The notes: generated by a model not told the origin, from the letters alone. 36,851 nucleotides of DNA from Candidatus Sulfopaludibacter sp. SbA3 (GCA_945865815.1 CAMBFR010000030.1:1-36851); one strand, 5' to 3'. Shown: positions 1 through 36,851, counted from the stretch's first letter. Numbers and translations: made by a program.

Positions 1-256
1 CCATCGAGATGTAAAACTCAGGTGCCATGACGCCGCCCGAGAAAGCAACCGGCATCAGCTGCGCCAGGGTTGGGGAAAGGCTCGTTGGCCAGGCCAGTTG
101 GAGGCGCATCAGCATCGAAAGAAGGCCGCCGATGACCGCCATGGCCATCGCGGTGATCATGTATTGGATGCCGATGATCTTGTGATCGGTGCTGAAAACG
201 TATTTGCGCCAAAATCCCAGCTTGGGATGGTGCTCAGAATGATTCCCGTCTTGCAT
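1..256 (-). CDS. ctaD: Cytochrome c oxidase subunit I, N-terminal fragment
   Basis: Only the first 85 codons lie in the window; the gene runs off the left edge. Reading the minus strand from ATG at 256 gives MQDGNHSEHHPKLGFWRKYV, then FSTDHKIIGIQYMITAMAMA. The FSTDHKxIGxxY motif and the hydrophobic first helix that follows it are hallmarks of haem-copper oxidase subunit I, which carries haem a, haem a3 and CuB in the inner membrane. The start lies 21 bases after the stop of the subunit II gene, on the same strand, with a GAGGA/GGAG-type ribosome site in that gap, so the two are an operon. The haem and CuB histidines lie outside the window, so oxidase subtype cannot be judged. Confidence 0.9.
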   Translation of the reverse strand, partial: MQDGNHSEHHPKLGFWRKYVFSTDHKIIGIQYMITAMAMAVIGGLLSMLMRLQLAWPTSLSPTLAQLMPVAFSGGVMAPEFYISM

Positions 257-277
257 AACTCCGTGTCCTCTTCATCA

Positions 278-1108
278 CTACTGCAGGGCCGTCTGCTCCC
301 GCAGCCATGTGTCGAAGGCGTCTTGAGACGCGTCGACTGTTAAGAAAGCTTTCATTCGATAGTGTCCAAGACCGCAGAGTTCGGCGCAGGCGATCTCATA
401 ATTGCCGGCTAAGTTTGGAACAAACCAGATTTCGATACCCATTCCGGGTACTGCGTCCTGTTTGACGCGCAGATTCGGAAGGAAAAAACTGTGGATTACG
501 TCCTTCGATCGGAGTCGAATTCTCGCAGGGCGATCGGCTACCAGGTGCATCTGATTGATGCTCAGCACGTCGTCCATTGCCGCGGGATCCGTCCTGTCCA
601 GTCCGATCGTATTTGTCGGCGAGATCAGATCGATTCGCTGCCTTCCGAACGCGCCGTCCGGCCCCGCATAATGAAAATTCCATGCGAACTGCTCGCCCGT
701 AACCTGGACCGTCATTGCATTTGCGGGCACATCGCTGAAATAGACAGATGCCCAGACTCTTTGCCCCATGAAGACAAGGACCGTCAGAATCACGGCCGTG
801 CCGATGAGCAGAATGGCCTCGGCTTTGGGATTGTCGTGCCAGTAAGATGCCCGCTCGTTGCCCTTGGCGCCGTATCGCGCGATAAAGTAGCCGAGCAGCG
901 CATGAACGACAACGAACGCGATTCCAGTAACCCACAGCACCGATGTGAAAATAAAGTCGACATCGGCCCCATGCTGCGAAGCCAGGGGCGTCCACCAGTA
1001 CGGCTTTGCAATGAATAACCAAAGGGATGCAGCTATAAGGATAAACAAGAGAGCCGCAAGGGCCACCCCGCTGGGCGTGACTCTTCCCGGCCCGGTACCA
1101 TCCGCCAT
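278..1108 (-). CDS. ctaC: Cytochrome c oxidase subunit II (CuA domain)
   Basis: This 276-residue subunit accepts electrons from cytochrome c through its binuclear CuA centre and passes them to subunit I. Hydrophobic segments are at about residues 14-35, 52-73 and 95-114, followed by a periplasmic cupredoxin domain from about 125 onward. The CuA ligands are intact: His206 (DVIHSFFLP), and Cys241, Glu243, Cys245, His249 and Met252 in CAELCGLGHYRM. Three predicted helices are one more than the textbook two, so the first may be a signal sequence. I chose ATG at 1108 because GGAGGG at 1115-1120 sits 6 bases upstream; the TTG at 1114 would abut that site directly. It heads the operon continuing into ctaD. 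Confidence 0.93.
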   Translation of the reverse strand: MADGTGPGRVTPSGVALAALLFILIAASLWLFIAKPYWWTPLASQHGADVDFIFTSVLWVTGIAFVVVHALLGYFIARYGAKGNERASYWHDNPKAEAILLIGTAVILTVLVFMGQRVWASVYFSDVPANAMTVQVTGEQFAWNFHYAGPDGAFGRQRIDLISPTNTIGLDRTDPAAMDDVLSINQMHLVADRPARIRLRSKDVIHSFFLPNLRVKQDAVPGMGIEIWFVPNLAGNYEIACAELCGLGHYRMKAFLTVDASQDAFDTWLREQTALQ

Positions 1109-1241
1109 CGCCAACCCTCCTAAAATCTTAGAAAAGCGGTTAACTCTACAGAATCAAAGCAGGAAATCTAACAGAAAGGTCCTGAATATGGAATTCCCAA
1201 TTTCAAATCGGACCGCAACTTTCTCCCTTGAACTGGGCAAC

Positions 1242-2234
1242 TTACACCCAGGGGCAGGCGACCCAGCGGCCTTCCTTGAATTCCATTGCAGGGAATTGAT
1301 CGGCACAGGATGGCTTCACAAGCGGGCAGCGGGTGCGGAACGGACAGCCGGACGGCTTCTGTATTGGATTGGGCACATCGCCGACGAGACGGATACGCCG
1401 CTCCTGGACGGCGGAATCCGGATCGGGCCTCGGCACAGCCGAGAGAAGCGCGCGGGAATACGGATGCATCGGCGACCTGTAGATCAAGTCCGCCGGACCG
1501 ACCTCCACGACATGGCCGAGGTACATCACCGCAATACGATCCGAAATGTGACGCACGACGGAAAGATCGTGTGCGATAAAAATGTAGGACAGCTCGAACT
1601 CGTCCTGAAGATCCTGCATGAGGTTCACGACCTGGGCCTGAATGGAAACGTCGAGCGCGCTCACCGGTTCGTCGGCGATCACGATTTTCGGATTCGTCGC
1701 CAGCGCGCGCGCAATCCCGATGCGCTGACGCTGACCGCCCGAGAATTCGTGCGGATAGCGGCTGGCCTGCTCGGCAGAGAGTCCCACCTTTCCCAATAAG
1801 GAACTCACGCGTTCCTTGCGTTCCTTCGAAGTCATCTTCGTATGAATCTTCAGCGGCTCTTCGACGATCTGCGTCACGGTCATGCGTGGATTGAGCGAGG
1901 AATAGGGATCCTGGAAGATCATCTGAATGTCGGAACGGAACGGACGCATCTGCGAGCGGCTCATCGGGGCAAGATCCACGGCCGTTCCATTCTTGTGATA
2001 AACAACGCTTCCGCTGATCTCCACTCCGTGCACCATCGGCCGCAGGATGTTCACGATCGCGCGTCCCACGGTGCTCTTGCCGCATCCCGACTCGCCGACG
2101 ATTCCCAGCGTTTCGCCCTTGTTCAATTCCAGGCTTACGCCGTCGACCGCGCGTACCTCGGCAACCTTGCGCGCGAGGACGCCTCCGGTAATTGGGAAAC
2201 TGACTCGCAGGTCCTGAACTTCGAGAATCTTCAT
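1242..2234 (-). CDS. oppF: Peptide ABC transporter ATPase (OppF/DppF type)
   Basis: This 330-residue ATPase is the second nucleotide-binding subunit of the peptide importer encoded at 1242-7339. Visible motifs are Walker [10 protein letters not shown], the signature FSGGQRQRI, Walker [13 protein letters not shown] and the H-loop FIAHDLSVV. The C-terminal extension, with Cys residues in [10 protein letters not shown] and near SCADQF, is the oligopeptide-family cap that can hold an Fe-S cluster in DppD/OppD relatives. The start is ATG at 2234, which overlaps the oppD stop as ATGA; an in-frame extension to 2255 is less likely. It is the last gene of the operon. No hairpin terminator is obvious in the 126 bases before the cytochrome oxidase gene. 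Confidence 0.93.
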
Positions 2235-3214
2235 GCAGGGGCCACCAGGTGACACCGGACCCAGTGCCCGGGCGAAATCTCAAGCAGTTCGGGCTCGATG
2301 GCCGCGCACTTTTCGATGCGCTCTTCGCATCGCGTGACGAACTTACAACCGGCCGGAAGGTCCAGAATGCCCGGCACATTGCCTTGAATCGTTCGAAGCC
2401 GCTTGTGCCGTTCACCGTCGACCGTTGGCAACGATGCCAGCAGGCCCCGCGTGTACGGGTGCAGCGGGTTCTTGAAAAGATCCCGAACGGGCGCGATCTC
2501 CTGGATCTTGCCGCCGTACATAACCATCACCCGATGACACGTTTCAGCCACCACGGCGAGGTTGTGCGTGATGAGCAGGATCGCGGCGTCTTTGCGCTCG
2601 TCCTTGATTCGAAGCATCAACTCGAGAATCTGCGCCTGGATCGTCACGTCGAGCGCGGTCGTCGGTTCATCCGCAATAAGGAGCGAGGGATTGCACGCCA
2701 GGGCCATGGCGATCATCACACGCTGGCGCATTCCACCGGAGAACTGGTGTGGGTAATCGTTCATACGCCCGGCGGGATCGGGAAACCCGACCAGCTCCAG
2801 CATCGCCACCGCGCGATCGAATGCTTCCTTCTTTGGAACTTTTTCGTGTTCGAGGACGGCTTCCATGATCTGCATGCCGATCGTGAATACGGGATTCAGC
2901 GACGTCATTGGCTCCTGGAAGATCATGCTGATGTCGTTGCCGCGAATCTCGCGCATCTCTTCCCATGAAAGCTTCAGAAGATCGCGCCCTTTATAAAGGA
3001 TGGAACCGCCCACGATCTTTCCGGGCGGGTCGGGGATGAGCCGGAGAATGCTGAGCGCGGTGACGCTCTTTCCGGATCCGGACTCGCCGACAAGTCCGAG
3101 CACCTCGCCTGCCTGGATATCGAAACTAACGCCGTCAACGGCTTTGGCCATTCCAGCTTCAGTCTTGAAATAAGTTTGGAGTCCCCTGACTTGGAGGAAT
3201 GGTGTTGCTGTCAC
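2231..3214 (-). CDS. oppD: Peptide ABC transporter ATPase (OppD/DppD type)
   Basis: This 327-residue ATPase is the first nucleotide-binding subunit of the importer. It has Walker [10 protein letters not shown], signature FSGGMRQRV, Walker [13 protein letters not shown] and the H-loop [10 protein letters not shown]. The oligopeptide-type C-terminal extension contains [17 protein letters not shown], the Cys-rich segment typical of OppD/DppD. The start is GTG at 3214, overlapping the permease stop as GTGA, so translation is probably coupled. In E. coli YejABEF both ATPase halves are fused in YejF; here they are separate proteins although the permeases look Yej-like. Confidence 0.93.
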
Positions 3215-4353
3215 CTGAGCCTCGAATACTCCTTGGGATCGAAAGCTTCACGCACGGCTTCACCAATGAAAACGATGAGAAGCAGCGTCAGAAACAAAGC
3301 GGCCAGCGGAAAGAAGACGAGCCACCATTTGGTGAGATTCTCCATGCCCTGGCCGATCAATTCGCCCCAGCTTGGCGTGGGGGCCGGCAGGCCGAAGCCG
3401 AGAAAATCCAGGGCCACGAGCGCTCCGATGTTTGCCACGATCGTAAACGGCGCAAACGAAATGACCGGCGTCAGGCTGTTTGGGAGGATGTGCTTGAACA
3501 TGATCTTCGTATCCGATTGTCCCATGGCGATCGCAGCGCCAACATAGTCTCTGGCCTTCTCTCTATAGAATTCCCCCCGGACGTAGTAGGTGATGCCGAC
3601 CCATTCGAAAACCGCGAGGATCACGATCAGCAGCCAGAAAGAGGGCTGCAGAACGAGATTGCGCCCCGGAATATAGATGGGCACGACTATGGAGCTGATG
3701 ATAATGATCGTATAAAGAAACGGCAGCGACGACCATATCTCAATGAAACGCTGACCCAGCATGTCCAGCTTCCCACCGAAATATCCGAGCAGGGCTCCGA
3801 CAAACACGCCCACACTCTCGGCGAGAAGCAAGACGATAATTGCAAATGTCAGAGACACATTAAAACCGTAGGCCAGGCGAGCCAAAACATCGCGGCCGCG
3901 GTCGTCTGTTCCGAGAGGATGCTCATTTGATGGCGCATGTGGTGGAGTGCCCGGCAAGTCCAGCAGTGACTCGGTTGCGCTGTATGGATGCATCGGCATC
4001 AAAACCCAGTCGCCGGAGTTCCTGGCCGCCAGTTGCTCCTTCAACTCGCGATAGTTCGGTTCCCCGATAGCGTCCATGCCGAACTCAGATGCCGGATAGA
4101 AAGTCGATATCGGAAAATAGTACTGACCGTTGTAGCGAAGAAGCAGAGCCTCGTTGTTGATGAGTATTGGCAGAATAAATGAAAATGCGTAGGAGACTGC
4201 GACGATCAGGAAAGAGTAGTAACCGCGCTTGAGCGTCTTGAATTTTCGAACTCGTTTTCGAAAAACCGAAATCGACCGCCTTGGCGGCAGCGGTGGAGCA
4301 ATTGCAGTAGCGCCGATTGTTTCCTCGATGGGCAGCACTTCCTCTTGCTTCAT
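3211..4353 (-). CDS. Peptide ABC transporter permease, YejE/OppC type
   Basis: This 380-residue inner-membrane permease has an N-terminal cytoplasmic stretch, a first helix at about 45-65, a periplasmic loop of about 90 residues, then five helices. The loop contains [13 protein letters not shown] and [18 protein letters not shown]. The ABC coupling motif is near [14 protein letters not shown], and the C-terminus contains [19 protein letters not shown]. The loop and the ending [12 protein letters not shown] match the YejE (microcin C/oligopeptide) subgroup better than classic OppC. ATG at 4353 overlaps the upstream permease stop as ATGA. The substrate is most likely peptides, by family; nothing local identifies it further. 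Confidence 0.9.
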
Positions 4354-5381
4354 CTGAACCGGATCCTGGGATCAACCATTACGTAGATCACATCGGACAG
4401 GATATTTCCGATGAGCATCAGCAAACTCGAAATCACCAGAATGCCGAGCGCCACGGGATAGTCGCGCTGGAGGATCGAGGTATAGCCCAAGTATCCCATG
4501 CCATCGATATTGAAGACTTTCTCGATCAGAAATGATCCTGCAAGGATGAGACTGAAGACGTGCCCAAGACCCGTCGCAATCGGAATGAGAGAATTTCGAA
4601 GCGCATGTTTGAAAATCACACGATGCTCATCCAGTCCCTTGGCGAATGCAGTACGGACATAGTCCTGCCCGAGGTTTTCCATCAGGGAATTCTTCATGAG
4701 GATTGTGAGGGTGGCGAAGGAACCGATCATGTAGCAAAGCACAGGCAGGAACATGTGCTGAATCTGGGCGGAAATCTTCTGAAAGAAGCCCAGAAACTCC
4801 CAATTGGTCGGTCGGAACCCACCCAGGGGAAAAACGTCCCAGAAACTGCCTCCGCCAAACAGCACCAACAGGGCTGTACCAAGCGCCCAGCCGGGAATGG
4901 AATAGCCAAGGAAAACGATGAAGCTGCTGAGGAAATCGAACTTCGAGCCGTGATGGACAGCCTTCAGTACACCGAGAGGCACGCAGACAAGGTAACTCAG
5001 GAGAAACCCGGTTAAACCGATGAAAATCGAGATGGGGAACCGGCTCTTAATAACATCCCAGACTGGATCCTGGTAGACATATGAAGTTCCGAGGTCCAAC
5101 CTCATCACGTTCCAAAGCCATGTGATGTATCGGATGTGAACCGGCTTATCGAACCCGTAGAACCGTTTTAACTCTTCAAGCGCTTCAGGCGGTATCTCGG
5201 TTCCCAGACCGGCGGTGCCTCCGGTAGCACCGCCCTCGGTCATCGCCGCCATCTTGTATCGCATGATCTGCCGCTCAATCGGCCCACCGGGGACAAAATG
5301 CATCACGAGGAATACGATAAGCGTGATCCCGATAAACGTCGGAATGATGAGCAGCAGCCTGCGAAGGAAATATCCCGTCAT
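4350..5381 (-). CDS. Peptide ABC transporter permease, YejB/OppB type
   Basis: This 343-residue permease begins with the OppB-family first helix (RRLLLIIPTFIGITLIVFLV) followed by the HFVPGGPIE motif. After a periplasmic loop of about 85 residues (with FYGFDKPVHIRYITWLW) come five more helices. The cytoplasmic EAA-like coupling loop is RTAFAKGLDEHRVIFKHALR and the protein ends [14 protein letters not shown]. The long loop and the DYPVALGILVI segment resemble E. coli YejB. The gene overlaps the substrate-binding-protein stop (ATGA at 5378-5381) and the next permease (ATGA at 4350-4353), so the four proteins should be made in linked amounts. Confidence 0.91.
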   Translation of the reverse strand: MTGYFLRRLLLIIPTFIGITLIVFLVMHFVPGGPIERQIMRYKMAAMTEGGATGGTAGLGTEIPPEALEELKRFYGFDKPVHIRYITWLWNVMRLDLGTSYVYQDPVWDVIKSRFPISIFIGLTGFLLSYLVCVPLGVLKAVHHGSKFDFLSSFIVFLGYSIPGWALGTALLVLFGGGSFWDVFPLGGFRPTNWEFLGFFQKISAQIQHMFLPVLCYMIGSFATLTILMKNSLMENLGQDYVRTAFAKGLDEHRVIFKHALRNSLIPIATGLGHVFSLILAGSFLIEKVFNIDGMGYLGYTSILQRDYPVALGILVISSLLMLIGNILSDVIYVMVDPRIRFR

Positions 5382-7339
5382 TGTGTAACCGGGCTTTTCT
5401 CCTGTTCCTCGACCTTAGCGAAATCCAACCAGTACCGATCTTCACTCGATCCTTCTCCCAGTTGAATCGAAGCATCTCTTAAGGCTTCCTGGAGTTTCGC
5501 GGCCCTATCCGGATCAATCCACCACAGTGATGGGACATCGCGGAGATCACCCACTCGCGTGAGAATCCCCTTTGGCTGTCCAAATTTGTGCCAATAGACA
5601 ACGCGTTGATACGGCGCCGTCCACTCGAGGATCCATTGGTGATCGTTCGTGACGATGCCATCGATTTCCAAAAGCAGCTTTATACGTTCAGCGACGTTGA
5701 ACTCCTTGTTGTACACGGCAATAAGCTCGTCAACGCGTTGGTTCTTGAAGCCGGTAAGATTGTTCGAGTTGTTCTGATCCGCCATTTTCGACGAGAGCTG
5801 CGATTCAGGATCCGGAAACGTTTGGCCGGTGTAGCCAACAGAAACAAGGTCGAATTGGCGTTCATCCAGCAACTTGATCATTGTCTCCCACGTCACGAGC
5901 CTCAGGTTTAACGTGATTCCAACCTTCCGTAGATCTTCCTGAAAGACGGTGAAGAAACGCTCCGAGACTTTATCGTAATAGAGAATCTCGATATTCAGGG
6001 GACGGCCGTTCTTCACGACACGTCCGGCGGAATCGCGATCTTTCCAGCCGGCCTCAGCCAGGAGTTTCACAGCGGCCTGCGGATCGTATTTGACCTTGTC
6101 GTTGCCTTTATTTTCGTAAACGCTTCCCGCATAGAAGGAATCCAGCGGAACGTACTCATTAAACATGAGCTTCTCAATCATCAACTCGCGGTTAAACAAG
6201 TGCCGCAGCGCCTGCCGAACTCGAATATCATTGTAGGGTTCACGGCGCGTGTTGAAGGCGAGACCTGCAACACCGTTGGGATTGTGGTTGAAGATTTTCC
6301 GCTTCTGATTCAAACCGCGCTTAATGTTGTCGTAATTGAGTTCTTCAACCCACATTTGAGCGCGGTTCACATTGTAGACATCGAGATCGCCTTTCTTGAA
6401 CATCTCAAATTCAAGGTTCCGATCGCGAACGACGATCTGCTGGACTTCGTCAAAGTTGTTGGCGCCGACATTGCGGCGATGTTTCGCGGCCCAATAATCA
6501 TTCCGACGACGAACCTTAATGCTTTTCCCCTTATCAACGTCCTGTTGTGAAACCATGTACGGGCCGGTACCCGGCAGCATTTTATCGTTGTACTGTTTGA
6601 TGTACGCGTCCCCACTGAGGCCCTTAAGCGCATGGGCCGGATAGACAAACAGGCCGTTGGAAAAATTGAGAAAATCTTGCCAGCTCTCCGTTTTCGACTT
6701 CACGCTAACGATGTACTTGCTCTCTGCCACCGGCTGTTCGAATTTTGAGAACATCACAAGCCTGCCTGGATCCTGCAGAGTCTTGTCTACTGTCAGTTTC
6801 CAACTGGCCACAACATCTTCGGCCGTTACGGGCGCACCATCAGACCAGCGGGCGTTCGGGTCAATGCGAAAACGGAATGTCTTCTTGTCCTCAGAGATCT
6901 GCCAGTGACTCGCTAGTCCCGGAATGTACTCATATGTGGTGGGATGAAGCCCCAATATGGTTTCATAAACCATCGCCTGAACCATCTGGTTCCATGCCGT
7001 CACGTTCGGGCCGTAATAGCGCAGCGTTGTAGGAAAGTCCAAAATGCCTTCCCGGTAGACACCACCCTTAACCGCCCGAGGATCGCCAATCAGATCGTAG
7101 TCGGCATTCGTTTCCCAACCTTCGCCCGTGAAGCCCTTGCCGCCCTGGTCTGCAGGGACAGAGGGATCCGCTCCGGCGTCCAGATCAGGAAAGACGGGAT
7201 AGTCATCCTTATTAAAGGACGCATCATTGTTGGATGCCGCCGGGTTGGACACATCGCCTGTTTCCGGAGCGCCAGCACTGCATGCTGCCAGAGTGCCGAA
7301 CACAATTATCGTGCTGCATAGCTTCAGGTATCCGCGCAT
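5378..7339 (-). CDS. Peptide ABC transporter substrate-binding lipoprotein (SBP family 5)
   Basis: This 653-residue lipoprotein binds the substrate outside the inner membrane and delivers it to the permeases. The signal peptide ends in the lipobox LAAC, giving lipidated Cys20; the next 60 residues are a polar linker. Family 5 features follow: KGGVYREGILDFP, the segment LASHWQISEDKKTFRFRID, ARWSDGAPVTAEDV, LPGTGPYMV and FNTRREPYNDIRVRQALRH. The length and NNFDEVQQIVVRD suggest the YejA-like subgroup. GGAGG at 7348-7352, 8 bases before ATG 7339, fixes the start; an upstream in-frame extension to 7411 lacks support. It is the first gene of the operon, as usual for the most abundant component. 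Confidence 0.92.
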   Translation of the reverse strand: MRGYLKLCSTIIVFGTLAACSAGAPETGDVSNPAASNNDASFNKDDYPVFPDLDAGADPSVPADQGGKGFTGEGWETNADYDLIGDPRAVKGGVYREGILDFPTTLRYYGPNVTAWNQMVQAMVYETILGLHPTTYEYIPGLASHWQISEDKKTFRFRIDPNARWSDGAPVTAEDVVASWKLTVDKTLQDPGRLVMFSKFEQPVAESKYIVSVKSKTESWQDFLNFSNGLFVYPAHALKGLSGDAYIKQYNDKMLPGTGPYMVSQQDVDKGKSIKVRRRNDYWAAKHRRNVGANNFDEVQQIVVRDRNLEFEMFKKGDLDVYNVNRAQMWVEELNYDNIKRGLNQKRKIFNHNPNGVAGLAFNTRREPYNDIRVRQALRHLFNRELMIEKLMFNEYVPLDSFYAGSVYENKGNDKVKYDPQAAVKLLAEAGWKDRDSAGRVVKNGRPLNIEILYYDKVSERFFTVFQEDLRKVGITLNLRLVTWETMIKLLDERQFDLVSVGYTGQTFPDPESQLSSKMADQNNSNNLTGFKNQRVDELIAVYNKEFNVAERIKLLLEIDGIVTNDHQWILEWTAPYQRVVYWHKFGQPKGILTRVGDLRDVPSLWWIDPDRAAKLQEALRDASIQLGEGSSEDRYWLDFAKVEEQEKSPVTQ

Positions 7340-7482
7340 AGTTGAGACCTCCAGCCTGGAATAAGGGAAAGAGGATCTTACCAGCAGATCTTTGACAGTT
7401 AGAAGCGCCAAAAGCGAGACCCGCCGTTGAAGACTGGGTTTGGTTGTTCTTCAGCAAGGGGCGCGCTCGACAGGATAAGTGA

Positions 7483-7812
7483 TCACCCGATCAACGCCCT
7501 GATCTTCGCACGTACGTCGGCCAACTCCGCCGCGGATGCATTGCCCTTACGGGCCGCCTTACGCATTCGCCAGTCCAGGCTCCTGGCCTGATCGGCCAGA
7601 ACGACGCTCTCTGGCGTGCCGGCGATAAGGACCTCGAATGGATAGTTCTTGATCTGTGTCGTGATGGGGCAGCAGATCATCAGGCTGGTCTTGCCGTTGT
7701 ATGCGGCCGGGGTCAGGACCAGCGCCGGCCGGCGCCCTGCCTGCTCGTGGCCTGCCTGAGGCGTGAAGTTCAGCCACACAATGTCGCCGGCATCCGGCAC
7801 ATACCGGCCCAC
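7483..7812 (-). CDS. mazF: MazF/PemK-type mRNA interferase toxin
   Basis: This is a toxin of about 109 residues that, by family, cleaves mRNA at short sequence-specific sites when free of antitoxin. PDAGDIVWLNFTPQAGHEQ and GRRPALVLTPAAYN carry the MazF/PemK core, including the conserved Arg of the RRPALV strand. LMICCPITTQI supplies the Thr of the active-site region, and ESVVLADQARSLDWR is the conserved back half. The start is probably GTG at 7812, which shares one base with the antitoxin stop (TAGTG) and has GAGG 7 bases upstream; TTG at 7818 is the alternative. It is the second gene of the mazEF pair, as is standard. Confidence 0.9.
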   Translation of the reverse strand: MGRYVPDAGDIVWLNFTPQAGHEQAGRRPALVLTPAAYNGKTSLMICCPITTQIKNYPFEVLIAGTPESVVLADQARSLDWRMRKAARKGNASAAELADVRAKIRALIG

Positions 7813-8054
7813 TACCAAACCTCTTTTCCCGTCGGCGAGCCGAAGTCCGCCGGCTCGTGCAGGTTCCTGGCCGTGATCCCTTTGAGCAGCGCATCCAGGT
7901 CGTAGTCTCTCTGCCGCACTGGTTCTATGACGATCCGTCCTGCTTCCTCCCGCACATCCACCCGCTCGTCAAGATCAAGGCGCATCGCCTGCATCACGGC
8001 CGCGGGAATGCGTATTGCGGCGCTATTGCCCCATTTCTTCACGACGCTTTTCAT
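7812..8054 (-). CDS. mazE: MazE-type antitoxin (AbrB/SpoVT fold)
   Basis: This 80-residue antitoxin starts MKSVVKKWGNSAAIRIPAAV, the classic MazE beta-barrel DNA-binding domain (KWGNSxAxRIP), and continues with LDLDERVDVREEAGRIVIEP. The last 30 residues (LDALLKGITARNLHEPADFG) form the tail that wraps the toxin. GGAGG at 8060-8064, 5 bases from ATG, makes the start secure and implies strong antitoxin translation; the toxin has a weaker start. MazE normally represses its own promoter. The dyad at 8105-8125 is a candidate operator. Confidence 0.92.
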   Translation of the reverse strand: MKSVVKKWGNSAAIRIPAAVMQAMRLDLDERVDVREEAGRIVIEPVRQRDYDLDALLKGITARNLHEPADFGSPTGKEVW

Positions 8055-8104
8055 TTGGACCTCCGAATCTACCGTCTGGACACACTATGCCACGTCAATG
8101 CTGC

Positions 8105-8125
8105 TGTGTCGACAATGTAGACACA
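8105..8125. promoter_or_regulatory. Inverted repeat upstream of mazE, candidate operator
   Basis: TGTGTC (8105-8110) and GACACA (8120-8125) form a perfect 6-bp dyad with a 9-base spacer, centred 61 bases upstream of the mazE start. A further GGACACA lies at 8078-8084. The dyad sits in the 149-base space between divergent mazE and clpS. Autorepression is known for the family; binding to this site is inferred. Confidence 0.4.
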
Positions 8126-8189
8126 TCGCGCAGCCACCATACACCCTTGAACCCTTGACGTTTTTGTCGTCCGCGGCCCGACTTGGGAT

Positions 8190-8195
8190 TACACT
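8190..8195 (+). promoter_or_regulatory. Possible -10 element of clpS
   Basis: TACACT lies 8 bases before the clpS ATG at 8204. No Shine-Dalgarno sequence lies between, so the message could be leaderless. A convincing -35 is not seen; TTGTCG at 8164-8169 leaves a 20-base spacer. Confidence 0.3.
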
Positions 8196-8203
8196 TTTTG
8201 ACG

Positions 8204-8533
8204 ATGAGTTCGAGATCGACCAGCGTTTTTCCTGAAGTTGAAGACGATACCAGCACTCGACTTCAGCCTCTCTACCACGTCATTCTCCTTAATGACGAAG
8301 ATCACACCTACGACTATGTGATCGAGATGCTGCAGAAAGTCTTCGGCTTTACGGAGTCCACGGCCCTGTCCCACGCGGTGGAAGTGGATACAAAAGGCAC
8401 AACCATCCTTCTCACCTGCGAGCTTGAAAAAGCAGAACGGAAACGCGATCTCATCCACAACTACGGCGCGGACTGGCGCCTTCCCCGCTCATTGGGATCG
8501 ATGTCGGCCATCGTCGAACCCGCGGCCGGTTGA
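8204..8533 (+). CDS. clpS: ClpS, ATP-dependent Clp protease adaptor
   Basis: This 109-residue adaptor delivers N-degron substrates (N-terminal Leu, Phe, Tyr, Trp) to ClpAP or a related Clp unfoldase. After a flexible tail of about 22 residues comes YHVILLNDEDHTYDYVIEML, containing the conserved NDExxT segment that lines the N-degron pocket. Next is VFGFTESTALSHAVEVDTKG and then the conserved TCELEKAERKRDLI helix. ATG at 8204 gives the usual family length; a TTG 21 bases upstream is less likely. No clpA is adjacent, so the partner must be encoded elsewhere. The repeat at 8552-8632 follows the stop and may end the transcript. Confidence 0.92.
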   Translation: MSSRSTSVFPEVEDDTSTRLQPLYHVILLNDEDHTYDYVIEMLQKVFGFTESTALSHAVEVDTKGTTILLTCELEKAERKRDLIHNYGADWRLPRSLGSMSAIVEPAAG

Positions 8534-8551
8534 GAGCGCAACAGGTTCGCC

Positions 8552-8632
8552 GTGGGCGCGGGGCTTTAGCCAAGTGCAAAGCCATAAAATTTTCTGTTTG
8601 ATCCTGGCACGGGGCTAAAGCCCCGCGCCCAC
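8552..8632. repeat. GC-rich palindromic repeat, copy A
   Basis: The arms at 8552-8571 and 8613-8632 are exact 20-base reverse complements beginning GTGGGCGCGGGGC. They flank a 41-base AT-richer core. The core contains, in inverted sense, the ATCAAACAG motif also present in copies at 18991 and 25604. It sits between clpS and the end of ubiX, so it could act as a two-way terminator, but there is no T-run. No coding sequence is seen from 8534 to 8676. Confidence 0.85.
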
Positions 8633-8676
8633 AGGTTGACCGCTGCGCCGTCGCCTTAGGTTTCGCGCTATCGCGC

Positions 8677-9246
8677 TCACGCTTCGCGCCAGCGCTTGAT
8701 TCCCGCAATATCCAGGTTCCAGATATCGAGAACTCTTCCGACCGTGTGATCCACGATGTCGTTCACCGTCGCAGGGCGGGTGTAAAAGGCGGGAACCGGA
8801 GGCATGACGATCGCCCCGATCCTCGAAGCGTCGAGCATTAACTGGCAGTGGCCGGCGTGCAGCGGGGTTTCGCGAAACAGAAGCACCAGTTTGCGGCGTT
8901 CCTTCAACGTCACGTCCGCGGCGCGCGTGAGCAGGTTGTCGTTGGCCGAGCGCGCGACCGATGACAGCGTCTTCACCGAACAAGGCGCCACGATCATGCC
9001 GTCGGTCTTACAGGAACCGCTCGAGATCGAAGCCGCCAGGTCCTTCACGTTGTGTACGTGGGTGGCAAGCTTCTCGACGGCCTGGATCGAATAGTCGGTT
9101 TCCATGGTGATCGTCGCCCGGCCCATCTCCGTGATGATGAGATGCGTCTCGATCCCCTCCTGCGCCTTCAACACCTCCAGAATGCGGATACCGTAGATTG
9201 CTCCCGAGGCGCCGGAGATCCCGATAATGAGATTTACGTTTTGCAT
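8677..9246 (-). CDS. ubiX: UbiX/Pad1 flavin prenyltransferase
   Basis: This enzyme attaches a dimethylallyl group to FMN to make prenylated FMN, the cofactor of UbiD-type decarboxylases. The 189-residue protein starts MQNVNLIIGISGASGAIYGI, with the FMN-binding GxSGAxG loop. SCKTDGMIVAPCSVKTL and ANDNLLTRAADVTLKERRKL match the family, and the C-terminal half carries the conserved ETPLHAGHCQLML and MPPVPAFY. It overlaps the upstream DUF971 gene by 13 bases. GTG at 9261 is an alternative start but would lengthen the overlap. No ubiD is present, so the receiving decarboxylase is elsewhere. It is the last gene of the murB-mrp-DUF971-ubiX operon. Confidence 0.93.
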   Translation of the reverse strand: MQNVNLIIGISGASGAIYGIRILEVLKAQEGIETHLIITEMGRATITMETDYSIQAVEKLATHVHNVKDLAASISSGSCKTDGMIVAPCSVKTLSSVARSANDNLLTRAADVTLKERRKLVLLFRETPLHAGHCQLMLDASRIGAIVMPPVPAFYTRPATVNDIVDHTVGRVLDIWNLDIAGIKRWREA

Positions 9247-9566
9247 TGGGGGCAGGAACACAGTTCCCGCAGGTATTCGAAACCGTAGATCCCGGTGCGA
9301 TGGCTATCGCTCCATAGGAAGTTCAGAGCGTAGTGGCCGACGAGCTCGATCTTGCGGAACTCGAGGTCATCCGGAATGTGAATCGGCAACACGATACGCA
9401 TGCCGGTCATTTCGTCTTTGCACGACGCGCACGGACACATGCCTCGAAGCATCGGGGCGGCAAACCGGCTCTCGTGCCCGTCGCCCCATTGAATCATCAA
9501 CTCGCCGGGGCTCATTTTCTTGATTTTCGTCGGCGTGGTGGCCTGCGCCGAAAGCGGCTCAGACAT
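9234..9566 (-). CDS. DUF971 domain protein (GBBH-like N-terminal domain)
   Basis: This 110-residue protein has the DUF971 pattern: SPGELMIQWGDGHESRF, then MLRGMCPCASCKDEMTG, and a C-terminal HRTGIYGFEYLRELC. Cysteines occur as CPCASC (about 44-49) and CSCPQC at the C-terminus, suited to zinc or Fe-S binding. The same domain occurs at the N-terminus of gamma-butyrobetaine hydroxylase and at the C-terminus of plant HCF101. Its ATG follows the mrp stop with no base between (TAG at 9567-9569, ATG at 9566). A role with Mrp in Fe-S protein assembly is inferred from this position and from HCF101. Confidence 0.9.
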   Translation of the reverse strand: MSEPLSAQATTPTKIKKMSPGELMIQWGDGHESRFAAPMLRGMCPCASCKDEMTGMRIVLPIHIPDDLEFRKIELVGHYALNFLWSDSHRTGIYGFEYLRELCSCPQCKT

Positions 9567-10667
9567 CTACTCGACCTCGAGAACCGGCGCGGAGTAGTTT
9601 CGAATACTGATCTGGGCGGCCATCCTCTCGGTAATGTCGCGGAGCATTCGGGAACTTGGCGCGTCGGGCAGCGCGAGAACGATCGGCGCCCCCATATCCG
9701 ACTGCGTCCTTATGGCAAGATCCAGCGGAACTTCGCCCAGGAACGGAAGGTCCAGTTGCTCGGCTGCGCGGCGGCCGCCTCCCTGGCCGAAGATATAGTC
9801 CTTCGAATCGCAGTGCGGGCAGATGTAATAGCTCATGTTCTCGACGATGCCGAGAATCGGCACCTTCGTCTGCTGGAACATGCGCAGCGTCTTCATGGAA
9901 ATCCGCAGCCCGACGTCCTGCGGCGTGGTGACGATGACCGCGCCGGTCAGCGGCACGGCCTGCGCGAGCGTGAGGTGCACGTCGCCGGTGCCGGGCGGAA
10001 GATCCACCATCAGGTAATCCAACTCGCCCCAATCCACATCGAACAGGCATTGCTGAAGCGCCTTGTGGGCCATCGGCCCGCGCCAGATGAGCGGCTGCTC
10101 GGACTTCACAAGCAATCCCATGGACATGAACTTCAATCCCGACGATTCCTGCGGAATCATCCGGTTTCCCACCGATTTCGGCGCCGTCTCAATACCCAGC
10201 ATGATGGGCGTCGTCGGGCCGTAAATGTCGCCATCGAGAAGACCGACACGCGCGCCAGCCTGCGCCAGGGCCACGGCCATGTTCACCGCGACCGTCGATT
10301 TGCCGACGCCGCCCTTTCCGCTGCCGACAGCGACGATGTTGCGCACGCCTTTGAGGGCGGATCTATCGAGCTGTGGCGTCTGCCGCACTTCGGCCGTCAA
10401 CTTCACGTCCACGCGCTGAACTCCCGGCAAAGCTTTGACCAACGCAACGGCTTCATCGCGCATCTGGTCCTTCACCGGGCAAGCTGGTGTCGTGAGATTA
10501 AGATCGAAGCTGACGACGCCATCCTCGATCTTCAGATTTCGAATGAAGCCCAGAGAAACGATGTCCTTGTGGAGATCCGGGTCCTGCACCCGCTTCAGTA
10601 CATCCAGCACCTGCGTTTCGTTTGTCTCGGGCGCCGATCCCTCTTTATCCTTGTTCCAAAATGCCAT
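9567..10667 (-). CDS. mrp: Mrp/ApbC/NBP35-family P-loop ATPase, Fe-S carrier
   Basis: This 366-residue protein carries Fe-S clusters to client apoproteins. The N-terminal MIP18/DUF59 domain (about 18-100) includes VQDPDLHKDIVSLGFIRNL and LTTPACPVKDQM with its conserved Cys. The P-loop domain has the deviant Walker A GSGKGGVGKST, the segment LLDGDIYGPTTPIMLG and Walker B DYLMVDLPPGTGD. ENMSYYICPHC supplies the CxxC cluster-binding pair. ATG at 10667 is 3 bases after the murB stop. Length and domain order are usual for bacterial Mrp; the C-terminal DUF971 of plant HCF101 is instead the next gene. Confidence 0.95.
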   Translation of the reverse strand: MAFWNKDKEGSAPETNETQVLDVLKRVQDPDLHKDIVSLGFIRNLKIEDGVVSFDLNLTTPACPVKDQMRDEAVALVKALPGVQRVDVKLTAEVRQTPQLDRSALKGVRNIVAVGSGKGGVGKSTVAVNMAVALAQAGARVGLLDGDIYGPTTPIMLGIETAPKSVGNRMIPQESSGLKFMSMGLLVKSEQPLIWRGPMAHKALQQCLFDVDWGELDYLMVDLPPGTGDVHLTLAQAVPLTGAVIVTTPQDVGLRISMKTLRMFQQTKVPILGIVENMSYYICPHCDSKDYIFGQGGGRRAAEQLDLPFLGEVPLDLAIRTQSDMGAPIVLALPDAPSSRMLRDITERMAAQISIRNYSAPVLEVE

Positions 10668-10670
10668 GAT

Positions 10671-11756
10671 TCAATTGTAGCCGAAAAACTCCGATATAAG
10701 ATCCTCGCCAAAACCCACAAATACCGGCTCGGGGACAAGTTTCACGCCGAATCGGCCCTCGACACGCGCTCGAATCTCCCTCGCCAGCCTCAGCAGATCG
10801 TCGGCTGTCGCGCCGCCTTTGTTCACGAGCGCCAGCGTGTGCCTGCTCGAAAGCCCTACCGGTCCCATTGCGTATCCTTTAGGAAAGCCGGCCCGCTCAA
10901 TGAGCCAGGCCGCGGCAGTCTTCACCTTTCCCGGCGCGGCGGGATATCGCGGAGCGCGTTCACCGGCCGCAGCCTCAAGAGCGTTGAACTGATCCTCGGT
11001 CATGATCGGATTCTTGAAAAACGAACCGGCGCTCCGGCAATCCGGATCGCCTGGAGTCAGCAGCATGGCCTTGCCCGCGCGGATTTGCCGGACCACCGAC
11101 CGCACTTCCGCAAGAGACGGTGTTTCCAGCCGGCCCTCAAACGCCTGCTTCAACTCGGCGTAGCGGATTGCGGGCTCCCCTCCCTTCGTCAGCGCATATG
11201 TCACGTTCAGAACCACGTACCGGTTTTTCGCCGTCGAGTTAAAAAGGCTCGTGCGGTAGGTAAACGAGCAGTCGTCACGCGAGAGTTCGACGATCGAATC
11301 CGTTTCGCGGTCGTATGCCCGGAGCGAAACGATTACGTCCGAAACCTCCTGCCCATACGCGCCGACATTCTGCACAGGCGTCCCGCCCACCGAGCCCGGA
11401 ATCCCGCTGAGGCACTCGATTCCCGCAAGGTCGCGCTCGACGCACAGACGCACCAGGCGGTCCCAGTCTTCACCGGCTCCCGCACCCACCAGCATTCCGC
11501 CGCCGCTCTCTTCCCACTCCAGTCCTGCCAGGCCGATCTTGATAACCACGCCAGGAAAGCCCGCGTCCGCCATTAACAGGTTCGAACCGCCGCCAAGAAT
11601 AAAGACCGGAATATTTCGGTCCCTGGCGTCGCGAATCGCTTCCACGACGGTATTTTCAGAATCGGCGTTGATGAAATAGCGGGCCGGCCCGCCGATGCCG
11701 AGTGTTGTCAGGGATGCCAATTCGATGTGTTCGAGGAAGTTCAAAGGGAAACTCAT
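10671..11756 (-). CDS. murB: UDP-N-acetylenolpyruvoylglucosamine reductase MurB
   Basis: MurB reduces UDP-GlcNAc-enolpyruvate to UDP-MurNAc with NADPH and FAD, the second committed step of peptidoglycan synthesis. The 361-residue protein has the FAD-binding LTTLGIGGPARYFI and VFILGGGSNLLMADAGFPG, then GIPGSVGGTPVQNVGAYGQE and DDCSFTYRTSLFN. The catalytic-Ser motif is RSAGSFFKNP and the final domain has AAWLIERAGFPKGYAMG. ATG at 11756 fits the family length. A much longer frame upstream is antisense to the P1 peptidase and is not used. It heads a tight operon with mrp, DUF971 and ubiX, and starts back-to-back with the peptidase gene, 15 bases apart. Confidence 0.95.
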   Translation of the reverse strand: MSFPLNFLEHIELASLTTLGIGGPARYFINADSENTVVEAIRDARDRNIPVFILGGGSNLLMADAGFPGVVIKIGLAGLEWEESGGGMLVGAGAGEDWDRLVRLCVERDLAGIECLSGIPGSVGGTPVQNVGAYGQEVSDVIVSLRAYDRETDSIVELSRDDCSFTYRTSLFNSTAKNRYVVLNVTYALTKGGEPAIRYAELKQAFEGRLETPSLAEVRSVVRQIRAGKAMLLTPGDPDCRSAGSFFKNPIMTEDQFNALEAAAGERAPRYPAAPGKVKTAAAWLIERAGFPKGYAMGPVGLSSRHTLALVNKGGATADDLLRLAREIRARVEGRFGVKLVPEPVFVGFGEDLISEFFGYN

Positions 11757-11758
11757 CG

Positions 11759-11764
11759 TATCAT
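11759..11764 (+). promoter_or_regulatory. Possible -10 element of the P1 peptidase gene
   Basis: TATCAT ends 7 bases before ATG at 11772 and overlaps the alternative ATG at 11763. There is no good Shine-Dalgarno at the right spacing, so this argues for the later start and a leaderless message. No clear -35 is visible. Confidence 0.3.
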
Positions 11765-11771
11765 GTTTGCC

Positions 11772-12746
11772 ATGCCCGACGGCTGGATCACGGACGTAGA
11801 CGGAATCAAGGCCGGTCACTTCACCGATTCGCGGCGGCCCACCGGTTGCACGGTGATCCTTTGCGCGTCCGGCGCAATCACTGGCGTGGATGTCCGCGGC
11901 TCTGCTCCGGGAACACGCGAAACGGACCTGCTCCATCCCGTCAACACCATCGACAAGACGCACGCCATCCTGCTTGCCGGCGGCAGCGCCTTCGGCCTGG
12001 ACGCCGCGGGCGGTGTAGTCCGGTACCTCGAAGAACGAGGTTTCGGCTATCCCACACGCGCCGCGAAAATACCGATCGTCCCGGCGGCCATCCTGTATGA
12101 CCTCACGCTCGGGGATGCCAGGATCCGGCCGGATGCGGCGGCCGGATATCGCGCATGCGAGAATGCGGGGTCCGGACCGGTCGAAGAAGGAAGCGTCGGC
12201 GCGGGCTCCGGCGCAACCATCGGCAAACTCGGCAGCGGCCGGCGGATGAAAGGCGGCATCGGCACGGCGAGCATCAAGCTGCCGAACGGAATCGTTGTAG
12301 GTGCCATCGTTGCCGTGAATTGCGTGGGCAATATCATCGATCCCCGGACAGGAAAGATCGTGGCAGGCATGCTTTCCGCCAATGGCAACGGCTTTGAGGA
12401 CATTATCGAAAGGTTTCGTTCGGGCGATGGCGTCGCTACGGCCGAGCCCGGCGCAAATACCACGATCGGCGTTGTGGCGACAAACGCCACGCTGTCCAAA
12501 AGCCAGGTCACCAAGATTGCGCAGATGGCGCACGACGGAATGGCCCGCGTCATCAATCCCGTTCACACAACCATGGACGGCGACACGTTGTTTGCGATTT
12601 CCACCGCAACCTCGAACCTCCAGGTTGACGTGACTGCGATTGGCGCCCTCGCGGCGGAAGCCGTGAGTGAAGCGATCCTGCGCGGAGTCATGCAGGCGAA
12701 ATCGGTGGAAGGAGTTCCCTGCTATGCGGACATCGTCCGCAAATGA
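11772..12746 (+). CDS. P1-family (DmpA/BapA-like) self-processing aminopeptidase
   Basis: This N-terminal nucleophile hydrolase of about 324 residues belongs to the L-aminopeptidase/D-esterase DmpA group (MEROPS P1, formerly S58). It opens GWITDVDGIKAGHFTDSRRP, with the family TDVxGIxxGH motif. It then has GCTVILCASGAITGVDVRG, the LLAGGSAFGLDAAGGVVRYL helix and the GGIGTAS segment. The likely autocleavage site is Asn229-Thr230 in PGANTTIGVVATNA, which would free Thr230 as the nucleophile of the small subunit; the site is inferred from relatives. Substrates are probably small peptides or amides. ATG 11763 is an alternative start. The last Lys codon and the stop lie inside the palindrome at 12740-12829. 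Confidence 0.9.
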   Translation: MPDGWITDVDGIKAGHFTDSRRPTGCTVILCASGAITGVDVRGSAPGTRETDLLHPVNTIDKTHAILLAGGSAFGLDAAGGVVRYLEERGFGYPTRAAKIPIVPAAILYDLTLGDARIRPDAAAGYRACENAGSGPVEEGSVGAGSGATIGKLGSGRRMKGGIGTASIKLPNGIVVGAIVAVNCVGNIIDPRTGKIVAGMLSANGNGFEDIIERFRSGDGVATAEPGANTTIGVVATNATLSKSQVTKIAQMAHDGMARVINPVHTTMDGDTLFAISTATSNLQVDVTAIGALAAEAVSEAILRGVMQAKSVEGVPCYADIVRK

Positions 12747-12829
12747 CAAATGACAATTGAACAGTGAACAATGACAAAGTTTTCGAAGGCTTTGTCATTG
12801 TTCACTGTTCAATTGTCATTTGTCATTTG
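12740..12829. repeat. Near-perfect 90-bp palindrome between convergent genes
   Basis: Bases 12740-12779 and 12790-12829 are exact 40-base reverse complements around the 10-base centre ttttcgaagg, which itself nearly pairs. The arms are AT-rich and internally repetitive, with units such as aatgacaa, aacagtgaac and aatgac, unlike the GC-rich surroundings. The TGA of the P1 peptidase (12744-12746) and that of the convergent transglutaminase-like gene (12823-12825) are mirror images within the arms. It could work as a bidirectional terminator, though without a T-tract after the stem, or be an inserted palindromic element. Confidence 0.9.
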
Positions 12830-13434
12830 ACGGTGCCAACCAACCCTGCCTTAAACGAACGCTCGTCCATGAACATTCTCCGGGTTATGCCTGGAATGGG
12901 TGTGTGCCGGATATCCAGCAAGTACTCCGGAATCGCCCATAGATCCTTTTCCGATGTCATCCATTGAATACGATCGAACCGGCCGAGGTTCACAGGACCG
13001 GAGTAGGCGCGAAGAGTCTTCTCGCCCTTCAAATTGTAGTAGTGCTCGAAATACGATAGCGCCAGCTCCCGCAACGTCCGATATACGGGCTCGCGGAAAC
13101 GCAGCCCGGCATAGTTCGATTTCGCGATTGCACCCCAATATCCGTCCGTTCGATAGATGGCTATGACGTGGTCGTCGTCGCGCACGGCTTCAAGATCGAA
13201 GATCAAGGGCGGCAAGCCGCTCAACCGCAGGGCCGCGGCGGCAAAGAGGGCCGCCTCGAAGCAGTGTGCGGTCCTGTCGCGAATGACGCGCCGCGGCGAC
13301 CGGCACGTCGGTCCCCGGGGCTCCTTGTTATACGGAAGGTCGTCGAGATACTTCTGAATCTTCTGCGGCGTGGAGAGCCTGCGGAACTGTTGAAGCTCCT
13401 GCCTGGTCAACTCGAAACTTGCGGATTCGTTCAT
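12823..13434 (-). CDS. Transglutaminase-like cysteine-protease-fold protein
   Basis: This 203-residue protein has no signal peptide and no specific assignment. The segment RTAHCFEAALFAAAALRLSG with Cys58, followed by DDDHVIAIYR with His89 and then GYWGAIAKSN, resembles the Cys-His core of transglutaminase-like proteins. TLRELALSYFEHYYNLKGEK and IPEYLLDIRHTPIPGITRRM are further likely conserved blocks. The substrate is unknown. Its ATG has a CATAAT 8 bases upstream and no Shine-Dalgarno, and it is divergent from the hupE-like gene with 19 bases between starts. Its Lys-stop end falls in the palindrome at 12740-12829, so the C-terminus may have been set by that element. Confidence 0.7.
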   Translation of the reverse strand: MNESASFELTRQELQQFRRLSTPQKIQKYLDDLPYNKEPRGPTCRSPRRVIRDRTAHCFEAALFAAAALRLSGLPPLIFDLEAVRDDDHVIAIYRTDGYWGAIAKSNYAGLRFREPVYRTLRELALSYFEHYYNLKGEKTLRAYSGPVNLGRFDRIQWMTSEKDLWAIPEYLLDIRHTPIPGITRRMFMDERSFKAGLVGTVK

Positions 13435-13448
13435 GCTTTGACATTATG
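13419..13448. promoter_or_regulatory. Divergent promoter region with shared -10
   Basis: On the plus strand TTGCGG (13419-13424), a 17-base spacer and CATTAT (13442-13447) end 6 bases before the hupE-like ATG at 13454. On the minus strand the same bases read CATAAT (13448-13443), 8 bases before the transglutaminase-like ATG at 13434. Neither gene has a Shine-Dalgarno sequence. One site may therefore drive two leaderless messages. Confidence 0.4.
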
Positions 13449-13453
13449 CCTTT

Positions 13454-14134
13454 ATGCGTAAACTTGCGGTCTTCATTGTACTCGCCATGCTTTTGCCGGC
13501 TGTGGCCGGCGCCCACGGAGTCGCGCGCGACGACGCGGTTTTTGTCCAGAACACGAAAGGCGCCGCTATTGGTCCCTTTATGTATCTGGGCGCCAAGCAC
13601 ATGGTCACGGGATACGATCACCTGCTGTTCCTTGTCGGCGTGATCTTCTTCCTTTACCGGCTGAGGGACGTCGTTCTCTACGTCAGCCTTTTCACGCTCG
13701 GACACAGCGTCACGTTGCTCTCCGGAGTGCTGGGCGGATTGCAGGCAAACCCCTACATCATCGACGCCATTATCGGCCTGTCCGTGGTCTACAAAGGGTT
13801 CGAGAACGTCGGAGGGTTCCAGCGATTCCTCGGCTTCCAACCCAACACGCGGTGGGCGGTCCTGATCTTCGGCCTGTTTCACGGTTTCGGCCTGGCGACA
13901 AAGCTGCAGGAGTTTGCGCTCCCGCAGGAAGGCCTGGTATCCAATATCGTCAGCTTTAACGTCGGCGTGGAAATCGGACAGATGCTGGCGTTGACGGGCG
14001 TACTTATCGCTTTGAGCTATTGGCGCACCACACAGGGCTACCTGCGGCACGCCTTCCTCACGAATACAGCTTTGATGGCGGCAGGATTCGTACTCATGGG
14101 GCATCAACTCGCCGGGTACTTCACCAGTATCTAA
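13454..14134 (+). CDS. HupE/UreJ_2-family membrane protein, possible metal permease
   Basis: This 226-residue protein has a cleavable signal peptide ending AVAGA|H, leaving a histidine at the mature N-terminus, then about six helices. Family motifs are AKHMVTGYDHLLFLVGVIFF, SLFTLGHSVTLL, GLFHGFGLATKL and SFNVGVEIGQ. Conserved His and Asp residues inside helices suggest metal movement; HupE and UreJ relatives are linked to nickel for hydrogenase or urease, but neither enzyme is nearby. It is followed after 17 bases by a membrane-anchored partner. The substrate is not shown by the sequence. Confidence 0.85.
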   Translation: MRKLAVFIVLAMLLPAVAGAHGVARDDAVFVQNTKGAAIGPFMYLGAKHMVTGYDHLLFLVGVIFFLYRLRDVVLYVSLFTLGHSVTLLSGVLGGLQANPYIIDAIIGLSVVYKGFENVGGFQRFLGFQPNTRWAVLIFGLFHGFGLATKLQEFALPQEGLVSNIVSFNVGVEIGQMLALTGVLIALSYWRTTQGYLRHAFLTNTALMAAGFVLMGHQLAGYFTSI

Positions 14135-14151
14135 AAAGGAAAGCAGGCATT

Positions 14152-14772
14152 GTGACCGACGAAAACAACACTCCCAAAGTCGAAGCGCCCTCGATGACGA
14201 CAATCGTAAAAGCTACGGTCGTTGCCCTCGTAGTCGCGGCAATCGTTCTCTTTACGACGATTCTGCCTGCCGAATACGGCATCGATCCTCTCGGCGCCGG
14301 CGCCGCGCTTGGGCTGGTGAATCTTTCAACTGCCGAGGGCGCCGATGCGGGCGCAACACCGGCCCCCGTTCAATCCGGCGTCAGCGTGACACAGCCGAAT
14401 ATCTACAAGGTGGATTCCAGAGACTTCGAGATATATCCGGGCGAGGGATTCGAATTCAAGTACCGAATGGAAAAGGGCGCGGTCATGGTCTATTCGTGGA
14501 AGGCTGACGGCAAACTGGAGTCCGAATTCCACGGCGAACCGGACGTAAAACCGAACAAGGATTATTACGAGAGCTACGATCTGGACAAGGTCGGGAGAGA
14601 GCAAAGCTTCGGCTCTTTCACTGCCCCGAGCACCGGGATCCATGGCTGGTTCTGGGAGAATAGAGGCTTCAAGGCGGTCAAGCTTCGCCTGACAACAGCC
14701 GGATTCTACAGCGCCGGCAAACAGTACAGCATATTCGGCATCGAAGACATCGCCATCGAAGACGTAAAGTAG
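14152..14772 (+). CDS. Single-pass membrane-anchored protein paired with the HupE-like gene
   Basis: This 206-residue protein starts at GTG 14152 with AAAGGAAAG-type sequence about 10 bases upstream. A short N-tail (VTDENNTPKVEAPSM) precedes one helix at about 18-40. An Ala/Gly-rich linker with GADAGATPAPVQSG follows, then an outside domain of about 130 residues: KVDSRDFEIYPGEGFEFKYR, GAVMVYSWKADGKLESEFHG, and FGSFTAPSTGIHGWFWENRG. The beta-rich pattern suggests a ligand- or metal-binding domain. Proteins of this shape, usually called transmembrane anchor proteins, sit next to HupE/UreJ genes; the pairing is the best clue to function. Biochemical role unknown. Confidence 0.75.
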   Translation: MTDENNTPKVEAPSMTTIVKATVVALVVAAIVLFTTILPAEYGIDPLGAGAALGLVNLSTAEGADAGATPAPVQSGVSVTQPNIYKVDSRDFEIYPGEGFEFKYRMEKGAVMVYSWKADGKLESEFHGEPDVKPNKDYYESYDLDKVGREQSFGSFTAPSTGIHGWFWENRGFKAVKLRLTTAGFYSAGKQYSIFGIEDIAIEDVK

Positions 14773-14802
14773 ACGTGGAGTAAGGGAACCCGCCCATTCG
14801 AC

Positions 14803-15984
14803 ATGAACTTCTCGGAGTTGGCCCGGAACCTCGGCGGCCCGAAGAATCCTCTCTATCTGCTGCACGACAGGCTGAAGGCGGAAGGCCGCCCGATTGTGGA
14901 TCTCGTGCGCGGAAACGTCAACGAGCATGGGATCGTTTATCCCCGCGCGGCGCTGGACGAAATTCTCTCGGGCGCTGCTGAGGAAGCGCGGATATACCGG
15001 CCGGATTCTCTGGGACAGGAGCCCGCCCGGCGCGCGGTCGCGTCCTACTACGCAAGCCTCGGCGTTTCTCCCCAACACATTCTTCTCACGCCCGGAACAA
15101 GCGTTTCCTACTGGTATTGCTTCAAGCTGCTTGCGGAAGCAGGCGATGAAATTCTGTGCCCCCGGCCTGCTTATCCTCTATTCGACTACATCGCGACACT
15201 CTGCGGCGTGCGGCTGACCCACTATCGATTGCTGGAAGCGCGCGGATGGGCGATCGACCTGGATCACCTCGAGCATCAGATCACGACGAAGACTCGCGCA
15301 ATCGTTCTCATTTCACCGCACAACCCCACCGGCATGGTCGCCGATGCGGCGCAGCTTTCAGGCCTGGCTGAAATCGCCGGCCGCCACAACCTGCCGATTA
15401 TTTCCGACGAAGTCTTCAGCGAATTCCTGTTCGGCATCGACTCGTTGCCGCGGGCCGCCGCAACAGCCGCGCCCCTGGTCTTTACGTTGAACGGATTCTC
15501 CAAGATGTTCGCTTTGCCCGGCATGAAGGCCGGATGGATGGCCGTGACCGGCGATGACGCGCTTGTGAAGCAGGCGATGTCCGCGCTGGAATTGATTTCC
15601 GACACGTTCCTTCCCGTAAATGAAATCGCCCAGTTCGCCGTGGAAAAGATTTTCAGCCGCGGCCAGGAATTCCTGAAGAGCTACCGGGAATGGGTAACGG
15701 CATGCCGTGACCGGGCGCTGGCAGGACTTTCGGGCGCGGCTTTCGTGGAACCACGCGGGGGTTTCTACATTACGTTGCCGATCGTGGACTCAGAAGAGAA
15801 CGCGGCTGCGGCTTTACTCGAAAAGAACGGAATTCTCGTGCATCCCGGCTACTTCTACGACATCGATCCCGATCATCTGGTGATGACATTCATTCATGAT
15901 CCGGAGTCGCTCACTTCGCACTTCGAAACGATCAAGAAGACGATTGGCCACGGAGGACTACTGGAACCTGGAGAGAAGCCTTAA
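14803..15984 (+). CDS. PLP-dependent fold type I aminotransferase (class I/II)
   Basis: This 393-residue enzyme has the aspartate-aminotransferase fold. Lys234 in LNGFSKMFALPGMKAGW should bind PLP, with Asn174 (SPHNPTG), Asp202 (ISDEVF) and the TPGTSVSYW turn as cofactor contacts. Two changes are odd. The Tyr usually found three residues after the Asp is Phe205. The C-terminal Arg that grips the substrate carboxylate in most relatives (usually xRxS) appears as DHLVMTFIHDP with Met. This ILVHPGYFYD subgroup may use an unusual substrate. It lies 30 bases after the anchor gene on the same strand, so it may share that operon. The 82 bases after it hold only a weak GGATC/GATCC hairpin. Confidence 0.88.
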   Translation: MNFSELARNLGGPKNPLYLLHDRLKAEGRPIVDLVRGNVNEHGIVYPRAALDEILSGAAEEARIYRPDSLGQEPARRAVASYYASLGVSPQHILLTPGTSVSYWYCFKLLAEAGDEILCPRPAYPLFDYIATLCGVRLTHYRLLEARGWAIDLDHLEHQITTKTRAIVLISPHNPTGMVADAAQLSGLAEIAGRHNLPIISDEVFSEFLFGIDSLPRAAATAAPLVFTLNGFSKMFALPGMKAGWMAVTGDDALVKQAMSALELISDTFLPVNEIAQFAVEKIFSRGQEFLKSYREWVTACRDRALAGLSGAAFVEPRGGFYITLPIVDSEENAAAALLEKNGILVHPGYFYDIDPDHLVMTFIHDPESLTSHFETIKKTIGHGGLLEPGEKP

Positions 15985-16066
15985 GCTCGGGCTGCCGATT
16001 CTCATGGCAGGGGATCTTCTCACGATCCTCACATGCAGCGGAGTGTAGAACGTGCGATTTGTGCCT

Positions 16067-17125
16067 CTATCGTCTCACCCTGTAATCGAACCACCCCTCG
16101 ATGGCCCCCCCGTTCTCAACCGTCGCGGTCATGTTGATCCTGGTGCCTCTCGGCATGGGCGCCGGCTGGGCGAGTTCGTAGGTGGTTTGCCAGTTGGGGT
16201 CGAACGTTGGAACCAACAGCAGGATCTCCGCCCTATTGTTGGGAAAAGCCGCGCTGTATGTCACATCCTTCGCGGCACCCATGCGCGGCATGATTTCGAT
16301 AAGCTCGGCGTCGACTGGAAAAACAAAAGGAGTCTTGCCATCCAGCGCGCGCGAGTGGATCTGCCAGACGACCGGTCCCTTCGCCAGCATCAGGCCGATC
16401 GAGACACGATCCTTCTGGGTCTCGGCCGCCGGCCGATAGTGCATCGAAATCACCAGCTTCGAGCCGGCCTTGAGAAGTTTGGCCGAGTTGGCCGGAAACA
16501 CCTCGTACATCGCTCCGGGAATTCCGCCGACCAGGCGCTCCTTCTCCATCAGAACGGTCGCTCCCCGCGCGACCCGGGGGTTGCTGTTAATCTCCGCGGC
16601 GACGACCCATACGTCGTCTGGCAGCGTCGTAAAGACCTCGAACGTGGCATGCAGGTCCGGGCCACCCGGACTGCCGGCCGGAATCGTGAACTCCTCCAGG
16701 ATCGGAACGACAACATCCGGCTGACCCAGCGGCCAGCCGCTCGAAAATTCCGGTAAAAGCGGTGTTTGCCTCGGATCGCCGCGCGGCGTGCCGGCGTCGG
16801 CCCATGAGACGATCGTCTTGATCTGTTCCTCGTTGAGCACGCGTTCGTTGGCGAAGACGCCGTATTTGGAGTCGGCATGCCAGGGCGGCATGGATTTGTC
16901 GACAACACGGTCCTTGATGGATTTCGCAAGCTGCCTCGCATCCTCATACCGCATCAGCGAAGCAGCGACCTGCCCTGGGCGATGGCACTGCATGCAGTTT
17001 CCGGCAAGAAGCGGCGCCACGTCGCTGTTATATGTGGGAACGCCTCCAGGCCCGGCCGGCCCCTGGCCGTATGCCGGATCGAGCATTGCCGCACAGAACG
17101 CGAACGCCAACCACGCTTTCTTCAC
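16067..17125 (-). CDS. Secreted c-type cytochrome with PHM-like region lacking copper ligands
   Basis: This 352-residue exported protein has a signal peptide of about 20 residues (ending AYG|Q). It carries a mono-haem site, Cys44-Cys47-His48 (GNCMQCHRPG), with MPPWHAD as the likely distal-Met region. The C-terminal two thirds follow the copper monooxygenase-like proteins fused to such cytochromes in Acidobacteria and Planctomycetes. It has KLVISMHYRPAA and the LLLVPTFDPNWQTTYELAQP segment. The usual MPHMHLRG copper motif reads MPRMGAAKD, so those His ligands are missing. It may be an electron-transfer or binding protein rather than an oxygenase. GTG at 17125 has GGAGAG 6 bases upstream. Confidence 0.8.
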   Translation of the reverse strand: MKKAWLAFAFCAAMLDPAYGQGPAGPGGVPTYNSDVAPLLAGNCMQCHRPGQVAASLMRYEDARQLAKSIKDRVVDKSMPPWHADSKYGVFANERVLNEEQIKTIVSWADAGTPRGDPRQTPLLPEFSSGWPLGQPDVVVPILEEFTIPAGSPGGPDLHATFEVFTTLPDDVWVVAAEINSNPRVARGATVLMEKERLVGGIPGAMYEVFPANSAKLLKAGSKLVISMHYRPAAETQKDRVSIGLMLAKGPVVWQIHSRALDGKTPFVFPVDAELIEIMPRMGAAKDVTYSAAFPNNRAEILLLVPTFDPNWQTTYELAQPAPMPRGTRINMTATVENGGAIEGWFDYRVRR

Positions 17126-17152
17126 AGCTACTCTCCTTTGTAATTGGCCGGT

Positions 17153-17158
17153 ATTATA
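17153..17158 (-). promoter_or_regulatory. -10 element for the cytochrome gene
   Basis: The minus strand reads TATAAT here, 27 bases before GTG 17125, leaving room for a short leader with the GGAGAG ribosome site. The -35 region is not clear. On the plus strand the overlapping TAGAAT (17157-17162) may serve the divergent gene at 17174. Confidence 0.4.
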
Positions 17159-17173
17159 GAATTTCGCGGGCGA

Positions 17174-17536
17174 ATGAAAGAAATTCTTCAATCCATAGCC
17201 GACCGCATCATTTCCGCCGACGATCGCGGGGTCACGCCGCGCGATCTGAACGTTGCCGACGGCATCCTCTCATATATGCACCTCATGCCCGCGCATACGC
17301 GGAGAGCCGTGACACAACTCATCTGGCTTTTTGAATACCTGCCGCCCGTCATCATACTGAAACCGCGCCGGTTTTCGCGTCTCGGCCCGCGGGACCAGGA
17401 CCGATACATCGAAGCCTGGGGCACAAGCCGTCTTGGCTTGCTGCGTACCGGATTTCGCGTCCTGAAGACTCTCGCCCTGAGCACGTACTACCAGAATTCC
17501 GCCTCGTGGAAGGCGATCGGACACATGGAAGAATGA
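17174..17536 (+). CDS. Small helical partner of GMC oxidoreductase
   Basis: This 120-residue protein starts MKEILQSIADRIISADDRG. It ends with RPRRFSRLGPRDQDRYIEAWG-like, LRTGFRVLKTLALSTYYQNS and SWKAIGHMEE elements. This layout matches the helical N-terminal segment of long-chain-alcohol-oxidase-type GMC proteins (ending with a WxxxGY-like turn) and gluconate 2-dehydrogenase subunit 3-like proteins. Its stop overlaps the GMC start as ATGA at 17533-17536, so the two are probably made together and form one enzyme. No signal peptide or Tat motif is seen. I chose ATG 17174; a TTG at 17144 would extend it. Confidence 0.7.
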   Translation: MKEILQSIADRIISADDRGVTPRDLNVADGILSYMHLMPAHTRRAVTQLIWLFEYLPPVIILKPRRFSRLGPRDQDRYIEAWGTSRLGLLRTGFRVLKTLALSTYYQNSASWKAIGHMEE

Positions 17537-19008
17537 TCTCTACCCTGCCGACAGCCTCGGAAGAAAGAGCGCAGGTCTGCATCGTCGGATCCGGCGCGGC
17601 AGGAAGCGTCCTGGCGTACGAACTGGCGGACGCCGGCCTCGACGTCATCCTGCTCGAAGAGGGTGAGGAGTTAGGCAAGGCCGACTTCACCCAGCGGGAA
17701 GGCGAGCTGATCCCGCGCATTTACGCCGATGCCGGATCACGTGCGACTCACGACGCCGCGATCCCGATTCTCCAGGGGAAGTGCCTGGGCGGCACGACTG
17801 TCATCAACCACGGTATCTGCTTTCGCACTCCCGAACGGATTCTCGACGAGTGGCGCCGCGAATTCGGTGTATCGGGACTAAGCCTCGACACGCTTCAGCC
17901 TCACTTCGAAAGAGCCGAGAAGATGATCGGGGCGAGAAGACTCGGTCCCGCCGAAATCAACCCAAACAACCAGGTACTCAAGCGTGGCTGCGAGCGCCTG
18001 GGAATGAGCGGCGACGTGATGACGCTGAACATGCAGCCGTGCGGTTCCTGCGGCCCGTGTAATCTCGGGTGTCCGGAAGACAAGAAAGGCAGCACGCTGG
18101 TGAATTACCTGCCCGCCGCGGCAAAGCGCGGAGCAAGGATCTTTCGAAATTGCCGCGTGCAGAGTGTCCAGGTCGAAAACGGCCGGGCCGCGGGCGTTAC
18201 GGCAGGTTCGTTCCGGGTTCGCGCCGGAGTTGTGATCATTGCCGCGGGCGCGGTGAACTCTCCGGCAATCCTGCTGAGAACGGGCCTTGGCAATGCGATT
18301 CCGGCGATCGGGTCGGGGGTGTCGCTGCATCCGCTTTTCCCGCTGCTTGTGTTTTCGGATACGCCTCTCCATAGCATGAAGGGACTTCCGCACAGCTACT
18401 ATTGCGACGAGTTTTTCAGCGCGGACGACTTTCTATTTGAGGGCCTCTTCGTCTCGCCTGGCGTTTTCGCCTCCGGAATGGGCGGTTTCGGGCGCCAGCA
18501 TCGCGAGTTCATGAAACAGCTTCCCAGGCTCGGCCTGACCTATGTCCAGCTCCGCGACAGGACCCGCGGCCAGGTTCGCCTGGCTGGCGGCGAGCCGGTG
18601 GTTCGATACACGATGAATCAGGAGGACCGCGAACGCGCGCGAAAGGCTTTGAAGCTGCTGGCGGCGATCTGCCTCGAAGGCGGGGCGGCAAAGGTGGCGA
18701 CAACCCACGTGAAGCCGGTCGTCATGCGCGACAAGAGCGAGATCGCGCAGATTGACCAGGCCATGTTTCGTCCGAACGACCTCACGGTGTTTTCGGCACA
18801 TCCTCAAGGCGGCTGTCCGATGGGAGCGAATCCGCGCCGCAGCGTTGTGGATTCGCAATGTGCGGTCCACGGCGTGGCCGGGCTTTACGTGTGCGATGCG
18901 AGCGTATTCCCCTCACCTGTCGGAATCAACCCGATGATCTCGATCATGGCCCTGGCGTCGTTGACGGCGGAGCGGATTATTGGATCCTCCGTGGGCGCGG
19001 GGCTTTAG
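17533..19008 (+). CDS. GMC-family FAD oxidoreductase (long-chain alcohol oxidase/steroid oxidase-like)
   Basis: This 491-residue flavoenzyme has the FAD-binding VCIVGSGAAGSVLAYEL (GxGxxG at 19-24), then CLGGTTVINHGICFRTP. The C-terminal GMC block is SAHPQGGCPMGANP through AGLYVCDASVFPSPVGINP. A Cys cluster, C170-x2-C173-x2-C176-x3-C180-P, spaces its cysteines like a ferredoxin; relatives often have a related Cys/Gly-rich loop here. It probably oxidises an alcohol, sterol or sugar, with an unknown electron acceptor. The last five codons and the stop (18991-19008) are supplied by palindromic repeat copy B, so the natural end may have been altered. It overlaps the preceding small gene by 4 bases. 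Confidence 0.88.
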   Translation: MISTLPTASEERAQVCIVGSGAAGSVLAYELADAGLDVILLEEGEELGKADFTQREGELIPRIYADAGSRATHDAAIPILQGKCLGGTTVINHGICFRTPERILDEWRREFGVSGLSLDTLQPHFERAEKMIGARRLGPAEINPNNQVLKRGCERLGMSGDVMTLNMQPCGSCGPCNLGCPEDKKGSTLVNYLPAAAKRGARIFRNCRVQSVQVENGRAAGVTAGSFRVRAGVVIIAAGAVNSPAILLRTGLGNAIPAIGSGVSLHPLFPLLVFSDTPLHSMKGLPHSYYCDEFFSADDFLFEGLFVSPGVFASGMGGFGRQHREFMKQLPRLGLTYVQLRDRTRGQVRLAGGEPVVRYTMNQEDRERARKALKLLAAICLEGGAAKVATTHVKPVVMRDKSEIAQIDQAMFRPNDLTVFSAHPQGGCPMGANPRRSVVDSQCAVHGVAGLYVCDASVFPSPVGINPMISIMALASLTAERIIGSSVGAGL

Positions 19009-19072
19009 GCCCGTGCAAAGATCAAACAGGAATTTTCTCGACCTTTGCACGGGGCTGAAGAGCCGCGCCCAC
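18991..19072. repeat. GC-rich palindromic repeat, copy B
   Basis: The arms 18991-19020 and 19043-19072 are 30-base imperfect reverse complements (4 mismatches) starting GTGGGCGCGG. The core contains GATCAAACAGGAATTTTC. The first 18 bases encode the final VGAGL and stop of the GMC gene. It separates that gene from the HAD gene at 19131. Same family as 8552-8632 and 25604-25648. Confidence 0.85.
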
Positions 19073-19094
19073 GGGTAGCGCCTCGTGATTGCGG

Positions 19095-19100
19095 TATAAT
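19095..19100 (+). promoter_or_regulatory. -10 element before the HAD-LarA-FAR-SDR operon
   Basis: A perfect TATAAT lies 30 bases before ATG 19131 and just after repeat copy B. No good -35 is visible 16-18 bases upstream, where the repeat flank lies, so the promoter is tentative. Confidence 0.4.
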
Positions 19101-19130
19101 GCTGCGGCTTTTGACAGCGTGATCTATTCA

Positions 19131-19841
19131 ATGAAAAACAAAGCGGCTTTCTACGATCTCGACGGAACTCTCTTATCCTGCAACCTGGTGACAACGTATG
19201 CGTACTACGCTCGCAACGATCGGTCGATCGTCAAGAGCCTGTATCAGATCACGAAAGTTGCGCTCAGCGTGCCCCTGCTGTTCGGACTGGACTTCTATTC
19301 GCGGACACTCTTCAATGTTTTCTTCTTTCGCGCTTACCGCGGAATGCATCGCGACCGGCTGGTTGGCCTGGCCGACGATCTTTTCGAGGTGACCCTGAAC
19401 CCGTCAATCTATCCGAAGGCCCAGGCGCTGATCGACTCCACCCGCAAGCAGGGCTATCGCAATGTCCTGGTTACGGGAGCGCTTGATTTCACGGTTCGTC
19501 CGATTGCGCTTCATTTCGGAATCGACGAAGTCATCTGTAACCGGCTCGAGTTCAAGAATCACGTGTCTACGGGACGGGTGTTGCCGCCGCTGCTGGCGGA
19601 GACCGAGAAGGCGCGCATCATCCAGGAATTTGCCGCCAAGGAAGGCATCGATCTCAAGGAATCATGCGCATTTTCCGACAGCACGTCCGATATACCGATG
19701 CTCGAGATAACCGGCAATCCGGTGGCAACGAATCCGACGCGCCGGCTGCGAAAGCATGCCATGCAAAAAAACTGGCCCATCATAGAACTGAAGGAAAGCG
19801 ATTCGAAGCTGCCTCCATTCCTTCAGGCGGCAGCCCTGTAA
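19131..19841 (+). CDS. HAD-IB family phosphatase (SerB-like)
   Basis: This 236-residue phosphohydrolase has motif I AAFYDLDGTLL (nucleophile Asp9, acid Asp11), motif II NVLVTGALDF, a Lys near AETEKARII, and motif IV CAFSDSTSDIPML. A hydrophobic stretch in the cap (about 50-75, SVPLLFGLDFYSRTLFNVFF) may touch the membrane. The HAD-IB group includes phosphoserine phosphatase-like enzymes often found with acyltransferases and lipid genes. The stop shares one base with the next start (TAATG at 19839-19843). In this operon its substrate is more likely a phosphorylated lipid intermediate than phosphoserine; that is inference. Confidence 0.86.
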   Translation: MKNKAAFYDLDGTLLSCNLVTTYAYYARNDRSIVKSLYQITKVALSVPLLFGLDFYSRTLFNVFFFRAYRGMHRDRLVGLADDLFEVTLNPSIYPKAQALIDSTRKQGYRNVLVTGALDFTVRPIALHFGIDEVICNRLEFKNHVSTGRVLPPLLAETEKARIIQEFAAKEGIDLKESCAFSDSTSDIPMLEITGNPVATNPTRRLRKHAMQKNWPIIELKESDSKLPPFLQAAAL

Positions 19842-21505
19842 TGTCTTACGGTAACGGTTACGATCCGGATAAACTCGCCGAAAAGTGCGTCGTGCATCTC
19901 GACGGAAACTCGGCCCCAAGGGCGCTCTTCTGCGGCGAAGACCTGATCGAGTGCAAACTGCCGGCAGGAACGCGCGTCATCTACGCCAAGCCGCCCATTC
20001 CGGGCCTGCTGGACCGCAGGGCTGCGATTCGGCGCGCCCTCGACAATCCGGAAAACATGGACCCGCTCGAGTCGTTGCTCCAGCCCGGCATGAAACTGAC
20101 CATCGCAATCGACGACATTTCGCTTCCGCTGCCCATGATGGCTCTGCCCGACATTCGACAGACCATCCTGGAAATCGTGATCGGCATGGCTGCCGCAAAA
20201 GGCGTCACCGATATCCATATCGTGATCGCAACATCGTTCCACCGCAGGCTGACTGCTCCGGAAATGAAACGATGCGTCGGCGCGAAGATCTTCAGCGAGT
20301 TCTATCCCGGCCGTTACTACAACCACGACGGGGAAGATCCGAACGGGATGGTCGAGATTGGAAAGACGGCGCACGGAGAACGCGTCCGGCTCAATCGAAG
20401 GGCGGCAGAATCGGACCTGCTGATCTACGTCAACATCAACCTTGTTCCGATGGACGGCGGGCATAAATCCGTCGGCGTCGGCCTCTGCGATTATCCGACG
20501 CTGCAGGCGCACCACACGCCGCAGGCAATCCTCGGCTCCGACTCGTACATGGATCCACGACGCTCGGAACTGACAAAATCCTGCAATCGCATCGGCAAGA
20601 TGATCGACAAGCACCTGAAGGTGTTTCATATCGAAACGGCCTTCAACAACCGGATGTTCGACGACGTCTCGGCATTTCTCGGGCGCAACGAGGACACGTA
20701 CTCGAGCTTCGACCGGACGAAGCTGGGGATTGCGAAGTTCGCACTGTCAAAGATGTCGGCAAAAACGAAGCGAAAGATCTATTTCAGCATGCCCGCGCCT
20801 TATGAGCTGATCGGCGCTCACGCCGGCGAGACCGAAGCCACTCACGAAAAAATCCTCCAGTACTGTTACGACCAGTACTGCATTCCGGTCCAGGGCCAGT
20901 CCGACGTTGTGATCACCGGTATCACTTTCGTCTCGCCATACAATGTGAACTCGATCATGAACCCGTTGCTGGTGCGCGTGATGGCTCTTGGGTACTTCTT
21001 CAATTTCTACAGGAACATGCCGATCGTGAAAAAGAACGGCGTGATGATCGTCACCCACCCCTGCTACGATGAATGGGATCCGCTATTTCACCCGTCGTAT
21101 ATCGAATTTTTCAACCGCATTCTGCCCGAAACGAGAGACTCCGTGGTGATGCAGCAGAAATACGAACAGGAATTCGCCACGAACCCGACATACATCAAGA
21201 TGTATCGCGAAGGAAACGCCTACCACGGCGTTCATCCTTTCTATATGTGGTATTGGGCGGAGAACGGACAGAAACATATCGGCAAGGTAATCGTTGTCGG
21301 AGCAAGTAACAAACGAGTGCCGGCAATGCTGGGCTGGGAGACTGCGAAGAATATGGATGAGGCGCTGGAAATGGCGCAATCCTACGTTGGACGAAAACCA
21401 AGCGTCAGCCTGCTGCATTTTCCGCCAATCCTGATGACCGACGTCCTGGGCCAGCCCGAGACTATCGGGAACACCGCGCAGGATCCGGTTGGGACGGCAC
21501 GCTAA
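19841..21505 (+). CDS. LarA-like (DUF2088, lactate racemase N-terminal domain) protein
   Basis: This 554-residue protein has a LarA-type core: IHIVIATSFHRRLTAPEM (His134), YNHDGEDPNGMVEIG, and DGGHKSVGVGLCDYPTLQAH with Lys209, the position of the cofactor-bearing Lys in lactate racemase. Departures from LarA as I recall it are that DxTRP reads DDISLP (Leu95 at the Arg), and that the PHxxAGFSGG stretch is shortened to PMDGGH, losing a His. The last 250 residues contain ITGITFVSPYNVNSIMNPLL and GVMIVTHPCYDEWDPLFHPS. No larB, larC or larE is in the window. The reaction is unknown, perhaps an isomerase or hydride transfer. Start TAATG overlaps the HAD stop, and the stop overlaps the next start in the same way. 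Confidence 0.82.
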   Translation: MSYGNGYDPDKLAEKCVVHLDGNSAPRALFCGEDLIECKLPAGTRVIYAKPPIPGLLDRRAAIRRALDNPENMDPLESLLQPGMKLTIAIDDISLPLPMMALPDIRQTILEIVIGMAAAKGVTDIHIVIATSFHRRLTAPEMKRCVGAKIFSEFYPGRYYNHDGEDPNGMVEIGKTAHGERVRLNRRAAESDLLIYVNINLVPMDGGHKSVGVGLCDYPTLQAHHTPQAILGSDSYMDPRRSELTKSCNRIGKMIDKHLKVFHIETAFNNRMFDDVSAFLGRNEDTYSSFDRTKLGIAKFALSKMSAKTKRKIYFSMPAPYELIGAHAGETEATHEKILQYCYDQYCIPVQGQSDVVITGITFVSPYNVNSIMNPLLVRVMALGYFFNFYRNMPIVKKNGVMIVTHPCYDEWDPLFHPSYIEFFNRILPETRDSVVMQQKYEQEFATNPTYIKMYREGNAYHGVHPFYMWYWAENGQKHIGKVIVVGASNKRVPAMLGWETAKNMDEALEMAQSYVGRKPSVSLLHFPPILMTDVLGQPETIGNTAQDPVGTAR

Positions 21506-23115
21506 TGATGATGTATCGAAGTCCGTGGCGCTTTAATCCTCTTAGCGGCGAGTACGAAGCCACCGGGCAAGAACCCCTTCGAGGAACCGGCGAGATTTCG
21601 GCAATTGATGCCTTCAGCAACAAGACGGTTTTCATTCTTGGCGCGACAGGCTTTGTCGGAAAGGTCCTGCTGGCAATGGTGCTCGACCGCTTCCCTGAAC
21701 TGAAACACCTGGTTGTGCAGGTGCGCCGCAAGCGCTCGGTTTCCGGCGAGCATCGTTTTTATAACGAGATCCTTCAGTCCCCCCCTTTGCAGGCCGTCGT
21801 TCAGAAGATCGGCCTGGAAGAACTTCGCCGCAAAGTGACGATCGTTGAGGGCGACGTCAACGAAAACCTCTGTGGCGTGGAGCCCGAAGTAGTTGCCAGG
21901 CTCAAGGGTAAAGTGGATGTCGTCGTCAACCTCGCCGGACTCGTTGAATTCGATCCCCCGCTGACCGACTCGCTGGTCCCAAACGTCTATGGCGTCCAGC
22001 ATCTGATCGACCTGGTGGGATTGCTCGGAGCGAAGCTGGTGCATATCTCCACCTGTTATGTCGCCGGGAAAAAGGACGGCCGGATTGCGGAAGACATTCC
22101 CATCGTCGATTACTTTCCAAAGCAGGCCGAAGGCGACAGCCGGCCCTTCAATGTCGATGAAGAACTGAAGTGGTGCGAGCAATTCGTCGAAGAAACAAAA
22201 GCCGCCACGAAGGACGCGGGTGTCCGCGTCATGCGAGAACATCTCCGGGAGGGCGGCATGGCGCGCGCCGACTCGTGGGGCTGGATCAATACTTACACGT
22301 ACACGAAGAGCATGGGCGAGCAGCTCATCGCCAGGACTCCGGGGATCCAGTATGCGATCGTGCGGCCGGCCATTGTGGAATCTTCAATGCGATTCCCTTT
22401 CCCGGGATGGAACGAAGGACTCACGACATCTGCTCCACTTGTCCTGATGGGGGGGGAGGGAGTCAAAGGGTGGCCGGTTCGAAAAGACGGGCCGCTGGAA
22501 ATCATTCCCGTCGACCTCGTTGCAATGGGTATTCTCATCGTGACCGCGGCCGTGCTGTGCGGGAAGAACAAGCCCGTATACCACCTCGCGACCGCCGACG
22601 AGAATCCGGTGATGTTGCCCCGGCTGGTGGCCTTTCTCGGCATGAATTCGCGTCACAAGCACAAACACAGGAAAACCGGCAGCAAGCTGGCCAATCTCTG
22701 GAAAACCTACGTCGAAACCCAGGTCATCACGGTTGAAACACAGGAGGCCCGGCGCGCCCGTCTGCACAGCGGCCTTGATGTGATCCACGCCACGCTGAAC
22801 TTCGCGAAGACGCTCCTGGGACCGGGCAAAGTGGATTCGTATTTGAAAAGCCTGCGCACGACGCGCCGGCAGATCCGGCAACAGGAGCAGACTCTCGACA
22901 AATTCCTGCCGTTCATGATCCACAACAGCTTCGTGTTCGAAACGAAGAATATTCGCGAGGCCGTAAGCATGCTGACCAGCGAAGATCGCAAACGGCTCGG
23001 ATGGGATGCCGAAGCCATCGATTGGGCCGATTACTGGGTGAATATTCATACCAAGGGCATCGAAAGATGGATCCGGCCCGTGTTCACCACTCAACGCAAG
23101 CAAGTCAGTGCATGA
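21505..23115 (+). CDS. Fatty-acyl-CoA reductase-like extended SDR
   Basis: This 536-residue protein has a 40-residue lead, then the nucleotide-binding TVFILGATGFVGKVLLAMVL (GxxGxxG at 46-52). The male-sterility/NAD_binding_4 features KLVHISTCYVAG and the catalytic pair Tyr264/Lys268 (TYTYTKSMGEQ) follow, with IVRPAIVESSM after them. The C-terminal 180 residues are unlike simple SDRs and end with a WADYWVNIHTKGIERWI block like the FAR C-terminal domain. By family it reduces an acyl-CoA or acyl-ACP to aldehyde or alcohol with NADPH. It starts at ATG 21505 (TAATG) and ends in ATGA with the next gene. The exact substrate is inferred from family only. Confidence 0.85.
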   Translation: MMMYRSPWRFNPLSGEYEATGQEPLRGTGEISAIDAFSNKTVFILGATGFVGKVLLAMVLDRFPELKHLVVQVRRKRSVSGEHRFYNEILQSPPLQAVVQKIGLEELRRKVTIVEGDVNENLCGVEPEVVARLKGKVDVVVNLAGLVEFDPPLTDSLVPNVYGVQHLIDLVGLLGAKLVHISTCYVAGKKDGRIAEDIPIVDYFPKQAEGDSRPFNVDEELKWCEQFVEETKAATKDAGVRVMREHLREGGMARADSWGWINTYTYTKSMGEQLIARTPGIQYAIVRPAIVESSMRFPFPGWNEGLTTSAPLVLMGGEGVKGWPVRKDGPLEIIPVDLVAMGILIVTAAVLCGKNKPVYHLATADENPVMLPRLVAFLGMNSRHKHKHRKTGSKLANLWKTYVETQVITVETQEARRARLHSGLDVIHATLNFAKTLLGPGKVDSYLKSLRTTRRQIRQQEQTLDKFLPFMIHNSFVFETKNIREAVSMLTSEDRKRLGWDAEAIDWADYWVNIHTKGIERWIRPVFTTQRKQVSA

Positions 23116-24092
23116 AGCGATTCCTCGTTACAGGCGCCACCGGTTTCCTCGGCACACATCTGGTTGAGACACTGCTCGGGCTGAATCCGGACGCCGAGAT
23201 CCGAATCCTTACCCGCGGCAGGAACCCCTGGCCAGGAAGGCCACGCGTGGAAGAGATTCACGGCGACATTCTTGATCGGGCTGCCGTCGAGAAAGCCGTG
23301 CAGGGCGTTGAAGGAGTTTTCCATCTCGCCGGCTTTGTCACTCGCGACCAGCGCCGGTCTTCCGAGCTGTTTGACGTCCACATCGAAGGCACGCGGAACG
23401 TGTGCGAGGCCGCAGTTCGGATGGGCTCCCCGCGGGTTGTGGTTTCTTCATCTTCTGGAACCATCGCCGCCAGCCGGGTGCCGGCCATGCACAACGAAGA
23501 CTCGCCATTCGTGAACGAACTCGCCGCGCATTGGCCGTACTACCTCAGCAAGATTTACCAGGAAAAGCTCGCGCTGTCCTTTCATGCACACAATGGACTG
23601 CCCGTTATCATCGTCAGTCCGAGCCTCCTGCTCGGTCCAGGCGATGAACGGCTTTCGTCGACCGGCGATATCCAGTTGTTCCTGAGCGGAAAGATTCCCA
23701 ACGTCCCGGCCGGCGGCCTGAACTTTGTGGACGTGCGCGATACGGCCGAAGCCCTGGTGCGGGCGATGGAAGTGGGCGTCCCGGGCCGGCGATATCTCAT
23801 CGGGGCGCACAATATGGTGCTGAAGGAATTTTTCGGCCTTCTCGAAAAGCTGAGCGGCGTAAAGATGCCTCGCCTGGAGATGCCGGAGAGCTGGTCGCGC
23901 GCCGGCGCCGGCGTTCTGCGCGGGCTCTATACTTTCGTCGGGGCCAAGTTTCCGCTCGATGATCCGACTGTCGAGATGGCCTATCGATTCTGGTATTTCG
24001 ATAACTCCCGCGCGAAATCGGAACTCGGGTTGAATACGCGCCCGGCGGAAGAAACCCTCCGCGATACGATTGCGTATCTGCGGAGACATTAA
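23112..24092 (+). CDS. NAD(P)-dependent epimerase/dehydratase-family SDR
   Basis: This 326-residue extended SDR has the Rossmann motif LVTGATGFLGTHLVE (GxxGxxG 8-14), VFHLAGFVT, VVVSSSSGTIAAS, and the catalytic pair Tyr143/Lys147 (WPYYLSKIYQE). IIVSPSLLLGPGDER and LNFVDVRDTAEALVRAM follow. It resembles the dihydroflavonol reductase, 3-beta-HSD and HpnA group, which act on ketones, sterols or sugar nucleotides. The start overlaps the reductase stop as ATGA (23112-23115), so it closes a four-gene coupled operon. Acting one step from the acyl reductase is likely; the substrate is unknown. Confidence 0.86.
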   Translation: MKRFLVTGATGFLGTHLVETLLGLNPDAEIRILTRGRNPWPGRPRVEEIHGDILDRAAVEKAVQGVEGVFHLAGFVTRDQRRSSELFDVHIEGTRNVCEAAVRMGSPRVVVSSSSGTIAASRVPAMHNEDSPFVNELAAHWPYYLSKIYQEKLALSFHAHNGLPVIIVSPSLLLGPGDERLSSTGDIQLFLSGKIPNVPAGGLNFVDVRDTAEALVRAMEVGVPGRRYLIGAHNMVLKEFFGLLEKLSGVKMPRLEMPESWSRAGAGVLRGLYTFVGAKFPLDDPTVEMAYRFWYFDNSRAKSELGLNTRPAEETLRDTIAYLRRH

Positions 24093-24179
24093 TCTTGAAA
24101 TTGAACGTTCCCGGTCCAATTCGAGATTTCGGATTTCGGATTTGAGGTGCAGGATTCGTCCAATTTCGAAATTTGAATC
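24093..24179. other. AT-rich intergenic spacer with short repeats
   Basis: GATTTCG is repeated in tandem at 24125-24138 and followed by GATTTGA. TCCAATTCGAGATTT at 24115 recurs, slightly changed, at 24159 as TCCAATTTCGAAATTT. AATTTCGAAATT (24162-24173) is a 12-base palindrome just before the lipid-kinase start. Base composition is clearly more AT-rich than both neighbours. I see no coding sequence. Confidence 0.6.
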
Positions 24180-25091
24180 ATGAGCATTGTCGCGATCCTC
24201 AACCCAAAATCTGCCAATGGCAATGCCGCCAGGACATGGGCGAAGGTCCGCGCGCATTTACCGGAATCGGTTCGGACCATTGAAACCATGGGGCCCGGAC
24301 ACGCCACCGAGTTGACCGCAGATGCGATCAGGGCGGGCGCGAAAACGATCGTTGCCGTAGGTGGAGACGGAACCATCAACGAAGTCGTGAACGGTTTCTT
24401 CGACGATGGCCGGGCGATCACCCCGGATGCGAAGCTGGCGATCGTTCCACACGGAACCGGCTCGGACTTTCAGCGCGTGCTGAATCTTCCCTGGGAAGAG
24501 GAAAAAGCGGCGCGGCTGATCCTTACAGAAGAACCTCGCATGGTCGATGTTCTCCGCGTCCTTTACACCGGGCACAACGGCAGGCTTACCACGCGTTATT
24601 CGATCAACGTGACGAGTTTTGGTATGGGAGGAGAAGTGGCGGCGCGCGTGAATCGCTCCTCCAAACTGCTGGGTGGGGGCATCGCCTTCCTGGCCGCGAC
24701 GCTTCGGACTGCACTGACGTTTTCCGGCGTTGCGGCGCGAGTGACTCTCGACGATGAAAAGACCATCGAGGCGAGAATCACGAATGTAGCGGTCGGGAAT
24801 GGCCAGTATCACGGGGCAGGCATGTGGGTCTGTCCCGGCGCATCCCTCGAAGACGGCCTGCTGGATGTGACCGTCATCGAATACCTTTCCGCGTTTCAGA
24901 TGTTGCGGAGTCTTCCAAGCCTCTACAACGGCGCGATCTACCAACACCCGAAAGTGCGGGCCTTTCGCGCAAAGCGGGTCAAGGCGGAGTCGAGCCAGCC
25001 GTCGTTCATCGAGATCGACGGAGAACCGGTGGGCCGGCTTCCGGTCGAGATTGAAATCGTTCCGCGGGCGCTCCGAATTCTTATGAGATGA
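24180..25091 (+). CDS. Diacylglycerol kinase-family lipid kinase (YegS/DgkB fold)
   Basis: This 303-residue kinase has the catalytic-domain signature VAVGGDGTINEVVNG (GGDGT at 61-65), then AIVPHGTGSDFQRVLNL in place of the common GT.N. The beta-sandwich half holds INVTSFGMGGEVAARVNRSS, NGQYHGAGMWVCPGASLEDG and LLDVTVI. By family it phosphorylates a lipid such as diacylglycerol or a sphingoid base. It lies 87 bases after the SDR operon on the same strand and is followed by a ferritin-like gene with 20 bases between. Its position behind acyl reductase genes supports a lipid role. ATG 24180 has no clear Shine-Dalgarno. Confidence 0.88.
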   Translation: MSIVAILNPKSANGNAARTWAKVRAHLPESVRTIETMGPGHATELTADAIRAGAKTIVAVGGDGTINEVVNGFFDDGRAITPDAKLAIVPHGTGSDFQRVLNLPWEEEKAARLILTEEPRMVDVLRVLYTGHNGRLTTRYSINVTSFGMGGEVAARVNRSSKLLGGGIAFLAATLRTALTFSGVAARVTLDDEKTIEARITNVAVGNGQYHGAGMWVCPGASLEDGLLDVTVIEYLSAFQMLRSLPSLYNGAIYQHPKVRAFRAKRVKAESSQPSFIEIDGEPVGRLPVEIEIVPRALRILMR

Positions 25092-25111
25092 TTTCCGCAC
25101 GGGAGGTTCAC

Positions 25112-25567
25112 ATGAAAAACAAGCAGACAAAGCAGGTTGTTGAAACACTCAATCACATCCTCGAAATGGAGCTCGCCGGGACGATCCACTACACCCATTA
25201 CTCGTTCATGGTGTACGGCTACAATCGCATTCCGATCGTGAAGTGGCTTGGGGAACAGGCGACGGAGTCGATGGCCCACGCTCAGGCTGCCGGGGAGATG
25301 GTCACGCAACTGGGCGCGCACCCGTCATTGGGAATCGGACCGCTCCTCGAGACCCACAAGCACGACATCGGCGACATTCTCCGCGAATCGCTGGGACACG
25401 AGAAAGCAACGCTGAAGTACTACGAGAAGCTGCTGAAACTCGTCGAGGGAAACAACGTCATGCTCGAGGAGTACGCGCGCGAACACATCTACATGGAGAT
25501 GCAGCACATCGGAGAAGTGGACAAAATGCTCCGCCGGCCCGGCGACATCGAATCCTTCGAGGGATAA
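25112..25567 (+). CDS. Bacterioferritin-like protein
   Basis: This 151-residue four-helix ferritin-like protein carries likely di-iron ligands: Glu18/Glu20 region in ILEMELAGTIHYTHY, Glu and His in TESMAHAQ, Glu in SLGHEKATL, and Glu and His in IYMEMQHIGE. These match the bacterioferritin layout. MVYGYNRIPIVKWLGEQA replaces the usual second-helix text, so haem binding (usually Met52) is uncertain. By family it oxidises and stores iron. GGGAGG 6 bases before ATG 25112 makes the start secure. Repeat copy C begins 36 bases after the stop. Confidence 0.85.
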   Translation: MKNKQTKQVVETLNHILEMELAGTIHYTHYSFMVYGYNRIPIVKWLGEQATESMAHAQAAGEMVTQLGAHPSLGIGPLLETHKHDIGDILRESLGHEKATLKYYEKLLKLVEGNNVMLEEYAREHIYMEMQHIGEVDKMLRRPGDIESFEG

Positions 25568-25603
25568 AGAAGCACGACACTGTCCGAACTTCTCAGTCTG
25601 CCT

Positions 25604-25648
25604 GTGGGCGCGGGGGTTTTGCCCCGCGCCCGGATCAAACAGAAATTA
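25604..25648. repeat. GC-rich palindromic repeat, copy C (shortened)
   Basis: GTGGGCGCGGGGG, a TTTT loop and CCCCGCGCCC make a compact hairpin at 25604-25631. This is followed by GGATCAAACAGAAATTAC, the core motif of copies A and B. The outer second arm is missing. It lies between convergent bacterioferritin-like and plsY genes and may act as a terminator. Confidence 0.75.
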
Positions 25649-25670
25649 CTTCCGAGGCCTGATCGAATTC

Positions 25671-26246
25671 TCAGGAGATGATTTCGCGCAGGTTGGGCGC
25701 GTGCCTGATAACAATGATCGCGAGCATGACGTAAGCGAAAAGACCCGCCGCCGTTCCCTGCAGGACCAGCACCAGAGTGGCGATCACAAACATCGTGGTG
25801 AGTGACGCGATTGCCCCTTCCTGACGCCATCGCATGCGTTTGCCAACGGCTCGAAGTATCGCGTACAGCGGCAGGCATGGGATCGTAAGCCATGGCTGCA
25901 GGAACAGCAGGACACCCACTGTTGTGGCCACACCCTTGCCGCCGTTGAATCCCGTGAACGGGCTCCAGCAGTGCCCCATAACCGCTGCGATACCGAGAAC
26001 CCACTGCACCGAAGCCGGCTCACCGCGCGAGAGCAGCATCAGGGCGACGAAGCCCTTGAAGATATCGCCGGTCAGGGTGAGCACGGCCCGCCATTTCGAG
26101 GACACGCGCAGCACATTGTTGAAGCCGGGATTCTTCGACCCCACCTTCGTGATATCGATGCCTGTCCCGATCATCGCGATCTTCGCGAACGGAATGGCGC
26201 CGATGAAGAAACTGATCGCAACTTTCCAAATGATCGAGAGTGTCAT
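25671..26246 (-). CDS. plsY: PlsY-type acyl-phosphate:glycerol-3-phosphate acyltransferase
   Basis: PlsY moves an acyl group from acyl-phosphate to glycerol-3-phosphate, starting phospholipid synthesis. The 191-residue membrane protein has five or six helices and the three family motifs. These are IGAIPFAKI then VGSKNPGFNNVLR (usually GSGNPGATN), the TGDIFKGFVALML segment, and GHCWSPFTGFNGGKGVATT. The change from GATN to GFNN in motif 1 is unusual and may mark a subgroup. No plsX is adjacent. ATG 26246 lacks an obvious ribosome site. It may be read through from the upstream adenosine-kinase-family gene across the 110-bp palindromic element. Confidence 0.88.
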   Translation of the reverse strand: MTLSIIWKVAISFFIGAIPFAKIAMIGTGIDITKVGSKNPGFNNVLRVSSKWRAVLTLTGDIFKGFVALMLLSRGEPASVQWVLGIAAVMGHCWSPFTGFNGGKGVATTVGVLLFLQPWLTIPCLPLYAILRAVGKRMRWRQEGAIASLTTMFVIATLVLVLQGTAAGLFAYVMLAIIVIRHAPNLREIIS

Positions 26247-26263
26247 TTATAAAGAGGGCGATT

Positions 26264-26373
26264 AACCCTCATCCGGCCCTTCGGGCCACCTTCTCCCCAG
26301 GGGAGAAGGACTAGTCCAGAAGTTTGTCCCACTCCCATTGGGAGAGGGTGCCGCGAAGCGGCGGGTGAGGGTT
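26264..26373. repeat. 110-bp composite palindromic element
   Basis: The outer ends AACCCTCA (26264-26271) and TGAGGGTT (26366-26373) are inverted. Inside are nested hairpins: GGCCCTTCGGGCC near 26275, CCTTCTCCCCAGGGGAGAAGG at 26290-26309, CTCCCATTGGGAG near 26332 and GCCGCGAAGCGGC near 26350. Elements of this look are common between genes in Proteobacteria. It is unrelated to repeats A-C. Confidence 0.75.
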
Positions 26374-26391
26374 TTGAGCCACACGCCGCCC

Positions 26392-26880
26392 TCATCCTTT
26401 CACCTTGTATCCGAAATTCCGCAACAGTGTCTTCCGCGCTGCCTTGTCCGCATCCTGTTCGACGCCTTTCGGAGATGAGCCGTCGATTACACCCATGATT
26501 CCGCGGCCCTGTTCGCTCTCGGCGACCACGACTTCGAGCGGATTCGCGGTGGCGCAATAGATCCTGCAAACTTCAGGACACATTTTAACGGAGTTCAGAA
26601 CATTGATGGGAAACGCATCCCGAAGCAGAATGGCGAAAACGTGGCCGGCGCCGATGCTCTGCACAATGGAGACGGCCTGGCCGGCAAGCTCGCTGTCATT
26701 GCCTTCGTAGCGAACCAGGCAAGGACCGGACGCCTCCGTAAATGCCACGCCAAACTTGATCTGGGGCGACGACCCAACAAGGATCTCGTAAAGATCTTCA
26801 GCCGTCTTGATGAAGTGAGTCTGGCCAAGAATGACATTGGCCCCGTCGGGAATCTGTACTCGAATGGTTTTGAACTCCAT
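26392..26880 (-). CDS. Adenosine-specific kinase family protein (DUF355)
   Basis: This 162-residue protein is a full-length match to the small adenosine-specific kinase family known from archaea and scattered bacteria. The N-terminal half has VQIPDGANVILGQTHFIKTA, and the centre has PQIKFGVAFTEASGPCLVRY and DSELAGQAV. The highly conserved tail has MCPEVCRIYCATANPLEVVV followed by GRGIMGVIDG. Cysteines in MCPEVCRIYC are conserved in relatives as I recall. The kinase role comes from structural work on an archaeal member and may not hold here. ACGGAG lies 7 bases before ATG 26880. The gene is back-to-back with a small membrane protein gene, 32 bases away. Confidence 0.87.
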   Translation of the reverse strand: MEFKTIRVQIPDGANVILGQTHFIKTAEDLYEILVGSSPQIKFGVAFTEASGPCLVRYEGNDSELAGQAVSIVQSIGAGHVFAILLRDAFPINVLNSVKMCPEVCRIYCATANPLEVVVAESEQGRGIMGVIDGSSPKGVEQDADKAARKTLLRNFGYKVKG

Positions 26881-26912
26881 GCGCGCTCCGTGGGTGTAGA
26901 ATTTCAGACCAA

Positions 26913-27080
26913 ATGATACGTCAGTACACGGCGATGGGTCTTCAACTGCTGGGTCTGATTCTCACGGGTGAAGCGCTTCTGCTTTACTTCGGCGAGATGG
27001 GACCATTGCTCAGAACCGCATCCGTCGGCGCGGGTTTGTTCTACGCCGGCTACTTCATCCGTCCCAACAAAGGCGGGTAA
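26913..27080 (+). CDS. Small two-helix membrane protein, 55 residues
   Basis: Reading from ATG 26913 gives MIRQYTAMGLQLLGLILTGE, then a run ending AGLFYAGYFIRPNKGG before TAA. Two hydrophobic segments, about 8-27 and 33-49, are separated by GEMGPLLRT; the charge pattern suits a small hairpin membrane protein. It ends 4 bases before the rhomboid GTG, so the pair is probably co-translated. TAGAAT at 26898-26903 may be its -10, nine bases upstream. I know no family for it. Conservation next to rhomboid genes would be the test. Confidence 0.6.
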   Translation: MIRQYTAMGLQLLGLILTGEALLLYFGEMGPLLRTASVGAGLFYAGYFIRPNKGG

Positions 27081-27084
27081 TCGA

Positions 27085-27846
27085 GTGTCACGGTATTCTC
27101 AACGTTACAGCTACGGGCCTTTCGGCGTGGGCGGATGGACGCCGGCTGTCAAGATCCTGATCGTCGCCAACGTGATCGCGTTCCTGCTGCAGATCTTCGA
27201 CCGTGTTGCCGGTGGTTCGGGCATGGTTGCAAACTTCGGGCTGACACCCGCGCAGGTAACGCAGAATTTCTACCTCTGGCAGCTCGTGACTTACATGTTC
27301 CTGCACGACAGCGGCCAGCTCTTCCATATCCTGTTCAACATGCTGGGACTGTGGATGTTTGGATCCGAGCTCGAGCGCGCCTGGGGCACCCGCCAGTTCA
27401 CGAAGTTCTATTTCATCTGCGGAATCGGCGCCGGCATCCTGAGCGTCCTCATCTCCCCGCGTTCGCCGATCGCCACGATCGGCGCGTCCGGTGCGATTTA
27501 CGGCGTGCTGGCGGCGTTTGGAATTCTTTTCCCCAATCGCATCATCTACTGGATCATTTTCCCGATTCCGGCCAAGTGGTTTGTGTTGATCCTCGGCGGA
27601 ATGGCGTTCTTCTCCTCGCTTTCCGCCTCGGGCGGCGGTATTGCGCATATCGCGCACCTGGGCGGCATGCTTTGCGGACTCGTATACCTGAAGGGCGGAA
27701 CGATCTTCTCGGACGCCCGGTACCAGTATGACCGCTGGCGCCGGAACCGGCTGCGCCGGAAATTCGACGTGTACTACAACGAGAAGCGGCGAGATGAGGA
27801 GCGGCGTGACGACCAGGACCCGCCGCCACCATGGCGCAAGTGGTAA
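27085..27846 (+). CDS. Rhomboid-family intramembrane serine protease
   Basis: This 253-residue protein has about six helices. Catalytic Ser135 lies in IGASGAIYGVLAAF and His191 in IAHIAHLGGMLCG, completing the rhomboid dyad. FHILFNMLGLWMFGSELERA supplies the family loop-1 region. The charged C-terminal tail (RRNRLRRKFDVYYNEKRRDE and on) is cytoplasmic by charge. Rhomboids cut membrane-spanning helices of substrate proteins. The start is GTG 27085, four bases after the small membrane protein; an in-frame extension upstream runs through that gene in another frame and is rejected. It overlaps the next gene by 16 bases. Confidence 0.9.
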   Translation: MSRYSQRYSYGPFGVGGWTPAVKILIVANVIAFLLQIFDRVAGGSGMVANFGLTPAQVTQNFYLWQLVTYMFLHDSGQLFHILFNMLGLWMFGSELERAWGTRQFTKFYFICGIGAGILSVLISPRSPIATIGASGAIYGVLAAFGILFPNRIIYWIIFPIPAKWFVLILGGMAFFSSLSASGGGIAHIAHLGGMLCGLVYLKGGTIFSDARYQYDRWRRNRLRRKFDVYYNEKRRDEERRDDQDPPPPWRKW

Positions 27847-28835
27847 GCCCTGCCGGCACTGCAGGCCCTGCCGGCCCTGCCGGCTCCGCGAGCGATGCGC
27901 GTTTCCGCAGTTATAACGGGTGGCTCAGGGAAAGATTCGGGGAGCGCGTTTACAAGGTCATCGTCGATGCCGGATTCACCTGCCCCAATCGTGACGGAAC
28001 CGCCGCGACCGGCGGATGCGCCTACTGTAACAACAATTCGTTCCGGCCACCCTCCGCCATAAAAACGGATCCGATTCGCGACCAGGTCCGCGAAGGCATC
28101 GAATACATTCGCAAACGTTTCGACGCCAGGAAATTCATCGTTTATTTCCAGCCGTTCACGAACACTTACGCGGAAACGGAATATCTGCGCCAGCTTTACA
28201 ACGATGCGATCGATCATCCCGAAGTTGTCGGGCTCGCCATCGGCACGCGGCCCGACTGCGTCGACGAAGACAAAATCCGGATGATCGATGAGATCGCGCG
28301 GCGGACCTTTGTCTCGCTTGAATTCGGAGTGGAGTCCATCTACGACGACACGCTCCGGCGCGTCAATCGAGGCCACGACTACGGCGCTTTCCTCCACGCG
28401 ATGCAGCTTGCGCGCGGCCGCTCGATCCACCTGGGCGCCCACCTGATTCTTGGTTTTCCATGGGAAACCCGCGAGCAATGGCTGGCAATGGCCGACGAAA
28501 TGTCGCGCGTCGGCATCGACATGCTCAAGATCCATCACCTGCACATCGTGCGGGGTACGGCACTGGCCGCGGAGTATGCGCGATCCCCTTTCCGCGTGCT
28601 CGGCTACGAGGAGTATCTCGATCTGCTCTGTGAATTCATTGAGAGGCTGGATCCGCGAATCGTTATCGAGCGAATGTTCGGCAAGTCGCCGCCTGGATTG
28701 CTCGTTGCGCCGACCTGGAAGCGGACAAAGAACGACCTCGTCATCGATATCCAGAGAAAGTTTGAAGAGCGCGGAGTAATGCAGGGAACGAAATCGGCAG
28801 TGCTTCAGTTCACGCGGACCACGAACGAGTCGTAG
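27831..28835 (+). CDS. Radical SAM protein, TIGR01212/YhcC family
   Basis: This 334-residue protein carries the unusual YhcC-type cluster motif FTCPNRDGTAATGGCAYC, with Cys51, Cys63 and Cys66 expected to bind the 4Fe-4S cluster that splits SAM. FIVYFQPFTNTYAETEYLRQ, GLAIGTRPDCVDEDKI, VSLEFGVESIYDDTLRRVNR and HLILGFPWETREQW are family blocks. The N-terminal 20 residues are a Gly/Pro/Ala run encoded by short repeats of ggccctgccggc, so the true start may be inside it. The reaction is unknown. It overlaps rhomboid by 16 bases, and its last 31 bases overlap the convergent rlpA end. Confidence 0.88.
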   Translation: MAQVVSPAGTAGPAGPAGSASDARFRSYNGWLRERFGERVYKVIVDAGFTCPNRDGTAATGGCAYCNNNSFRPPSAIKTDPIRDQVREGIEYIRKRFDARKFIVYFQPFTNTYAETEYLRQLYNDAIDHPEVVGLAIGTRPDCVDEDKIRMIDEIARRTFVSLEFGVESIYDDTLRRVNRGHDYGAFLHAMQLARGRSIHLGAHLILGFPWETREQWLAMADEMSRVGIDMLKIHHLHIVRGTALAAEYARSPFRVLGYEEYLDLLCEFIERLDPRIVIERMFGKSPPGLLVAPTWKRTKNDLVIDIQRKFEERGVMQGTKSAVLQFTRTTNES

Positions 28836-29464
28836 TCCTCATCGCGCAGCTTCTGGGCCAGCTTTTCGGCAGTCAGCAAATTGGGCTCACGGCCCACTCT
28901 CACACGAAAAACGGTCTTCGAACCGGACGCAGTCTGGATGGAAACAGCCGGATACTTCCGCTCCAGTTGCCGTTTCAGATCCTCGGCGGCCCGCTGGTTT
29001 TCGAACGCCGCCACCTGCACCGCGTACAAGGAATTGAGCGCGGCGCCCCGGCCCGGAGTGCCGGCCCTCACAACCTTCAGCTTGACCGGCGCAATGCCCG
29101 AACGAACCATATCGATTTCGCGCGCTGCAATTAAGGAAAGGTCGATCACCCGGCCGTCGATGAACGGCCCGCGGTCGTTGATGCGAACTTCAACTTCCCG
29201 GCCATTGTTCTTGTTCGTAACCACGACAACGGAATTGAAGGGCAGCGTCCGATGCGCGGCTGTCATACCCTTGTAGGTGTCGAAGACTTCACCGTTGGCG
29301 GTGCGCCGGCCGTGGTATGGCTCGGCATAATATGAGGCGATCCCATCAAGTTCGCTCGATTGAACGGAAACGGGCGCCGAACCGGGAATCGAAATCTGAA
29401 CCGTCTTTCGACCGCAGGCAGAAACGAGCAGAACCATTGAAACAATTAACAGCAGGCGACGCAC
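28805..29464 (-). CDS. rlpA: RlpA-family lipoprotein with SPOR domain
   Basis: This lipoprotein of about 219 residues has a lipobox LVSAC near residue 17. A double-psi beta-barrel RlpA domain follows: GIASYYAEPYHGRRTANGEV, FDTYKGMTAAHRTLPFNSVV and RINDRGPFIDGRVIDLS, keeping the His and Asp residues needed for lytic transglycosylase activity. The C-terminal SPOR domain (about 145-219, LYAVQVAAFENQRAAEDL onward) binds denuded septal glycan. It should act at the division septum. I chose GTG 29464; ATG 29491 would overlap the divergent gene start. TATTAC 6 bases before the GTG may be its -10. Confidence 0.9.
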   Translation of the reverse strand: MRRLLLIVSMVLLVSACGRKTVQISIPGSAPVSVQSSELDGIASYYAEPYHGRRTANGEVFDTYKGMTAAHRTLPFNSVVVVTNKNNGREVEVRINDRGPFIDGRVIDLSLIAAREIDMVRSGIAPVKLKVVRAGTPGRGAALNSLYAVQVAAFENQRAAEDLKRQLERKYPAVSIQTASGSKTVFRVRVGREPNLLTAEKLAQKLRDEDYDSFVVRVN

Positions 29465-29470
29465 ATGCCT

Positions 29471-29483
29471 GTAATAGCATAAT
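29471..29483. promoter_or_regulatory. Overlapping divergent -10 elements (rlpA and ICMT-like gene)
   Basis: On the minus strand TATTAC (29476-29471) ends 6 bases before rlpA GTG 29464. On the plus strand CATAAT (29478-29483) ends 6 bases before ATG 29490. No Shine-Dalgarno is seen for either, so both messages may be leaderless. The -35 boxes are not clear. Confidence 0.35.
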
Positions 29484-29489
29484 CCCGGC

Positions 29490-30068
29490 ATGACCACAAT
29501 ACTTTGGTTGGTTACAGCGATCTTCGCACAAGTAATTGCGATCCTTTATCCACCGGTCCTCGTCTTCTGGTTCATCATTCATCTCAACATCGAACGCTGG
29601 CGGAAGGTCGGCAAGAGGGCGTACTGGGCCGGCTTGGCTTGGCCGGCCATCAGCGGTCCGCTGCTCTACTGGAGGCAGGAAATCTTCTCCATCCGGTGGC
29701 CGAATCCATGGTGGGTCATGGTCCTGGGGATAATCGCGTTGGGACTGTCGTTTTGGATCGGCTCGAAGGCGGGAAAATCGATCTCCCTGCGAACGCTGGC
29801 AGGCATTCCGGAACTGGAACCGCAGAAGAATCGGCAGCCGCTGCTTCAGTCCGGTATCTATTCAAGAACACGCAACCCGCTTTACGTTGCGCACTGGCTC
29901 GCGATCTTTGCCTCGGCTGCGATGACGGGCTTTGCCGCAAACTGGATCCTGCTTGCCGGAGATTCCCTCGTGCTCCCCCTGATGGTCCGCGCAGAAGAAC
30001 GCGAACTCCGCCGCCGGTACGGCGCCGAATATGACGAGTACACGCGCCGGGTGCGCCGCTTCGTGTAA
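29490..30068 (+). CDS. Isoprenylcysteine carboxylmethyltransferase-like membrane methyltransferase
   Basis: This 192-residue protein has four or five helices. The C-terminal ICMT/PEMT motif is SGIYSRTRNPLYVAHWLAIF followed by RAEERELRRRYGAEYDEYTR, where the RxPxY and EExxLxxxxGxxYxxY elements bind SAM. In bacteria such proteins methylate lipids or other hydrophobic acceptors; the substrate here is unknown. It heads a same-strand run of four genes with spacings of 15, 13 and -1 bases. Confidence 0.85.
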   Translation: MTTILWLVTAIFAQVIAILYPPVLVFWFIIHLNIERWRKVGKRAYWAGLAWPAISGPLLYWRQEIFSIRWPNPWWVMVLGIIALGLSFWIGSKAGKSISLRTLAGIPELEPQKNRQPLLQSGIYSRTRNPLYVAHWLAIFASAAMTGFAANWILLAGDSLVLPLMVRAEERELRRRYGAEYDEYTRRVRRFV

Positions 30069-30083
30069 AATCGTTTCTTTATT

Positions 30084-30602
30084 ATGGTTCTCGCATTATT
30101 GACTACTTCGTTCGTGTCCATCGTGTGCTTCATCATCGCTATCGTGATGGGGTTCACCATGGAAGGCCGCGCCGGCTTTTCCCAGCATTTCCTGTTTGGC
30201 TTCTTCACCACGTTTCTCGTGACCCTGTCCCAGAGCATGACCATGTTTTACTTCATCGGAACGGGAAAGCAGGTGAAGGATCTGGTCGCAAGCCAGGGCG
30301 CCGGAACAAACTTCGTTCAGCGCACGAAGATGTTCAAGCAGAAGGTGTTTCCGCCGGCGACGTGGGCGATACTGTTTACGATGGCGACAATGATTCTTGG
30401 GGGAGGTGTCGATACGCGCGTCATTCCAACATTTGTTCACACGCTGCTGGCGGTTATTTCCCTCTATTACAATGTGGTCGCGTTCTGGCGGGAGGCAAAG
30501 TACATGATCGAACACAGCATACTGATGGAAGAACTGGACCGGTTTCTGCAGGCCTCAGCCGGTGCGCCAGGTTCGTCGGATATAGCACCCTCTGCGCCAT
30601 AA
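30084..30602 (+). CDS. Unknown four-helix membrane protein
   Basis: This 172-residue protein is not one I recognise. Hydrophobic segments are at about 2-24, 35-58, 92-110 and 114-133. Between helices 2 and 3 is a cytosolic-looking loop, GKQVKDLVASQGAGTNFVQR. The C-terminal tail is Ala/Ser/Pro-rich. FHALWREAKY-like text (VVAFWREAKYMIEHSILMEE) suggests an amphipathic helix after the last membrane segment. It is 15 bases after the ICMT-like gene and 13 before the methyltransferase, so it is probably part of that operon. TAAAAT at 30066-30071 could be an internal promoter. Confidence 0.75.
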   Translation: MVLALLTTSFVSIVCFIIAIVMGFTMEGRAGFSQHFLFGFFTTFLVTLSQSMTMFYFIGTGKQVKDLVASQGAGTNFVQRTKMFKQKVFPPATWAILFTMATMILGGGVDTRVIPTFVHTLLAVISLYYNVVAFWREAKYMIEHSILMEELDRFLQASAGAPGSSDIAPSAP

Positions 30603-30615
30603 TCCGTTCAATCCG

Positions 30616-31350
30616 GTGCAGCCGCTCATTACCCATCTTACGCATCAACGGCGAATCGCGTACCCTTCAACAGAAACAGCGGACGACATTAACGCATTCA
30701 TCGAATCACGAGCGCTGGAGCATACCGGCAGGCTCGAAGACGAGTTCGTTCAGCGGGCCGTCAGCCTGGGTGTCGAAAGCGGAATGGTGCTCGATGTCGG
30801 TACACGCGTTGGTCTGATCGCGCTTAAAATCCTCTGGCAGAGCGAAAACTACTATGCGATCGGCATGGACACTTCCGGACTGATGATCGAGCGCGCTCGA
30901 GAGACTGCGGCTGCATGGGGCCTGGGAGAGCGGGCGTTTTTCCAGGTGGGTGACGCGCGGCGCATGCGTTTCAAGAGCGGCTATTTCGACCTGGTTGTCT
31001 CAGACTCGTCGTTGCACCGATTCGACGATTCGTTGCCGGTGCTTTCCGAAATCCGGAGGGTCATGAAGCCCAGGGGCGCGCTGCTGATCCGCGATTTCCG
31101 GCGTCCCGGCCGGCTCCGGATGAAGAAACAGATCGAAGACACGACGCGGGTATTCGGCGCGCGCATGCGCTCTCAGGTCGAAGTTGCGCTGCGGACGGCC
31201 TATACTCGCGATGAGTTGTCGTCCGCTGTCCGGGCCGCCGGTCTCGAGCGGACCAGCGTGGCCGAGTCCGACGAAAGACACATCATGATCGAGCGCCGGG
31301 GCGAAACGGATCCGAATTCGTGGATCACGGCGCGGGAGCAGTATCGCTAG
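30616..31350 (+). CDS. Class I SAM-dependent methyltransferase
   Basis: This 244-residue protein has a Rossmann methyltransferase core: motif I MVLDVGTRVGLIALKI (GxxxG slightly altered from the usual GxGxG), motif II YYAIGMDTSGLMIERARE, and motif III FQVGDARRMRFKSGYFDLVV. The post-core segment is EIRRVMKPRGALLIRDFRRP. It resembles the UbiE/COQ5 or methyltransferase-11 type that acts on small lipophilic molecules; the substrate is unknown. The start is GTG 30616; I see no better ATG. Its stop shares a base with the next start (TAGTG at 31348-31352). Confidence 0.85.
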   Translation: MQPLITHLTHQRRIAYPSTETADDINAFIESRALEHTGRLEDEFVQRAVSLGVESGMVLDVGTRVGLIALKILWQSENYYAIGMDTSGLMIERARETAAAWGLGERAFFQVGDARRMRFKSGYFDLVVSDSSLHRFDDSLPVLSEIRRVMKPRGALLIRDFRRPGRLRMKKQIEDTTRVFGARMRSQVEVALRTAYTRDELSSAVRAAGLERTSVAESDERHIMIERRGETDPNSWITAREQYR

Positions 31351-32699
31351 TGGCTGAGAAGATCGTCGTTATTGGTGGAAATGCGGCAGGACTGGGCGCG
31401 GCTTCCCGCGCCAGGCGCGTCGATCCGCGCCTGGACGTGACAGTGGTCGAGAAGAGTCCCCACATCTCGTACAGCACGTGCGGCATTCCCTACTATCTCG
31501 CAAAGGTTGTAACCGAGAGTGCTCTCGTCTCCTATACTCCGGAATCGTTCGAGAAGGAACGCGGGATCAAGGTTCACAGCCATACGCGAATCGAAGAAGT
31601 ATCCCCGTCGCGGAAACGTGTCGCCGGCACGCGCGTGGATACCGGCGAGAAGGTGGAATTTTCCTACGATCGGCTTCTGATTGCGACCGGCGTCAGGCCG
31701 AAGATTCCGGATGTTCCGGGAACGGATCTGAAGAACGTCTTCACGCTGACCAACCTTCAGGATGCGATCCGCATCAACGAAGCCCTGAGTAACGCGCGAA
31801 AGGTCGTCATCATCGGCGCCGGCTATGTGGGGCTCGAACTGGCGGAGTGTCTGCAATCGATAGGGAAAGACATCCGAATTTTCGAGAAGGAACCTCAGGT
31901 CCTGCCGAGTATCGATCACGATATGGCGCAGATCATCGAGTACGAACTTGACCGCTTCGGGGTCAAAGTCTCCGTCAGCGCGCGCCTTCTGGCGCTTGTG
32001 GGGCACGAGGGCCGGGTGAATGGCGTCAAGGCCGCCGCGGGCCTTGGAATCGAGCCCGCGGATGTGGTGCTGCTCGATACGGGAGTCGAGCCCAACGTCG
32101 CGCTGGCTCGCGACGCAGGAATTCAAATCGGAGTGACCGGCGCGATCTCGGTGGATTCCTCCATGGAAACGAGCCTGCCCGGTATTTACGCGGCAGGCAA
32201 TTGCGCCGAAACGTTCTGCGCCATCCGGCGCCGGCCCGTATTGAATTACGTTGGGACCGTCGCCGCCAAGCAGGGACGGGTGGCCGGCGAGAACCTGGCA
32301 GCGCGGAGGACAAAGTTTGCGGGCGCCATCGGTACCACGGTGCTGAAAGTGTTCGGCCTCGCCGTTGCCCGCACGGGGCTCAGTTCCCGGGAAGCCGCGG
32401 CGGAAAGCATGCCGGTCGTGTCGGCGCGTATTGAGGCCCTCGATCGAGCCGGCTACTACCCTGGAGCGGGAAAGCTGTGGGTCAAGCTGATTGCGGAACG
32501 AGAGAGCCGGAAGCTGGTCGGCGCGCAGGTCATCGGGTACGGCGACGCTTCCAAGCGAATCGATGTGGCCGCCGCGGCAATTACATGCGGGATGCGCGTC
32601 GAGGACCTTGCCCAACTCGACCTGGCCTACTCTCCGCCGTATGGCAGCCTGTGGGATCCCCTGCATGTTGCGGCCCAGGCGGTTCTCAGAAAACTGTAG
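31350..32699 (+). CDS. CoA-disulfide reductase/NADH oxidase-like flavoprotein
   Basis: This 449-residue FAD-dependent pyridine nucleotide-disulfide oxidoreductase has the FAD motif IVVIGGNAAGLGAASRARR and the single redox Cys44 in SYSTCGIPYYLAKVV. That single-Cys motif is the mark of CoA-disulfide reductase and water-forming NADH oxidase. The NADH motif VVIIGAGYVGLELAE follows. The C-terminal dimerisation domain contains TGLSSREAAAESMPVV and KRIDVAAAAITCGMRVEDLA, ending YSPPYGSLWDPL with the conserved Tyr pair near SPPY. It may reduce CoA disulfides or persulfides. GTG 31350 overlaps the methyltransferase stop by one base. Confidence 0.88.
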   Translation: MAEKIVVIGGNAAGLGAASRARRVDPRLDVTVVEKSPHISYSTCGIPYYLAKVVTESALVSYTPESFEKERGIKVHSHTRIEEVSPSRKRVAGTRVDTGEKVEFSYDRLLIATGVRPKIPDVPGTDLKNVFTLTNLQDAIRINEALSNARKVVIIGAGYVGLELAECLQSIGKDIRIFEKEPQVLPSIDHDMAQIIEYELDRFGVKVSVSARLLALVGHEGRVNGVKAAAGLGIEPADVVLLDTGVEPNVALARDAGIQIGVTGAISVDSSMETSLPGIYAAGNCAETFCAIRRRPVLNYVGTVAAKQGRVAGENLAARRTKFAGAIGTTVLKVFGLAVARTGLSSREAAAESMPVVSARIEALDRAGYYPGAGKLWVKLIAERESRKLVGAQVIGYGDASKRIDVAAAAITCGMRVEDLAQLDLAYSPPYGSLWDPLHVAAQAVLRKL

Positions 32700-32723
32700 A
32701 AAGATGCGCCAAACGCCTTACGG

Positions 32724-32753
32724 ATTGCGGCCTTGTGCTAAACTGGCCGCAAT
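32724..32753. promoter_or_regulatory. Inverted repeat flanking a -10-like element
   Basis: ATTGCGGCC (32724-32732) and GGCCGCAAT (32745-32753) are exact 9-base reverse complements with a 12-base loop. The loop contains TGCTAAACT, an extended -10-like sequence (hexamer 32739-32744). It lies 30 bases before the transglycosylase start. It may be an operator over a promoter or a short terminator for the upstream operon, although no T-run follows. Confidence 0.4.
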
Positions 32754-32782
32754 TCGCGCCCCTTATCGTCAGGATTAAGGAT

Positions 32783-33883
32783 ATGAGATTGAGTCTGTTC
32801 CGAATCATGATCGCGCTGCTGGCATTCGCCGGCGCCGCGTTCGCGAGTGACCTGGACCTCCGGCAGTTGAATGGACTGGAATCCCGGGTTGAATTCTGGA
32901 AGAAGGTCTTCACCCAGTACGGACAAGACGACGTCATCCTCCACGATCGCGCCAATGTGCATTTGATCTACGACGTCGTCAAGGATGACGCGGTCGAGTC
33001 GAGAACGGCACAGGTGAAGCGCGGTCTGCAGGAAATTGCGGCCAACCTCAAGACGCCTGAAAATCTGAGCCCGGCAGCCCGGCAGATTCGCTCGGCCATT
33101 GTAGACAGCGGCATTCCGGTCTCCGCATCGACGATCGAGCAGCTTCGCGGCAACATTCACACGCAGCGCGGCATCAAGGAACGCTTCCGCGACGGTATCG
33201 TTCGCTCGGGCCGGTATGTGGACAGCTTCAGGGAGACCTTTGCGAAAGAGGGAGTCCCTGCCGCAATCGCTCTCCTGCCACTGGTTGAATCATCTTTCGA
33301 AAACCAGGCGTTTTCGACAGCGGGAGCGGCCGGCATCTGGCAGTTCACTCGCGGCACGGGCCGGCTGTATATGCGGGTCTCCGGGAAGGTGGACGAACGG
33401 CTGGATCCGGCGAAGGCCACAAACGCCGCAGCCAGGTTGCTTCGCGATAACTACAAGGCCCTGGGCTCCTGGCCGCTTGCGATTACGGCATACAATCACG
33501 GCCGGGCGGGCATGATGCGGGCAAAGGAAGCAGCCGGGCCGGAGCTTCCTTCGATCATCGATAATTACCGCGGCCGTCTCTTTGGCTATGCGTCGGCGAA
33601 CTTCTTTTCCGAGTTCGTTGCCGCCGTGCAGGTCTATGAGAATTATACGCAGCACTTTGGTGAACTTGTCCTCGACAAGCCCGGCGGAACGATCACGCCG
33701 ACTATAGTCGCAGCAAGGCCCCGGCAGGCGGCGGCAGCAGTGTCAGACAAATACAAAGTGCGCAAGGGCGACACGCTTGGAAGAATCGCCCGGCAATTCG
33801 ATACCACGATCCGTGAATTGATGGCAAAAAACAATCTGCGGAACGCCACGATTTACGCGGGCCAGATCCTCGCGATAGAGTAA
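32783..33883 (+). CDS. MltD-like lytic murein transglycosylase with LysM domain
   Basis: This 366-residue exported enzyme cleaves peptidoglycan glycan strands. The signal peptide ends FAGAAFA|S. The SLT domain, about 150-280, has catalytic Glu169 in LPLVESSFENQAFS and then GAAGIWQFTRGTGRLYM. The family core continues with LGSWPLAITAYNHGRAGMMR and FGYASANFFSEFVAAV. One LysM domain at about 320-366 (YKVRKGDTLGRIARQFDTTI) binds the wall. TAAGGAT just before ATG 32783 is a fair ribosome site. The terminator at 33913-33945 follows. Confidence 0.92.
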   Translation: MRLSLFRIMIALLAFAGAAFASDLDLRQLNGLESRVEFWKKVFTQYGQDDVILHDRANVHLIYDVVKDDAVESRTAQVKRGLQEIAANLKTPENLSPAARQIRSAIVDSGIPVSASTIEQLRGNIHTQRGIKERFRDGIVRSGRYVDSFRETFAKEGVPAAIALLPLVESSFENQAFSTAGAAGIWQFTRGTGRLYMRVSGKVDERLDPAKATNAAARLLRDNYKALGSWPLAITAYNHGRAGMMRAKEAAGPELPSIIDNYRGRLFGYASANFFSEFVAAVQVYENYTQHFGELVLDKPGGTITPTIVAARPRQAAAAVSDKYKVRKGDTLGRIARQFDTTIRELMAKNNLRNATIYAGQILAIE

Positions 33884-33912
33884 CCGAATTCCGCCGCCGA
33901 ACGGCGAGACAC

Positions 33913-33945
33913 AAAAAAGCCACGGGCCGGGCCCGTGGCTTTTTT
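33913..33945. terminator. Bidirectional rho-independent terminator
   Basis: AAAAAAGCCACGGGC (33913-33927) and GCCCGTGGCTTTTTT (33931-33945) are exact 15-base reverse complements with the loop CGG. The T-run after the stem on each strand serves the transglycosylase gene (plus) and the convergent diguanylate cyclase gene (minus). Confidence 0.95.
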
Positions 33946-33986
33946 GTTTTTTGCGGGCAATGAGAGCGGATCAGTTGCCAGGCGGA

Positions 33987-34622
33987 CTAGTGCACCGTCT
34001 GGCTCACCAGAGGTTCGCTGGCCGCGACAACACGATTGCGTCCCCGCGCTTTTGCCGTGTACAGAGAATGGTCGGCCTCTTCGATAAAGTCCTCAGGCAG
34101 ATAGTCCGGCTTGAATCCCGCCACACCGCAACTGAACGACACCGTCAGGCGCGGACTGCCATCAATCGAAAGTTCCATTTTTTCGAGTTTGCTCTTGATG
34201 CGTTCGAACATGACGGCCGTGCGATCGGGCGTCGTGTCGGGAAGAAGGATTACGAACTCATCGCCGCCGAGCCGGCAGAGGACGTCTTCCTGGCGCAGAT
34301 TGGCTCGAATGAATTGAGAGAAGAACCGCAGCACCTGGTCGCCGCCCCGGTGTCCGACGCTCTGGTTGATCTCCTTGAAAAAATCCAGGTCGATCATGGC
34401 GAGCGTGAGGGGATGCGCTCCTCGGCGGGACCGCGCTATTTCCTGAAGCATGCGCTCGTAGTAGAAACGGCGGTTCGGAATTTCCGTCAGGGCATCGGTG
34501 TACGCGTAGTCCTTATATACCCGGAGCCGCTGTACTTCGGCTTCGAGCAACTGGTTCTTACGTTCAAGTTCTTCCAGACGGCCGGTAAGGTCCGACTGAT
34601 GGTTTGCGCTCACTAACGCCAT
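33987..34622 (-). CDS. Diguanylate cyclase (GGDEF domain)
   Basis: This 211-residue cytosolic enzyme makes cyclic di-GMP from two GTP. An N-terminal coiled coil (about 12-35, GRLEELERKNQLLEAEVQRL) leads into the GGDEF domain: YTDALTEIPNRRFYYERM, MIDLDFFKEINQSVGHRGGD and an intact GGDEF at 119-123. An inhibitory I-site R110-x-x-D113 lies five residues before it, so product inhibition is expected. No sensor domain or membrane segment is present; control may be through coiled-coil dimerisation. AGGAGAT upstream of ATG 34622 fixes the start and excludes the extension to 34688. Confidence 0.94.
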   Translation of the reverse strand: MALVSANHQSDLTGRLEELERKNQLLEAEVQRLRVYKDYAYTDALTEIPNRRFYYERMLQEIARSRRGAHPLTLAMIDLDFFKEINQSVGHRGGDQVLRFFSQFIRANLRQEDVLCRLGGDEFVILLPDTTPDRTAVMFERIKSKLEKMELSIDGSPRLTVSFSCGVAGFKPDYLPEDFIEEADHSLYTAKARGRNRVVAASEPLVSQTVH

Positions 34623-34662
34623 AACGACATCTCCTAGGGCAAAGAAGGATGCAATGGTCGTA

Positions 34663-34677
34663 CCGGAGATATTCCGG
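34663..34677. promoter_or_regulatory. Short inverted repeat between divergent genes
   Basis: CCGGA (34663-34667), GATAT and TCCGG (34673-34677) form a 5-bp dyad, 41 bases upstream of the diguanylate cyclase start and 71 before the GT-C-like gene. It could be a regulator site for either gene; nothing shows which protein binds. Confidence 0.25.
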
Positions 34678-34747
34678 CGCGTTCTCAACTACTTAACTGC
34701 TTTGGTGACCCGTAATTCCTGCCGGGTAGGCAAAAGTGGGCAGTAGA

Positions 34748-36346
34748 ATGAACGCCGTGGATTACACGCGCCGCGACGGCAATTCCGTCGTAACCATTTC
34801 GGCCGTCATTATCGTCAACGCATTCCTGTTTCTTCTCTACACGAACCAGACATACGTTCATATCGACGCAATCGCGCATGTCAATAAGGCCCGCGGCCTC
34901 TTCGATAACTACACGCCCGGCTTGAAGCAGCTTGGATCGATCTGGCTGCCGCTGCAACACCTGCTTATCGCGCCGCTGACCTGGAGTGACACACTGTGGA
35001 CGACCGGGGCTGCGGGAAGTCTGCTGAGCATCGCCTGCTTCATCGGAACGTCGTACTTCCTATTTGCGATCGGCCTGGCATGGACCGGATCGCGCATCGT
35101 GGGTTGGATGGCCTTTCTGTTTTTCGCTCTCAATCCCCGCCTCATTTACCTTTTCACGACGCCGTTTACGGAACCGCTCATGATCTTCTGCGCCGCTGGA
35201 CTCGCCTATTACGTCGCCGAGTGGGCCAGGACGCATAAATGGCGGCCATTCGGAATGGCAGCCCTGCTGGTGATTGCCGGCACGCTCACGCGATACGAAG
35301 GATGGGCCATTGCCGCGGCAACGGCGGTTGCCATCGCAATCGTTGCAAGACGCGACAAAGTAAAGCCGGCTGCTTCGACGATCCTGTTCGCGGGAGCCGC
35401 GGCAGCTGGACCGATGTTGTGGATGCTTTACAACATGGTGTACTTCGAGGACCCGCTGTTCTTCACTTTCGGCCGGGGATCGGCGAGCGACTACGCGCAG
35501 GAGTATTTTTTTCGCACCGGCCAGACGTACGCGACGGCGGGAAACTGGTGGGGTTCCTTCACGACATACTTCATCGACGTTGCATATTGCCTCAATCCGG
35601 GCGTCGTGTGGCTTGCCATCGGAGGTCTCATATTGAGCCTGGCTTTGGCCAGTTCCCGGCAATCCAGGGTGACGTTGGTGTTGCTCGCGTCCGCTGGGGC
35701 GCCGTTTGCCTTCTATGTCTTCAATCTGTATTCGAACACGGTGCCGATACTCATGCCCGGCCTGGTCGAAAGCCAGCGGGACTCGATTTTCAACGTCCGG
35801 TATGGAACCGTGATGGCAGCCACGCTTCCTCTGTTTGCCGCGTTCGCGCTGTATACCATTTTTCGAAAGGCCGAACGCCGCCGCGCATTTTCGCTCTTCC
35901 TGCTGGCCCCATTGTTCCTGCCCAATCCGGTTCCGGAAGCGAGCCAGGAGGCCATGAACGAACAGCTGACGAAGAACCTGTTCTACACCGAGGGCATTCA
36001 CAACCAGGGCTTCTGGATGCCCCCATTCGTTGAAGTTGCAGAGCGCCTGAAGGCCGACATGGATGCAAAAGCGGACAGCGCGAGTTTCATTCTCACGAAC
36101 ACGCGCATTGTGCATCCCGTGGTTTGGGCGGCCCCCATTCCGATGCGGCGGTTCATTCACGAGATGAACAAGGAGCGGTGGGTGGAGAATCTGAATCAGA
36201 TCGATCCTGGAATCCGCTGGGTGATCACCGAAGAAGGCGACCAGTTGTGGCACGCCCAGGGGCGAACACTCGAACGCGAATTCGACGAAGTGGCCCGAGC
36301 AAAAACGCCGACGACAGGAACCGTGCACTTGTATCGCCGGCGCTGA
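34748..36346 (+). CDS. GT-C-like polytopic membrane glycosyltransferase (ArnT/PMT/GT39-type)
   Basis: This protein of about 532 residues has roughly ten helices. The first loop, after helix 1, reads YVHIDAIAHVNKARGLFDNY, with Asp and His in the place of the catalytic acidic motif of GT-C enzymes. LGSIWLPLQHLLIAPLTW follows. FTTPFTEPLMIFCAAGLAYY and LTRYEGWAIAAATAVAIAI are typical of dolichyl- or polyprenyl-phosphate-mannose-using transferases. The last 150 residues are soluble and likely periplasmic (VITEEGDQLWHAQGRTLERE). The acceptor is unknown and no glycan cluster surrounds it. ATG 34748 was chosen over GTG 34736; neither has a strong ribosome site. Confidence 0.8.
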   Translation: MNAVDYTRRDGNSVVTISAVIIVNAFLFLLYTNQTYVHIDAIAHVNKARGLFDNYTPGLKQLGSIWLPLQHLLIAPLTWSDTLWTTGAAGSLLSIACFIGTSYFLFAIGLAWTGSRIVGWMAFLFFALNPRLIYLFTTPFTEPLMIFCAAGLAYYVAEWARTHKWRPFGMAALLVIAGTLTRYEGWAIAAATAVAIAIVARRDKVKPAASTILFAGAAAAGPMLWMLYNMVYFEDPLFFTFGRGSASDYAQEYFFRTGQTYATAGNWWGSFTTYFIDVAYCLNPGVVWLAIGGLILSLALASSRQSRVTLVLLASAGAPFAFYVFNLYSNTVPILMPGLVESQRDSIFNVRYGTVMAATLPLFAAFALYTIFRKAERRRAFSLFLLAPLFLPNPVPEASQEAMNEQLTKNLFYTEGIHNQGFWMPPFVEVAERLKADMDAKADSASFILTNTRIVHPVVWAAPIPMRRFIHEMNKERWVENLNQIDPGIRWVITEEGDQLWHAQGRTLEREFDEVARAKTPTTGTVHLYRRR

Positions 36347-36590
36347 CTCAGGAGTTTTCGAAATTATCGCGACATTCGCGGAAATAAAAGCCGCCTTTCC
36401 GCCGGCATTTCTCCGGCTGGTCATCGAAATCCGTCACCTCAAGAAGGAAGCATCTGGTGGCATCCATCGTGCTCGGCGTTCTTCGATGAGTACAGTGCGG
36501 TTGGAGCGGGCCGCTGAAAAGCGCGGACCCTCAACCGCAACCCGTTAGCCGGATTGGAGACGAGGCAGTACTCCTGATAAGCTCTGATCC
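36347..36590. other. Intergenic region without recognised gene
   Basis: No supported coding sequence. A weak hairpin, GCCGG (36401-36405) with CCGGC (36413-36417), lies after the membrane glycosyltransferase and has no T-run. A frame on the minus strand (36439-36627) overlaps the antitoxin and lacks any recognisable domain. The last 37 bases hold the antitoxin promoter candidate. Confidence 0.6.
36554..36583 (+). promoter_or_regulatory. Promoter candidate of the toxin-antitoxin pair
   Basis: TTGGAG (36554-36559), an 18-base spacer and TAAGCT (36578-36583) end 7 bases before the antitoxin ATG at 36591. There is no Shine-Dalgarno in between, so a leaderless message is possible. Confidence 0.35.
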
Positions 36591-36809
36591 ATGACAAAAC
36601 TTCTTGAGAAGGCATTTGCCGAAGCAACGAAGCTTTCGAGGAAAGAACAGGACCTGTTCGCCAAGTGGGTGCTGGCGGAAATTGCTGCTGAACAGCGTTG
36701 GGAGGCTAGTTTCCGCCGATCGGGTCCGCAACTCTCCAAACTTGCCGAGGAAGCCCTGGATGAACACCGTAGAGGCAAAACGCGGCCACTCGATCCTGAA
36801 GCTCTGTGA
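36591..36809 (+). CDS. Antitoxin-like protein of a RelE/ParE-type pair
   Basis: This 72-residue, highly charged and helical protein starts MTKLLEKAFAEATKLSRKEQ and ends LAEEALDEHRRGKTRPLDPE. It matches a widespread small antitoxin group in which LLEKAFxxAxxLxxxEQDxxAxW is followed by an AEEALxEHRxGKTxPLDP tail that contacts the toxin. It has no classical DNA-binding motif that I can name. The stop overlaps the next start as GTGA (36806-36809), the usual arrangement of antitoxin before toxin. Confidence 0.82.
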   Translation: MTKLLEKAFAEATKLSRKEQDLFAKWVLAEIAAEQRWEASFRRSGPQLSKLAEEALDEHRRGKTRPLDPEAL

Positions 36810-36851
36810 AGTCCCATACGACTGCCCGATTCAGGCAGGCGTTTCGGGATC
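36806..36851 (+). CDS. RelE/ParE-type toxin, N-terminal fragment
   Basis: Only 15 codons are inside the window: VKSHTTARFRQAFRD from GTG 36806. The TTxRFRxxF start matches mRNA-interferase or gyrase-toxin proteins that follow this antitoxin type. The gene runs off the right edge, so catalytic residues cannot be checked. Calling it RelE/ParE-like relies mainly on the paired antitoxin. Confidence 0.65.
   Translation, partial: MKSHTTARFRQAFRD

Follow-up and report, generated by a model that had tools for sequence, protein, structure and literature searches.

The window, by which we mean the whole analyzed stretch of 36,851 nucleotides from Candidatus Sulfopaludibacter sp. SbA3, contains four overlapping genes that encode a HAD-IB hydrolase, a LarA-superfamily protein, a reductase of the FAR type and an extended SDR (Table 1). 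The original prediction placed these genes at 19131 to 24092 and described each junction as a stop/start overlap. Coordinates and sequence agree with it: the HAD and LarA-like genes share a TAATG motif (19839-19843), as do the LarA-like and reductase genes (21503-21507), while the reductase and SDR genes overlap by ATGA (23112-23115). The gene for a lipid kinase starts 87 bases downstream of the SDR gene and a plsY-like gene is located nearby, also as predicted. The four protein families named in the prediction were supported by Pfam and NCBIfam profiles, with which the cluster proteins were assigned. The Sterile domain of the reductase remained below the Pfam threshold (32.8 bits, cut-off 35.4).

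Table 1. Genes of the cluster and candidate partner genes in the window
Gene product	Position	Strand	Profile match or other evidence
HAD-IB hydrolase, ElbB counterpart	19131-19841	+	PF12710 1.1e-32; TIGR01490 128 bits, cut-off 98
LarA-superfamily protein (LarAH14/15/16), counterpart of ElbC; candidate for a nickel-pincer-nucleotide enzyme that replaces AGPS	19841-21505	+	Lar_N PF09861; NF052592 808 bits, cut-off 740
FAR-type acyl-thioester reductase, corresponding to a stand-alone ElbD N-terminal domain	21505-23115	+	NAD_binding_4 PF07993 159 bits
Extended SDR (Epimerase/3beta-HSD type), ElbE counterpart	23112-24092	+	PF01370 1.3e-34
YegS/DAGK-type lipid kinase, probable partner	24180-25091	+	PF00781, PF19279
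plsY-like glycerol-3-phosphate acyltransferase, possible partner	25671-26246	-	Position kept in AGPS-type relatives L202-L204

Three other assignments were considered and rejected. The SDR resembles HpnA, but its score of 209 bits is below the cut-off of 368 for this hopanoid sugar epimerase, and the score of the HAD protein as a histidinol phosphatase was far under the cut-off. The gene for a GMC oxidoreductase at 17506-19008 had no match in the compared relatives and was not counted as a member of the operon.

Correspondence with the elb operon and a divided ElbD

When GTDB genomes were scanned for the LarA-like protein, no fewer than 586 relatives were confirmed, and the 80 best loci belonged to Acidobacteriota, Myxococcota, 'Deltaproteobacteria', Planctomycetota and a few other groups. 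Where the neighbors were visible in these 80 loci, the HAD gene adjoined the LarA-like gene in 66 of 72 cases, a reductase gene was located near it in 49 of 66, and an SDR gene in 49 of 57, counts that are not independent because myxococcal species are over-represented in this sample, which is redundant for Myxococcaceae. The association is thus more than a chance one. The block recurs in distant phyla, the check that the prediction itself had proposed, and the four proteins probably work together, as it suggested. The gene order in the gp13-type Acidobacteria (family F5) is FAR, ACP-AMP-ligase-acyltransferase, PlsY, HAD, LarA-like, SDR and kinase, with the plsY-like gene inside the cluster, and the lipid kinase gene follows the SDR gene in most acidobacterial loci. 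The order in Myxococcus is SDR, HAD, LarA-like, a single protein of about 1475 amino acids, and SDR.

The myxococcal protein of about 1475 amino acids consists of FAR (NAD_binding_4 and Sterile), AMP ligase, ACP and acyltransferase domains. This layout and the neighboring genes are those of the elb operon (elbA to elbE) of Myxococcus xanthus, which is involved in ether lipid and plasmalogen biosynthesis according to the account of Lorenzen 2014 given in PMC9131029. The operon is a described system with this gene set, for which the prediction knew of no pathway: elbA and elbE encode members of the NAD-dependent epimerase/dehydratase family, elbB a HAD protein and elbD a FAR-ACS-ACP-AGPAT protein, while elbC is labelled 'unknown function' in the ether-lipid review (PMC9131029). 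The window genes can therefore be read as elbB, elbC, the FAR part of elbD, and elbE.

The window reductase aligned to residues 4-557 of Myxococcus ElbD (35%), its best match in that genome with 217 bits for the best stretch, followed by a match of 44 bits to a frame of 1039 amino acids. An ACS-ACP-acyltransferase protein of 903 amino acids, encoded on the minus strand of another contig of the window genome (G000:C1:111416-114124), aligned to residues 559-1393, such that the two proteins together span ElbD from end to end. The window shares with the M. xanthus operon the order HAD, ElbC, FAR domain, ElbE, with the HAD gene beside the elbC homolog and an ElbE-type SDR gene after the reductase gene; the SDR gene also follows elbD in the Myxococcota loci. 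It differs in that ElbD corresponds to two genes at two loci, that there is no ElbA-type SDR in front and that a lipid kinase follows. A single FAR-ACS-ACP-AT protein was not found in the window genome, where the FAR stands alone, and we classify the cluster as a split variant and not as a canonical member of the M. xanthus type. As judged from the sequence comparisons, the window cluster is an elb operon that has been rearranged and split, and its host would be expected to make ether lipids. Elb operons in Acidobacteriota have been reported for subdivision 4 (PMC10087280) and elbD homologs for MAGs from sponges (PMC9426513) and the Black Sea (PMC11868695). The cluster described here comes from the Acidobacteriota lineage of the window.

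Mutants of M. xanthus indicate that its ether lipids require elbD, for which a strong phenotype has been demonstrated, and possibly elbE (PMC9131029). Insertions in elbB lowered the ether lipids, which were only partly restored by elbD, and these effects were put down to polarity on elbD (PMC9131029). The partial rescue also fits a need for elbC, which is located between elbB and elbD. The prediction had mentioned a route to an unusual lipid, fatty alcohol or aldehyde-derived head group; an unusual lipid is still the probable product, but any fatty alcohol or aldehyde would most likely be formed on the way to an ether lipid and be neither an end product nor the source of a head group.

ElbC and AGPS at equivalent loci

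The ether bond is formed in animals by alkyl-DHAP synthase (AGPS), which lets a fatty alcohol take the place of the acyl group in acyl-DHAP, after which an SDR reduces the ketone. We compared the window genome with 10 other members of its family (f1), giving 11 related genomes that are 81% to 100% complete. The ACS-ACP-AT protein was present in all 11 and a FAR match in 10, one of which was a fragment. ElbC was encoded by 3 of the 11, the window genome (G000), G001 and G006, two of which are 81% to 88% complete. The other 8 had no close ElbC and instead contained a protein of about 596 amino acids that matched the AGPS of guinea pig (4bby, 2.3e-168) and Dictyostelium (4.3e-99). No family genome contained both proteins and none lacked both (Fisher p 0.006, ignoring kinship). 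AGPS was not found in the window genome, in which the best match was partial and FAD-oxidase-like, with 86 bits as compared to 969 to 1375 bits for AGPS in the sister genomes.

At three AGPS-type loci (L202, L203 and L204), the genes for AGPS and a classical SDR were located near those for HAD and FAR in the same neighborhood as in the window, and ElbC and ElbE were absent. The plsY, rhomboid-like and radical-SAM-like genes were collinear with the window at all three loci, as was an aminotransferase gene at L202 and L203; L203 also contained a lipid kinase gene. The unit of FAR and HAD was inverted relative to its flanks in L202 and L203, and the swap between ElbC and AGPS therefore involved a rearrangement. 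In a tree inferred from the ACS proteins, the ElbC-containing G006 grouped with its AGPS-type genus (96/96), whereas it grouped with G000 and G001 in the FAR tree (87/91). The type of the locus has thus changed at least twice, or the locus was transferred. This comparison of close relatives suggests that the LarA-like ElbC stands in for AGPS. The animal-type route (FAR1, AGPS and alkyl-DHAP reductase; MXAN_1674-1676 in M. xanthus) resembles the window in its FAR-type reductase and SDR, and the sister genomes carry the AGPS and SDR of that route at the window-equivalent locus. The window genome differs in having a LarA-like protein instead of AGPS and an SDR of the extended type.

Among 396 Acidobacteriota genomes, ElbC scored over the cut-off in 38, and FAR-like and AGPS-like matches were obtained in 54 and 30, respectively. 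The ElbD-type reductase was identified in 35 of the 38 ElbC genomes; seen from the reductase, the 38 genomes that contained it encoded ElbC (35), a fragment of ElbC (G411) or AGPS (G003 and G168). G245, which had ElbC and no reductase match in the survey, is not an exception, since ElbD adjoins ElbC at its locus L221 (DAGK-ElbD-HAD-ElbC), and the contigs of G253 and G309, with the same pattern, are only 5 kb. In G261 and G176, ElbD and a lipid kinase adjoin even an ElbC-like protein that is divergent (32-40%). FAR-like proteins of about 780-830 and about 1170 amino acids occurred in genomes without ElbC and AGPS and were treated as a different system. Both ElbC and AGPS were found in 8 of the 396 genomes, which shows that they can coexist outside the family of the window, and M. 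xanthus carries both.

We consider it likely, with a probability of about 0.65, that the window contains an ether-lipid cluster of the elb type with ElbD divided between two genes, and that ElbC and ElbE take the role of AGPS and its reductase in ether-lipid synthesis. The exchange within the family could in principle be a coincidence that arose from gene loss and incomplete genomes, given that the compared genomes are few, not all complete and of common ancestry, and that 8 other Acidobacteriota have both genes. We find this improbable, as the exchange is seen at the same locus with collinear flanks, at least two changes of type are seen on the FAR tree, the ACS tree places G006 within a genus of the AGPS type, and each of the 38 genomes with an ElbD-type FAR encodes ElbC, its fragment or AGPS. 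We also give little credence to a function outside ether-lipid synthesis, in which the cluster would supply fatty alcohols, wax esters or some other neutral lipid. Alcohols and esters would need no more than a FAR-type reductase and an acyltransferase, but the window FAR is a domain of ElbD, which the mutants tie to ether lipids (PMC9131029), and genomes without ElbC have AGPS, a dedicated ether enzyme, at the equivalent locus.

A rival that retains the ether lipids assigns the bond to ElbD or ElbE and has ElbC make or adjust a precursor, for example by interconverting acceptors of the glycerol-phosphate, DHAP or glycerate type, or by acting on the head group. Relatives of LarA work on small hydroxy acids (PMC7583248, PMC11770544), LarAHs with a single histidine have tentatively been tied to carbohydrate metabolism (PMC12611868), and the strong phenotype that has been proven is that of ElbD (PMC9131029). 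We nevertheless regard such a role as unlikely because the sister genomes retain HAD, FAR and ACS-ACP-AT and have AGPS and an SDR in the place of ElbC and ElbE, and the function that is missing without ElbC and ElbE is therefore that of AGPS and the reductase.

ElbC as a LarA-superfamily protein and its possible reaction

The AlphaFold model of ElbC (pLDDT 87, pTM 0.87) has the LarA fold, with LarA-family structures leading its 19 significant Foldseek matches. The best match was 9q3k (E 3.2e-33), with a TM-score of 0.72 by query length and 0.83 by target length. The closest solved structures by sequence were 9q2u (6.8e-33) and 9q3j (6.1e-27), which are LarAHs with a single catalytic histidine. 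In an alignment to LarA from L. plantarum, D92, H134, K209 and H225 of ElbC, all invariant in 37 ElbC homologs, correspond to Asp72, the catalytic His108, the NPN-linking Lys184 and the nickel-binding His200. The position of the second catalytic histidine, His174, is occupied by an invariant Asn200 according to the alignment or falls in a shortened loop, the loop length being different, and is never a histidine. Furthermore, Arg75 of LarA corresponds to Leu95 in the window ElbC.

Since the equivalents of Lys184 and His200 are kept and those of His174 and Arg75 are absent, binding of the cofactor is plausible and ordinary racemization is not, and ElbC was rejected as an ordinary LarA-type 2-hydroxy-acid racemase. 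The change of Arg75 to leucine means that cofactor binding is not assured. Genes for the cofactor proteins LarC and LarE were identified in the window genome (G000:C94 and G000:C33, respectively). ElbC is probably a nickel-using protein, and we infer that it binds the nickel-pincer nucleotide. ElbC resembles LarAH14/15/16 (NF052592) as well as LarA_Sp and LarA_Bw (9q2u, 9q3k, 9q3j) in the LarA fold, the NPN-linking lysine, the nickel-binding histidine, the presence of one catalytic histidine and the absence of the second. LarA_Sp and LarA_Bw differ in having a lysine at the position of Arg75, where the window ElbC has a leucine, and in being encoded next to glycolytic rather than lipid genes (PMC12611868). 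The LarAH14 protein of Frankia was inactive in all seven 2-hydroxy-acid reactions tried, and it has been proposed that LarAHs without one histidine might catalyze another hydride-mediated reaction (Desguin et al. 2020, PMC7583248).

In the pathway that we propose, the 903 amino acid ACS-ACP-acyltransferase protein would activate a fatty acid and hold the acyl group on its ACP, and the window FAR would convert it to a fatty aldehyde or alcohol. ElbC and the SDR ElbE would then attach the alkyl chain to a glycerol (phosphate) backbone, and the HAD phosphatase, the lipid kinase, PlsY and the acyltransferase would adjust the phosphate and add the second chain. If ElbC and ElbE replace AGPS and the SDR while alcohol supply and acyl activation are unchanged, their joint task is the alkyl-glycerol unit. 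We propose that ElbC contributes to the formation of the ether bond, and that ElbC, with ElbE, may do the job of AGPS, with its reductase, through nickel-pincer chemistry of a hidden-redox type.

Cofactors of the LarA type abstract a hydride from a carbinol carbon and later give it back. ElbC might thus transiently oxidize the sn-2 hydroxyl of glycerol, allow an exchange at C1 and return the hydride, for which one histidine would be enough. We know of no LarA-superfamily protein for which an exchange of this kind at C1 has been described. As alternatives, ElbC may prepare a precursor, or a hydride may be delivered to a hemiacetal-type intermediate derived from the fatty aldehyde. It is possible, but doubtful enough that we propose it only tentatively, that ElbC acts as an alkyl ether synthase dependent on the nickel-pincer nucleotide and represents a second, non-homologous route to the glycerol ether bond. 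The cofactor would then take a hydride from the backbone, the fatty alcohol would displace the neighboring substituent and the hydride would be restored, with no net oxidation and no need for the second histidine.

The steps by which M. xanthus converts a fatty acid to an alkyl ether lipid have been called unknown (PMC9131029). A protein of the nickel-pincer family that is swapped with AGPS at one locus provides a concrete candidate for an AGPS-free ether bond in aerobic bacteria, and would make a step that is so far unexplained in the bacterial route to ether lipids testable. If the proposal is true, a LarA group without known activity would also gain a role. A search of the open-licence literature found no link between LarA and ether lipids, and the split form of ElbD and the exchange with AGPS appear to us to be new. 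ElbC and the split FAR could serve as markers for the debated producers of ether lipids and brGDGTs among soil Acidobacteriota, for which surveys with full-length ElbD queries may overlook split versions.

Genes flanking the operon and a second LarA homologue

The GMC-family FAD oxidoreductase gene upstream of the operon had no counterpart among the compared relatives. At the other flank, the end of the lipid kinase gene was overlapped by the start of a ferritin-like gene. The additional LarA homologue in the window genome contained the classical EPHFFAGFSGG motif and is probably an ordinary racemase.

Features in the window and in compared loci
Feature	Location	Remark
GMC-family FAD oxidoreductase	window 17506-19008	operon's strand, upstream of operon
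Ferritin-like gene	window 25088-25567	
Additional LarA homologue	L155:54-1310	window genome (G000:C106)
FAR gene and small desaturase-like gene	L206:7695-10059	G010
Different FAR-containing cluster	L207:3687-17031	class relative
Different FAR-containing cluster	L208:3380-15795	class relative

Other arrangements of FAR genes

The FAR gene in G010 was not placed after the HAD gene and overlapped the 3' end of the small desaturase-like gene, which contained an HRYGAHRMF motif. The different cluster in the class relatives encoded a FAR-type protein of about 815 amino acids, an SDR, 2 AMP ligases, an enoyl-CoA hydratase-like protein, a DAGK-type kinase, and an acyltransferase-like protein. ElbC and AGPS were both absent from the genomes with a FAR of this size class.

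Clusters under unexpected record titles

A Myxococcus-like elb operon was identified in BNCN01000002.1 (L060), entitled Comamonas sp. KCTC 72670, with the same flanks as in L057 and L058, and this record looks wrongly labelled or contaminated. A cluster like that of the gp13 Acidobacteria was located in VFZE01000053.1 (L041), entitled Acidimicrobiia; its LarA-like protein was 66% identical to that of the window, and its occurrence under this title would represent a transfer or a binning error.
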